Below are positions 1 to 64,000 of a stretch of DNA of 64,000 nt, piece by piece. Each line of letters opens with the position of its first letter. Position 1 is the stretch's first letter. The DNA lies in assembly GCA_029237695.1 (NCBI GenBank), contig CM055280.1, positions 30,919,102 to 30,983,101 of the forward strand, written 5' to 3'. The position numbers were made by a program, and so were the translations under genes. Under the pieces are notes generated by a model. The model saw only the letters and a list, made by a program, of their open reading frames with translations, ran no database searches and was not told the origin of the DNA. This stretch comes from Conchocele bisecta. Its lineage: Eukaryota > Mollusca > Bivalvia > Lucinida > Thyasiridae.

Positions 1-1375
1 ACCAATGGTATGAAAGAAAATCTCTTGTATTTATTCAAATTAGGAAGTCATTAAAGTTTACTGTCAAGCTCCACACTACATCTTCCTGCCAACGTCCCAC
101 TATATCAGTTTGGTAGCCATCTTGGATTTGGTGTCAGAATATTGTCAGCATGAAAGTTGCTGTGGAATGGCAAGACAAGAAGGCTTTCCAAAATAAACTG
201 AATTATCCAAAGTATATAACCAAATGTACTATTTTAAATAGTATATCAGTATATGACTTGATTACTAGTAGAATGTACTATATTATTATCCGGCGCCCAT
301 TTTGGACTTCTGTTGTTGAACGTTGTCTAATGGTGTATATTAACTTAAAGAAAAACCTCATCTTTACTTAATACTTCAATGTGAAATCAGAGTGTAATTA
401 TATAAGCTATTTACTACAATAATATCAACAATAGTTGGCGGTCATCTTGGAATAATGCTGTTGAACAAAGATCTATTTGAGTACCTAAGGTACTAAAATC
501 ATTGTGTATCTAAATACAATATTCGTATGCTCATTTGCTCCAATATATGGTCTGAGTGCAATTATATATGTTTTCTTATGTAGTCTATTGATACGATTGC
601 ACGTATAATGTAATATATTTATAATTGGCGGCCATTTTGGAGTTCTGTTATTTAGACTAGTATTAAATTTCAATGCAAAGTTATAAAAACAAACACTCAT
701 TGTTTCAGTAAACTCACGATTATAAAACTCATACCTTTTGTTGTGACGAACTAGTGAAATTAAATGGTCACATTTGGCGGTCATCTTGGATTTTTTCCAT
801 ATCGCAGTTAAGGAATTGAATTTTAAAGTTGCCAATTGTTATCACTATGTCAAATATACCAAGGTTACGCTCTTAAATCGCTTAATTTCCTCAAGTGAAT
901 GCAACTATATGGCATACTATATGGCAGCCATCTTGAATTTATGCAAAGTTCTCAAAAAACGTTCATGTGTCACAGTTTGTCATCAGTTGGACTTCAAAAC
1001 GAAAAGGCATGGACATGGAAAGTCAGTATTAAAAAACTATGCTATTCAAAACAAGATAAAGCCCAAAATCGGCTTTTGGCTGCCGGACTATATTCGACTC
1101 TGGCTGAATGAAGTATGGTGGTCATTATGCCTCATTTTCATTGGCTACCTATGTCGTGGGAAGGAGATGATATCTCGAGGGAACGAGATGCTATGTCGTG
1201 GGAAGGACATAGCTAACTCGTGGTAACGAGATCCTATCTCATGGGAACGAGATCCTATCTCGAGGGAATGACATGCTATGTCGTGGGAACGACATAGCTA
1301 ACTCGTGGTAAGGAGATTCTTTGTCGTGGGAACGACATAGAAATAATTGCGCATGTCCCTCTTAAGTTTCCGTAC
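1..1375 (+). repeat. Dispersed element with internal ~150-190 bp tandem units (copy 1)
   Basis: Units of roughly 145-190 bp each begin with a GGCGGCCATCTTGG-like motif, at about 113, 292, 437, 627, 776 and 924. They are followed by a block of short palindromes (about 1150-1345) of the type CTATGTCGTGGGAACGACATAG-like and ATCTCGAGGGAACGAGAT. The right end is near GTCCCTCTTAAG at 1357-1370. An inverted copy with the same order of parts lies at 7333-8500. Core tandem units next to a structured end resemble the pearl/Helentron-type elements of bivalves; that family name is inference. ORFs through this stretch are not credible genes. Confidence 0.65.
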
Positions 1376-1458
1376 ATATCCCATATATTACGTCTCTGCC
1401 CTTCATAGAATATACATCTCTGACATCATCCCATACGTCTTTGCTCTGCATACGTATT

Positions 1459-1489
1459 TGGACCGCCATTCCGTCTTTCTCAACCTTTG
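1459..1489 (+). pseudogene. Relic of a CCP (sushi) exon 3' end
   Basis: About 30 nt read W-T-A-I-P-S-F in the frame that gives W-S-A-I-P-N-C at the end of the intact CCP exon at 6732-6935. A GTGAGT splice donor follows directly, as in that exon. The flanking introns match as well: CATACGTCT and CTGCATACG upstream, GAGTTTATCATATGAG downstream. The splice acceptor and most of the exon are missing, and the last cysteine codon has become a phenylalanine codon. It is best read as a duplicated exon that lost about 170 bp by deletion. Confidence 0.6.
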
Positions 1490-1500
1490 GTGAGTTTATC

Positions 1501-1755
1501 ATATGAGACACGCCATGGGACTTTGTACCTTCGGACATCTGCATACTTTCATGAAATACGTTTACAAAATTTACAATTTTTTCCGTAAATTGCGTCAAAA
1601 GTTGACAACATTTTCAGAGTACATGATTCCGCATGTACTCTGAAATTTTGACAACTTTTGACTTTATTTATGAAAAATATTGTAAATTTTGTAAACGTAT
1701 TTCATGAAATTACGCAGATGTCCGAAGGTGCAAAATCCCATGGCGTGTCTCACAT
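1501..1755. repeat. Palindromic MITE-like element, family A
   Basis: The element is a near-perfect inverted repeat with termini ATATGAGACACG and CGTGTCTCAYAT. Its arms contain GTACCTTCGGACATCTGC and its complement, and its centre lies near 1628. No ORF is present. It begins 12 bp after the exon relic's donor site. Confidence 0.8.
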
Positions 1756-1764
1756 TATCTGGCC

Positions 1765-1965
1765 GTGACTGGTGATATGGGGCTTATGGGTTTTGCGACC
1801 AGTGTAGATATGTACAAGTTGTGTTCGCCATTCCATCAATGAAACACCCTTCATGCTTCTAACAAGCAATATACTATATAGTTCATTATCTTGCTACAAG
1901 AGTGTGCTATTGAATCAGGAACTATATTGGTCACAAATCACATAAGCCCCATTTCTCCCGTAACC
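1765..1965. repeat. Family B hairpin repeat, internally deleted copy
   Basis: It starts with GTGACTGGTGATATGGGG and ends with the complementary CCCCATTTCTCCCG stretch. The GATCAG hairpin core seen in fuller copies (for example 13531-13785) is missing. It lies between two family A copies. Confidence 0.6.
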
Positions 1966-1970
1966 AACAC

Positions 1971-2162
1971 ATATGAGACACGGCATGTGATTTTCTACCT
2001 AACAACATGTGTGATTTCTCATGAAATACATTTACAAAAACTATTATATTTGATAATAAAATTTCGTCAACATTCGACGTAATTTATGGAAAATATCGTA
2101 AGTTTTGTAAATATCTTTCCTGAGATATCGCACAGTTCTTCAGTACAAAACCGCATGGCGCA
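1971..2162. repeat. Diverged family A palindrome
   Basis: It begins ATATGAGACACGG and ends GTACAAAACCGCATGGCG, and keeps the inverted arms with many substitutions. It ends about 28 bp before the splice acceptor of the CCP exon at 2191. Confidence 0.6.
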
Positions 2163-2190
2163 ATATGGTGTATTCTGCGTTGTTATTCAG

Positions 2191-2370
2191 AGGCGGCCAA
2201 CTGCAGCAATCCGACGGCGCCGGACCATGGCTCCATAGCAACGGCCCCGACAGCTACGACGGAGGGACACGAGGCGACGGTGGAATGTGACCAAGGATAC
2301 ACCCTGGACGGACCGTCCGTGATCATCTGTCAGTACAACGACACGTGGTCTGCTGCTGGCACATGCTCAG
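2191..2370 (+). CDS. Internal exon encoding one CCP/sushi domain
   Basis: The exon lies between an acceptor (TTGTTATTCAG, ending 2190) and a donor (GTAACG at 2371). It is 180 nt and starts and ends in phase 1, so it can be duplicated or skipped without breaking the frame. The translation has the four-cysteine CCP pattern: C-S-N-P near the start, V-E-C-D-Q-G-Y in the middle, then I-I-C-Q-Y and W-S-A-A-G-T-C at the end, with the conserved Trp between cysteines 3 and 4. CCP modules occur in secreted or surface proteins and bind other proteins or glycans. This exon belongs with 6732-6935 and 10490-10569 on the same strand. The parent gene continues to the left of the window and cannot be named from here. 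Confidence 0.85.
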
Positions 2371-2786
2371 GTAACGGCTAAAGTGGCGTCTCAGTTTTTG
2401 TTCCCAGTTTACACGTTGCGTTTTGGTTTGATCCATGTGTGCGCCACATTTTTTACTGGGCAGATAATAAACAGCAAACGGCAAAATTTAATTCAGCCTT
2501 GTAAGGGCTAACTTAATAAAGAACTGTGTATACCGTTATGAGAGTACACTGATGTGGCTGAATGACAACAATGTAGATCCTGATCTGATTGCAAGAATTG
2601 GTCGAACAGGCAATACAAATTTATTTTTCCACTCGGAACTTATTAACTTATTAATAAATAATAGACTAAGTGTAGACCGTGATGAGAGAGCACTCATGTG
2701 ACTGAATAGCAAACACTGTGCTAGCTCCAAATGTAGTATAGCTGGCTTTAATCATGTAAGCTAGCTATACATATTTAAAGCTAGCA

Positions 2787-3314
2787 CTAATTATTTACAG
2801 ATAGCATTAAAGGTACATGCCCACTCAGTAGGTTATATTGCCAAACATATTGTTTGGCAGTCATAGCCATCTCCATGCGGAATCTCATCACAGAGTCTTC
2901 ACAAACACTGCACAACTGGATAAGATTCTGCGTGTACATTACTTTTGGCAAGCCCTGTAGTTCCAAACTAAGTATATCAAACACTGCTTCGTCTAATCTA
3001 TAAGTCGATAAGTCGCGTTCAGCCATATTAGTGGCAGGTCTCCCCCCAAGCGGGGATGAAAAGTCTCTATTATCGTCACGGACTTGGCGGCCATCTTGTA
3101 ACACGTGACTATCAGTCTCAGCCTGTACTTGACCACATTGAAAGGCACTGTCATTAGTATTGTCACTGAGTACAACAGTCTTTAGCGACGTTTCGTCGAG
3201 ATCGTCGTAAAGATCACACTGACTGGTCATGGTGAATGTGGTGACAGACCGTTGACATACAGTGGTCGCCCTTCGATCACCATTGACGGTCCAGTGTCGA
3301 GCCGTGCGCGTCAA
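2787..3314 (-). CDS. Uncharacterised ORF (175 codons) in the family D element
   Basis: The longest plausible ORF in this part of the element reads leftward and runs out through the element's own terminal repeat, so its last 15 or so residues are encoded by the TIR. The protein is acidic in its first half (D-D-L-D-E-T). The second half, from an internal Met in M-A-E-R-D, is helical-looking and contains L-C-S-V-C-E-D. I do not recognise a family. An internal start or a spliced form is possible, since a TIR-encoded C terminus is unlikely to be native. Confidence 0.3.
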   Translation of the reverse strand: MTRTARHWTVNGDRRATTVCQRSVTTFTMTSQCDLYDDLDETSLKTVVLSDNTNDSAFQCGQVQAETDSHVLQDGRQVRDDNRDFSSPLGGRPATNMAERDLSTYRLDEAVFDILSLELQGLPKVMYTQNLIQLCSVCEDSVMRFRMEMAMTAKQYVWQYNLLSGHVPLMLSVNN

Positions 3315-3689
3315 CCAAGCGTATAATCACAAGGTCAATACCCACTAGAGCGTGACAAATCGCCGGCCAAAATCTCCCTACTAAGCCATTGTGTACGGAT
3401 TATAAGCAGGCACGAGCATATCCCGTAGGGCAGGTTAGTTAGGAGCGCACTGGGTATGTTAATTCATGAACACTTCTCACAATTTTGGATGTTTAAATCG
3501 CACATATTTCTACATATATCATCATAAAAACACAAACCTGTTACCGTTCACGAAATCCAATATAATTCCACAAATACTGATACAAATTCAGATCGAATAA
3601 TTGTCACATTTTATCACATATATATTAAATAAATCCAGATATTTGAATTAGAAAACACAATGCGTGTTTCACGCTCACGCATGTGCCTC

Positions 3690-5003
3690 CTTTTTGCATA
3701 AATAAAAACGGTTCATTTACATCAACGAAAAAACATATAGCAGAACAATGTACTAGAGCAATGTACAGTCTAATAAAAATGTCAAAGTCATTAAATTTAC
3801 CTATAGATATGCAGATAGAATTATTTGACAAACTCGTCAAACCAATACTAACATATGGAAGTGAGCTTTGGGGATTTGGAGACATAGAAGTAATAGAAAG
3901 GGTCCAGTTAAAATACCTAAAGATAATATTAAATATGAAAAAAAGCACACCAAATGTTATGGTATATGGCGAAACTGGTGTAGTTCCAATGGTTTCTTTT
4001 CGAGCAAGACAGAAAATTAGCATCAATATTTTATACTATTATACACAGTTTTTACAGAAATTAATTTAATACGACAAAATGTATAACAAAGAACGAAAAT
4101 TTGAATGGATTACGGCAGTTAAAGATATTTTGATAATATGTGGGTTAAACGGAATTTTTGTTTTACATACATTCCCGAATGAAATATGGTTGAAATCAAC
4201 TGTTAAACAAAAGTTAAGGGACCTATATATTAATGAATGGTTTAGCAGTGTTCTTGAATCATCAACTTGTTTAAATTATAGAATATATAAAACATATTTT
4301 GGATTTGAAGAATACTTGGCTATTCTTCCAAATAAGTGTAGAAACAAATATATCTGTAAAAGTGACAAAGGAGACGAATACAACCATATGTTAGGCTGCA
4401 AGAATTTGAAACACATAAGGAAACATTTTATTAAACCTTATTACTATAATAATGCAATCACATACAAATTCGAAACACTAATGAGTAATAAAAATGCCAA
4501 GGATTTAAAAAAGCTATGTAAATTTATACAGATAATTACGTTGATACTAGCTCTCCCACTCACATGTGTTCAGATTACCTTTTTAACTTAATTGTCGTCA
4601 GATATAATACATCATACAATAAATATTCACTAAAAATATAATTCATGTACAAATATAATAAGTTCATCTTACTCGTTGGAGGTACTTGTATGTGGTGCAG
4701 CATGGCGACATATAACACATCTTGCCGATAGTCAGTCATTATAGGAACTAGTTAGTTAAAAGTTATATTTATTGGGCAGTCTAAATTCCTGTTTGATTGC
4801 ACAAAAGGGCCATCTGACCAGGATCTATGCTGTTCGGAACAACGGTAACATGCGTTCTTCTCGTCATGATGTACTGTAAACAGTGCCCATGATTCATGTA
4901 CATGCTATTTCCTGAAGCCTTGTTCACATTTGTTGAAACTATATACCTCATGTTGCCATATGTTTGGACTGGATTATTAAAGGAATATTGTATTGTATTG
5001 TAT
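3690..5003 (+). mobile_element. Decayed non-LTR retrotransposon (LINE), 3' half with 3' UTR and tail
   Basis: Two reading frames (about 3683-4069 and 4079-4591), offset by a frameshift near 4070, together resemble the C-terminal part of a CR1/jockey-type reverse transcriptase polyprotein. Signature stretches are L-V-K-P-I-L-T-Y-G-S-E-L-W-G followed by R-V-Q-L-K-Y-L-K, then a C-terminal region with G-D-E-Y-N-H-M-L-G-C. The palm domain and endonuclease are absent (5' truncation). A segment seems to be missing just before G-D-E-Y. A ~400-bp 3' UTR ends in a short TATTG repeat near 4985-5003, the usual LINE tail. It is nested in the family D element. Confidence 0.75.
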
Positions 5004-5019
5004 CATAATAATTAATTAA

Positions 5020-5520
5020 AATACCTTGAATTTCAAATTAGCATTCCTACAAATTACTTATTTTTGCTGATATCACATATCATACCGACCGAGGTTAATT
5101 CAATATGTATACACCTGCAATTATAGCACAATTAATTGAATTAACTTAATTATTATTTTTCCTGACCGCGAAAAAATTTAACTTGCGATATCGCATATCA
5201 TACCGACAGAGCATAACTAAATTTTAATACACCTGAATTTATAGCATAATTAATGCAATTAACTTGAACTTCAAATTAACATTCCTAAAAATTAATTATG
5301 TTTGCTGACCAACACAAAATTTACTGACTTCAACTTGCGAAATGTTATGTCATACCGACCGAGCATAATTAAATTGGAATACAGATGAATAATAATTGAA
5401 TTAATTTGAATTTCCTAAAAATTACTTATTTTTCCTGACCGCAAACAAATTTAGCTTGCCGACCGACCATAATTAAATGGGAATACACCTGAATTTATAG
5501 CATAATTAATTGAATTAAGG
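5020..5520. repeat. AT-rich tandem repeat, ~4 units of 110-150 bp
   Basis: CATACCGACCGAGCATAATT-like unit starts recur near 5081, 5200, 5351 and 5460, each followed by GAATACACCTGAATTTATAG-like sequence and CCTGACCGC. No gene is visible. Confidence 0.7.
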
Positions 5521-5655
5521 AAACACAGTTATCGCCCCTGACAACAGTGTGGATATTGACGTCTGCTATAAAATGTATAATAATGCCAATCAATACGTGG
5601 GGTAATATTGAATGAATGTTTATTTTGCCAGAAAAAGTCTTCTGCATGTTGTGTC

Positions 5656-6135
5656 TACTGAGTGGGCATGTACCTTTAATAAATATTAATTAATTAAAAA
5701 CAATCATGCCTCATGTGCACATGAAAGTAGCCTCAGCAAACTAAATATTACAAAATGAGTATACAGCCGAACCTGTGCTAAAGACCACCTCGGAATAGCA
5801 ATCACCTGACTGTAAATGCCACACTTTCGTTGTCCCACTGGCACAATTACTATATCAATGACCCTGAGAATAAAGACCACCTGTGAACAAAGGCCAGATT
5901 TTTCACTTCCCATGGCTGGCCGTTATTCACAGGTTTGACTGTATCTGTAAAGCGGGCACTTATAATTTTTAGAACTGGTGAAATAGTGACACAAGTATAC
6001 ACTTATTTAATTCCTATAAAGAACTTGTTGTGCCTACTGAGTGGTCATGTTCCTTTAATGAATATAACTAATTAAAAAACATCATGCCTCATGTGCACAT
6101 GAAAGTAGCCTCAGTAAACTAAGTATTACAAAAAT
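5656..6135. repeat. Local duplication of a family D right end plus flank
   Basis: The stretch from CTACTGAGTGG through CATGCCTCATGTGCACATGA at 5656-5755 is repeated at about 6020-6135. The right terminal repeat of family D is therefore present twice with the same flank. The second copy also keeps upstream element sequence (about 5945-6020) found in other family D right ends. Confidence 0.65.
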
Positions 6136-6479
6136 AGCATTTACGTACTCTGACGATTTCATATCCTATTATATTGAAATAGCATATGCATGCACTCCAT
6201 ATTGAGTTTATGTAATAAAAATCAACTGTATATGTATGTCAGACGTTGAATACCGACTTATCATTGAAAAGAAGAATGTTATAGAAACATTACATTATTT
6301 CATCATACATATATATATTGCTTTACCTAATCTATAACAATTTGAATTTCTATCAATTACTTGCAGTTTACCAAATGATAAGTGATATCAATAGGTTGTA
6401 CATCAATCACTATGTATATACCGTCCTTTTGTGGAAATCATGTACCTTTCGCAGAAAAAAAACTTGGGAACCTTTAAAT

Positions 6480-6590
6480 TATAGCAGACACACTGTCGCC
6501 TTTTTGCCATGCTTATATCATGCTTATCTACTCATATACCGCGGTCTGAGATCTTGAAAAAATAAAGATATGTTCTGTTCTGTTCTGTAT
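6480..6590 (+). mobile_element. LINE 3' end with TGTTC tail
   Basis: A short A/T-rich stretch ends in AATAAAGATATGTTC followed by TGTTC repeats. This is the usual 3' terminus of a molluscan LINE. No coding remnant is seen. Confidence 0.45.
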
Positions 6591-6731
6591 TAACATGACG
6601 AATGAAACCGTGTTTCGCGATATTTCGCATTACCTCATATCCCATATATTAAGTATCTGCCCGTCATAACCTGTACATCTCTAACATTCATATCCCATAC
6701 GTCTCTGATCTGCATACGTCTCTGTCCTAAG

Positions 6732-6935
6732 GTGGTTGTAGCGCGCCGACGGACCCTGCCGACGGAAGTATCGGAAGTATCAGCCTTGACGGCGATGCCG
6801 GTGCAATAATGACCGGCGACACAGCGACAGTCACGTGCTCTGCCGGTTTCGAACTGAGGAGCGGCCAGGCGAGCATTACGATTACGTGCCGACCCGACCA
6901 GTCTTGGAGCGCCATTCCGAATTGCTATACCGGTG
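6732..6935 (+). CDS. Internal exon encoding a second CCP/sushi domain
   Basis: The acceptor CTGTCCTAAG ends at 6731. A strong GTGAGT donor begins at 6936, and a weaker in-frame GT at 6933 is also possible. The exon is 204 nt and phase 1 at both ends. The translation shows a full CCP module: G-C-S-A-P-T-D-P, then V-T-C-S-A-G-F-E-L, I-T-C-R-P-D and W-S-A-I-P-N-C, four cysteines and one Trp. The loop between cysteines 1 and 2 carries an S-I-G-S-I-S insertion relative to the exon at 2191. The gene is the same as at 2191-2370 by strand and phase. A palindromic family A element starts 12 bp after the donor. Confidence 0.85.
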
Positions 6936-6946
6936 GTGAGTTTATC

Positions 6947-7168
6947 ATATGAGACACACCATGGGACTTTGTACCTTCGGACATCTGCATACTTTCATGA
7001 AATACGTTAACAAAATTTACAATTTTTTTCGCGTAATAATGTACTCTAAAATTTTGACAACTTTTGACTCTATTTATGAAAAATAGTGTAAATTTTGTAA
7101 ACGTATTTCATGAAATTACGTATTACGCAGATGTACGAAGGTACAAAATCCCATGGCGTGTCTCACAT
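6947..7168. repeat. Family A palindrome in the intron after the second CCP exon
   Basis: The left arm begins ATATGAGACACACCATGGG and the right arm ends CATGGCGTGTCTCACAT. The left-arm sequence is nearly identical to the copy at 1501, including the intron bases just before it, so exon and palindrome were probably duplicated together. Confidence 0.8.
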
Positions 7169-7332
7169 TATCTGGCCGTGACTGGTGAAATGGGGTTTAT
7201 GGGTTTTGTGACCAGTGTAGATATGAAGAAACCCGGGTTTGAGTGATCATTGTGGATTTGGCTTGCTATGATATTGTATTAACATGACGACTGAATACCG
7301 TGTATCGCGATATTTCGCATTACCTCATATCT

Positions 7333-8500
7333 ACGGCAGCTTAAAGGGACATGCGCAGTTTTGTTTCTATGTCGTTCCCACGAGATAGCATCTCGTTACC
7401 ACGACATAGCATCTCGTTCCAACGAGATAGCATCCCGTTACCACAAGTTGGCTATGTCGTTCGCACGACATAGCATCTCGTTCCTTCGAGATAGGTAGCC
7501 AATGAAAATGAAGCATAATTACCGCCATATTAGTCCGACTGCCGGGAGCTTAATCTTGTTTTGCTTAACTTAGTTTTTTATTGGCGATTTTGCTTGTCCA
7601 TGCCATCCACATCAAGAATCCGGCTGATGACACTCTGTCATCCTTGAGCCTTTTGACAAATTTGCATAAATTCAAAATGGCCGCCAAACAGTTATACTAT
7701 GGCGTGTGAGATATTGAAGTAATTTAATAGCGTAAATTGGATTTACTTGACTTATCAGATAAGCGGTCAACAGTTTTAATATTAAATTCAATTCACTGTG
7801 ACATAAATGGCCGCCAAATGTGACATATTTTACTTATAACTACTCTCACACTCTATATCAAAGCAAACATGATACTGATATTAGATATATTGACACAATA
7901 AACGCTTTCAGTACGTTCGATATGTTCGTAGACAAGTTGTAGAACAGGGGTAGTCCAAGATGGCCGCCACATATACATATAGTATCATATAACAATAATG
8001 TAAACGACTGATAATTAGTAATACTATATAGCTGCATATTAGCGCCATATCGTAGTAGATTTATATAAATGTATTGAATTTAGGCATACACTGAACGTTT
8101 TCAGAAACTTGGAAATATAATTAAATAACTGTTCAAATAGCAGAAGTCAAAAATGGCCTCAAAATATTTAAGAAAACGTCACGTTGCCTTATATTGCGCA
8201 AATTGCATAATACTTACTGGGGCTATTGATTAAGCATGTTAGTATGTATATATCTCGGGTTTATGGACATATCGGTCGTTTTATGTAACTTTCAAATGCA
8301 ATATTAGACAATTGTGTCAATAGAAGAAGCCTTAGATGGCCGCCAGATATAAATTACCTTGCAATGACAATCATATTGTGTAATGATTCAAATATGAAAT
8401 GTCACGTTGACCTATTTCAAAGAAAACACACATATTTATGTCAATCTTGTGTTCTTTTGTAACATTGATATGTAATTAGACACGTGTTCCAATAGCAGAA
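7333..8500 (-). repeat. Dispersed element with internal ~130-190 bp units (copy 2, inverted)
   Basis: This is the reverse-complement counterpart of 1-1375. A short-palindrome block (about 7360-7495) is followed by five units carrying AAGATGGCCGCC-like motifs near 7675, 7805, 7960, 8150 and 8333. It abuts a half copy of family A at 8500. Confidence 0.65.
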
Positions 8501-8548
8501 ATTACGCAGATGTCCGAAGGTACAAAATTCCATGGCGTGTCTCACATC
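8500..8548 (+). repeat. Half copy of family A
   Basis: Only the right arm (TTACGCAGATGTCCGAAGG to GGCGTGTCTCACAT) is present. It directly abuts the end of the inverted dispersed element. Confidence 0.65.
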
Positions 8549-8552
8549 ATCT

Positions 8553-8752
8553 GGCCGTAACTGGTGAAATGGGGCTTATGGGTTTTTGCGAGCAATGTAG
8601 CTGTGTACAAGTTTTGTTCGCCATTCCATCAATGAAACACCCCCTTCATGCTTCCAACAAGCAATATACTATATAGTTCATTATCATGCTACAATAGTGT
8701 GCTATTAACTATATTGGTCACATATCACATAAACCCCATTTCTCCCGTGAAT
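8553..8752. repeat. Family B hairpin repeat
   Basis: It runs from GTAACTGGTGAAATGGGG to CCCCATTTCTCCCG and is closely related to the copy at 1765-1965, including its internal deletion. Confidence 0.6.
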
Positions 8753-8841
8753 ATTTGCATATACTTGTGACTGAAAACGTAAATAAACGGCACGAGTATA
8801 TGCAAATATGCATCAGGATCACACATTGTTTATTTATTTCT

Positions 8842-8960
8842 TTGACTGGAGAAATGGGTATAATGGGTTTTGCGACAAGTGTAGATCCAGATCAGCCTGT
8901 GCATCCTCACAGTCTGATCATGATCTGCACTGTTCGCCATTTCATCAATCTGCCAACGAA
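8842..8960 (+). repeat. Family B repeat, left half with GATCAG hairpin
   Basis: ACTGGAGAAATGGG is followed by GTGTAGATCCAGATCAG and a stem-loop around CAGTCTGATCATGATCTGCAC. The right terminal repeat is absent. Confidence 0.6.
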
Positions 8961-9259
8961 GATGCTTAGTAGACTTTCCTCTTTTGCAATACACTGAATT
9001 CATTGTTTTCTGGTAGATGTATTCTGTGACCATCATGAATCTCCTCACATTCTTGGTCAAATCAACATTTTGTTACTATGACAATGGTATTTGTATGATG
9101 AATTGAATTTGTTTTATTTGATCATGAAATCTGCAATAATTATTAAGATATTATTTTGTATACAACACCTATTCAGGTCGTTTGAGCAAATGAGACGTCA
9201 CGTAAAAGCGATGTCAAACGACGTCAAAACGACGTTACAGTATCTACGTATCTACCCAT

Positions 9260-9443
9260 ACACATATAAATAGCCTAATACCACCACGAGTCACTATGAG
9301 TAAAATAAATATTACTAAATGATTATATCTGTATAGCGGGCACTCCTATTGTTTTAGAACTAGTGGAATGGTGACAAAATTATACACTTATTTAATTCCT
9401 ATACAGAATAGTGTGTGCCTACTGAGTGAGCATGTACCTTTAA
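9260..9443. repeat. Right-end fragment of family D
   Basis: It ends GTGCCTACTGAGTGAGCATG followed by TACCTTTAA and matches the interior and right end of the element at 47460-47918. The left end is missing. Confidence 0.6.
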
Positions 9444-9449
9444 ATTACA

Positions 9450-10180
9450 TTAAAACTAGTACACAGTCGATGGCGCACCAGAGACTGTAATTGCATGTAA
9501 TCGTGTAAGACGAATCGGCAAATGTTGTTTTTCTCCGGAAAACCATTGATCTGACATTACGTTTATTCAAATTAAAAGAAAATATCGGTTGGGTTTGTCG
9601 GCCGACTACAGCCTACTAGGTATTTTTCATGTCGCCTGTACTCGGTCACCTGTATTTTTGCTGTCTATGTCACGCTAACCTTCATTTGAACGTGACAAGC
9701 GTTATATATTAAGTTAGCTTACAATTAAATGTCGGCATTCCAATATGTAGACACTCAGTTAAATCTGCATTGATCGTATACAATAATGTGTTACGTACAT
9801 GTACATATTGCATCATACAAGTCTTGGTTTACAGATGTTGTTCTATGAAAAACGATTTAATTCGTATTGACAATACTCTCTGCACTGTTTGTCGCAAATA
9901 TCATACCCGATTCCGCTCTAACATTTTTGCAGACATTTGTTACCGCAATACCAGCTTGTTACACCGCCTTGTGTTTATTTTGGTAGGTAGCCATTTTGTC
10001 TTTTGGAGAGTCAACTCGCCTTGCAATGAGCGAGTATCGTAGCCTATTGTTCTGAAACAAGCAATTGAACTTCGAAGTCAGAGTGCAAATCTCAGCTGAA
10101 ATTACGTCAGCTAAGTTCATGCCGTCATATCGTGTGACGTCGCCAGACTCCCGAAGACAGGTTTTCTCGCGACTAGGCTC
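9450..10180. other. Intronic stretch, nothing recognised
   Basis: I see no splice-flanked CCP exon, RNA gene or clear repeat here. The ORF through 9770-10042 has no recognisable features. Confidence 0.4.
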
Positions 10181-10457
10181 ATATCAGACACGTCATGCGA
10201 TTTTGTACCTTGGGACATCTGCGTAATTTCGGGAAATACGTTTACAAAATGTATAATATTTTCCGTAAATGGCGTCAAAAGTTGACAAAAGTTGAGTACA
10301 TGCGGAATTATATTGTGCGGAATTATATTCCAATGTACACTGAAAATTGTGTCGACTTTTGATTGTATTTATGTAAAATATTGCAAATATGTTGTAAACG
10401 TATTTAATAAAATTACGCAGATGTCCGAAGGTACAAAATCGCATGGCGTGTCTTATA
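10181..10457. repeat. Family A palindrome in the last intron
   Basis: It runs from ATATCAGACACGTCATGCG to GCATGGCGTGTCTTATAT with inverted arms centred near 10319. It ends 33 bp before the acceptor-side boundary of the terminal exon. Confidence 0.75.
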
Positions 10458-10489
10458 TTTGGTCATTGTGTCTGTATTTTATTTTGCAG

Positions 10490-10569
10490 GCACTGCGACT
10501 GTAGCTGGGAACATGCTGCTTGTACTCAGCCTCGGAATTATATCGTCCCTGGCCAGAGGAAAATTGTAA
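10490..10569 (+). CDS. Terminal exon: hydrophobic C terminus of the CCP protein
   Basis: A strong acceptor (TATTTTATTTTGCAG, ending 10489) precedes a short exon in phase 1, compatible with the phase-1 donors of both CCP exons. It encodes T-A-T-V-A-G-N followed by a hydrophobic run (M-L-L-V-L-S-L-G-I-I) and a stop at 10567-10569. A small polar stretch before a C-terminal hydrophobic tail suits a GPI-attachment signal, or less likely a single membrane anchor. A polyadenylation signal follows 55 bp downstream. The call depends on phase and splice consensus, since the exon is short. Confidence 0.6.
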
Positions 10570-10623
10570 ACATAACAAAACATAACCGAAAGACTGAAAG
10601 TGTTAATAGGGATATTTGATAGT

Positions 10624-10629
10624 AATAAA
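10624..10629 (+). promoter_or_regulatory. Candidate polyadenylation signal
   Basis: AATAAA lies 55 bp after the stop codon of the terminal exon, in a suitable position to end the CCP gene's transcript. Confidence 0.45.
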
Positions 10630-11145
10630 GTTCAACATATATACATCATGTTACATGTAATGTATGCATGTAACAGGTTTTGTTTTTTTGTGAAAATCAT
10701 AAAGTATTACTCTATCTTTGTACAGTCTTGTAAACCAACAAATGATTACATGTACAGTGTGTATGACTACTTTATATGTTTATAGTTCACCCTACTTCCT
10801 AAGCCAATCGCTGGACAATAGTGTGCTCCACTTATTTCACATATTGCAATGTTTAACCCCAATACGTTGTGTATTACCAAATTGAATAATTAACTGTTCG
10901 ACAGGAAACGGAATATCAATATTCGGATGGGACATTGCGTTGTACACTTGGCTGAACTATAAGTCAGTTATTGTTCATATTTTGGATTGTTCAGGAACTA
11001 TATGCTGAGGTCGCTAGCGCTCCCTCGCATTTAATTCATTAAAAATCCAATATGTAAACAATAACACGGTATGTCTTTCTTATAACATAAGCATTATTTA
11101 GTGCACGCCATTGCAGACTGTATATTTCTTATGACAAGATACAAT

Positions 11146-11500
11146 ATAGGAATGAATGGCCTTTTTGTGGAATTTATCGGGGTATAAACTTGGAAAAGTC
11201 GCGGGAATACTGGACGAAGGCCGGAAGGCCTCGTCCAGTATTCCCGCGACTTTTCCAAGTTTATATCCCCGATAAATTCAACAAAAAGGCCATTCAGTCC
11301 TTATAATTCCAGCATTTGAAATAAATTCATCAAGAAAATGTGTTTATTTTCCGTTTTCTTAAGAATTATTTGAACTGCGCCTGACGGTTACGGAAAGTAG
11401 TTCGGCATGGGAGTTTACTGGGATATAAATTTTGGACAGACTTGCTACGGACCAATCAAATGTTAGGGAATTGTGTAAATATTTTTGTGCTGGAATTATT
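11146..11500. repeat. Family E: long palindrome plus conserved flank
   Basis: The first ~160 bp form an almost perfect palindrome (arms with GGAATGAATGGCC and CGCGGGAATACTGGACG, centre near 11223). A conserved ~190-bp flank follows and ends GGGAATTGTGTAAAT. The same arrangement recurs at 54125-54452 and, inverted and partial, at 13136-13418. Confidence 0.8.
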
Positions 11501-11507
11501 GACAAGA

Positions 11508-11741
11508 CACAGGTTGAAGTAACGGACCAAGGTCTATACATACTTAATAAATATACACCAATAAGTGAGAAAAATATAAGCTAACATTTGTTTCACTCCA
11601 GCTTAAAACACATCATTAACACATTATAGTGTGTTATAAGAGGGAGTAAAAATGTATGTTAGCTTATTTTGTTTCCACTTATTGATGCTTCTATGTATAT
11701 GTAATGTATTGCTGAACCTTGGTCCGTTACTTCAACCTGTG
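11508..11741. mobile_element. hAT-like MITE with exact 8-bp target-site duplication
   Basis: The terminal inverted repeats begin CACAGGTTGAAGTAACGG and extend inward. The 234-bp element is bounded by the identical octamer TGACAAGA at 11500-11507 and 11742-11749. An 8-bp duplication points to the hAT (or P) class. No transposase is encoded. The copy is inserted directly beside family E. Confidence 0.8.
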
Positions 11742-12052
11742 TGACAAGATATAGTCAAGAGTTTCGTATACTATCAGTCAACGAGTTTAATAAAGATTAC
11801 ATTAAGTGAACACAAATGTTGGATTATATTTGGTGCATAATCACATCATCATAATACGAAATTGTATTTAGTACCTAACATGATTTCTGTAGCGGGCTCA
11901 TTTGCATATTTATTACACTAGTGTAGTATTTTATTGCACAGTGTCACGGTTATTAGACTGCGAAAGCCCATTTTATGCTATACATTTCATTATGTATATG
12001 CAGTTAAACTGTACGACGCGTCAATGATTAACTTATACATGGTACATATTTG

Positions 12053-12260
12053 TGACTGTGACTGGAGAAATGGGGCTCATGGGATTTGTGACCAGAGTAG
12101 CTCCTCATCAAATAGTACACCACACACCCGTAGCGTTATAACGATCTATATTACTTGTTATAATCATGACGGGTGTTTCATTATAGGGATGGCGAACAGT
12201 GCACATCCTCGTCAGACTGTGCATCCGAATGTTCAGGCTGATAAGGATCTACATTTCTCC
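12053..12260. repeat. Family B repeat
   Basis: GTGACTGGAGAAATGGGG is followed by the GTGTTTCATTATAG region and a partial hairpin. The right end ATTTCTCCAGTCATG merges into a family A fragment. Confidence 0.6.
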
Positions 12261-12262
12261 AG

Positions 12263-12400
12263 TCATGAAATTTACAACATTTTTCATAAATAAAGTCAAA
12301 AGTTGACAAACGTTTCAGAGTGCATGCGGTTTTGTAAACGTATTTCATAAAATTACGTAGATGTCCGAAGGTACAAAATCACATGACCTGTCTCATATAT
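12263..12400. repeat. Family A, left terminus lost
   Basis: It carries AAAGTCAAAAGTTGACAAA and the full right arm ending ATGTCCGAAGGTACAAAATC, then CTGTCTCATAT. Confidence 0.6.
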
Positions 12401-12901
12401 CAGTTGCTAAATATTGTACTTTATAATTTGATATGTTTGCAAGGCGTACATTTGATTTGTTTACTACTAGACTACTAAACAATTATACATCATAACCCTC
12501 ATTGTATTGTTCAATGTAAACTTGTTATAGTGTACTACATATTGACAGAACAGTATATAAAATTATTAGGTCTAACAAACCAGTATTGTGATGCGGGTAA
12601 CCCGACCCTACTGGAATAACGTCAATGTAAGTACGCAACGTAAACAAGTCCGCGTTCTTTTCTTTGAAAACTGTTTTTATTATATACCGACCCATGAAAT
12701 ACATAGCTATACGATATAAATAAAAGTCATATGTTCACATCGATGAAATAAACAACTTCAGGTGAAAATACGACTACTTCCGCTATCTATATTCATAACG
12801 CGCATCTGCAGTGCCGGACTGCAAAGAGACTGCAAATACACATTCATTACCGTATACAGTCTAAAAAACTGCTAATTTCCATGGAGCGGTATATAATAAA
12901 A

Positions 12902-13060
12902 AGAATATTCATAGTTTTGCAACGAATATGACATATATGTTCATCTCGTGGTGTGACATGTCCATATTTCACGAGTGCCGTACGGCACTCGTGAAATATG
13001 GACATGTCACACCACGAGATGCATACATATGTCATATTCGTTGCAAACATATGAATATCC
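12902..13060. repeat. Perfect-centre palindrome with ~75-bp arms
   Basis: The sequence reads inward from GAATATTCATAG to the exact centre GTGCCGTACGGCAC near 12981 and back out through ATCTCGTGGTGTGACATG-type complementary arms. It adjoins an inverted partial family E copy and may be a diverged central palindrome of that family. Confidence 0.7.
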
Positions 13061-13135
13061 TCTATATATTTCATCAACGGGTGGCTGAAAACGTTACGTG
13101 ATAAGTATACTACCAGCCTAGTAGATATTGATATA

Positions 13136-13418
13136 TAATTCCAGCACAAAAATATTTACACAGTTCCCTAACATTTGATTGGCCCGTAGCAAGTCTCTGT
13201 CCAAAATTTATATCCCAGTAAACTCCCACGCCGAATTAATTTCCGTAACCGTGAGGCGCAGTTAAAATAATTCTTAATAAAACGGAAAATAAACATATTT
13301 TCTTGATGAATTTATTTCAAATGCTGGAATTGTAAGGAATGAATGGCATTTTTGTTGAATTTATCGGGGTATAAACTTGGAAAAGTCGCAGGAATACTGG
13401 ACGAGGAATTACTCGCTG
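13136..13418 (-). repeat. Family E, inverted partial copy
   Basis: Reverse complement of the family E flank plus one arm of its palindrome. It ends within the arm at ATACTGGACGAGG, so the second arm is missing. Confidence 0.75.
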
Positions 13419-13530
13419 ACCGTTGAAAATCATACGCGTTTCCTACAGCTAGCCTTGCCTGACAAACTTGATATCAATAGGCACTGCACTGGTAATCTCT
13501 ATTTACATGCACCGGTATCATGACCAATCA

Positions 13531-13785
13531 TATATGTGGCTGTGACTGGAGAAATGGTTCTATGGAATTCGTGACTATAATGAATGTAGCTCCTGATCGA
13601 ATAGCACGCTCCTGTAGCCTAATAACGAGCTATACTTTCTTGTTAAAAGCATACCGAGTGTTTCATTCATAGAATGGCGGACAATGCTGATCCTGATCAG
13701 ACTGTGCATATGCACAGACTTATCTGGATCTACACTGGCCGCAAAACCCATAAGCCCGATTTCTCCAGTCACACCCACATAGAGT
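13531..13785. repeat. Family B, full-length copy with terminal inverted repeats
   Basis: The ends are GTGGCTGTGACTGGAGAAAT and ATTTCTCCAGTCACACCCAC. The core hairpin is GATCAGACTGTGCATATGCA-like, near 13690-13735. This copy shows that family B is a TIR element of about 255 bp. Confidence 0.75.
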
Positions 13786-13844
13786 TCCGAACAACTTGGT
13801 GGGGGGGGGGCATTTATGACGGTATAATTAGCATTTTTTGACGA

Positions 13845-13890
13845 TTTGACGTCACATTGCTTATGTCATCACGAACAATGTGACGTCAAA
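13845..13890. repeat. Short palindrome with paired TGACGTCA sites
   Basis: Fifteen-base arms (TTTGACGTCACATTG and its complement) are separated by 16 bp. Each arm contains a perfect TGACGTCA octamer, the CRE consensus. Any function is unknown. Confidence 0.6.
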
Positions 13891-14383
13891 CCGGCAAACA
13901 TCGCCGATTCTAACGCTGATGCCCCGGATGTAGTTCTAAGAGAAGTTGCTCGTGATTTACAAGTTCGGTAACCTATGTATAGGACGGGTCAATAGACACA
14001 ATTTTGCAACTGCCTGCGTTAATCTTGCTCAGATTATCAACAATACCGAACATCTATTGGCAATGCTAACTCGCCATCAAGCAAATTGATTGGCTGAGCA
14101 TGAGCTTCTTTAAACACAGTGTTGTTTTTTAATAAAGAAATGGACACATATTAATTAGTGCAGGCGGTAGTATATACGATATATGTATTATCATGTAAAT
14201 ATGTGTGGCAGATATATAAATGATGATATAAAATATAGATAACAGCAAGTGTCTAATATGTAATACATGTACTATACATTGTACAATGCACGTTCCTGAC
14301 GTGTACCAGTAGTAACGAACATACATGTACATATTTTGTCACAGAAAAGTATGTATATGAAATACAAGCGTACTATTTGGTTT

Positions 14384-14836
14384 AGTGGGTGGTTAGTCGG
14401 GCGAACGCGACGGTGTAACTTAACGGTGGGGTTCCTCCTTATAGGAATCACTATTTGCCTGGTTTTGCCCTCATGTACGTTTTAACGTATCTTTGGCTCT
14501 TTTGTTACCTGGGAGTTAAATTGGATTATTGCCCATTTTAAAAGTAGTAAGACACTTACTGCTTTTGGGAGGGGCCAAGTGATTGTGGTGTGGCGAGGAC
14601 CTGGCATTAGATCAGGATTATTCTGATTTCAGGGCTGAATTGATAGCTTTTTGATTGTAAATATTCAGTTCTGATTTTGGGATTCCCCCCCCCCCCCCAT
14701 TTGTACATTTACTTGAACATGTACATGTACTTGTACAGGTAATATATGTGATTTAGTACTAAACCCGTTGACCCGGCCTTAAATGACCTTAGCTGTTGAT
14801 AGGCCGTTAAACCCCAACAAACAAACAACAACAAAA
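14384..14836 (+). mobile_element. SINE-like element (family C), full-length
   Basis: The head contains TGGTTAGTCGGG, which fits a tRNA A box, and GGGGTTCCTCC, a weak B-box match. The body has conserved blocks (AAAGTAGTAAGAC, GGCGAGGACCTGGCATTAGA) and an A-rich end of ACAAACAACAACAAA. Four shorter copies lie on the opposite strand at 27862, 29660, 41314 and 42938. The head-tail organisation and oligo tail indicate a SINE. A tRNA origin is probable but not certain. Confidence 0.65.
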
Positions 14837-15067
14837 TAGTATTGTGTATACACTTATGAATCGATAGTTGGAAGTTTTGTGTGAGTGTAATTCATAGTCT
14901 AACCGTGTAAACGTGTGTATAACATAAATGAATGTACATGCCATTTCAATTTATTTAATTAGTTTGTAATGCGAGTAGGGTGTGCCATAACCACGAATAT
15001 AACAATCAAACACAGAGCCGTTTGCTTATTTATGTGTTACCCCTACATATCGTAGAAATAATTACAT

Positions 15068-15360
15068 TTTATCCCGTCAACACAGTGTGTGTATATGCCG
15101 TGAAACACGGTGCCGTGAAACATTTTTGATATCCTGTCAATACGACCTAATCACTGCGTATGAGTATGTACGGTTGTCATACTAGTCGATTCTTAGATTT
15201 TGAGGATGCGGCTGGGATTATATTTTTGCATTTTAAAGGTATTTGTAATGTTGACGGGATAAATAGAATAGTGGGTTAGTGTGTGAATGGGAACAATATC
15301 TGGCAAGGCTCGCCCATCCCGTTTCCTAAGCCTTGCGGCACTAACTTACTATTCTCTATA
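15068..15360 (-). repeat. Family G TIR element, inverted copy
   Basis: It runs from TTATCCCGTCAACACAG to ACTTACTATTCTCTATA. It includes TGCCGTGAAACACGGTGCC and the CGGGATGGGC-type block in reverse orientation. Confidence 0.7.
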
Positions 15361-15535
15361 TCACATGTCGCTAAATGAGGGAGATGTCTGCTACATGTAA
15401 TGTTGAGGTATCACCTTGAATAGATAGTGTTTACTACGGAGTTCCACAGAGTACATGGATTTTATTTGTATTATTTCGTTCCTACGAAATAACAATTCGC
15501 ACCACGAATTAAAAGGCTGATTTTGATCTGTACTT

Positions 15536-15583
15536 GTCGAAAACCCCATAAACCCCATTTCTGCAGTCACAGCAGCCACATAC
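15536..15583 (-). repeat. Family B fragment
   Basis: A short end fragment (AACCCCATAAACCCCATT to GCAGTCACAGCAGCCAC) follows a block of short palindromes (TTTCGTTCCTACGAAAT) near 15475. Confidence 0.5.
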
Positions 15584-15589
15584 AGAGAG

Positions 15590-17075
15590 ACGAAAATACA
15601 TGCATTCTGCAATATATGTTGTAACCATAATTGAAATTATTACTCTACTCACCAGAGCTCCAGATAAGCTGCGTATTTGCTTACATATCCAATTAAAATT
15701 GCCAAAAACCCAATTGAAATATCAGAAGTAGCAAGTATCAAAAAGCAATAAAACATTTGTGGTACCTTTATCATGCTGCAGAAAACAATAAACAGACCGC
15801 AAATGTAGCATATTTTTCTTATTTTCCATGAAAACACATCTTGGTATTTCATTAGAATTGTCTCCAAGGAGACAATTCTAATGAAATGCCAAGGCATGTT
15901 TTCATTTCGAAGCAAACTATTCAATAATTGCTGTATGTTGATGTGTAAACAGTAGTGAGATTTTTATTTTACCCAATTAAAATATTGAAATACCCAATTG
16001 CTTCAGATATGATGGAGTGAAAGTACTCAATTACTAATTCCTTATCTGGATCCCTGATTCTGTATCTGAAATGTGTGTGGATAACTAATATACAGGTGTT
16101 AGTAGATACACGTTCATGTGAACCTTTCATAGGTATATGACAGCGTATAAAGTAAGAAATAGTATTAAATGTAAAATGGTCATTGCAAATTCAGTGTGTG
16201 TGGAAAGTTAAAACCACTTTTTTACCATTTCATCATCTGCTGTAGACATTATGTAATCAGAATATCGACATCCAGCATATATTGCAAACACTAGTAAGTA
16301 CAATTACCATTGATACAATTAATAGACACCGAGAGAGATTTGCATATTGAGACACATATCGTATGTGTTACTGTCAGTAAGTAAATGCGAAGCGAACAGA
16401 CAGACAGACGGACGAACACTTGGACACATTTTATCTGAAGTGTGCACGGATAGCTATTAGTAGTGCCGAAGTAGTTGCATATGCATTTAAACCAGTTATA
16501 AGTAAGTGACATTGCATAACATACATGTAAAATTCCCATTGTAAAATGTGTGGACGGGGAATGGCGAAAAATACTTTGTTTTTAACATTGTATCATCGAC
16601 TGCAGACATCAGATAGTCGGCAAATATACAATTAACATGTCTAATGAACACTACTAGGTACCATTGACACAGAGAAAATACAAAAGTATCACATGTAGTT
16701 ATTAAGGTAGATATTTTGCCATTGAAATTCAATGGGTGGGGTAATAAAACATGCAAAATTCTTCATCTGAATTAGAAGATATTAATTAATTTACCTTTAT
16801 TCCATTGTATAGTTATGAACACATCATAAAACATACAAACCTGTCATATGAGTGTTTCTAATGATAGAAAACAGTCGAATTTCAATGAAAAATGCGATTC
16901 AATCCGAAAAGTCCGAGGGTGGTATACTTCCAAATGGTGCCAAACATTCATCGAGCGGGTTACAGAGCGCAGACATACGTCATAACACTCCTAATTGAAT
17001 GTAGCTTCAGAACAAATATATCTGCAAAAATCCCACAGTGGGGGAGGGTTTCCATTTCTGGCTGACGGCCTATAT
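15590..17075. other. No gene seen; one imperfect local duplication
   Basis: The stretch near 16220-16320 (TCATCTGCTGTAGACAT) is repeated in diverged form near 16585-16690 (TCATCGACTGCAGACAT), a ~360-bp offset. A short inverted repeat around GTCTCCAAGGAGAC lies near 15864. No ORF looks coding. Confidence 0.4.
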
Positions 17076-17079
17076 CCTT

Positions 17080-17391
17080 ATAGAGAATAGTAGGTTAGTG
17101 CCGTGAATGGGAAAACATATCTGGCAAGGCTTAGGAAACGGGATGGGCAAGGCTCTACCGAGTACATCCCGTTTCTATGCCGCGCCAGAAATTTGTCCCA
17201 TTCACGGCACTAATCTACTATTCTATTTATCCCGTCAACACCTAAAAATGGCTTTACAATGCAAATAAATAATCCCAGCCGCCGCATATATTCATACGCA
17301 GTGATTAGGTGGTATTGACAGGATATCAAAAATGTTTCACGGCACGGTGTTTCACGGCACATACGCACTGTGTTGACGGGATAAAATATGG
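17080..17391 (+). repeat. Family G TIR element, near-complete copy
   Basis: The left half is an inverted repeat of TAGTAGGTTAGTGCCGTGAA around a CGGGATG core. The right half is bounded by TTATCCCGTCAACACC and GTGTTGACGGGATAAA. The two inverted-repeat layers suggest a composite element. Confidence 0.75.
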
Positions 17392-17399
17392 TAACCATA

Positions 17400-18920
17400 T
17401 ATACATTGATTTAATACACGTTGACTGAATAGCTATTGCTGATTCAGCATTAGCTATCAGTCAACGAGTAGTCAGTCATTCAGGAAAAGAAAAGTTGATA
17501 TCCAGCCTCAGGTTTAGAGAGGTTACACTGCACAAGCATACTAATATAAAAAACAGTTTTCACTCTTGCATTAATGTTAGATTCTTGCAATCATTGTAGA
17601 CTCTAGTCTGGTTGTGCATGCTTATCTAGGTCCGCTATGTTCTGCTGTTGTGTTGTTATTTATTTATTGTGTGTATACAGTCAGTAGAAGCAGTCATGCA
17701 GCGCGACTGATCGCAAGTCAATCTGACTTACCTTGCTACTCTCTTTTCAATTATTTGGCAATCCCCCCGCGAACAACCTTATACAAACACGCACTCACTT
17801 ATATTTAGCATTTAATCAAGCAAAATACATCATTGTATAGTATTTTAGACAAGCAGGCGAAGCGACATTTGAGAAACACGCATTTCTTACTATAAACACA
17901 TACAATCCAATAACCTGTCCTAAATAACTACATAATTAAATTAATTCCTACCATAATACCATTGCGACAAAAATACGTGTCGCTCTAGTGTCGGTCAACA
18001 CTTGAATGACAAGATTCCGCCAGTGGTCACACCTAGTGACCACGCTTGGCGCGAAAACGCGCACGACTGAACACGAGCAAGCGGGTTACCATCAATCAAT
18101 ATTCTTAACATTGTATAAGGTTGTCCCGCCGAACGCCAGAGAAAGATAATTTATTTCTAATTCACTACGTTCAAACGACATAAATTATATTTTGCAAATG
18201 CATGATAATCCAAATGTCACTATGTGACCGTTATCGCCCACGTTTCGAGTCGTATCGGGAAAATCGGTGTCGCCTATTCGTTTAATGAGTAATCAGTATT
18301 AGTATGCCTCAGTACGTATAGGCCAGGGAATATAGATTTGACCCGAAAGTCTCTGCAACACAAATGCCATTATTGCCAATAATTCTAGAAACATATGCTG
18401 ATCAGCTGAAAAAAAATCGCCTAAAATCGGAGGGTAGAAGAGCTCTCATTTTGGGGAAAAGGTGATAATTTGGTTCGAAAATTGCGAAAAATTGAAAAAT
18501 AAATATGGAGATAAACCGTGTGGTGATATTATCAAACGAACTTAAAAAAACATTTATTTGTATACAGTTTATAGAAAAAAATTGATTTGAGCATACTGGG
18601 AAACACTTTTGGGTTAAAAATATCAAATTAGTGCATACATTGTAGTAATTTTGAAAAAATTATTTCGGCCAACTGTTTCGAGACTTAAAACCGAAAATTG
18701 GATAACATGTTGATAAATAGCTATTATTCACATGAAAAAAATCGAAGACATCTGGTAACGAGAAAGTAAAGTTGGTAAATAAGTACCTAATTTAAAAAAA
18801 AATGCTGAAAACTGAAAACACGAAGTTTTATTAGATAGACACCAAAAACAAGTGTTTATATTTGCACATATAACTACAGAAACAGAAACAGAAAGAAAAT
18901 GACGCTCAGCTAAATGTCTT
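17400..18920. other. No recognised gene or repeat
   Basis: AT-rich sequence with long A runs near 18400-18830. I find no coding ORF, RNA gene or clear repeat. Confidence 0.4.
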
Positions 18921-18924
18921 ATTT

Positions 18925-20030
18925 TTCCTTACACGGATCTGCTTGATATTTCATACACACATTGCTGTCATAGTACTCTACCACCCAATGACACATTCAC
19001 GATCGTCCCGCCCCACTAAACCCAGGGTCAAGGTCACATTTTTGGTGAGTTCGAAACCTTGACGCTTGCGTCAATGCCTTATATGTATTGTTTGCTTGCA
19101 CGTATCTGCTTAATATGTTACACATGCGTCGCTCCAATGGTTCTCAACAAATGGCCCTGCAACAAACCACGATCGTCCAGCCGCCGTTAAACAAATGGTC
19201 GAATACTTGGCGCGTCCCAACCCTTAACAATGAGGGTAAATAACGTATATGTTTGGTTTCCTCGCACGGATCTGCTTGATATGTTATACACACATTGTCA
19301 TAATACCTCCTACCACCCACTGACAAATTCACAATCGTCCCGCCGCCGCTAAGCCCGTGAAGAAGGTTACATACTTGGTGAGTCCGAAACCTTGACGCTT
19401 GGGTCAATGCCGTATATGTTTTGTTTGCAGGCATGAATCTGCTTAATATGTCACACAAGTGTCGTTCCAATGGTTCCCTACCGCCCTGCAACAAACCACG
19501 AGCGCACCGCCCGCGTTAAACAAAAGGCCAATGGTGCGTCCCAAACCTTAACGCTCGGATAAATAACTTATATGTTCGGTTTCCTCTCCTTGATGTTTCA
19601 AACATACATTGCCCCCAATGCCCTCTACCACCCACTGACAGATTCACAATCGTCCCGCCCCCGCTAACCCAGAGTCAAGGTCAAGTTCACAAGGTGAGCT
19701 CGAAATCTTTGATAAATGTCGTATAAGTTTTGTTTGCATGCACGAATCTGCTTAATATGTCACACACGTGTCGTTCCAATGGTTCTCTACCGCCCTGATC
19801 GCATCGCTCCCGTTAAACAGAAGGTCAATGTCACATACTGGGCGCGTCCCAAACGTTAACGCTATATATTTTCGGTTTATCCGCACGGATCTGCTTGATA
19901 TTTCACACACATATTCTCCTCATGTCCTCTACCACCCACTGACAGATTCACAATCATCACACCACCGAGAAACCCCAGGTCAATGTCATATACTTGGTGC
20001 GTGCGAAACCTTGACGATTTGTACAAAATC
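18925..20030. repeat. Satellite array, ~165-bp monomers in alternating subtypes
   Basis: Monomer starts recur near 18933, 19099, 19263, 19430, 19589, 19741 and 19883. They alternate between a GGATCTGCTTGATAT type and an ATCTGCTTAATATGTCACAC type, giving a higher-order dimer of about 330 bp. Several monomers contain GGTCAAGGTCA. ORFs here are by-products of the periodicity. Confidence 0.75.
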
Positions 20031-20079
20031 ACCACCTTTTTCAAACAAGAATTCCGCAAGAAACTACAAGTAAATAAAT

Positions 20080-21105
20080 GACCTTGACCTTGAGAATTTG
20101 GATGTGGGGGTGTGCGTAATGAATCATCATCCCTAGACAAATATTGATGTGAAATATTATCAAAGTCTGGCAAGGGGTTAGAGATATTGTGAAAAAACAG
20201 TAACTTTAACGCATTTCTGTTACAAAACCGGTGAACATTAAAAGTAAATAAATGACCTTGACCTTGAGAATTTGGATGTCGGGGTGTGCGTAATGAAGTA
20301 TCATCCCTAAACAAACATTGATGTGAAATATTATCAAAGTCTGGCAAGGGATTAACGAGATATTGTGAAAAAACAATAACTTTAACGCATTTCTGTTACA
20401 AAACCGGTGAACATTAAAAGTAAATAAATTACCTTGACCTTGATAATTTGGATGTGGGGGTGTGCGTAATGAAGCATCATCCATAGACAAACATTGATGT
20501 GAACTATTATCAAAGTCTTGGAAGGGGTTAAAGAGATATTGTGCAAAAACAATAACTAACGCATTTGCCTTACAAAACCGGTGAACATTACAAGTAAATA
20601 AATGACCTTGACCTTCAGAATTTGGATGTGGGGGTGTGCGTAATGAAGCATCATCCCTAGACAAACATTGATGTGAAATATTATCAAAGTCTGGCAAGGG
20701 GTTAAAGAGATATTGTGCAAAACCAATAACTAACGCATTTGCCTTACAAAACCAGTGAACATTACAAGTAAATAAATGACCTTGACCTTCAGAATTTGGA
20801 TGTGGGGGTGTGCGTAGTGAAGCATCATCCATAGACAAACATTGATGTGAAATATTATCAAAGTCTGGCAATGGGCTAAAGAGATATTGTGAAAAAACAA
20901 TAACTTTAACGCATTTGCCTTACAAAACCGGTGAACATTACAAGTAAATAAAAGACCTTGACCTTGAGAATTTGGATGTGTGGGTGTGCGTAATGAAGCA
21001 TCATTCCTAGACAAACATTGATGTGAAATATTATCAAAGTCTGGTAAGGGGTTAAAGAGATATTGTGAAAAAACAATAACTTTAACGCATTTGACTTACA
21101 AAAAA
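20080..21105. repeat. Satellite array, ~175-bp unit, about six copies
   Basis: The motif TGACCTTGACCTT recurs at about 20080, 20254, 20430 (one base changed), 20604, 20779 and 20954. The rest of each unit (GGGGGTGTGCGTAATGAAGC, AAAACCGGTGAACATTA) is well conserved. Periodic ORFs on the minus strand repeat the same peptides and are not genes. Confidence 0.85.
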
Positions 21106-21112
21106 ACGGGAC

Positions 21113-21170
21113 GACTCGGACGACGACGACGACGCGGACGACGACGACGCGGACGACGACGACGGAAAAA
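21113..21170. repeat. GAC-rich triplet microsatellite
   Basis: GACGACGAC blocks separated by GCG interruptions form a tract that directly ends the 175-bp array. Confidence 0.8.
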
Positions 21171-21499
21171 GCGCCGACTATAGTCGTGACTCTGCTAAAG
21201 CAGGCGCGAACAAAAATGACAACTTTCCTAACCTTTGATTGTTGGCGATTTCTTTTCTGCTGATCAGCATATTCTTCTCGAATTATTGGCAAGCAATAAT
21301 AGTGGTTGTGTTGCAGAGACTTGCGGGTTGCCTGGATTGTTCACGTAAATACCCTGGTTTAGTATGCACGGACTGCAAATAGTTGGTGTAGTCGAACGGA
21401 AGAAGAAAGAGATACTAATACGGGTACACCCTTCCTTACTGCTGTCAATAAATTGATTGCCAAGATCACAAACTCGTATTACTGTCAATGATGTAAGAT

Positions 21500-22435
21500 A
21501 CTTTTTCTCAATGGCGATCTAATATTGTACGTAACGATGTATGCATGCCTGTAAAATATCCAGGTGACCACTCATTGATTGTACAACGGTCAAAGGGAGG
21601 TAACAGTTGATACCAGATAACAGTTCTTCATCAGTTACACATCGTGCAATACGGCTCGACAACCGCCGGTTGGCTTAATGGCCGTGGCTGGAAATACTCA
21701 ATAAATATCTCGGGGCATCATTATTCTTGAATTAAACAGCACTGCTGAAACATTTAGAGAATATTATCAGTATGCATGGGTTTAATGCAGGACGGGGTGA
21801 TTACTATCTGACATCCGTACACCGTTATAATGGTAGTTAATTAGTGTGAATGTACCCCAACAGACTGGACATGCAACCTGTTATAGCTATCTGAATAGCC
21901 ATCTGGATAGTGGCTGTACCAAGCAAGCCATTCTTCTGATAGCCAGCACATGAACTTTTCCTATTGCACCAAGAGTATTATACCATAAACTATTTAACAA
22001 TGGAAGTTGTCTTGAATATATTCCATACCAATCAAATGAACAGGTCAATTGTCATCAATGGAGTCAAATGCCCTAAAGCATGTGGGGTGGGGGGGGGAGC
22101 TATTGTTGCTCGTTTTTGTGTTCTCATGCTGCCAGTATAGACCAATCTCTGTTTCGCTAGTAGATATGCATGGGTAGGGCTTTTGTGTTTTCCATTTATG
22201 GCTATCTGACATAATGTTGTTTCAAGAATTTCAGTATTATCTTAATATATGCAGGAACAACAGACAAAAGCCATGTATTTGGAGGAAACGAAAATTGTCG
22301 TCTGCTGCTGTATTATATAGTTTCTTCTTTATCAGTAAAGACATGAGTTGTCATCACTTTAGAATCACTATACCTCCGCGACAAGTTGTGTGTGTGTGTG
22401 GGGGGGGGCTATAGTCAGGCATCAGAGACATATGT
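21500..22435. other. No recognised gene
   Basis: Unique-looking sequence with short G runs near 22090 and 22400. No supported coding region was found. Confidence 0.35.
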
Positions 22436-22439
22436 CATA

Positions 22440-22740
22440 ACTTATATATCCTTCATCGAACATTCTTAATATTTCACGCATGCATTCCTCTAAGGGTCTA
22501 CTACCATGCTGTGACAAATCCACGACCGTCCAACCCCCACTGATCCTAAGGTCAAGGTCACATAATTAGTCTCTTCAAAAAACCTAACATCAGAGAAATC
22601 TGTTCTAACCTTTGTTCCCTTCATCAACAATTCTTAATATTTCACACATGCATTCCTCTAAAACTTCACATCGGAGAAATCATGCTATGACAAATCCATG
22701 ACTGTGCAGCCGCCGCTAAGCCCAGTGTTAATTTCACAGA
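22440..22740. repeat. Two diverged satellite monomers
   Basis: CATTCTTAATATTTCACGCA and CAATTCTTAATATTTCACAC mark two ~170-bp units related to the array at 18925, one with GGTCAAGGTCACATAAT. Confidence 0.6.
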
Positions 22741-23029
22741 CCCACAGACTTCAAATATACAGATTTGGGGACACCTGGGCCCACGCAGGGGTAATCCGTA
22801 AGCATCGCTTACTGACAAATCTAGTTTGAATTGAAAATGATTCCCAAGTCCTGCCAAAGAATGTTTTTGATGAGAAAAATAAAAATTAGAAAATAAACAG
22901 AAGACAAGCACATATTAATTCAGCAATGTAAGGGTTAATGCTGTTAAGTTTATATAACTACATACTTATTATTTCATACATGCACCATGAAATTACCAGG
23001 CAAAACTAGAGATTATGTTTGTATTTCAC

Positions 23030-23255
23030 CCCTAAGTAACTGGCGTGGATTTTTATGTTTATTTGGCAACCAATCCAATTGTCACACAATGATTTTCAGA
23101 CTAGTCCATTTACGAAAAGGGAGTGTTTTTGTTCTCAAAAATATGAAAATTACTTGCAAAATGTGCAGATCCTAATGAGACGGCTCATCAAGAGCCGGCG
23201 GCTCATCTGGATCTACACGTTTTGCCAATACCACTATTCAGGCCTGTGGTGTTGA
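23030..23255 (+). repeat. Family H hairpin repeat, copy 1
   Basis: It contains CAGACTAGTCCATTTACGAA and ends in a hairpin-like GAGACGGCTC...GAGCCGG core with CTCATCTGGATCTACAC. The counterpart at 24748-24965 is inverted. Confidence 0.65.
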
Positions 23256-23259
23256 TAGA

Positions 23260-24745
23260 GAAATTCTTACAAACGTTTCAACGTAAATAATTGGCCAAAT
23301 GTTTCAGCGATCTTGCAACGGTCAAAAAGAGCAAGTCCATACTAATTGAAGGTCAATCATATCTGATTACTGGCTGTAGTGTCTGTACTGTCAGATCTGA
23401 AACCATTGGACATGTCCCATAGTTTGCGATAAGTAGGTAATTGTCGCGCGAATGCCATTGTACTGTTTTCTATTACAGTTCGGATCTAATGCACATGTAA
23501 ATATCGGATACAAATACATGTACTTTGTACATCTACATGTACATACAACTGGACGGCTGTTTGACAAAAAGGGGTCTACCATATTGTATTTATTTGCCAT
23601 TAGTTCATAATACAAATCTAATGACAAGAACGACGCCAGCGGCATGAATCCCATCCCTGTGGTGGCTGGATCACAAACATGCACATTGATACGGTAACAA
23701 AGTTATAGGAGAATAGAGGAATCTATTGAAGGATAATATGGATAAGGACGAAGATGTATATGAAGTTTCAAGTGGATTACTGATATAGTAAATAGCTTAT
23801 AGCAGAATGAATGCATTGAATTGGGAATTTCTGAGTTATTTCACATTGACCGATGCCAAAGGGGGGGGAGCAAGATGAAAAATAAATGGATGATAATAAA
23901 CATGCACATGAAGTTTGAAGCCAATTAGCTGTACAATAAAGAAGTTATAGGATTATTGAGAAATGTGCACACATCTACTGGATGATAATAAACATGAACA
24001 TGAAGCCAATTGGTCGTATATCAAACAAGTTATAGGAGAATGGTGAAACGTGCACGCATCGACTGGACGTAATTTATAAGTTATTTGACCTTGACCTTGG
24101 GAATGGGAGAGCATGGGTGGGGTAAGGAATGAAGCTATGGATGATAATGAACATGTACATGAAGTTTCAAGCCCAATCGGTCATACTGTGCAGAAGAAAC
24201 AGGCGAATGAAAAATGTGACGGACAGACAGACGGACGGATGTACATACTGCGGTATTCTTTTAAACCCACTTACTTGTGCACCTGTACATAGTCTGCATG
24301 TGTACCTGTGTGCACAATAATGTGCAATGTTGTACAATTACCTCTTGTACGCACAAATTGATCCACACGTATACCTCGTGGAAGATTGACGGACAGACGG
24401 ACGGACAGCTTTTGCATCTCATTTTCGCTACTCGATAGGATAAGAACTGGTCAGATGCATGCCACAACATGCCACTGATAGTGTCATATCTAGAATTACA
24501 TGCAGTGGGCATAGGGGAGTCGGGAGCTATTGTGATGTGTAACCATGCTACATGTGCCATGATACTGCTGTTCTCTCTGGTGTGTGGCAGGACTGCTAGC
24601 AACCTTGGACAATTACCCAACTGTGTGTCCTAATGTTGTCTGGGGAGCGTGGATGTTTGTATAATTGACCTCAGCTGAATTTAATGAGATTAGTGAATGT
24701 GATTTACGTATTCCCAAGTGTGAACGACCACGGCCTTTAATTAAA
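23260..24745. other. No gene seen; tandem-like decayed repeats
   Basis: A loosely repeated block (GGATGATAATAAACATG..., CATGAAGTTTCAAG) recurs between about 23700 and 24180. Short GGACAGACGG tracts occur near 24220 and 24390. Confidence 0.4.
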
Positions 24746-24747
24746 AA

Positions 24748-24965
24748 TCCAGCTATAGCGGTTTATGCAAAAAGTGCATATCCAGATGAGCCGGCTCGTA
24801 ACGAGCCGTCTCATCAGGATCTGCACTTTTTGATAGTAATTTTAATATTTTTGAGAACAAACAATATCCCCTTTTCATAAATGGACTAGTCTGAAAACCA
24901 TTTTGTGACGGTTGGGTTGGTTGCAAAATGAACATATCAAAATCCATTCCAGTTACTTAGGGTTG
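24748..24965 (-). repeat. Family H hairpin repeat, copy 2 (inverted)
   Basis: The hairpin core GAGCCGGCTCGTAACGAGCC lies near 24789. Sequence beyond it is the reverse complement of 23041-23160. Confidence 0.65.
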
Positions 24966-25289
24966 AAAGGGTTAAGATAAACCTCTGACGACTAAGCATA
25001 GTATTCAATCTCAACTACAAAACTGTGCATGTTCTCTTATCTGTAACTGCATGTGTCTATTTATATCACCATACTATGAAACCTTGTGCTGATCCCAGCA
25101 TGCACAAAAAAAAACATCACTTTTAATTTGTTTTGTTTACGTCGGCTAATCGGCTTACTGATGTCATGTAGCGTAGCACGATAGCCCACAGGGCCATTAA
25201 TTCATATTACTACAAATGACTTTATTACATGATCCGCTATGGCGGGTTTACCATGTGCGTCATGAGACATTATACATATAGTGTGACCT

Positions 25290-26880
25290 CTTTCGATACC
25301 TGGCTGTCTCATTCTTGTTTATCGGGATATATTCTTCCAAATCCAGGCCCACTGAGCAACTCCTTCATCACACCCGATTCGTCATTAATATCGGATCATT
25401 CCCTAGAATTATTAAATAGTGGGCTATGCATAATGCAATTAAACATACAAAGCCTACGGCCCAAGCTTGATTTATTAGAAATAGAATCGCAATCCTATGA
25501 TATCCTAGTATTACTGAAACGTGGCTCTCACAAGATATAGATAACAAAGATATACACATACCTAACTTTGGACCTCCCTTTATATGTGATATACCAGATA
25601 GAACAGGCGGTGGAGTTGAAATATATTTGAGAGACAACTTACACGGATTAATCCGGACTGACCTGTCCATTTAAGGTCTCGAAGTCCTGTGGGTCGAAAC
25701 TCATTATAACAATCAAACTATTCTAATAGCCGTTTTTTTTATCGCCCATCTAAATCTAATAATAATTACTGGTCGCTCATGGAAGAGAGTTTCTATAGAG
25801 GTTCTAACTAATTAATAACATTAGCATTACTGGGGATTTAAACATTAACTCACTAAATTAAGCAGCATCAAAGATAGACAACCTTATTGCCTCGTATAAT
25901 TTCACTGAACTAATTTCAGAACCAACTAACTTTACCGAACACTCGCAGACTCTAATATACCTAATTATCGTGAAGATTGGACAAACTATTGTCACAAGTT
26001 TTGTAGCAGATCCTTTCGTCCCAGACCTGATTAGGTACCACTCACCTATAGTAGTAGTTCTTATCTTATCTAAACCTGAACACACCTCATTCAAACGCCA
26101 CATATGGAAATACGATGAAGGCGACTTCGACAAATACAGTCGACATCTAACTAAAACTAACTGGGAAACTGCAATAACAACTAATGACCTAGAAACATCT
26201 GCCAGTAACATCAGTTCCACTATCATTAACGCAGCGAAACAGTCCATACCGAATAAAATAGTAACTATAAGACTTAACGATATACCATGGATGAAAAGTA
26301 ATGTCAGAAAATTATTAAGACAACGAAAAAGACTGCATAAACAAGCTAAACATATCAATACAGAACAATTCTGGCTACAATTCAGAAACAAACGAAATGA
26401 AGTAAGAAAACACATTCGAAAAGCGAAACAAGAGTTCAAACAATCCATGATAGATGCAATTAACCAAGACAATATTACAGCCAAATCCTGGTTCAAATTG
26501 ACAAAATCATTGTTATCCAATACAAATTGTAGTAACTAGATACATGTACTATTTGACAATAACACGACAGTGTCTGCAGATATAGACAAAGCAAAACTAT
26601 TGAATGAACATTTGTGTAGACAATCAAACATAGGTGACAAAAACAGAAACTTACCACATAGTCATACAAACTACAACAATACGCTCCCAACTATAGTTAT
26701 ATCAAATCAGGACGTAGAAGTTTCAATCATTTAAATGGGCCCTTCCAAAGCATCAGACCCCGACACAATAAGCCACCACTTGTTAAGAGAATGAATGAAC
26801 GAACTATCAGCACCATTAGCCAACTTATTTAATACATCTAATTGGCTCCATTCCAAAAGAGAAAATTATACTAATATTCT
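25290..26880 (+). mobile_element. Decayed LINE, 5' half: endonuclease domain and linker, RT truncated
   Basis: Reading frames with several indels encode, in order: an N-terminal leader ending in N-P-G-P (25340-25351), an apurinic-type endonuclease start (M-Q-L-N-I-Q-S-L), the I-T-E-T-W-L motif in a shifted frame near 25512, a T-G-G-G-V-E-I-Y-L-R stretch near 25605, a G-D-L-N-I-N-S-L remnant near 25834, and a basic linker (about 25970-26540) with K-R-H-I-W-K-Y and R-K-R-L-H-K-Q. A start of reverse transcriptase (G-P-S-K-A-S-D-P-D) appears near 26735, then similarity stops. These belong to a CR1/jockey-type ORF2. It is dead: frameshifts, in-frame stops, no RT core. Confidence 0.8.
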
Positions 26881-26999
26881 TCTTTTTCGGAGGCTGATTC
26901 GCATTTTTTAATTCTCTATTTTTTCCATTTCTGGACCCCCAGGGTGGAGATTTCCACTCAAATGTAGTGATTTTATCAACACAAAAATTACACTTTTAG

Positions 27000-27845
27000 A
27001 TATAAGGAGGGGGTGAAATCCCCCCCCCCCCCCCTCAACAAATCCATCCGCATTCATTCGGGATAACGTACAGAATTTAAAGAAAAAAAAGTGATAAGAA
27101 AAATCATTTAATTTAATAAAAATATTAATATGGGTCTATATATAATGTACAAACACGAAATATCAAATGTTCACATAATATACATAGAATCAACGACAAA
27201 ATGTAGAAAACACCAACCAGAGAAAGGGGGTGAAATTCCGCAAACAACAAAAAGTAGCAGAAAGCAACAAGTGGAGGGGGGGGGGAATCCCCCCCCCCCC
27301 CTTGAGAAACATATCACTATCATAATTTTGATGCTTTTCACATAATATTCACATACTATATATACAATAAACGATAAAAAGTAGCAGAAACAAACCAGTG
27401 GAGGGGGGAAATCCCCCCCCCCCCCCCCGTTGATGCGTTTCACATAATATTCACATAGTATACAATCAACGACAAAATGTAGCAGAAACAAACCAGTGGA
27501 GGGGGGGGGGAATTTCCCCCCTGTGAGAAACATATCACAATTTTGATGCTTTTCACATAATATTCACATAACATACAATCAACGACAAAAAGTAACAGAA
27601 ACCAACCAGCGGAGGGGGGGGGGATTTCCCCGCCTGCGAAAAACGTATCACAATTTTGATGCTTTTCACATAATATTCACATAACATACAATCAACACAA
27701 AAAGTAGCAGAAACAAACTAGCGGAGGGGGTGAAATCCCCCCTCCTGTGAGAAACATATGTGAGAAACATATCATTCACATAATATACAATCAACGACAA
27801 AAACCAGCAGAAATCAACCAGGGGGTGGAGTTTCCACCCCTGTCA
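27000..27845. repeat. Tandem array with facing G-run/C-run hairpins (~110-130 bp unit)
   Basis: About seven units share CACATAATATTCACATA, AATCAACGACAAAA and CAGAAACAAACCAG. Most have a GGAGGGGGGGG tract facing a CCCCCCCC tract a few bases later. The G/C run lengths vary between units. Proline/glycine-rich ORFs are artefacts of these tracts. Confidence 0.8.
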
Positions 27846-27861
27846 GAAAAATGTACAAATT

Positions 27862-28235
27862 GTGTTTGTTTGTTGGGGTTTAACGGCCTATCAACAGCTA
27901 AGGTCATTTAAGGCCGGGTCAATTGGTTTATTACTAAATCCCATATATTACCTGTAGAAGTACATGTACATGTTCAAGTACATACATGTACAAATGGGGG
28001 GAAAATCCCAAAATCAGAACTGAATATTTACAATAACAAAACTATATGTTCAGCCCTGAAATCAGAATAACACTGATCTGATGCCAGGTCCTCGCCACAC
28101 CAGAATCACTTGGCCCCTCCCAAAAGCAGTAGGATCAGTAATAATCTTACTACTTTTAAAATGGGCAATAACCCAATTCAACTCGCAGGTAACAAAAGAG
28201 CCAAAGATAAAAACGTACCTGAGTGCCAAATCAAG
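27862..28235 (-). mobile_element. SINE family C copy, head missing
   Basis: It starts with the TTTGTTTGTTGGGG tail complement and extends to GTACCTGAGTGCC. The tRNA-like head is absent. Confidence 0.7.
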
Positions 28236-28639
28236 GTATAAGGTATTTTCATAGTACATGTAGTATTAAAATATGCCATAAAATGAGGTGTACATTTAAG
28301 AATGATGGCAATATATACATGATATTAAAATACTTTTCACGGGGAAAAGGCAAACTAAATTGTGATGACTCAATTTGAGCCAGGGGTGGCCACTTTATAA
28401 AATATGTATGGGCCAGTGGCCCCACATGCTGAAATCCTAGATTGAACTCTGGAAGTGGCAGTCCACAATGACTTAATAATTCGGACCAGTATCAGAGTAT
28501 GGTGGATGGAAAAATAACAACAAAAGCCACTCATATGAAATATGCGCTCAAAAGTCTTTGAATTTAGTCAAGCATACCACACTCATCACTGCTCACAAAT
28601 CTAGGTTGGTACTAGGATTTTGATAACAAGGGGTTGACC

Positions 28640-29560
28640 AGGGACTGAGTGTCTCCCACACTAATCAAGACGATCACCACGAAGGTCAACGTGACCAAGG
28701 TAAAAAGTGAAAGTGAATGGGCTATTGATGCAGTTTAGCAAGGATTCGAGGACGACTAACGGATCATCATCAGGAGGTATTCAACATTTAGAGGTTTATC
28801 CAAAATTATCGACAAGGTCAACATGGTAAAGTGAAGGTCAATGTGAAAATTACAGAGATAGTCATCAATGATAGCCATCAAATCGATGAAAAGTGAGTCA
28901 CCAATGAGATTAAGCTATTGATTTAACGGTCAAAAGTGAAAGTAAATGGGTTTAACGTCCCAAAAAACAGCTAAGGTTATATAGAGACGGGACCACAGTT
29001 TAAAGTCTCATCCGACAGACCAGTGGGATGGAAACACTATGCAACTATTTATGATGCCAAGGCGAGGAAGTTTGAAGCCACAACCTCCGGATTGGAAGTC
29101 ATGTGTTCTAACCCCTAGGGCACAACCACCCACCAATGTGAGGAAGCTATCGAGGACGTATGATAATGATCTAACGAATGGATGAGGAGGTATTCAACAT
29201 TTGGACGTACATCCAAAATAATTGACACAAAGGTTAAGGTCAACAAGGTGAAGGTCAAGGTGAGCCGAATGACATTGGATTGATAGCTATCAATATGAGG
29301 AAGCTGTTTATGCAGTTTGGCAATGATCCGACTAACGGATCAAGAGATATGCGAAAGGTGCAAACGTCCCACAAACATGAAAAATGTTAAGGTCACCAAG
29401 GTGAATGTCAATGTCACCCGAATGACACTGGATGGATAGCTAGCAATGTGAGGAAGCTATGGATAAGGTTAGGTAATATCCGACATAAAGAGATATGGGG
29501 AAATTTGCTACGTCCAAGTTACGTCTCAAATTGTTGACGACGACACCGCTGGAATTATGA
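28640..29560. repeat. Degenerate tandem array with GGTCAA-rich units
   Basis: Phrases such as GAGGAGGTATTCAACATTT, CTAACGGATCA, GAGGAAGCTAT and AAGGTCAAGGTGA recur at irregular ~170-250 bp spacing. The units are heavily diverged. Confidence 0.5.
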
Positions 29561-29659
29561 CCACTATGTATCACGCTGATAACTCAAAGAAAATGAATAC
29601 ATTTGCTCCAATATTTGTGACTACCAAATGTGACTACCAGTAGGTACAACGTAAAAAGT

Positions 29660-30134
29660 GGTGTGTTTGTGTGTTTGTTTGTTTGTTTGTTTGTTTGTTT
29701 GTTTGTTTGTTTGTTTGTTGGGGTTTAACGGCCTATCAACAGCCAAGGTCATTTAAGGTCATTTAAGGCTGGGTCAATGGGTTAAGTACTAAATCCCATA
29801 TATTACCTGTACAAGTACATGTACATGTACATGTTCAAGTACATGTACAAATGGCGGGAAAATCCCAAAATCAGAACTGAATATTTACAATAGCAAAACT
29901 ATATATTCAGCCCTGAAATCAGAATAATCCTGATCTGATGCCAGGTCCTTGCCACACCATAATCACTTAGCCCTCCCAAAAGCAGTAGGATCAGTAATAA
30001 TCTTACTACTTTTATAATGGGCAATAACCCAATTGAACTCCCATGTATCTAGAGAGCCAAAGATAAAAGCGTACCTGAGGGCCAAACCAGGCAAATCGTG
30101 ATTCCTATACGGAGGAACCCATACCACCACCCAC
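29660..30134 (-). mobile_element. SINE family C copy with long TTTG tail
   Basis: The tail is an 11-12 copy TTTG run (about 29673-29718). The body is complete, and the head lacks about 35 bp around the A box relative to 14384. Confidence 0.75.
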
Positions 30135-30136
30135 TA

Positions 30137-30600
30137 CAAGTGATGTGACGCAGTGTATCGCAGGATCTCAATATCTCACAAGTGATGTAATGTAGGATCT
30201 CTATATATCAGTGTCAGATGTGATGTAACGTAGGATTTCAATATCTCGCAACTGATGTGATGCAGATCTCAACATCTCGCATGTGATGTGACACGGGATT
30301 TTTATATCTCACAGGTAATGTGACGCAGGATCTCTATATCTCGCAAGTGATGTGACACAGGATATTTATATCTCACAAGTGATGTGGCGCAGGATCTCAA
30401 TATCTCGCAAGTGATGTGATGCGGGATCTCAGGATATCGCAGGTGATGTGACACAGGATCTCACATGTGATGTGCCACAGGATCTCAATATCCAGCCTAG
30501 TGATGTAATGCATGTTCTCGCAAGGCATGTGGTACCGGATTTCACAAGTGATGTGATGCAGGATGTTACACATGATGTGACACAGGATCATTGTTTGACG
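30137..30600. repeat. 32-bp tandem repeat
   Basis: Units read GTGATGTGACRCAGGATCTC plus AATATCTCGCAA. Adjacent units partly alternate ACAC/GCGC variants, giving a 64-bp superperiod. There are no spacers, so this is not a CRISPR array. Confidence 0.75.
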
Positions 30601-30609
30601 CTGTGATAT

Positions 30610-31480
30610 CTGAAAACCAAAGATGACAATAGGAGAATTGTAACCAATCCCCAGATATTTGTTAAATGTGCTTATAGGTACATTTGGGTTCAGAAATATG
30701 TTACAAAGTAAAGCAACAACTAAATATATTTGTCTTATTCTGTTTCATGACTATGCATATGATCCGAGACTCTCTGCCTTTAAATGATACCAGCACCCTC
30801 AATAAGACTCTAATGATCATACACCTCCAGATAATGTTTAGCCGTAAAGTGTATTTTACCACAGGTCTAATATTTGCCAATGCTGATTATACATGTACAT
30901 TTTAAATGAGTATTTCACCCACAGGTACTTCTAGCGTGTCTTTCATGGTCAATTATTGTTTGTATACATGAAAGTTTGATGTAACACCTTTCACATAAAT
31001 GTACAAAACAATTCAAATGTGTCCACGTCTGGGCTATATATAACGTTATAAGGTATTTAACTCGTATTTGCAACCGCTGTACGAAAATCACACAAAATCG
31101 CGTAATGTCCGCTTCGCCTTCACCCATACAATGTGCAGCAGCGTATCGAAACTGCTGTTTATGGCGAGTTGGTCGGCATTAATTTTACAGAACTTTGCTA
31201 ATACATCAACATTAATCTCAAAGAGTTTGAGTGTAAACTGTACCAATGCTTATCAAGCTAACCTAAATTCACTTCTTAAAATCAAACACACTCATACTTG
31301 ACCATCCAAGACACGCTAGGGGCAAGTGATCTCACCACCAACTTGAGTTGCAGTACTTAATGAAAACCAAAATTATTCATAAACTTATTAACTGAACAGA
31401 CATAAACAAATATGTCCATCTATACTTGTCACTCTCCATGAAGTAGAAACTAATCGAGCAAATGTTGAAAAAGGGGATAT
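30610..31480. other. No recognised gene
   Basis: Several short ORFs on both strands show no domain or repeat signature. Confidence 0.35.
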
Positions 31481-31489
31481 AATCCATGA

Positions 31490-31800
31490 CCCGGGGGTCG
31501 AATAAAAAATTGAAATAAACTTTCCCGATCTACTCATCATAAGGAAGCTAGATACCAAGTTTCAGGTATGTAATTATCACAGTTTACAACATTTACGAGT
31601 TACAAGGCAAAATTTCAAAATTCTAAGTCAAAAACGGGGAGATAATGAAAATCAAAATAAACTGTGCACATCTGCTCATCATAACATGCATAAGAAAGCT
31701 ACATGCCAAGTTTCAGCTAGTACGCTTTAATATTTTACGAGTTTTACAAGTTACAAGGTTGTGACGGACGGACAAGGGTAACACTAAATGTCCCATCCAC
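31490..31800. repeat. Two diverged copies of a ~150-bp repeat ending in GACGGACGG
   Basis: CTACTCATCATAAGGAAGC and CTGCTCATCATAACATGC mark the units, each followed by a CCAAGTTTCAG phrase. The tail GTGACGGACGGAC resembles ends of dispersed bivalve repeats. Confidence 0.5.
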
Positions 31801-31845
31801 TATCGCGGTGGGGCATAACAAAGAAGTTAGAACGCTTCAAATGCA

Positions 31846-31953
31846 CATTTGGAAAGACTACTGTCATAACGCTAGTTCAGAGTACATAACTCTAATTAAA
31901 TTTCATTACACTGCATTACATAATCGTTATGAAGCGAGTAGTCTTTCCAAATG
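31846..31953. repeat. 108-bp inverted repeat
   Basis: CATTTGGAAAGACTACT and its complement bound the element, with a further pair GTCATAACG/CGTTATGA inside. It is a small foldback element with no ORF. Confidence 0.65.
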
Positions 31954-32339
31954 TATGAAGTATGAACGTCAATGCCATGCAGATTTTTCTCTATAATTTA
32001 GTGTGCGAAGTGTAAATGATATTACGCACATTTTTACTGTGTAGCATGGTGTAGCGACATAGTGCAACCGGTTGCCTATAAAGCGGAAAACGTGCAACTA
32101 TCATAATGCTTATGTATAGTTGCGAACACTAACAACAACTCTTGCAATTTACTCCCGTACCGTCCAGCGTTACGATTCCACTTATAGGCTTTCTCTGCAG
32201 AAAAGCGAAACCAGTGTCGTAACCAGGATGAGGCAGACGATGCGTGTCATTTTGACGAACTACTGTCTGTTCCACGTTTTTCTGTCAACAAATGTGTTGC
32301 TGCTAGTACATGTAAATGTATTAAATGTAAAAAACATTT

Positions 32340-33303
32340 AAATGTAAGTAGTTTTTCATCAATAACAAAAATGTCACCCTCCTCAAAAAAAATTGTTTTC
32401 TGAAATTCCATCAACTATTGATTTTATTGCGAAATAAAAAAACATTATTTGTGGACCACTTTGCACAATCTAACCTCATTTCAAAGCTATATCACCAGGT
32501 TTCGGAGTCAATTTCCCAATTTGTTTAGCCCTACCTCCTTTTTTCGAAATAAAATCAATATTTGATAGAATGTTATCAAATAAAAAAAATTAGGGAGGGC
32601 GACTTTTTGTTGAAAAAATACTTACATTTAAATATTTTTTTAAATTTAATGTGTGTAATAGCCAAAAGTTTGTCGGCAGCATGTACATGTAGACACAGCA
32701 CAGTATAAACATGTATAATACTTGTGAATAATTTACTATAGTCTGTTTCACGAAAGCTGCCCAAATTTTACGGCTATATAGACAATTCAAAAACAAGATT
32801 TCTTTTGATAATATTAAATTAAAGGAAAATTTAAGAATGAGCCTTCTTTTTATTTCGTGAAATTTGGTAAAATATTGATTTTATTGCGAAAACAAAATTT
32901 CCCCATGTTAAATCCCCATAGACATCTTCACGGAGTGAAGATGTCTATGGGGATTTAACATGGGGAAATTTTTTGAATTTTTTGAATTTCAGAAATACTG
33001 GACCGATTTTTAAAATTTACATTTTGTTTTCTTAGCTAGATCATTTCCTAGTCAGGTTTCGGAGTCAATTTCCAAAATTTTTCGTTTTTTGACTCCTCCC
33101 ACACTGCCTTACCTCATTTTTCCCCATGTTAAATTCCCATAGACAAATCAATTTTTCGTAATAAAATCAATATTTGACCAAATTTCACGAAATAAAAAGA
33201 AGGCTCATTCTTTTGTTTTAATTTAATATTATCGAAAAAAATATTGTTTTTGCATTGTTTATATAGCCGTACAATTTGGGCAGCTTTCGTGAAACAGACT
33301 ATA
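32340..33303. repeat. Nested foldback elements
   Basis: Three inverted layers are visible: arms around GGAGGGTGACATTTTTG (about 32345-32440 against 32520-32690); outer arms TATAGTCTGTTTCACGAAAG at 32737 against its complement ending near 33303; and a perfect palindrome at 32896-32969 (TTTCCCCATGTTAAATCCCC inward). No coding sequence. Confidence 0.75.
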
Positions 33304-33355
33304 AATGATTTGATGATATGCGATATCTTACTGAGTTAAATGAGTACTATTTCTT

Positions 33356-33400
33356 ATATGAGACACGTCATGTGATTTTGTACTTTCTGACAACTGCATT
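33356..33400 (+). repeat. Family A terminal fragment
   Basis: ATATGAGACACGTCATGTG followed by ATTTTGTAC is the left terminus only. Confidence 0.6.
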
Positions 33401-33404
33401 ATAT

Positions 33405-34790
33405 ATCCTGCATTATATATCCTGCTAAGAATTAAACAAATTCCCATATCGGGACTTGGTTCGCCTCGTCTGGTTTTTACCTCTTGAATCAGATCTGATT
33501 AGCACTTTAGCAGTTAATTCAAATTGTGAAAGATTTTCTATATTTTTGGACTGAAATGAGTGTTAATATTATGAAAATAACTTATTTAAGTAATGATGAC
33601 ACTAATTTACATATGTAAATGACCTGATAAAGTAAATTTAAGCTAGAATCATCAAGTGGCAGCCAAATTTAACAAGTAAAATTTAAGATGGGGTCCATTT
33701 TCTGTAAAGGCAAAAAATAAATTTCTAAATCTTCTACATTTGTAAAATTTGCTTCAGAATTATTAGTTTGTATTACTTTTATAATACCAATATTATTTTT
33801 TTTCAGATAAAAATATCTCAAATATGTCACAATTAACTGCTAAAATGTGAATCAGACAATGATTCGCTATTCTGCAGAGGAATCCTATGAGTGGAATACG
33901 GACGGTACTGTCATTTCGGCTTATTCTGTGTATCGGCTAATGAGCAATTCTCGTAAATTTACCCTTGCGTACGTCATAATAAGATATGTGGATTTCGGAA
34001 TAAACAAGCTGATTAATTGTTACACTGTGGCTCAATTTTATCACATTCCGCAGCATCTAACTGTATCTACCTGTATACAAACTTGGATTGAACCCTAGTT
34101 TACATTTATAAACACACACCAGCATTAATTATATTGTTGATTTCAATACAACAATTTTCTACCAAACATTTTTGTTCTCTCAGATATTCATGAATTTTGT
34201 CAATATAAACACTTTTGTTTTCATTTCTATAAACATTAAAGGTTTAAAATATTTCACACCTACTATTTACATGCATATTGAAATAACCCACAAGTTATTT
34301 TATTTAAAAATTTGATACTTTATCAATGTTTTCGAAATATTCCACAGGAAAATGCCACTTTACAAGAGTAAGCCATCATGACTGTATATCAAGACAGTCA
34401 TGAAATCACGACTAGTGAAGTCATACACACAATTTCAATTTACGTCACTTACTGACGTCACTCAGAACGTTGTGACATTTTATCTGCACAGATATCTTTG
34501 AACTGCTTTGAATATTCAGGAATTTTTACTCAATATGAGGATGTTATTTAATGACATATACATTTGTTTGGAAAGCCTTAGGTGCGCAGAATTAACCGAG
34601 ACGATTGTACGGGAGTAGATTGCAAGTTACCGTTCGCAACTGACTTATATAATGCAGGGTGAAGAAATGTAATTAGAGTTATGTACTCAGAACAATGCTA
34701 CGTCTGAATGTACTTTCAAATCGCAAACGTCTCTCAAAATCAATAAACTTAATCACAGTACAAACAAGTCGAATACACACGGCAGCACGA
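33405..34790. other. AT-rich stretch without recognised gene
   Basis: No splice-flanked exon, RNA gene or conserved repeat was found. Confidence 0.35.
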
Positions 34791-34794
34791 TTTA

Positions 34795-35075
34795 CCCAAA
34801 TCTTCATATACTGCACAAAAAGATACCAACTGGCAGGAGGTGCCAATTTTGTTACGGTGTAACAGTGTAACAAGTGTAACGAAGGTATTTTCCCCATGTT
34901 ACAGTAACAACTGTAACGAAAATACACAGTGTGAACAGCATAAGTTATGTTCTGTGTTACAGTGTAACGGTGTAAAAAGTTTAACAAACAACTGTAACGA
35001 AAATACACAGTGTGAGAACCAGAAGTTATTTTCTGTGTTACCATGGTTATAGTGTAACGGTGTAACTAGTGTAAC
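34795..35075 (-). repeat. GTTAC-motif cluster, inverted relative of the array at 43.6-45.8 kb
   Basis: Dense GTAAC/GTTAC words include the palindrome GTTACAGTGTAAC, with a ~110-bp unit duplicated. The left flank (CTGCACAAAAAGATACCAAC) is the reverse complement of sequence just beyond the large array near 45725-45760, so both are ends of one repeat family. Confidence 0.65.
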
Positions 35076-35289
35076 AAAGATGGATGTTGGATAAGAATCG
35101 GGTATTTTGTTTTCTGTCCGAAACAGTCATAATACAGTGTATACCCTGACCGGGGTATGAGCCTTGCATTTTGAAAGTGACAAGGTCTGTATGATAGTGA
35201 CAAAGTCTACATGATAGACTATAATGTGTTTACTGACAAAGTCTATATCATAGACTTAATGTGTTTACATTTGTTTACAAGTTCAGCAT

Positions 35290-36070
35290 AACGATTAAAT
35301 GTCCATTTCTGTGGCAGATATTTCTATTCTAATTAAGTGTTATTTATGGCCACACAGTCACCCTGTGGTATGTATGAGAAAACAGGTATTATTACATTTG
35401 TGAGGGTGAGGCATGACGGGTGTTTCATTGATTGAACAGTGCAGATTCTGATCAGACTGTGCGGATGCACATGCTGATCTGGATCTACACTGGCTGCAAG
35501 ACCATTAAGCTCCATGTATGATGTCACTGTCATATGTACCAAAAACATCCATTTCTGTAAGTTGCCTATTTTCCAATTATTTTTATAAATTTATATATGT
35601 GTAACACCGGATCTATCCGTGTATATCCTGATAAAAAACTGGTAAGACAAGTAATTTAGAGCTGAATGTCCATATTTGTAAGTTGTCTGTTTTCCCATTA
35701 TTGTAAGTGAAAAGTGTATATGAGTATTTGTTTCTGACTGTGAGTTATGGCCCCCACAGACTCCCTGTGCTGTGTATGAGAAAACCGGTGTTGTTGTTAC
35801 ATTTGTGAGTGTTCTTGACTCAATATAAGACTACATCTGAGATTCAGTCTGGCAATTGGATAGCATAGATGTGTAGCACCTGATCTATTAACCATTTACC
35901 AAAAACTTTGGTGGTTTATGAGACAAGATACTTTGAGATAAATGTCCATTTCTGTCAGTTGTCTATTTTTCCCATTGGATTCAACCTACCTATATTTTTC
36001 TGTGATGTATGACCAGGGCCCCAATTGCCTTGGATCATAAGAAAACAGGGATTGTTCAGTTTGTCAGAGC
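35290..36070. repeat. About three diverged ~290-bp tandem units, one with a family B insertion
   Basis: Units start near AATGTCCATTTCTGT (35300, 35665, 35940) and contain a phrase like GTATGAGAAAACAGG. A family B copy in reverse orientation, with its GATCAGACTGTGCGGATGCA hairpin, occupies about 35408-35530. Confidence 0.6.
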
Positions 36071-36373
36071 TGTAAACTTAGATTAGAATAGAGGTGTGAT
36101 CAGTCTGCACACACACAGGTCTACACTGGTCATTCATCATTTTGGTAGCTCAAGATGCATCTTAACAAAACATTGTATCTTTATTATGCTATCATGGGTG
36201 TATGCTGATCAAAAGAACACAAAAATGTTGTTTTTAAATATACAACAATGTCAGTTTTTTCTTAATGCAATCATTGTCAACTGACTGGTATATTCTTGTC
36301 CTCTATCATAAGTTACAATCAGATTCTGGATACATGTAACAGAACAATATTTCAGAAATTTAAGAATATGATT

Positions 36374-37385
36374 CTCGTACATTACCATCTTATATAAAGA
36401 AAGGTGGATAACATTGTGGCCATTATAGAAAGAGCCCTATCGTTTCCGACTCGCACAAACACAATACACATCGATTACATGTATGATGTCTGTCGCTGGC
36501 AATCGATAAAGGTATTAGGTGAGTGAATATATTCATTTCAAATCGCTCTTTCCAGCATTTATTCAGTTATTCGCATTTTGTGTACCCCATTCAAAGCGAA
36601 ATTTGCGTGTACGAAAGAATCTCACACATAATCGGAGGCCGTCCGGCGTGGATTATCGGTCATATTTGACCAATAACTGATCGCCAGCTCAAACTAAAGT
36701 GGTGCACCATGACCATATACATTAGAGACTCAAACCATACAAAGTTCGTCCAATTGTGATCGTTCACCGATCTAAAAAACACCTTTTTTCTACTTTCATT
36801 CATGATTCGCGTACTATCAGATTATGTCTTCCGGAATCCCGAAATAGGTTGAATGACGTCATTACAGTTTAGACTTAGCCAATCAGAGATGTTCTTTACA
36901 TAGACCCTTCCGGTTGTATTATGGAAGATGATGCATTGACCCGGTTCCAGATAATGAACGACATTAGACAAAAAAGTGTTTTTTAGATCGGTGAACGATC
37001 ACAATTGGACGAACTTTGTATGGTTGGAGTTTCTAATGTATATGGTCATGGTGCACCACTTTAGTTTGAGCTGGCGATCAGCTATCGGCCAAATATGACC
37101 GATAATCCACGCCGGACGGCCTCCGATTATGTGTGAGATTCTTTCGTACACGCAACTTTCGCTTTGGATGGGGTAATCAAAACGCGAATAACTCAATAAA
37201 TACTTGAAACAGCGATTTGAAGTGAGTATATTCACAAACCTAATACCTTTATCGATTGCCCGAGACATATTTCATACATTTAATCGATGTTTATTGTGTT
37301 TGTGCGAATCGGAAAAGAGAAGGCTCTTTCTATAATAGCCATATTTATACACACCTTCTATAAATAGAAGATGGTAATGTACGAG
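36374..37385. mobile_element. Foldback element with ~400-bp inverted arms
   Basis: The arms start CTCGTACATTACCATCT and end at its complement. They run inward for about 410 bp to TTAGATCGGTGAACGATC, leaving a ~185-bp unique centre. Arms differ by scattered substitutions and small indels. No transposase is present; ORFs in the arms are incidental. Confidence 0.85.
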
Positions 37386-37389
37386 ACAA

Positions 37390-39020
37390 AGTGGGTGGGG
37401 TAATGGGATTGTTTTTAATATGCATTTTATTTTTTTGGTGTCATAGGTCCGAGTCTTCCATGTAGGCATATACATTTTGAAGAAAACTATATAACAAGTA
37501 CAATGTAAGGTATGTATAAATGTTTATGTTGTTTTGTTCTGTTTGGATCCATATACGGCTTGTCATTGCGGTAAATAAAGTACGAACTTTTTAGTAGGAA
37601 TATTTATATTATAAACAAGGAGTAACCACTGTGATGGTCACAGCATAAGTTTAGGGTATACGTAACATAAGTTTAAAACACTCGTATTTTTTATAACTGG
37701 TGGAATAATGACGCAATTATACACTTATTTCATACATCTAAAGAACAGTTTGTGCCTACTGAGTGGGCATGTACCTTTAAACCCACTCACTTTCACTTCT
37801 TTTCCTACAAACTTCTCATAAGCAATATAGGGAAACACATTAAAGGTACAACAACAACATTGAAGTAAACATAACGAACTCATAACCGAACCATATATGG
37901 CAAGAACTCATGGCAGATTCCCTGGTAGGTATGTTTGTAGACTAGTATACATAGTCTGCATGGTCGACACATACTACAACTGCCTATATTGTTAAACAAT
38001 ATTGGTGGTATATATTCAAATGTGTGTGTATTTGTGTGTTTTAGCAATATTTAGATAAAATGTTGAACTAAATGTGTATGTTTGCTTATTACTTTTAGTA
38101 TTACAGTATAAAGAAGAACAATTATTAAAAAAAAATAAGAAAAAAGTGTAGCAAGTTAAATAATATAATATACTAAGGTCAGTAAGGTCAAAGGTATTTT
38201 CTCTTTGTTTATTACTTTTGATATTTCATTTTCAGTGTGATTTATGGCTTAACGTTGCCCATTTCCATCGCTATGCTTTATTTTATTTACACGACAGTCG
38301 GCATGGTCAGTGAATAACATGATCCAACTACTACACAAATTGATCAGGGTATAGATTGTAGTTTGTTCTGGTGTTATGCTGGGTGCTGGTTGGTGGTATT
38401 TATTCTACAATTGGCAATTTAGTCATAAAGTTCATGTTCTGTTGTATATTTTGGCAGGTTGCCATGGCTATTGGACCTGGGGGATGTGTGATTTATGACT
38501 CATAGGTGTAAGGTCACTTATTGAGAAAATGGATTAGGCTACATTTTTAATTATTAAAATTTGCAAACGACAAGCTGAAATTCAAATTATTCCGTGTCTT
38601 CTGAGAATATTGTACACATGTTGTTTGTAGGGTGTTCCTTGTGTTAGGATAGAATGCTGATCCTTAAAGTATCGGGTTAAAGATGTGTGCTATGTCATCA
38701 AGGCCAATGCTGGTTAAAAATGACGCACTCTTTTGTTCAAATGCATCATAAATTTCAATATTTGTCCCCTGAAATGGAATTCTAAAATTATAATTTCCAA
38801 AGTATTAGTCTGCATGCAGTCAGCGCTTTAGAACATGTTAAAAGTGTCGAGTGCAGTAAAACAAGTTTTAATTGCGAACCTGTTTGATAGGGCTAATTTA
38901 TGGAGTGGGAATTTAGGATGTGTAATAAATAATTTGCGAAATAATGAAATGTGTTTTTAGGAATTAATATTTTGGAGAAAGCAATATAATAATACATGGT
39001 ATGTACATAGTGTGTGTTTA
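37390..39020. other. No gene; family D right end inside
   Basis: A family D right terminal fragment (about 37660-37781, ending GAGTGGGCATGTACCTTTAA) is the only recognised part. The rest is AT-rich without coding signal. Confidence 0.45.
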
Positions 39021-39022
39021 AT

Positions 39023-39408
39023 AGCTTAGATAATCTCAGCTATATGGATGACTTTTACTATTTCATCTGTCTTTTATATTATCTGTATCCTTATTAGCTG
39101 AGACCCGGCCATTATAACATATGGTCACAACAACCTCCATTCTGTCCTGGCATTTGGTGACGAGCGAGCGGTTTAATACTTTGCAGATCTGTTAAAAATC
39201 TTGTACAGACCAATAATAAACATACAAATATACCTACGTTGATCTGGATTATCCTTTTATTTCCTTTTATTCGCAAAACGCGAGAACAAAACAAGCTGTT
39301 ATTTTGACCATATTTTATAATGGCCGGTTCTCAGCTATAAGGATACAGATAATATAAAAGACAGATGAAATAGTAAAAGTCATCCGTAAAGCTGAGTATT
39401 CTAAGCTA
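39023..39408. repeat. TIR element with ~95-bp arms
   Basis: The left arm (AGCTTAGATAATCTCAGC, then ATCTGTCTTTTATATTATCT) mirrors the right arm ending ATTCTAAGCT. The 386-bp element has no transposase. Confidence 0.75.
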
Positions 39409-39599
39409 ACCTTAAACTTGCATACTTATTTTGAAAGTCTCATATTTGGAAGTAAACATGCACAAAATTGTGTTATCTTCAGTCAGCATTTGTATTGCTT
39501 TTGTGCAATAGTGAACAATGATTGTCACATGTATACCTTACCACATTGTTCTTGATAAGTGTTTTTGTAACTGATTTTCAAATTTTATTTTTGTATTCA

Positions 39600-41100
39600 T
39601 ACAAGATGGAAGTTCTACATACTGGTCTACATATTGCCGATATAATAGTCCGATCATCCTGCGAAGTACAATTATGATCAGGAACTACATATGCAATGGT
39701 CTACATATTGCCGATATTATGATCAGGAACTACAATGGTCTACATATTGCCGATATTATGATCAGGTACTACAATAGTCTACATACTGCCGACAGTCCGA
39801 CAATTTTGGGTAGATATTCATTATGATCAGGGACTACAATGGTCTACATATTGCCAATAGTCAGACCATCCTGGGTAGATATCCATTATGATCAGGAACA
39901 TAATGTCAATAGTCCCACCATACACTGTAGATATCTATTATGATCAGGGACTACAATGGTCTACATATTGCAGGTAGTCTGACGATCCTGGATAGATATC
40001 CATTTTGATCAGGGACTACAGTGGTCTACATATTGCCGATATTCCAACCATCCTGGGTATATATCTATTATGATCAGGGACTACACTGGTCTACATATTG
40101 TTGATAGTCCGACCATCCTGGATAGACATCCATTATGATCAGGAACAACAATGGTCTACATATTGCAGGTAGTCCGACCATCCTGGGTAGATATCCATTA
40201 TGATCAGGAACTACAATGGTCTACATATTGCCAATAGTTCCATGGGAAAATATATGTTTCGCAATAAAATCAATATTTTATGGAATTTCATCAAATACAT
40301 TTTTTTTTATGGAGGGTGATGTTTTTGTTATTGATGAAAAAGTACTTGCATTTAAATATTTTTTAGATTTATTATGTTTAATAGCCAAAAGTTCGTCGGC
40401 AGAAAATCGTGGAACAGACAGTAGACCATTGTAGTGACAAGTCCCTGACCATAAAAGCAAAACGTGGAACAGATAGTAGTTATTGCTGTTATTCCGACCA
40501 TCATGGGTAGATATCCATTATGGACTACACTGCTCTACATATTGCCGATAGTCAAACTATTCTATTTGCATATCCATTATGATCAGGGACTACAATGGTC
40601 TGCATATTGCAGGTAGTCCCGCCATCCTGGGTATATATGCATTATGATCAGGGACTACAATGGTCTGCATATTGCAGGTAGTTCCACCATCCTGGGTAAA
40701 TAACCATTATGATCAGGGACTACAATGGTCTGCATATTGCAGGTAGTTCCACCATCCTGGGTATATATCCATTATGATCAGGGACTACAATGGTCTGCAT
40801 ATTGCAGGTAGTCCCACCATCCTGGGTATATATCCATTATGATCAGGGACTACAATGGTCTGCATATTGCAGGTAGTCCCACCATCCTGTGAAAATATGC
40901 ATTATGATCAGGGACTACAATGGTCTGCATATTGCAGGTAGTCCCGCCATCCTGGGTAAATATCCATTATGATCAGGAACTACACTGCTCTGAATATTGC
41001 AGGTGGTCCCACCATCCTGGGTATATATCCATTATGATCAGGGACTACACTGCTCTACATATTGCAGGTAGTCCAACCATCCTGGGTAAATACCCATTAT
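39600..41100. repeat. 65-bp minisatellite, ~20 copies
   Basis: Units of ATTATGATCAGGGACTACAA plus TGGTCTGCATATTGCAGGTA and CCATCCTGGGTA have an exact 65-bp period near 40641-40836. Units are more diverged left of 40240, and a foreign segment interrupts at about 40240-40440. Confidence 0.9.
40240..40440. repeat. Foldback-family segment inserted in the 65-bp array
   Basis: It is related to the foldback arms at 32340-32690 (CAATAAAATCAATATTTTATGG, GGAGGGTGATGTTTTTG, AATAGCCAAAAGTTCGTCGG). Confidence 0.6.
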
Positions 41101-41134
41101 TTAATCTCCAAATAAACAAATGAAATAAGCTGGA

Positions 41135-42125
41135 TCATGGGAAAACAGTACATGTTAACGTTGTACAGAACTATGCTGGTCTGTACGAGACGGGCACATG
41201 CTGTACATGTATACGTTATACAGAGCTATGCTGGTCTGTACGAGATGGGTACATGCTGTACATGTATACGTTGTACAGAGCTATGCTGGACTATAATAGA
41301 CGGCACATACTGTTCGTTTGTTTGTTTGTTGTGGTTTAACGGCCTATCAACAGCTAATGTCATTTAAGGCCGGGTCAATGGGTTTAGTACTAAATCCCAT
41401 ATATTACCTGTACAAGTACATGTACATGTTCAAGTACATGTACAAATGGGGGGAAAATCACAAAATCAGAACTGAATATTAACAATAACAAAACTATATA
41501 TTCATCCCTGAAATCAGAATAATCCTGATCTGATGCCAGGTCCTCGCCACACAAGAATCACTTGGCCCCTCCCAAAAAGCAGTAGGATCAGTAATAATCT
41601 TGCTACTTTTATAATGGGTAGTCTGTACAAGATGGGTACATGCTGTACATGTATACGTTGTATAGAGATATGCTGGTCTGTACGAGATGGGTACATGATG
41701 TACATATATACGTTGTACAGAACAGTATAAATATGGGCACATGCTGTACATTCATAGGTTGTACAGAGCTTTGCTGGTCTATACAAGACGGGCATCTGCT
41801 GTACATCTACACGTTGTACATATCTATGCCGGTCTGTACGAGACGGGCACATGCTGTGCATGTATACATCATACATAACGATGCTGGTCTGTACGAGACG
41901 GGCACATGCTGTACATGTATACATTATACAGAGCTATGCTAGTCTATGCGAGACGTGCACATGCTGTACATCTATACGTTGACGGTTGTACAGAACTATG
42001 CTGGTATGTGCGAGATGGACACATGCTGTACATGTATACATCATACAGAGCTATGCTGGTCTATACAAGACGGGCACATGCTGTACATCTATGCGTTGTA
42101 CATAACTATGCTGGTCTATACGAAA
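41135..42125. repeat. 55-bp minisatellite, interrupted by a SINE
   Basis: Units read CTATGCTGGTCTGTACGAGA, CGGGCACATGCTGTACATG and TATACGTTATACAGAG. Interlocking ORFs on both strands repeat the same ~18-residue peptide and are artefacts. Confidence 0.9.
41314..41617 (-). mobile_element. SINE family C copy inside the 55-bp array
   Basis: It runs from the GTTTGTTTGTTGTGG tail to the AAAGTAGCAAG block. The head is missing. Array units resume on both sides. Confidence 0.75.
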
Positions 42126-42244
42126 ATACACACTTCTTAATTAGAGCAGAGATATCTGCCACAGATTTGACCCAGGAAATGGACATTTAATTGGTATGAT
42201 GAGCTTGTAAACACTTGATAGTCTACCTGTATATGCTTTAGACT

Positions 42245-43265
42245 AGTGTGTGCCCTTGTACCCAATGTAACCCATCGTACCCTATTGTAGATGCTGTAGA
42301 ATGTTTTTGTCGCGTCCGTCCGTACCTGTTTATTTCTTGGTTAATGTTTTTCGGTATACTATCAAGCCTCGGCGGGCGCGACATGCGGGCAGCGGCCATC
42401 TCGTGTATGCTCGTAGATATTGTGTGTTCATGTATACTATTCTGTACCCTATGTAACCCATTGTACCTTATCGTACTACAATGTAGATGCTGTAGAATAT
42501 TTTGTTCCCTTGTACCCTATGTAACCCATCGTACCCTATTGTATATGTTGTAGACTATTGTGTGCCCTTGTAACATATCGTAACCCTAATGTAGATGCTG
42601 TAGACTATTGTGTGCCCTTGTACCCTATGTAACCCATTGTACCCTATCGTACCCTATTGTAGATGCTGTAGACCATTTGTGCCCTTGTACCCTATGTAAC
42701 CCATTGTACCCTATTGTAGATGTTGTAGTCCATTGTGTGACCTTGTAACCTATCGTACCCTAATGCAGATGCTGTAGACTAGTGTTTGCCCTTGTACCCT
42801 ATGTAACCCATTGTACCCGATTGTAGATGTTGTAGACTATTTTTTGCCCTTATACACTATGTAACCCATTGTACCTTATCGTACCCTAATGTAGATGTTG
42901 TAGACTATTTTGTGCCCTTGTACCCTATGTAACCCATTGTTTGTTTGTTGGGGTTTAACGGCCTATCAACAGCTAAGGTCATTTAAGGCCGGGTCAATGG
43001 GTTTAGTACTAAATCCCATGTATTACCTGTACAAGTACATGTACATGTTCAACGTAACCAATTGTACCCTATCGTACCCTAATGTAGATGTTGTAGACTA
43101 TTTTGTGCCGTTGTACCCTATGTAACCCATTTGTACCCTATTGTAGATGTTGTAGACTATTTCGTGCCCTTGTACCCTATTTAACCCATTGTACCCTATT
43201 GTACCCTATTATAGATGTTGTAGACTATTTTATATGCGTGTACCCTATGTAACCCACTGTTTACA
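42245..43265. repeat. ~66-bp minisatellite
   Basis: Units read TGTAGACTATTTTGTGCCCT, TGTACCCTATGTAACCCATT and GTACCCTATCGTACCCTAA. Unit length varies through an internal GTACCCTATYGT subrepeat. Confidence 0.85.
42938..43053 (-). mobile_element. SINE family C 3' fragment inside the 66-bp array
   Basis: Only the tail-proximal ~115 bp (TTTGTTTGTTGGGG to GTACATGTTCAA) is present, inserted within CCCATTGT of an array unit. Confidence 0.75.
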
Positions 43266-43589
43266 ATACCATTTGTATACATTTTTCTTGTAACCTATTG
43301 TCATGATGGTAGTATTAAACTGTAGGGAATCTGCCATGATTTCATATTAGCTATACGTTGATACCAGGTATGTCAGCTACACACTGGATGACGGTCCACT
43401 GAAGGATAACTAAAATGTGCATGAAGAATTATATAGTAAAATATATACATGGATTCCATTGTAGCAATGATATATGCAGAATATATAAATACATAATAGA
43501 TGAAACTTTAAACGCCAGGAAATGTAGTTTGTAAACTATGGAGAAATGCTGTAGTAACTTGTAGGATATTTTGGCCAATATTTTAAAAT

Positions 43590-45605
43590 ACAACTATGTT
43601 ACACCTTGTTACGGTACACACTTCAGCATTTTTACGGTCCTCTGGAAAACATGTCCAATTCCATTTTTTTTAATTTATTTTGGCCTTTCGTTACAGTAGA
43701 TGTGCATGATGTTTTAAAATACTCTGCTACACCTTGTTACGCTTTGTTACAGTATTTCCCCATACGTTACACATGTTATCATTGTTACGGTCCTCTACAA
43801 AACATGTCCAATTTGTTTGGCCTTTCGTTACAGTCGTTACACCGTTACAGTGTAACGATGAACATGTGCAGGATATTTTAAAATACAACTCTGTTACACC
43901 TTGTTACGCTTTGTTACAGTATTTCCCCCATACGTTTCACATGTTATCATTGTTACGGTCCTCTAGAAAACATGTCTAATTGTGTAGGCCTTTCGTTACA
44001 GTCGTTACACCGCTACAGTGTAACGATGAAGATGTGCAGGATATTTTAAAATACAACTCTGTTAAACTTGTAGCGCTTCGTTACAGTATTTCCCCATACG
44101 TTTCACATGTTATCATTGTTACGGTCTTCTAGAAAACATGTCTAATTGTGTAGGCCTTTCGTTACAGCCATTACACCGTTACACTGTAACGATGAAGATG
44201 TGCAGGATATTTTAAAATACAACTCTGTTACACATTGTTACGCTTTGTTACAGTGTTTCCCCATACGTTACACATTTTATCATTGTTACGGTCATCTACT
44301 GTCCAATTTCGTTGGCCTTTCGTTACAGTCGTTACAGTGTAGCGATGAAGATGTACAGGATATTTTAAAATACAACTCTGTTGCACCTTGTTACGCTTTG
44401 TTACAGTATTTCCCCATATGTTACACATTTTATCATTGTTACGGTTATCTACTGTCCAATTTCGTTGGCCTTTCGTTACAGTCGTTACAGTGTAGCGATG
44501 AAGATGTGCAGGATATTTTAAAATACAACTCTGTTACACCTTGTTACGCTTTGTTACAGTATTTCCCCATACGTTACACATTTTATCATTGTTACGGTTA
44601 TCTACTGTCCAATTTCGTTGGCCTTTCGTTACAGTCGTTACAGTGTAGCGATGAAGATGTGCAGGATATTTTAAAATACAACTCCGTTACACCTTGTTAC
44701 GCTTTGTTACAGTATTTTCCCATACGCTACACATTTTATCATTGTTAAGGTCCTCTAGAAAACATGTCCAATTTGCTTGGCCTTTCGTTACAGTCATTGC
44801 ACCGTTACATTGTAACGATTAAGATGTGCAGGATATTTTGAAATACAACTCCGTTACACCGTGTTACGCTTTGTTACAGTATTTCCCCATACGTTACACA
44901 CTTCATCGTTGTTACGGTCCTCTAGAAAACATGTACATTTTGTTTGGCCTTTCGTTACAGTCGTTACACCATTACATTGTAACGATGAAGATGTGCAGAA
45001 TATTTTCAAATACAACCCTGTTACACCTTGTTACGCTTTATTACAGTATTTCCCCATACGTTACACATTTTATCATTGTTACGGTCCTCTAGAAAACATG
45101 TCCAATTGTTTTGGCCTTTCGTTACAGTCGTTACACCGTTACAGTGTAACGATGAAGATGTGCAGAATATTTTAAAATACAACCCTGTTACACCTTGTTA
45201 CGCTTTGTTACAGTATTTCCCCATACGTTACACATTTTAGCATTGTTACGGTCCTCTAGAAAACATGTCCAATTGTTTTGGCCTTTCGTTACAGTCGTTA
45301 CACTGTTACAGTGTAACGATGAAGATGTGCAGAATATTTTAAAATACAACCCTGTTACACCTTGTTAAGCTTTGTTACAGTATTTCCCCATACGTTACAC
45401 ATTTCATCGTTGTTACGGTCCTCTAGAAAACATGTCCATTTTGTTTGGCCTTTCGTTACAGTCGTTACACCATTACATTGTAATGATGAAGATGTGCAGA
45501 TTATTTTAAAATACAACCCTGTTACACCTTGTTACGCTTTGTTACAGTATTTCCCCATACGTTACACATTTAGCATGTTACGGTCCTCTAGAAAACATGT
45601 CCATT
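43590..45605. repeat. 153-167 bp tandem array rich in GTTAC
   Basis: About 12 units contain CTTGTTACGCTTTGTTACAG, ATTTCCCCATACGTTACAC, GGCCTTTCGTTACAG and a GTTACANTGTAAC palindrome. Units of 153 bp lie in the middle and longer ones at the ends. The 153-bp unit is a multiple of three and keeps a 200-codon ORF open at 44146-44748; that ORF has no start context or unique sequence and is not called a gene. Confidence 0.9.
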
Positions 45606-45654
45606 TTTTTTAAAAATAAGCAATAAAACAGAAAACATCAATAGTATATATCAG

Positions 45655-45770
45655 TTACTGGGGAAAATATCCTTCGTTACAATGTTACACCGTTACACTG
45701 TAACAAAATGGGAACCTCCTGACAGTTGGTATATTTTTGTGCAGTATCTAGAAATCGGCTTCATGCAGAA
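45655..45770 (+). repeat. Terminal flank of the GTTAC repeat family
   Basis: It contains GGGGAAAATATCCTTCGTTA, a CCGTTACACTGTAAC palindrome and CAGTTGGTATATTTTTGTGC. Its inverted counterpart is at 34795-34920. Confidence 0.65.
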
Positions 45771-45774
45771 TACA

Positions 45775-46340
45775 GGCAATTTGAAAATATGTCAACAATT
45801 TAAAACAAAAAGTGGACTGGTACCTTAACAGATATTTTCAAGTGTCCGATAAACTGATTGTCAGGATAACTGGTATGACCCCTAGTACATACTACACACA
45901 TTCCTATGAAATTAACACAAACATCAAACGATTTATTTGATTGCTTAATTGCATAATTCTTCTCATAAAGTGAATGGATATAGGTCCATTATGGCATATC
46001 ATAATAAAGAAACATTCGTTGAACAACACGGACAGAATCGGACACTGGTACTAAACGTGAACCGGTCCATAGTGTGTTCACTTCAAATATCTCGTGAACC
46101 AGTTTAACGTATCTGACAAGTATTTCAATTTAGAGAATGTAACATAGTCATTTAAAAAAAGTAAATGTCAGCAAAACACACCAGGTTATACGTTGTGTGT
46201 GGAGAACCGAGGCAAAAACTATCTCCGTCTGACAGCTGTGATAGCATGGAAACATCGGAGATTGCCGTATGTTTACCTGTACAGTGTAACCCGGATGAAA
46301 GATGGCAGCGGAACTGTAACTTGGTGTATTGTGATTGACT
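45775..46340. other. No supported gene
   Basis: The last ~150 bp may be out-of-frame upstream LINE sequence (H-R-R-L-P in another frame). Nothing else was recognised. Confidence 0.35.
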
Positions 46341-46344
46341 TTTC

Positions 46345-46855
46345 GGAATACATAGAGATAATAGATTATGTAATATATGTAATAGACAGGCATTAGGTGA
46401 TGAATTCCACTATCTTTTTAATTGTGTCTATTTTTCCCAAGAAAGACAAAAGTATATTCACAAAGATTTTTATACATCGCCTAACACCTTCAAATTTAAT
46501 ATAATTATGAATTCTTTGGATAAACAAACGCTAGTAAAGTTAGCATTGTTTATGAAAGTTATCATATCAAAATTTAATTGATGCCTGTCCTGACAGAAGC
46601 AGTCTTAGAGGTTAGTGGTGAACACTAGTCTACATTAAATCATTATGTCATGGTAGGGATCTTCACTGCTCACTTCATACGAGACTTGTTTTGTTAAAAG
46701 TATTAAGGTCATCTTCCTTGACTTCATGTATGTAGAATCACATTGTTTGTGTGTCTTTCATCATGCCATGTTTGTTTGTTTAATATGTTATATTTTCTTC
46801 TTAACTCAGATGCCCATATGGGCCATGAGTAATAAAACTTGAAACTTGACAAATG
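46345..46855 (+). mobile_element. LINE 3' fragment with zinc-knuckle-like motif, 3' UTR and tail
   Basis: The frame starting near 46345 encodes R-L-C-N-I-C-N followed by G-D-E-F-H-Y-L-F-N-C, a CX2C...HX4C arrangement typical of the C terminus of CR1-like ORF2 proteins, and stops at 46581. The 3' UTR ends GGGCCATGAGTAATAAAACT with a repeated ACTTGAAACTTGA tail. It belongs to the same broad group as 3690-5003, but here the cysteine segment missing in that copy is present. Confidence 0.7.
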
Positions 46856-47062
46856 GCGTACAATAATCATAGGGGAGGTAATTCATTTAGGGTGTAAGTC
46901 TACATCCTGCCTCTATATGGCACCATAATTGGCGCGTCTGTCTATCTAGACAAACCGGTAGCGGTACACTGTACAGTATAGCAAATGGATATACTTACAG
47001 CATTGGAACAGGTTGGCGAATGTTCATATATGGCAATTTTATCACATTCCGATAGTAGACTT

Positions 47063-47264
47063 AGTATCTCATGAACCATATTTACAAAATTTACGATATT
47101 TTCCGTAAATGAAGTAGAAAGTTCACGAACTTTTCATAGCAAATGCGCATTTGCTATGAACATTTCAGCATCTTTCGACGTCATTTACAAAAAATATCAC
47201 AGTTTCTGTCAATATATTTCATGAAAAATCACACAGGTACAAAACCACATTGCGTGCTTCATAT
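47063..47264. repeat. Diverged family A palindrome
   Basis: The centre TAGCAAATGCGCATTTGCTA near 47150 is a perfect palindrome. Outer arms carry ATTTACAAAATTTACGATAT and GGTACAAAACCACATTGCG. Confidence 0.65.
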
Positions 47265-47459
47265 ACATTGGAAATAGGAGTGTTCACTTGTGGCCCGTAC
47301 ACCACCGCCTGCGTTAATCTTGCCAACATTTGTCAATTGTTTTCTTTTAAAATACTTTAAATGGATCAGCTTGCTTGGCTGAGCCTGAGATATTCAGAAA
47401 CGTTTACATCAAGGCAAGATAAACGCCGGCGGTTGTGTATCAGATAATTGCGCAATAAA

Positions 47460-47918
47460 TTAAAGGTGCATGCCCACTCAGTAGGCACAAAATGTTCTTT
47501 ATAGGAATTAAATAAGTGTATAATTGTGTCACTCGTCCACCAGTACTAAAAAGTACAAGTACCCGCTATACAGATATAATAATTTAGTAACATTTATTTT
47601 ACTGATAGTCACACGCGGTGGTATCAGGCTATTTTCATACGCAATTTTTTTAGTTATTTATACTAATTAAATGCGTCACCTGAAAAAATAATATTCAATA
47701 GACAGATTATAAAGTATATGGTCATTGCAATGAAGGAAACACGGTTATCGCCCCTGATATCAGTGTGGAAATTTTACGTCTCATATAAAATCTATAATAA
47801 TGCCAATCAATGCATGGGTTAATGGTGAATGAATGTTTAATTTGTTAGAAAATGTCTCAGATTATGTTTCCCATATAAAGAACAGTTTGTGCCTACTGAG
47901 TGGGCATGTACCTTTAAA
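47460..47918. mobile_element. Family D short member (MITE) with intact TIRs
   Basis: Its ends are TTAAAGGTGCATGCCCACTC and GAGTGGGCATGTACCTTTAA. The ~458-bp body has no ORF. Its right part matches the right end of the 2.87-kb member. Confidence 0.8.
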
Positions 47919-47947
47919 TCTCCGAATATTATTGGAAAGATATGGTG

Positions 47948-48080
47948 GCTAGTTATGGAACATTTCGTCTCTTCGTGTCCACACCACGTAGAGACGAACA
48001 TGTAATTATCCCGTCAACACAGTGCGTATGTGCCGTGAACACGGTGCCTTGAAACATTTTTGATATCCAGTCGATACTAT
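47948..48080. repeat. Fragments of the short-palindrome family and family G
   Basis: GGTGGCTAGTTATGGAACAT to GTAGAGACGAAC resembles the terminus of 54684-55450. ATTATCCCGTCAACACAG to GATATCCAG is a family G end. Confidence 0.55.
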
Positions 48081-48139
48081 TTTTGCATTGACTATTAAGC
48101 CAACCCAATCTTCATCTCCATACTCTCGGAGGCAGAGTA

Positions 48140-48840
48140 TGGCAAGCCAAATGCACAATAATTCGTTAAACCATGGTTTGGAGCTTAAACCCTAGTTTAG
48201 GCTCTTCAAACTCTAGTTTGAGCTTAAACTGCCATTTGAGATCCCAACTGGTAGTTTTCTTAAACCCTGGATTGGGCAATTATTGTGCACTTGGCGGCTC
48301 AAACCATCGTTTAGACTCTCAAAGTAGGGTTTCTGATAGCTTAAACCACGGTTTGAGCTCAAACCCCAGTTTAGACTGCCAAAACCCTAGTTTAGGCTCG
48401 CCAAATGCACAATAATTCACTAAACCCCAGTTTGAGAGTATAAACCATGGTTTAGGCTCTCATATCCCAGTTTGAGCAATGATTGTGCATTTGGCCAGAA
48501 ACTGCCGTTTGAGGTCGTAATCCAATAAAAAACCTAAACCCTAGTTTGGACCCAAACCACAGTTTAAGAAAAAAACTGTCAATCGTGATCCCAAACGGTA
48601 GTTTTCTTAAACCCTGGTTTGAGCAATTATTGTGCACTTGGCGACAGGCCGTTTAGACTCTCAAACTAAGGTTTCCGATAGCTTAAACCACGGTTTGAGC
48701 TCAAACCCCAGTTTGGACTGCCCAAACCCTAGTTAAGGCTCGCAAATGCACAATAATTCACTAAACCCCAGTTTGAGAGTCTAAACCAGGGTTTAGGCTC
48801 TCAAAACAATTAGTGTGCACTTGACGGTCACAGTTTAGGC
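48140..48840. repeat. Array of ~22-bp palindromes, AAACC-NNN-GGTTT type
   Basis: Dozens of words such as TAAACCATGGTTTGG, CAAACCCCAGTTTAGAC and TTAAACCACGGTTTGAG follow each other. They are interspersed with repeated CCAAATGCACAATAATTC and its inverse CAATTATTGTGCACTTGGC, which form larger inverted pairs. No coding potential is supported. Confidence 0.8.
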
Positions 48841-49167
48841 AGAGCACAGTTTGGTTAGGACCAATATAATTTCGACACATTGACGTTAATCAGCCTAGGC
48901 CCAGACCGGACTACGTGCTTGCGAAGGCCGACCTGGGACTAAACTGGTCACATTGGTCATAATACACATTTTGTCAACATACTGTCAAGCTTCAACTTGA
49001 TTATAACACACTATGATAATCGCACATAATAAAACTATTAAAATGTATCATGTAATATAACATGCGCCATCGTGGTGAACAAAAAGAATGCATATAAACA
49101 TGACATCGCGTTATGCATACTTAAACAGGTTGAATTATGTCTGATAGACAAGTGGCCATACATTTTG

Positions 49168-49528
49168 TGTGGCTGTGAATGGAGACATGGATCATATAGC
49201 AGGATGTGTGACAAGTTTAGCTTCTGATTAAACACATATCGCACACACATGTAACCTGATAGCGAGTTACGTGCATTGCTTGTTGGAAGCTCCACATGTG
49301 TTCATTGATAGAATGGAGAACAGTGCAGATCTAGATATAATTGTTATATCGTGTGAACGAATTGTTAATTCCAGGGAAGGAATTGTTAAAATGAGGCAAA
49401 CGAATTGTTATTTCGTGGGAACGAATTAAAAAATCAAATCCATGTCCCCTGCGGGGCTCCGTACAGTGCAGATTTAGATATAAACTTGTCGCAAAACACA
49501 TAAGCCCCGTTTCTCCAGTCACAGCCAC
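49168..49528. repeat. Family B copy with short-palindrome block inside
   Basis: The termini are GTGGCTGTGAATGGAGACAT and GTTTCTCCAGTCACAGCCAC. The interior (49338-49435) carries ATTTCGTGGGAACGAATT-type short palindromes like those in the element at 1-1375. Confidence 0.7.
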
Positions 49529-49559
49529 ATTTAAGGAAGTGTGGTGTTGCTGGTATGTT

Positions 49560-50270
49560 AATTTATTCCGCGTATTCTTGGCTAAGTATGAGTTGTGGCT
49601 GCTTTATTTATTATAAGTAATAAAACTATGGGCTGTTACATTTACTGTAGTATGTAAACCATTTGATTTATTTAAAGTTTACGACGGGTCCTTCGGACTC
49701 CACAAACTTTAAACAGCCCATGATAGTATTACTTATATTTACATTGCAAGTTCGGACAGTTTCAAAAATGTAAATAGCCAAATATGGCGGTAAGGTGGCT
49801 GTACCATTCTTGTGGCCCCATGTAAAGTCTATGAAAATCTAATACAAAACCTACTAATGAAACCAATTTTGTTTAAAAAATAAAGGTTTGCCATTCACAT
49901 TTAAGGAATAAAACCATGGACTGCTGCGTTTTCCGTAGTATGAAACACATTTGGTCTGTTTAAAGTGCGTGTTTACATTGAATGTTGCTAACTCTAGTAT
50001 TGGAGGGCTCGTAGTGTTAACGGCTGGAACATGACCATCATTAAAAGGAAGAAACCGCAGTCGTATTTATGAAAATAAGATTTATCTGAGACCTCATGGG
50101 TGCCGCGATTACTGCAGTGTAAACAATAGACCACATGATCCCATACCTTGTTTAACACCACGGCCATTTCCTGAGGAAGTGCTACGTGACATGACACCAT
50201 GCAACTGGGCTAGCCATATAAGGTAATGTCAATGATCCCATTCCTGGAAGGGCATGTACCCGCTTGTCCT
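49560..50270. other. No gene; a ~100-bp phrase repeated
   Basis: AATAAAACTATGGGCTGTTACA near 49620 and AATAAAACCATGGACTGCTGCG near 49910 begin related stretches. Another relative in inverted orientation lies at 50920-51010. Confidence 0.45.
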
Positions 50271-50273
50271 AAC

Positions 50274-50520
50274 TGGTAGTTTAGGGCCAATTCATGTAAA
50301 TACCTAGTTTATGGTATCACAATTCTTCGCCCATTTTAATTTCGAAAACACGTCATATTTTATGTAAATATCATCGGAAATTGACAAAACAATCAGAGCT
50401 TATGCAGAATTCAATTCCACATCAACTCTGAATTGTGTGTCAACTTCAGACGTCAATTACGTACAATATGACGGTGATACCATAAACGAGGTATTTACAT
50501 GAATTGGCCCCAAACTACCA
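50274..50520. repeat. TIR MITE, 247 bp
   Basis: The arms TGGTAGTTTAGGGCCAATTC and GAATTGGCCCCAAACTACCA extend inward about 50 bp. An inner inverted pair surrounds CAGAGCTTATGCAG. Confidence 0.8.
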
Positions 50521-50524
50521 TTAT

Positions 50525-51300
50525 GCTCATGCTATACATGCTATACACAACACTCCTTTATCATATTTCAGGAAGAGGAAGTTTTTAAATTTAAATTACG
50601 AAGTCAACACACATGATCAAGAACGAAACCACAATAGACCGCTGGTGACATTGTAGCGGATTTCGAACGAGTTTCAACTTGATTTCAGATTTATCAAACG
50701 AGTGGCACGCAATTAGAGGCCAGGTGTATACAATTGCGAACGAGTTTCATAAATCTCCTATCATAGTGAAACGAGTTTGAGATTCTGTTTATAACGTGAC
50801 GTCACAATCCAAAGAGCAGATATATCCAATACGTTTCAATGAGCAGACGCCATTTACTATTTTCGCAAGTAAATAAATAAGTTTAAAAATAGGCAAAACC
50901 GCAAGTCCGCAAGACTCCTAACAAACTTTAAACAGACCAACTGTGTGTTTTACTACATAAACGCAACAGCCCATGGCAGTATTACTTATGCTTGCATTGC
51001 GTGTTCTGATAGTTTCAAAAATGTAAGTACTTGTAACCAAATACGACGTTAAAATTAGAAATCATATTGTGTGACGTAATTTTGTCGCAATTCATACATA
51101 GCACAATGACGTTGCCGGTCAATAGCATGACGTCATTGACAACGACGATGAACGTTATGTATTTTAAAGACGTCAAACAAACCTTAAGGAATCAACAACG
51201 TCGCACGACGTCACGTAGGCTAATGTAATTTGCTGGGATATAAATGCAATACGTTGAATGGGCGTTTCCAGTATTAATTTAAGGACAGTGTAAATATATG
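50525..51300. other. No gene recognised
   Basis: The only notable feature is a density of ACGTCA words between 51070 and 51215. Confidence 0.35.
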
Positions 51301-51305
51301 GGGTC

Positions 51306-51400
51306 GTCACTGAAGAAACTGGATTTGTAGGATGTGTGACCAGTGTAGCTCCTGATCAAATAACACACTCATGTGGCTTGATAACAACATTTGCAAAGGG
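51306..51400 (+). repeat. Family B left-end fragment
   Basis: It covers CACTGAAGAAACTGGATTTG through CTCCTGATCAAATAACAC and the CATGTGGCTTGATAAC stretch. Confidence 0.5.
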
Positions 51401-51423
51401 TATTCACATTGAGTGAATTGCTA

Positions 51424-51667
51424 TGTGATGTTGTGCCTTTCATACGTCTGCGTGATTTCATGATATACGTTTACTAAATTTACAACATTTTCCGTAAAAA
51501 GATGACAACATTTTCTGAGTACATGCGGAATTCCGTATGAGCTCTGAAAGTTTTGTCAACTTTTGACATTATTTATGAAAATTATTGTAAATGTTGTAAA
51601 CGTACATGTATTTCATGAAATTACGCAGATGTCAGAAGGTACAAAATCACATGGCGTGTCTCATATG
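51424..51667. repeat. Family A palindrome, right arm intact
   Basis: The right arm (AAATTACGCAGATGTCAGAA to CATGGCGTGTCTCATATGA) is well kept. The left arm is diverged and lacks part of the AAAGTTGACAAA stretch. Confidence 0.7.
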
Positions 51668-51930
51668 AGGTGATATGTGTCATGGATCTAAACCAGTTTT
51701 ATTTCTCAAATATTTCCTGTTTACAAACTGAACAATGCTAGTATTACCCTCCGCACCGAACAAAACAACATGTTTTCACGGGTTATTGAACCCAAAGCTT
51801 AAAGGGATTCGTTTATAATTGTTCATCTATGACCCCATGCATTTTATCATGGTTATAATGTATTTATTTAAAGTTAGTTGTTTATACTTGTTTTCTAATA
51901 GTATACATTTCCCTAATAACAGGACCAATG

Positions 51931-52502
51931 GGGGATCGTAGCTAGTTATTTCCCTTTGGATTTATTTATAGAAATCCGGTCCAACTTGTATATTTTACGG
52001 CATAATTACTTGTAATAAAACAGATATCGCATGATTCGTTGTGTAAAGAAACCATTATAGTGTTTTCGTCTAGTGTTGATCTAGATCATCCTACATATCC
52101 GCGCAATCTGATCCGGAATTGCATTATTTGCCAGGGGGTCGTAAGTGCAATATTAGGGTCGTCTGGAAACTTTAATTGATGAATAATCAATCCAATAATG
52201 GTTTACAAGAAAACGTGGTTAATGTGAAATATACAGAATATCATAATATTTCCCTTACGAACATTTTAGTCGTACGAAGTTTAGTGAAACGGCCCCCTGG
52301 TTCATATGTTCACACTTATTAATTGCATTGCAATCAATGTAGACCCAGATCAGACTGCACATATGTGCAGTCTGATCTGGGTCTACCCAATTTGCAATCT
52401 TTATGTGTGCACGTTATTCAGTAAGAAATAAAAGCTAACATAAACCAAAGGACCAGATATATATAAATATATTTAAAAAGGGAAATAACTAGCTACGATC
52501 CC
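51931..52502. mobile_element. TIR element with GGGATCGTAGCTAG ends
   Basis: GGGATCGTAGCTAGTTATTT and its complement bound 572 bp. Inside lie a GATCAG hairpin (52325-52390) and a separate inserted end (CGAAGTTTAGTGAAACGG near 52280) of Harbinger type. Confidence 0.65.
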
Positions 52503-52653
52503 ACATTGTGTTCGATGTATTTTCTTCAGAAGATATCTGTTTTAATTAGGAACAAAATTTTCACAAATTGTACAAGTACATGTATCTAAAGCTGTATAGC
52601 TTTTCACTGAGGTGGAAGAGTTGTGTAGGATTTTCGATATTTGGTTTTAATGA

Positions 52654-52980
52654 GGGATCGTAGCTAGTTATCTCCCGTTGATTTTTATTTATAGAAATCT
52701 AGTCCAAATTGTGTAATTTATGACCTTATTACTTGTAAAAAGAGCAAATGTAGCATTTGTGGAAGTCAATATAGTGAGTTCGTCTAGTGATGGTCCAAAT
52801 TATCCTACATATCTACGCAATCTGATCTGGGACTACATTATTTGCCACACACTTATTTATGTTATTGCAATCTGTGTAAACTCAGACCAGACTGCAGTCT
52901 GATCTGGATCTACTGTGCTCGAAAAACTCATTTTGTGCTATTCAGTAAGAAATAAGCGATGACATACAGCAAAGGACCGT
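52654..52980 (+). mobile_element. Second copy of the GGGATCGTAGCTAG element, right end lost
   Basis: It aligns with 51931-52440 but lacks the Harbinger-type insertion. It breaks off after CAAAGGACCG, where a Harbinger-like terminal repeat begins. Confidence 0.65.
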
Positions 52981-53150
52981 GGGCCCGTTTAACTAAACTT
53001 CTTACGATACGAACTTTCTTACGTCTACGATACTTTTCGTACGAACTTCTTGCGAACTTCTTACGTGTGTTTCACTAACATGTTCGTGCGAAATTTCTTA
53101 CGTTACGAACTTCTTAAGAACTCTTCAGTATTGGAAATCCTTCAAGCCCT
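52981..53150. repeat. Harbinger-like terminal inverted repeat
   Basis: GGGCCCGTTTAACTAAACTT is followed by repeated CTTACGATACGAACTT and TTCGTACGAACTTCTTGCG words. This matches the GGGCC-plus-TTTCACTAAAC style of PIF/Harbinger ends and lies beside a transposase remnant. Confidence 0.55.
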
Positions 53151-53237
53151 TTGAACGTAAACTTCCGGTCCGACTTTGACAACCAGACGACAGCTGTGAA
53201 ATCAACTTCCTTAGTCCAGCATGCTGCAAACCAGGAA

Positions 53238-53535
53238 AGTGAATTGGACTGACACTGAGTGTCCCATCCACGGCGCCCTGGGTATTCGGAATCATGGCCA
53301 CACTGTAAAAGGCATTTTTACAGTTGGCCAGGTCTTGTTCCTATGTGGGAAAACTGATGTTGTCCAGTCGATTATTGATGGCTGAGACAACATCATTAAT
53401 ACACCGAGAAACTGAACTCCCAGAGACACGGTGGATGTCGTGAGCCTCGAAGTAGAACTCACCCTTCGCCAGGTAGCGCAGGGTAACCAGTGTCGGCAAA
53501 GTTTCAAGTGATTGAGTCTTTGATGATCTCAAATG
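53238..53535 (-). pseudogene. PIF/Harbinger transposase (HARBI1-like) fragment
   Basis: Reading leftward, the frame encodes L-V-T-L-R-Y-L-A-K-G-E-F, then H-R-V-S-G-S-S-V-S-R, the helix-turn-helix-like segment that precedes the nuclease domain in HARBI1 proteins. After an in-frame TAG (53341-53343) the same frame continues with N-A-F-Y, M-I-P-N-T-Q-G-A-V-D-G-T, matching the first catalytic-aspartate block (I-D-G-T). Similarity then fades. The intact enzyme is about 350-400 residues, so roughly a quarter is left. It sits next to a Harbinger-like TIR. Confidence 0.7.
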
Positions 53536-53539
53536 TGAT

Positions 53540-54115
53540 TTGTATTTGCGTTAGCTTGTTACTGTATACTATACGGGGCATGGAGTTGTTATATTGGCCA
53601 TCTTAGTGTATGCAATACACCAGTAACATTTACCTCTTGTGGCGTTTGACACATGCCACAAATAATTTGACATACTCATAAATACAAGTTTATGCAACGT
53701 CCTATTGGTTGTTTTGAACACACAGAGGCAGCAGTGTATGTATAGCTGCAGTCTCCTTATACGGCAACGCTCGAAGAGTTCTGGACCCTTATAGTACCGA
53801 ATAACATCAAAACTGTGGTCATGCTGACATCACAATCAGACGAATCTTACTTGGTACGTACGAAAAGTAGGGTTTGCGAATAAAAAAGAATTAAAAGTTA
53901 CAGCCATAAATGGTTACTGATGCACATGCAGAAGAAGTTGTTTATCATATACATCACCAAGATACTCATAATTAAGGTATACACTAAACTATGTGTTAAG
54001 GTATGTAAAACAGTCTGCAATTCTGTGTCGCAAAACAAATACATGTAAATTTAGTATGCAACTATGTGATGTTGATAAGTGCATACCATGCCGCATTGTA
54101 GAATAGAATATGTAA
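53540..54115. other. No recognised gene
   Basis: Possibly the remaining body of the dead Harbinger element. No second terminal repeat could be placed confidently. Confidence 0.35.
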
Positions 54116-54124
54116 ACAGTTCAC

Positions 54125-54452
54125 TATAGGAATGAATGGCCTTTTTGTGGAATTTATCGGTGTATAAACTTGGAAAAGTCGCGGGAATACTGGACGAAGG
54201 CCGGAAGGCCTCGTCCAGTATTCCCGCGACTTTTCCAAGTTTATATCCCCCATAAATTCCACAAAAAGGCCATTCATTCCTTATAATTCCAGCATTTTAA
54301 ATAAATTCATCAAGAAAATGTGTTCATTTTCCGTTTTCTTAAGAATTATTTTAACTGCGCCTGAAAATAGTTCGGCATGGAGTTTACTGGGATATAAATT
54401 GTGGACAGAGACTTGCTACGGGCCAATCAAATGTTAGGGAATTGTGTAAATA
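54125..54452. repeat. Family E, full palindrome plus flank
   Basis: The palindrome (about 54125-54287) is almost identical to that at 11146-11304. The flank lacks a ~10-bp CGGTTACGG segment near 54363. A minus-strand ORF through the palindrome is incidental. Confidence 0.85.
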
Positions 54453-54683
54453 CACTTCGACTTATTCTGAATGAAAACAGCCTTGTATTCCGGAGGATTC
54501 AACAATTCATCATTGCCTCTATTCGCTTCACTGCATGATGGCAGACGACTCAGACTGGCAGACTGATCTGTTCGACATAGTCAATAATAGTACTTCAAAT
54601 GTGTATTAGGTCAACGACTACCTACAGAAGACAACACCAATGGTTTGAGATGCCTGGGATCTCCACTTCTTTTTTATTCAATT

Positions 54684-55450
54684 ATTATGGTGGCTGATTA
54701 GGGACATTTCGCCTCGTCGCTCCGTCGCTCCGTCGCCACGAAGTTTATCGCTCCTTCGCGGCGACGGAGCGATAATTATCGCTCCTTCGCGGCGAAGGAG
54801 CGACGAGACGAAATTTAGTGTCCTTAAACTTCGCTTCGTCGCTTCGTCGCCCCGTCGCCCCGTCGCTCCGTCGCTTCGTCGCCCCGTCGCTCCGTCGCCA
54901 CGACGGAGCGATAATTATCGCTTCTTCGCGGCGACGGGAGCGATAAACTTCGTGGCGACGGAGCGACGGAGCGAAGTTTAAGGACACTAAACTTCGCCTC
55001 GTCGCTCCTTCGCCACGACGGAGCGATAAACTTCGTGGCGACGAAGCGACGGAGCGATAATTATCGCTCCTTCGCGGCGACGGAGCGATAATTATCGCTC
55101 CTTCGCGGCGAAGGAGCGACGAGACGAAGTTTAGTATCCTTAAACTTCGCTCCGTCGCTCCGTCGCCACGAAGTTTATCGCTCCGTCGCCACGAAGTTTA
55201 TCGCTCCGTCGCTGCGAAGAAGCGATAATTATCGCTCCGTCGTGGCGACGAAGCGACGGAGCGACGAAGAGACGGAGCGACGGGGCGACGAAGCGACGAA
55301 GCGACGAAGCGAAGTTTAAGGATACTAAACTTCGTCTCGTCGCTCCTTCGCCGCGAAGGAGCGATAATTATCGCTCCGTCGCCGCGAAGGAGCGATAAAC
55401 TTCGTGGCGACGGAACGACGAGGCGAAATGTCCCTAATCAGCCACCATAA
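54684..55450. repeat. Foldback element made of nested short palindromes
   Basis: Outer inverted ends TTATGGTGGCTGATTAGGG and its complement flank ~700 bp built almost only from CGTCGCTCC, GCGACGGAGCG, TCGCGGCGAAGG and GATAATTATC words. Many form perfect hairpins. The boundary phrase AAGTTTAGTGTCCTTAAACT recurs inside as an internal palindrome. Confidence 0.85.
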
Positions 55451-55454
55451 ATAA

Positions 55455-56270
55455 TTAACCAAACTTGCCTATGTATACACTGTACGTATTCGTGTCACAT
55501 TACTATTTACTTAAGAGAATAATTCACATAAGCTGACGTTGAGCTTGTTTTCTAATCCGTATTCACAATTTCTGCCCATGTATGTTGACGTATACATGTA
55601 TTTAATCTGAAATAAATATTGGTTAAACTAAAAGTTGATATCGAAAACGTTTCACCATGTGTGTAATGAGCATGCGCAGTGAATATAAATCGGTAACGAT
55701 TGCTGACTCGGGGAAAATACGCCGATGCCTGTGTCCGCGACCTCTGGCCATGTCCTGCTATTTACAGCCGGTTACACAAACACTTCGTAACACCTTTAAA
55801 AAAGAAACTCATCAATGGACGTGGTACCGGAATGGTTTCACAGTTTTTGTATCTCTGAGCATGCGCAGTGAAGATAAAACAAGGAAACGCACCGAAACCA
55901 CAAAGACTGGTTTCCTGACAAGCGTACCGCAAACGTGATACTATTTACCAGTATGTGGCTGTGACTGGTGAAATGAAGCTTATGGGATTTGTTGCCAGTG
56001 TCACTCCTGATCAAATAGCACTCGTGTTGCCTGATAACGATATTATCAGGAAACCTGTCCTGTATTGACCGAATACGTACTGACTGATAACATATTGTTG
56101 TATCAGACATTGACCTGATACAAATATCCGGGTTACATTGAAGTGAAATCTGACGTTCCATTGAACGGATGACATCATGTGACGTTACCGAATGACGTCA
56201 GTGTACTGACGCAACGTAAACAAGCCCGACGTCATCTGTGTCATTTTCGAGCATAAAACGTTACCTGATA
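55455..56270. other. No gene; family B fragment and paired GCATGCGCAGTGAA motifs
   Basis: GAGCATGCGCAGTGAA occurs near 55667 and 55857, about 190 bp apart. A family B left end (GTGGCTGTGACTGGTGAAAT) starts near 55953. Confidence 0.45.
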
Positions 56271-56276
56271 AATAGA

Positions 56277-56396
56277 ACACCAGGCTAGTGTCTTTTGATA
56301 TCAAGTTTATCAGGCTCTGTTCGGAAACGGTAGGAATTCCTCGGCGTTTCCTAGCCTTGCCTGATAAACTTGATATCAAACGACACTGGCCTGGTA
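56277..56396. repeat. 120-bp inverted repeat
   Basis: ACCAGGCTAGTGTCTTTTGA and its complement bound the repeat, with TATCAAGTTTATCAGGCT inside. A half copy lies near 13450-13505. Confidence 0.7.
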
Positions 56397-56442
56397 TTCT
56401 CTATGTATCTGTCCTGTGTCCCTCCAGAGATATGCATATATA

Positions 56443-56746
56443 TATAGAGAATAGTGCCGTGAATGGGTAAACATATATGGCAAGGCTCAGGAAACGGGAT
56501 GGGCGAGGCTCTCAGTCTGCCGAGCACATCCCGTTCCCGTACAGCGCCAGATATGTTTTCCCATTCACGGCACTAACCTACTATTATATTTATCCCGTCA
56601 ACACCTAAAAATGGCATTAAGTGTGCAAAAATATAACCCCAGCCACCGCACATATTCATACGCAGTGATTGGGTCGTATTAACAGGATATAAAAAATGTT
56701 TCACGGCACCGTGTTTCACGGCAAATACGCACTGTGTTGACTGGGT
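56443..56746 (+). repeat. Family G TIR element
   Basis: It runs from ATAGAGAATAGTGCCGTGAA through TTTATCCCGTCAACACC to CACTGTGTTGAC, and is closely similar to 17080-17391. Confidence 0.75.
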
Positions 56747-56749
56747 GGC

Positions 56750-57980
56750 ATGCCCAAGGAATTAGATAGACGAAAAGGATACAAGGGTGGAATTTAGATT
56801 AATACCTGGGGTGTAGAAATTAGAAGTTTTCAGGTCTTGTCTTATACTGTTGTTTCAAAGGAAAAAACGCTTTCCTGCCCTCGGAAATTAGAAGTTAATT
56901 TCTACAAAACAAGGAGGTGTCTAATTCCCGTAATATATGAGAACACACTCCACCCAACCCCCGATCGGAGGAATTAGACAGAAATGTAATTCCTATATGC
57001 CGGATACGTTGACTTAATACTATCGAAATTGTGGTAGTTTTGTAGACCTAGACCAGTCTGCACAGTTTTGCGTCAAAATGTAGTGAATGATATAAGGGAA
57101 ACAACCCCTGCATATACAAGTTATCTGGTTGTAACAGTTATCTCCCATTGACCAGCCAAGGGCGATTGCATTGTCACCCATCACGGAAAATATAGGCCTC
57201 TTGCGTTTGCAGCCAGCGTATATATATAGAATATGGGGCTCCTGCAATATAATCTCAGTTTTAGCTTTCTCAGACCCTGTGGTTAGAAGTTTATATATAT
57301 CTTTGTACAAAAGTACCAAACTATATAGTAGTTTTGTACTTTTGTATGGAGCTCCTGCAATATAATCTCAATTGTAAACTTCTCAGCCTTTGAGACTAGG
57401 AATTTACCAAAATAATACTTGATATACAAAACTATATAGTTGTTTTGTACGAAAGCCATAATCTTCAGCAAAATATATGCAATGAACCACGAAACCGCTA
57501 TATCACAATCCCCCTAAGTCTGGCAGACTCTTGTCTGAATGGTTTCTCTACTTTATAGTATCTCTCCTTTAATCTTACTTTATGTGCTCCACATTGAAAT
57601 CAACCATATATTTATAACACAAATTACTCTAGACCACACCACCTATTTCCCAAATTAGTGCTTAATTTCACAAAATTCGATTGAAAATCTAATAATTAAC
57701 TTTGTATGGCCTTATGGAGAGCGAGGCAGTATCAAGTTATGTATAGATAATGGGGACTTTATTTTACAGGTAAGCTGTAATCGAATAACTACCCAAGTAA
57801 GTGTTAATCCCTGAAACAGTCAGTATCTATAAATGTACACACACACATAGATAAGATAGATATACCTATGTATGTTTATCAATATAATTAATTTACATAT
57901 GAAGGGAAATAACTTACCATAGGATTGTCATTAATTATGTAGCGTGGGTTATCTTCCCGAGTCCTACAATATAGAAAAAA
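56750..57980. other. No gene; one ~110-bp duplication
   Basis: GGGGCTCCTGCAATATAATC near 57235 and GGAGCTCCTGCAATATAATC near 57349 start two copies. This is the last host-like sequence before the virus-like block. Confidence 0.45.
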
Positions 57981-57982
57981 TA

Positions 57983-58016
57983 CATTCCACAGTATCGCCA
58001 GCGACACTGTGGAATG
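57983..58016. repeat. 34-bp near-perfect palindrome left of the virus-like block
   Basis: CATTCCACAGT and ACTGTGGAATG flank TCGCCAGCGA, which is itself self-complementary around CA. Only one mismatched pair breaks the whole. It could mark the element's edge or be a small host foldback. Confidence 0.5.
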
Positions 58017-58056
58017 TTGGGAATCCATAAGGCATCAAAATGGGTGTATGAGCACA

Positions 58057-58090
58057 TGCATTTATATATATATATATATATATAAATGCA
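58057..58090. terminator. Perfect 34-bp TA-core palindrome just after the leftmost viral-type gene
   Basis: TGCATTTA and TAAATGCA flank a (TA)9 core and end a few bases from the stop codon at 58094. It could act as a transcript-end or cruciform signal; function is inference. Confidence 0.4.
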
Positions 58091-58093
58091 TTT

Positions 58094-58528
58094 TTAAGTC
58101 AATCTATATGCTATAAACCCAACAATAGTCATTCCGCCTACTATAAATATAATTTCTCTATCCTTTTGACTCTGTGAAGGTGTATCATAATCACTCAGTA
58201 CCGGTTCCTTCCCAAATGACTGTAATTGTTGTGCACCTGTCACCGGTGCCGTAACAGCATTATACTCCCTAATAGCTTCATCTACATCCTCAAACGTCTT
58301 AGCAGCGTGATTCTGCTTTCTAATTTCATTATTAATCCAATCTAATCTATCTGTTCTTTTTTCTGCCCACTGTGCCTGTGCCTTTTGTAATTGCTCTACG
58401 GCATTATCATGCCTTTTGCGTTCTTCAATCGTAGAATTATTCCCCAATGAACTGAATAAGAAATTACTCCCTGTAAACGCCAATGCGTTAACCAAAGCAC
58501 CGCCAACCATCATAGCTATTCCAGACAT
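58094..58528 (-). CDS. Virus-like block: 144-aa protein with two membrane segments
   Basis: This gene is open and complete. Residues 3-28 are hydrophobic and glycine-rich (M-V-G-G-A-L-V-N-A-L-A-F). Residues 34-90 are charged and helical, probably coiled coil (E-E-R-K-R-H, then R-L-D-W-I-N-N-E-I-R). Residues 125-141 form a C-terminal membrane segment (I-I-F-I-V-G-G-M-T-I-V-G-F). It is the last of a run of minus-strand genes, 22 bp after the stop of the next one. I know similar uncharacterised proteins from invertebrate genomes where they accompany the same capsid-type genes, but this is recollection, not a search. A role as a minor or membrane-associated virion protein is inference. Confidence 0.7.
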   Translation of the reverse strand: MSGIAMMVGGALVNALAFTGSNFLFSSLGNNSTIEERKRHDNAVEQLQKAQAQWAEKRTDRLDWINNEIRKQNHAAKTFEDVDEAIREYNAVTAPVTGAQQLQSFGKEPVLSDYDTPSQSQKDREIIFIVGGMTIVGFIAYRLT

Positions 58529-58550
58529 CTTGTTTATTATAATAATTTTA

Positions 58551-58790
58551 TTACTTCAAAATATTATCAGGAATTATACCTTGTTTAACAAGCATATCTC
58601 TCGTAGCAATAGCAAGTCCAGTATCCAACATTAACATAGCCATATTATAACCATCAAGTTGCAGTTTTGGTGCCGCCTGTCTTATAATTTTATTCATTAA
58701 CTGTGCATATCCGATTTCAAGCGCCGTTATTACAGCAGCATGATATGCAAGATTTCCAATTATCTTTCCATCTGTATTAATTGCCGTCAT
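58551..58790 (-). CDS. Virus-like block: 79-aa two-helix hydrophobic protein
   Basis: A small open gene. Residues 10-30 (I-I-G-N-L-A-Y-H-A-A-V-I-T-A-L-E-I-G-Y) and 49-64 (N-M-A-M-L-M-L-D-T-G-L-A-I-A-T) are hydrophobic helices joined by a short basic linker. The end is V-K-Q-G-I-I-P. The ATG is preceded by a single G and then an uninterrupted 21-A tract on the coding strand. No known catalytic motif. Its position between two other small membrane-type genes suggests a structural or membrane role, which is inference. Confidence 0.65.
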   Translation of the reverse strand: MTAINTDGKIIGNLAYHAAVITALEIGYAQLMNKIIRQAAPKLQLDGYNMAMLMLDTGLAIATRDMLVKQGIIPDNILK

Positions 58791-58791
58791 C

Positions 58792-58812
58792 TTTTTTTTT
58801 TTTTTTTTTTTT
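58792..58812 (-). promoter_or_regulatory. 21-nt poly(A) tract one base before a start codon
   Basis: On the coding (minus) strand 21 consecutive A residues are followed by G and the ATG of the 79-aa gene. A genomic A tract at this position would give the transcript a poly(A)-like leader. It may also just be a slippage-expanded AT-rich leader. Confidence 0.5.
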
Positions 58813-58848
58813 ACTTAATAATAAATTTAATTTAATTTAATTAATTGT

Positions 58849-59208
58849 TTACTCCATCAGATGCGGATTGTGTTTTACACTAGGCAGTTCAGGTTCTTTT
58901 GTTTCAATGTTATTTCGATTGAACAATTTACAGCCAAACACAAACCCACCAATTAAACTCATTCCCGCTATAAAATATATTATTTTCGAGGTTTTATAGA
59001 CTTTCACTATAACTGGTTCTTCAGGTGGTATGTCTACTTTCTTCTTATGTACCATATGTAATAGACTTTCTTGTTTGGCTTTCCTAGCAGCAGCACCCTT
59101 TTTACCAGCTTCAACCCTCTTTGGATTCTTTGCTGTTACTTGTTTGATCTCCTCTTTTCGTTCTAGAATTTCTTCATCAGGAATCTGTTGTGTGTTCTCC
59201 GTTTCCAT
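58849..59208 (-). CDS. Virus-like block: 119-aa basic protein with one membrane segment
   Basis: Open and complete. Residues 1-22 are acidic, and residues 28-57 are strongly basic and lysine/alanine-rich (K-N-P-K-R-V-E-A-G-K-K-G-A-A-A-R-K). A single membrane segment spans about residues 76-96 (I-I-Y-F-I-A-G-M-S-L-I-G-G-F-V-F), followed by a polar tail. A basic patch on a membrane-anchored protein could bind DNA or capsid; this is inference. Its start, in an AATAATGG context, overlaps the in-frame tail of the upstream gene by about 30 nt, as the ATPase start overlaps the capsid gene. I recall similar small lysine-rich membrane proteins next to this gene set in invertebrate genomes. Confidence 0.65.
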   Translation of the reverse strand: METENTQQIPDEEILERKEEIKQVTAKNPKRVEAGKKGAAARKAKQESLLHMVHKKKVDIPPEEPVIVKVYKTSKIIYFIAGMSLIGGFVFGCKLFNRNNIETKEPELPSVKHNPHLME

Positions 59209-59692
59209 TATTTTTATTTATATCATTTATATTTTTAAATTGACAATATTTAAATGTTGTTATCGCTGCAGTAATAGGTGCCAGTAATGCTCCAAACCTA
59301 AACTACAACTCACAGCAAGTACTAGTCAATGCATGGTCAACAAATGGATCCCCTTCTAAATCAGCTACGAGTTTATGATGATTTCCTGCTGGTATAGGCA
59401 AGATATTACCTGCAGCTAGAGCATACATATTCAAAATAGTATTACCAAGAGTTTTCGTCATTGAAGCACCCAATCTACTTTCATATCTGTTATACAATTG
59501 TAATATTTGTTCATTTGGCAACTCTTCTAGTTGTGAAATAGTTATATCTTTACCTAAATATTGAACAGATTTCCAACCTGAAATAATCGAAGATAACCGT
59601 TGTTTTAAGTGATCATTATTTACTCCACCTACAGTACTATCAGTGGATATTTTATCATCATTTAGTTGTTCTATAAGTTCCTCATAATTCAT
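59177..59692 (-). pseudogene. Virus-like block: ~170-codon gene with one in-frame TAG
   Basis: From ATG at 59690-59692 (preceded by AAATAAAA) the frame runs 129 codons to TAG at 59303-59305. It then stays open and protein-like (G-A-L-L-A-P-I-T-A-A-I-T-T) to a TGA at 59177. The conserved-looking core is Y-N-R-Y-E-S-R-L-G-A-S-M-T-K-T-L-G and L-P-I-P-A-G-N, then D-P-F-V-D-H-A-L-T-S. The TAG interrupts what I judge to be the end of the domain, so the gene is probably inactivated by a point mutation. A longer start at 59788 would add a hydrophobic N terminus but lies in the AT-rich leader. Function is unknown. Confidence 0.65.
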
Positions 59693-59788
59693 TTTTATTT
59701 TGCATAATATAAATTTTAATTTAAAATAAACCCAACCCGATCCAAATATAATAATCAATAATTGTATGAATATCAATATCTCAAACAT

Positions 59789-59981
59789 TTCATATATTCA
59801 TAGAATTATTTAAGTTAAATTTGCTTAGAACAACTCAACAATGTTAAGCAATACATATTTGCTGAACAATTCTTAACATTGTTATCTATGAATTGTTCAG
59901 CTAAATCAAGTTAAATCAAGTTAAAATCCAGTAAAATAAGTAAAATAAAAAATATTAAGTAATACTAAGTAAAACAAAGCA
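59789..59981. promoter_or_regulatory. Intergenic region with two interleaved inverted repeats
   Basis: AACAATGTTAAG (59837-59848) pairs with CTTAACATTGTT (59872-59883). GCTGAACAATTC (59861-59872) pairs with GAATTGTTCAGC (59890-59901). The order A-B-A'-B' makes the two stems mutually exclusive or pseudoknot-like. AAATCAAGTT direct repeats follow near 59904-59925. It is the longest gene-free gap in the block, so a promoter or replication signal is plausible but unproven. Confidence 0.5.
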
Positions 59982-60653
59982 TTACTTAAGTAATTTATAC
60001 TCCGTAGGCTGATCAGTTCTAATAAGCAACTTAGAATGTTTTGTTTTCGATAACTCTTTTCTTATTTTGTTTCTTTCCTCTAGTGTCGAAATAACATCAT
60101 TTTCTCTCAAACAGTCCTCAAAACTATCTCTGTCTTTCGTACAGAACATACACAGCCATTTTGTCTGTTCTCTTAAGTCTTTTAATACTGAATTATATCT
60201 TTGTGATATAACCCAAACGCTTTGCTATGCATGTCGTCCAGAGAATGCGAGCTGTGACAACATATCTTTTTTATTTGTTAATTGCTTTGTAGCTGAACAG
60301 TCATCAATGATATATAAAGTTGGACTTCCAGCATATTTATTAAAAAATAATCTTAACAGATCTTGCAGCTTCTCTTCGCCATTATTACCAACTGGATTAA
60401 CAATCGTTATTTTTTTATCGATTGGTCGGCGTACATCCCTTATCCAACTTCTGTTTTTATAAGCCTTGTTCCATGCTATAGTTGGACAAAGTATAACTAT
60501 ATTATCAAACACCCCATCATACCCACATTGTTGCCGTGAAAGCTCAAGTAGGTCAAGGACAAATTCTGTTTTACCACATTCAGTTTGACCACAGAAAATA
60601 GCACTATGTGCATACTTTTGTAAATCAATATAACGCCGATACAAATCTTCCAT
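59982..60653 (-). pseudogene. Virus-like block: A32-type packaging ATPase (FtsK-HerA superfamily), one in-frame TAG
   Basis: The 223-codon frame from ATG 60651-60653 shows a Walker A motif G-Q-T-E-C-G-K-T (residues 22-29) and a hydrophobic Walker B strand ending I-I-D-D (115-118). An S-G-R-H segment (138-141) follows, typical of A32-like genome-packaging ATPases of Polintons, virophages and large DNA viruses. A TAG at 60225-60227 (codon 143) interrupts the frame. Beyond it the frame continues protein-like (W-V-I-S-Q-R-Y-N-S-V-L-K-D-L-R-E and R-D-S-F-E-D-C) to the stop at 59982. Such enzymes drive DNA into preformed capsids. The start overlaps the capsid gene's end by 29 nt in another frame, implying co-expression. 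The size suits small A32-type enzymes (about 200-260 residues). Confidence 0.85.
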
Positions 60654-61514
60654 TTTCTATATTTAATTGCGCATCTTGAAATATAAATAAATATATATTT
60701 ATTGCACTTGCAGCTTCAGCTTCTTTAGTAATCTGAATTGTAATACATTCACTCGCATTTTCTATTCTCCGGTGACGAAGAATTCTATCATACAAAATTG
60801 ACATTTGTCCCATATATTGATTTTTTACCATTGTTGCTAAATTAGGCTCTGTGACCATATCAAATTCTAAACTTATATTATTAATTTCATAATTAGCAGC
60901 TAAGTCACCTGTGGCTATTATTACCCTTGAATAATCATTAAATGTAAGTTCATATTCGAGCCTATCACCCAAACCAGATTGATAATAAGGCATATGGGCT
61001 TCAAGAAGTTCAAAATATAATGGTATATAAAATCGATTACCAAATGTATCTGCGATAGCTTTATCTTCAGCGTTTCCAGAACTAGCATCTGCTGCTCCAG
61101 TTCTTAATTTTGTTACATTTGAACAGTATCTATACCTTGATAAACCATATTATTTCGCTCTGGAGGTGTTTTCCATAGGTCACGATAGATGTAATACACA
61201 TCTGAATCATCGATTGATAAAATTTCATTACCAGATATTTTAATAGTTGTTTTCTTGACGATTGCACGACCAAGATTTTGAACCACTCGGCGATTGTCAT
61301 CAGTGGAGGTTAATGCAATTGTAAAAGCTAAACGAACTGTTCCAGGTACGATTAAATCATTTGGACCTAAATTTGGGAATCGCACTAAAAGCTGTTGGTT
61401 TTGATTAATTGTAGATGGATTATTTGTTATTGTAACTGATTGTCTAATTCCTTTTACACCGAGAGGCTCTCTTAAATGTCTGTAGGGATTAAGCTTTCTT
61501 CCGTATGTTGCCAT
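60625..61514 (-). pseudogene. Virus-like block: double-jelly-roll-type major capsid protein, frameshifted and shortened
   Basis: Two frames make up one gene. The first starts at ATG 61512-61514 and encodes 133 residues, with V-R-F-P-N-L-G-P-N-D, then N-L-G-R-A-I-V-K-K and I-S-G-N-E-I. The second continues from about 61125 to the stop at 60625, with F-Y-I-P-L-Y-F and L-E-Y-E-L-T-F-N-D. The strand pattern (a turn-rich start, a G-R-A-I strand followed by a G-N-E-I hairpin, then a Y-I-P-L strand) is that of the first jelly roll in Polinton/NCLDV-type capsid proteins. One frameshift lies near 61113-61125. The total is about 295 codons, well below the usual 400-650, and I suspect an internal deletion with its junction near 60770. 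It would form the icosahedral shell. It is clearly inactive as it stands. Confidence 0.75.
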
Positions 61515-61573
61515 TATTCATTTTAATTTTATTTATAAATTGCATACATGTACTTTAAAATAAATAATAAATA
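61515..61573. promoter_or_regulatory. 59-bp divergent promoter region
   Basis: This AT-rich interval separates the minus-strand capsid gene from the plus-strand gene at 61574. Both start codons are in ATAATGG context with AAATAA/AAATTAAAA-type sequence just upstream. A TATA-like word sits on each strand. Bidirectional transcription is inference. Confidence 0.5.
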
Positions 61574-62824
61574 ATGGCTGAAGGTGGAGAAGGAGATTTT
61601 ATGCATTATGATAATGATACGTATGACCCTGATGGTGATGAAGAAACACAACTGATACCCCCCGATGTTCCAATGACATTACCTGATTTACAAACGGAAA
61701 AACTAACTCCAGCGAATGATCGTCCTCTACGAGTAAAAACTTTAGAGCTTTTTAAAACTCTATTCCAAAAGGAGTTTAAAGTAACAGATCAGGAGTTTCA
61801 GTTACTAATTCCAGACCTACACACAGAAAACAAAACACTGTTCTGGAAGGATCACCGCATTAGTAAAAAGGGGGACCCTAATATCTTAATAAGAACTTTT
61901 AAAGGTAAAGGAACAGCTAAATTAAAACGGTTATTGAATCTACAAGAGGCCCACTTGGCTCCAGAAGCTGTTAATAAAATACAAACTATAGAAAACGAAT
62001 TACCAAATCTTGAAAACATAGAAATGTCTGAATTACCAAGTACAGTTGATGAAACAGAAACACATGTAAAAGAACAAATTGATACACTATCAAAAGAAAC
62101 ATCAACTACAATTACAAATGGTTTTGAAACGTTGCCATTAGGAGAACTTAAAGCCTTAAACAAAGCAATGCAACAATCAAGAGGCTCACTAACCAACAAC
62201 CTTGCCAAGTTAAATGAATTGGACAAAAATAAAGATGCTGCAGTGTTAAAACTGGTAGCTGTAACTACATTTGATTCAGACAGTCCAGATGCAGACCGTA
62301 TCGAAAGAGAAATTGCTGATATTGTATCTGAGCGTGAAGCACGTCTTGAAGCGATTTCAGCGGATAGGGAAGCCTTAAGAACTCAAGTATCCAGAATAAA
62401 AGAGACCCTCGATAGAATATTACACAAAGATACTACTTTAAGAGAAAGACGCAAAACCCTCTTCAAAGAACAGGGGATAACTATTGTTTCTGTTTTGACA
62501 GCTATAGGGTTTATAATCTCTACTTTAATTTTAAGTATTACTGGAGGTGCAAGTGGTGGTGCAGCCTCTCCCAAACCACCAGGAAAAGGTGGAGCTAAAT
62601 AATGGATAAAGAAACAATTAAAACATCTGAGTTCATTACTGGGTATGCTAGCAGGGAAGGCAGTAGATGCATTACCAGGGATAATCGGTTCTATAGTAGC
62701 TTGGGTGTTGAATGCAGCAGGAAAGGCTGTTGGATGGCTAGCCAATAATGTATGGGTTTTGATTATTACAGTTGCTGGGCTTCTTTATATGGCCGGTAAG
62801 GATTATATTTTCTCTCGAAAGTAA
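61574..62824 (+). pseudogene. Virus-like block: coiled-coil protein with C-terminal membrane segments, one in-frame TAA
   Basis: The open part (61574-62602) encodes 342 residues: an acidic N terminus, a globular stretch with K-E-F-K-V-T-D-Q-E-F (residues 66-75), long charged helices likely coiled coil (about 120-295), and a membrane segment at 301-321 followed by a glycine/proline tail. After TAA (62600-62602) the same frame stays open for 73 more codons with two hydrophobic stretches (I-I-G-S-I-V-A-W-V-L; V-W-V-L-I-I-T-V-A-G-L-L) and ends at 62824. The tail looks like part of the original protein. It is the only plus-strand gene of the block, diverging from the capsid gene and converging with the gene at 62803 with a 22-bp 3' overlap. 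Function is unknown; a virion membrane-contacting or fibre-like role is speculation. Confidence 0.65.
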
Positions 62825-64000
62825 AATAATAGCAGTCCCAACCCAACTGCAATACTACCAGTGACTAGTGCAGTTTTATGATTTTCATGTTTGACTGCTT
62901 CTATTTTGTCAGGTATTGAGACTGTTGGTTTAACATTCAAAGGTTTATTCAAAGGTTTAACATCCAAAGGTTTAACAATACTATTTTCATGGGTTTGCAC
63001 AGGCGGTGGAACTGGTAAACTATTTACATCACCATTAAACCCCAAAGTTTGATCACAACTTGCAATTACAATTAAATTATTGTAATTTTGAATACTTCCT
63101 ATCTGCAAATCCATGTTGCTTGGGGCCATATACAAACCAATTCCATATACAAAATCAACTTTTGACCTTGCATATTTTAGTACATTTTGATAGTTTGAAA
63201 TTATTGTGGGTAAGTCAACAGCTCTATTAATTGCATCATTAACATTGGCTAAATATTGTTTTTGCGCATCAAATGCAGTCCCAGTACCAATAATGGAAGT
63301 TCTTGTTTGAGATTGAGCTCCAAGAATTGACCACACATAAACTATAATACTATCATTTAATCGTTCAACTCCAGCTTCAGTGAACCCAATTGAATTATCT
63401 AGAACAAAACTAGTCCAAGCATTAGTAATATCGACGTGATGGGTAATCGTGTACATCAAAAAATGGTGATACCTTACCTCCATGGCTCAATCCTGAAGGT
63501 CTCATAAACATTGTAAAACCGCCAAGATTATGATTCCCATGGTCTATTTTTTGTCTGAAGTCCTTATTTGGATTAATACCAAATTCAGTGCATATTCTAT
63601 GGTAAGCTGAAAGATCAAAATTATTATCATACCAACAATAGCTGTGATCATCTGGTAAAGGAACTTTCATTTGAGCTAAGATTCGAAGTGTTTGATACAT
63701 AATATGAAATTCATATAAGGATCTCAAACACGGATCATTTGTAATTGTTAAATGCTGGTTATATGAAACACCGCACCCACAAGTAGCACACCATATTGCA
63801 AAGTTAAATTGATTCTGATACCACCCCATTTGATTATTCATCCAATTGTTATATGCTTTGTTGTTGTTTGAGACATTACCAGTTATTGAGGGGTTTGGAT
63901 ACCCAGCTAATGCGTTGGAATATGTAGCTTTGAAACTTTTATCTTTTGTAACATAAACATCAACATTGTAAAACATTGGAACCGTTTTCAAAGCATATAT
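62803..64000 (-). pseudogene. Virus-like block: large protein, frameshifted, 5' end beyond the window
   Basis: The frame is open at the right edge and runs to 63422 (about 190 codons seen). The reading then continues in another frame from about 63480 to the stop at 62803 (226 codons). A shift in the overlap, next to a six-T tract near 63454, would join them. The first part has W-C-A-T-C-G-C-G-V-S-Y and a helix-rich stretch (L-R-S-L-Y-E-F-H-I-M-Y-Q). The second has N-A-W-T-S-F-V-L-D, G-V-E-R-L-N-D-S-I and F-D-A-Q-K-Q-Y, then a linker with repeated P-L-N-V-K-P-like words, and ends in a membrane segment (V-T-G-S-I-A-V-G-L-G-L-L-L-F-Y-F). I recall similar uncharacterised proteins beside this gene set in invertebrate genomes. 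The role is unknown. Confidence 0.65.

What the first reader, a model, noticed from the sequence alone, without database searches (positions are those of the whole stretch)
58094..64000. Integrated virus-like morphogenesis block with a packaging ATPase and a double-jelly-roll-type capsid gene
Seen: eight closely packed AT-rich genes, with a Walker A/B ATPase overlapping a jelly-roll-like protein and several small hydrophobic proteins, unlike the gene-poor, intron-bearing host DNA around them. Known: paired A32-type ATPase and DJR capsid genes define Polintons, Polinton-like viruses, virophages and adintoviruses. Inferred: this is an animal member of that world, with a conserved set of accessory membrane proteins lacking assigned functions. 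No polymerase, integrase, helicase or protease is in view.
Basis: partly seen in the sequence, partly recalled or inferred. Interest (0 to 1): 0.92.

Follow-up and report, generated by a model that had tools for sequence, protein, structure and literature searches.

The report
Decayed copy of a Polinton virus
The block is the first half of a decayed 14.4-kb Polinton-type virus copy, one of many in this (likely animal) genome, with a packaging-ATPase gene and a capsid gene predicted to make a double jelly roll; two such lineages here share capsid and integrase genes but have dissimilar, likely exchanged, polymerases and different DNA ends.

Summary
Window 57220-64000 is the first 6.8 kb of a 14,399-bp provirus; beyond the edge lie an RVE integrase, a broken family-B polymerase and the second inverted repeat. 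The eight genes in view are eight of 15. In this copy the capsid gene is frameshifted and has lost about 100 codons, and the ATPase has an internal stop; other copies keep open frames. The modelled capsid is a double jelly roll. It is a Polinton-type provirus with three variant features. (1) Target duplications are 5 bp (perfect in 9 of 11 scored pairs of this lineage and 9 of 10 tag pairs of a second one), not the 6 bp reported for vertebrate Mavericks. (2) The second lineage shares ten collinear genes plus the integrase, but its polymerase aligns at only 23%, lies at the other end, and its ends start AGTAGT instead of ATATATATAG: polymerase and ends look like an exchangeable unit. (3) A conserved tail-anchored protein has a confident model (pLDDT 84.5) without a match in the structure libraries. 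No protease was found. Virions, activity and host species were not shown; polymerase exchange as such is already reported for adintoviruses.

The parts
57215..57219 (.). left copy of the 5-bp target-site duplication AGCGT; the right copy is L009:8221-8225 (C16:30990720-30990724)
57220..57565 (+). left terminal inverted repeat, starting ATATATATAG; pairs with the right one that ends at L009:8220, 89-90% identical
58094..58528 (-). p144, small protein with a C-terminal hydrophobic segment; open here; 52-56% identical in lineage B
58551..58790 (-). p79, small conserved protein; open here
58849..59208 (-). p119, protein with one hydrophobic segment; open here; not found in the two lineage B copies
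59180..59788 (-). p203, protein with N-terminal hydrophobic segment; shortened here to 161 residues by a stop
59985..60653 (-). A32-type packaging ATPase gene; stop inside at 60225-60227 in this copy
60625..61514 (-). major capsid protein gene (double jelly roll predicted from a relative); frameshift near 61123 and about 100 codons missing in this copy
61574..62602 (+). p342, coiled-coil-like protein with a hydrophobic segment near its end; a further open stretch to about 62824 resembles the membrane tail that in lineage B appears to belong to the same gene
62803..64000 (-). p375/p427 gene (continues to L009:647), tail-anchored protein whose relative has a confident model without structural match; split by a frameshift near 63445 in this copy

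Best explanation
The block is the left half of a 14.4-kb Polinton-type provirus with a broken capsid and ATPase gene, flanked by a 5-bp target duplication, and its ancestors likely spread by copying linear DNA from protein-primed ends, packaging it into capsids and integrating it with their own integrase. Shown: inverted repeats, 5-bp duplications, integrase, polymerase, ATPase and capsid genes, many copies, and a second lineage with ten of the same genes and the same integrase but a dissimilar polymerase and other end motif. Inferred: the left-hand genes (capsid, ATPase, p342, p375, p144, p119, p203) build a particle, perhaps one with an inner membrane, since five of 16 frames and the C-terminal piece of p375 carry a strong hydrophobic segment; the polymerase sets the end motif and the integrase sets the 5-bp stagger; copies decay neutrally once inserted. 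Capsid-gene changes carried by three or more copies are more often silent than private ones (46 replacing to 29 silent, against 198 to 62), as expected if the protein was selected while the element still multiplied.
For: Ends and duplications. Integrase, ATPase, polymerase families. Capsid fold. Copies. Gene order in four copies of lineage A and two of lineage B. Hydrophobic segments. Selection pattern. The lineage B element at C8:52676913-52694963 has its own capsid gene and a perfect 5-bp duplication (TATGC).
Against: No protease found (the genome search for PF00770 was silent, but so were its 14 controls). The minor capsid protein is only a candidate by position (p220), with no sensible family or solved-structure match. 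Lineage A's polymerase frames hit no Pfam polymerase model; the call rests on alignment to lineage B's piece (23% over 187 residues, E 6e-11), which does hit DNA_pol_B_2 (26.3 bits, cut-off 25.8), and on motifs recalled from memory. The capsid model is of a 79%-identical relative and of modest confidence (pLDDT 66.8, pTM 0.64). The selection test is weak (Fisher p 0.018), ignores the relatedness of copies and used copies ranked by likeness to one query. Two of 11 scored pairs lack a perfect 5-bp repeat. No particle, transcript or new insertion was observed. No relative was confirmed in IMG/VR contigs.
Confidence: 0.9

Rival explanations
1. A chimera: a Polinton replication and integration module that captured the capsid genes of a large nucleocytoplasmic DNA virus (poxvirus-like), as noted in print for the contig Meld23486.
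Against: Foldseek ranks the mavirus capsid second with practically the same E-value as the best iridovirus chain (1.4e-13 and 1.3e-13), and among viral models an adintovirus protein is sixth. The 2014 Polinton capsid paper reports that the Hydra Polinton capsid retrieves only PBCV-1 VP54, so such a ranking is within the range of ordinary Polinton capsids. No capsid tree was made; the Meld23486 sequence was not compared.
Confidence: 0.2
2. An infectious adintovirus-type animal virus that endogenised repeatedly, rather than an element that amplified mainly by transposition inside the germ line.
For: Virion gene set, relatives at 64-79% identity in many other assemblies (best 120 of 3376 listed), shared capsid changes look selected.
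Against: Copies within the genome are close (mean dS 0.075 among 23 capsid frames), which germ-line amplification explains equally; no host-virus tree was made; the adintovirus criteria (hexon, chromodomain, OTU domain) were not tested or not detected here.
Confidence: 0.35
3. Host genes or a chance cluster of frames.
For: None beyond the fact that the frames lie in a large eukaryotic chromosome.
Against: Same order in several dispersed copies, precise ends, target duplications and viral gene families.
Confidence: 0.01

Closest known systems
Polintons / polintoviruses (Krupovic et al. 2014, PMC4028283; the sections on PY and PX read in full, other passages by search)
   Same: family-B polymerase, RVE integrase, packaging ATPase, double-jelly-roll capsid, inverted repeats, 14-18 kb, many copies; capsid close to the PBCV-1 type, as reported there for Hydra
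   Different: no adenovirus-type protease found (identifiable in 74% of Polintons there); 5-bp target duplications; minor capsid protein only a candidate
Vertebrate Mavericks (PMC8097293; passages read)
   Same: genes on both strands, inverted repeats; lineage B ends start AGTAGT, the common Maverick motif
   Different: Mavericks have 6-bp duplications, and their capsid and protease lie with the integrase, the ATPase with the polymerase; here 5 bp, no protease found, capsid next to ATPase; lineage A ends start ATATATATAG
Adintoviruses and other meldviruses, incl. Meld23486 (PMC11071296; section 16 read in full, other passages by search)
   Same: polymerase and integrase of Polinton type joined to a capsid with some likeness to poxvirus D13; mixed capsid/polymerase pairings (Alpha/Beta) are reported there, so polymerase exchange as such is known
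   Different: no integration sites, duplications or copy numbers in the passages read; chromodomain and OTU domain not detected here by Pfam; sequences not compared
Mavirus-type virophages and Polinton-like viruses
   Same: double-jelly-roll capsid and packaging ATPase; mavirus capsid is the second Foldseek match
   Different: lower VIA-align Z than the top rows (mavirus 10.1, Sputnik 11.7); no helicase family hit in the frames scanned by Pfam beyond sub-threshold rows; a long family-B polymerase is present

Membership tests
Polinton-type provirus | RVE integrase | tested here: met
   L009:2924-3826, Pfam rve 33.0 bits over cut-off 32.6
[quoted passage not shown]
   lineage B piece hits DNA_pol_B_2 26.3 over 25.8; lineage A frames align to it, 23% over 187 residues, E 6e-11, but hit no polymerase model themselves; protein priming not tested
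[quoted passage not shown]
Polinton-type provirus | A32/FtsK-type packaging ATPase | tested here: met
   open frame of the C2 copy: Pox_A32 33.6 bits over 22.8; phrog_2666 E 5.8e-13
Polinton-type provirus | single-jelly-roll minor capsid protein | tested here: inconclusive
   p220 (L009:692-1354) is a candidate by position; no family match; not folded
Polinton-type provirus | adenovirus-type cysteine protease (identifiable in 74% of Polintons) | tested here: inconclusive
   no hit in the 30 frames scanned, some of them the same gene in different copies; PF00770 silent in this genome and in all 14 controls
Polinton-type provirus | terminal inverted repeats | tested here: met
   314 of 348 aligned columns identical in the window copy
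Vertebrate-type Maverick | 6-bp target-site duplication | tested here: not met
   5-bp perfect in 9 of 11 scored lineage A pairs and 9 of 10 lineage B tag pairs, 6-bp perfect in 0 of 11 and 0 of 10
Vertebrate-type Maverick | (AGT)2 or (AG)3 end motif | tested here: not met
   window lineage starts ATATATATAG; lineage B does start AGTAGT
Adintovirus | hexon recognisable by BLASTP as an adintovirus hexon | not tested
   no reference hexon sequence at hand
Adintovirus | integrase with C-terminal chromodomain; polymerase with N-terminal OTU-like domain | tested here: inconclusive
   neither seen by Pfam, but remote domains can be missed
Meldvirus of the Meld23486 kind | capsid with D13-like fold beside adintovirus-like polymerase and integrase | tested here: inconclusive

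The most novel reading that the evidence does not exclude
One Polinton lineage in which polymerase and DNA ends travel as an exchangeable replication cassette between elements that keep the same virion genes and a 5-bp-stagger integrase, and which builds a membrane-containing particle with a tail-anchored protein of a fold not seen before.
Probability: 0.4. Interest if true: 0.75.

Novelty: new variant of a known kind. Interest (0 to 1): 0.55.

Why it matters
Two multi-copy lineages in one genome that share virion genes and integrase but not polymerase or ends separate, by natural experiment, what the polymerase may fix (the end motif) from what the integrase may fix (the stagger). The many terminal tags (4335 matches of the lineage B tag) make this a rich record for dating and for testing whether such elements move as viruses or as transposons. 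The conserved p375/p427 protein gives a concrete target for finding what these particles look like.

Full report
Observation. The window is G000:C16:30919102-30983101 of a 1.89-Gb genome. Compared with proteins of other copies, this copy is damaged: capsid gene 61514-60628 has a frameshift near 61123 and lacks residues about 283-381 of the 429-residue frame; the ATPase gene 60653-59985 has a stop at 60225-60227; p203 is shortened by a stop; p342 is followed by an open stretch that in lineage B appears to belong to the same gene; the p375 gene is split near 63445.

What lies beyond the edge. The locus L009 (C16:30982500-30992400) holds the rest: p220, p181, p198, p106, an RVE integrase at 2924-3829 (Pfam rve 33.0 bits, cut-off 32.6), a broken family-B polymerase on 3798-7581 and p94. 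The ends are inverted repeats, 314 of 348 columns identical. The element spans window 57220 to L009:8220, that is 14,399 bp, between two copies of AGCGT.

Ends and duplications. In lineage A the ends read ATATATATAG...CTATATATAT. Of 16 element pairs, 11 could be scored by script: 9 have a perfect 5-bp direct repeat, against 0 of 110 mispaired ends; a 6-bp repeat is perfect in 0 of 11; the two others match at 4 and 2 of 5 positions. Three more with a variant end show 5 bp by eye. Vertebrate Mavericks are reported with 6-bp duplications and (AG)3 or (AGT)2 ends (PMC8097293, passages).

Copies. The capsid piece has 150 scored matches, itself included, out of 9535 candidates. A 21-base end tag of lineage A occurs 117 times forward and 113 reverse (one mismatch allowed), the reversed-letter control 0; among the first 100 rows 34 pairs face each other 5.5-31 kb apart, 25 of them at 14-18 kb.

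A second lineage. A search with the full capsid frame also lists 32 capsid genes at 67-69% identity, none with a stop inside (98 of 15131 candidates scored, so selected for likeness). Two such elements were read (C1 and C8); they are 91-94% identical to each other over the larger aligned stretches. Ten genes of lineage A (p144, p79, p203, ATPase, capsid, p342, p375, p220, p181, p198), in the same order and relative orientation, plus the integrase are found in the C8 copy; eight of the ten plus the integrase in the C1 copy. Identities by piece run from 24 to 68%: capsid 68%, ATPase 57-59%, integrase 57-67%, or 48% in its second piece in C1. p119, p106, p94 and the polymerase pieces gave no match at 1e-3. 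Pairwise, a polymerase piece of each aligns at 23% over 187 residues, while the integrases align at 60% over 270. In lineage A integrase and polymerase follow p198; in lineage B they lie at the other end, beyond p144. Three of the 32 lineage B capsid rows have a listed lineage B polymerase row within 15 kb, always 5.7-6.2 kb away; both lists are truncated. Lineage B ends read AGTAGTATATAAGAG. The C8 element (C8:52676913-52694963, 18,051 bp) has repeats 97% identical over 196 columns and the perfect 5-bp duplication TATGC; the left end of the C1 element was not found. Ten further pairs of lineage B tags on C1, whose contents were not checked, give 9 perfect 5-bp repeats and 0 perfect 6-bp ones; mispaired 0 of 90. 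The tag occurs 2153 + 2182 times with up to two mismatches, control 0; one variant has two tags per end, so ends number fewer, and an estimate of about a thousand or more elements is an extrapolation.

Selection. Among 23 full-length capsid copies mean dS is 0.0745 and dN 0.0377; changes private to one copy are 186 replacing, 12 stops and 62 silent, changes shared by three or more are 46 and 29 (Fisher p 0.018). This fits selection during spread and neutral decay afterwards, but relatedness of copies was not modelled.

Known work. Searches for Polinton with bivalve, adintovirus, poxvirus D13, target-site duplication, meldvirus, clam and TSD length showed no listed title or abstract start that describes this family; most listed papers were not opened. 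A 2024 preprint (PMC11071296; section 16 read, other passages) reports mixed capsid/polymerase pairings in adintoviruses and one contig with a D13-like capsid, so exchange as such is not new; its link to end motif and stagger inside one genome is what this case adds. Also seen: one section and the abstract of PMC11071308 and passages of PMC2836005 and PMC10328495.

Noticed in passing
54672-55463: G+C-rich array of short palindromic repeats (TCGCTCCGTCGC-type units) with inverted arms of 221 bases at 95% complementarity, left of the provirus.
   Followed up: no
56274-56400: Fold-back repeat with two 56-base arms, 86% complementary, 15 bases apart.
   Followed up: no
57304-57347: Imperfect palindrome inside the inverted repeat that matches the other end in both orientations, as if the segment had flipped.
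   Followed up: partly
L084:3958-4063; 22 close tag pairs in the first 100 rows: Lineage B ends carry, in one variant, a second, inverted copy of the end tag about 106 bases inside the terminus.
   Followed up: partly
P0098: A relative with capsid and A32-type ATPase in one 643-residue frame, on a 3.4-Mb contig.
   Followed up: no
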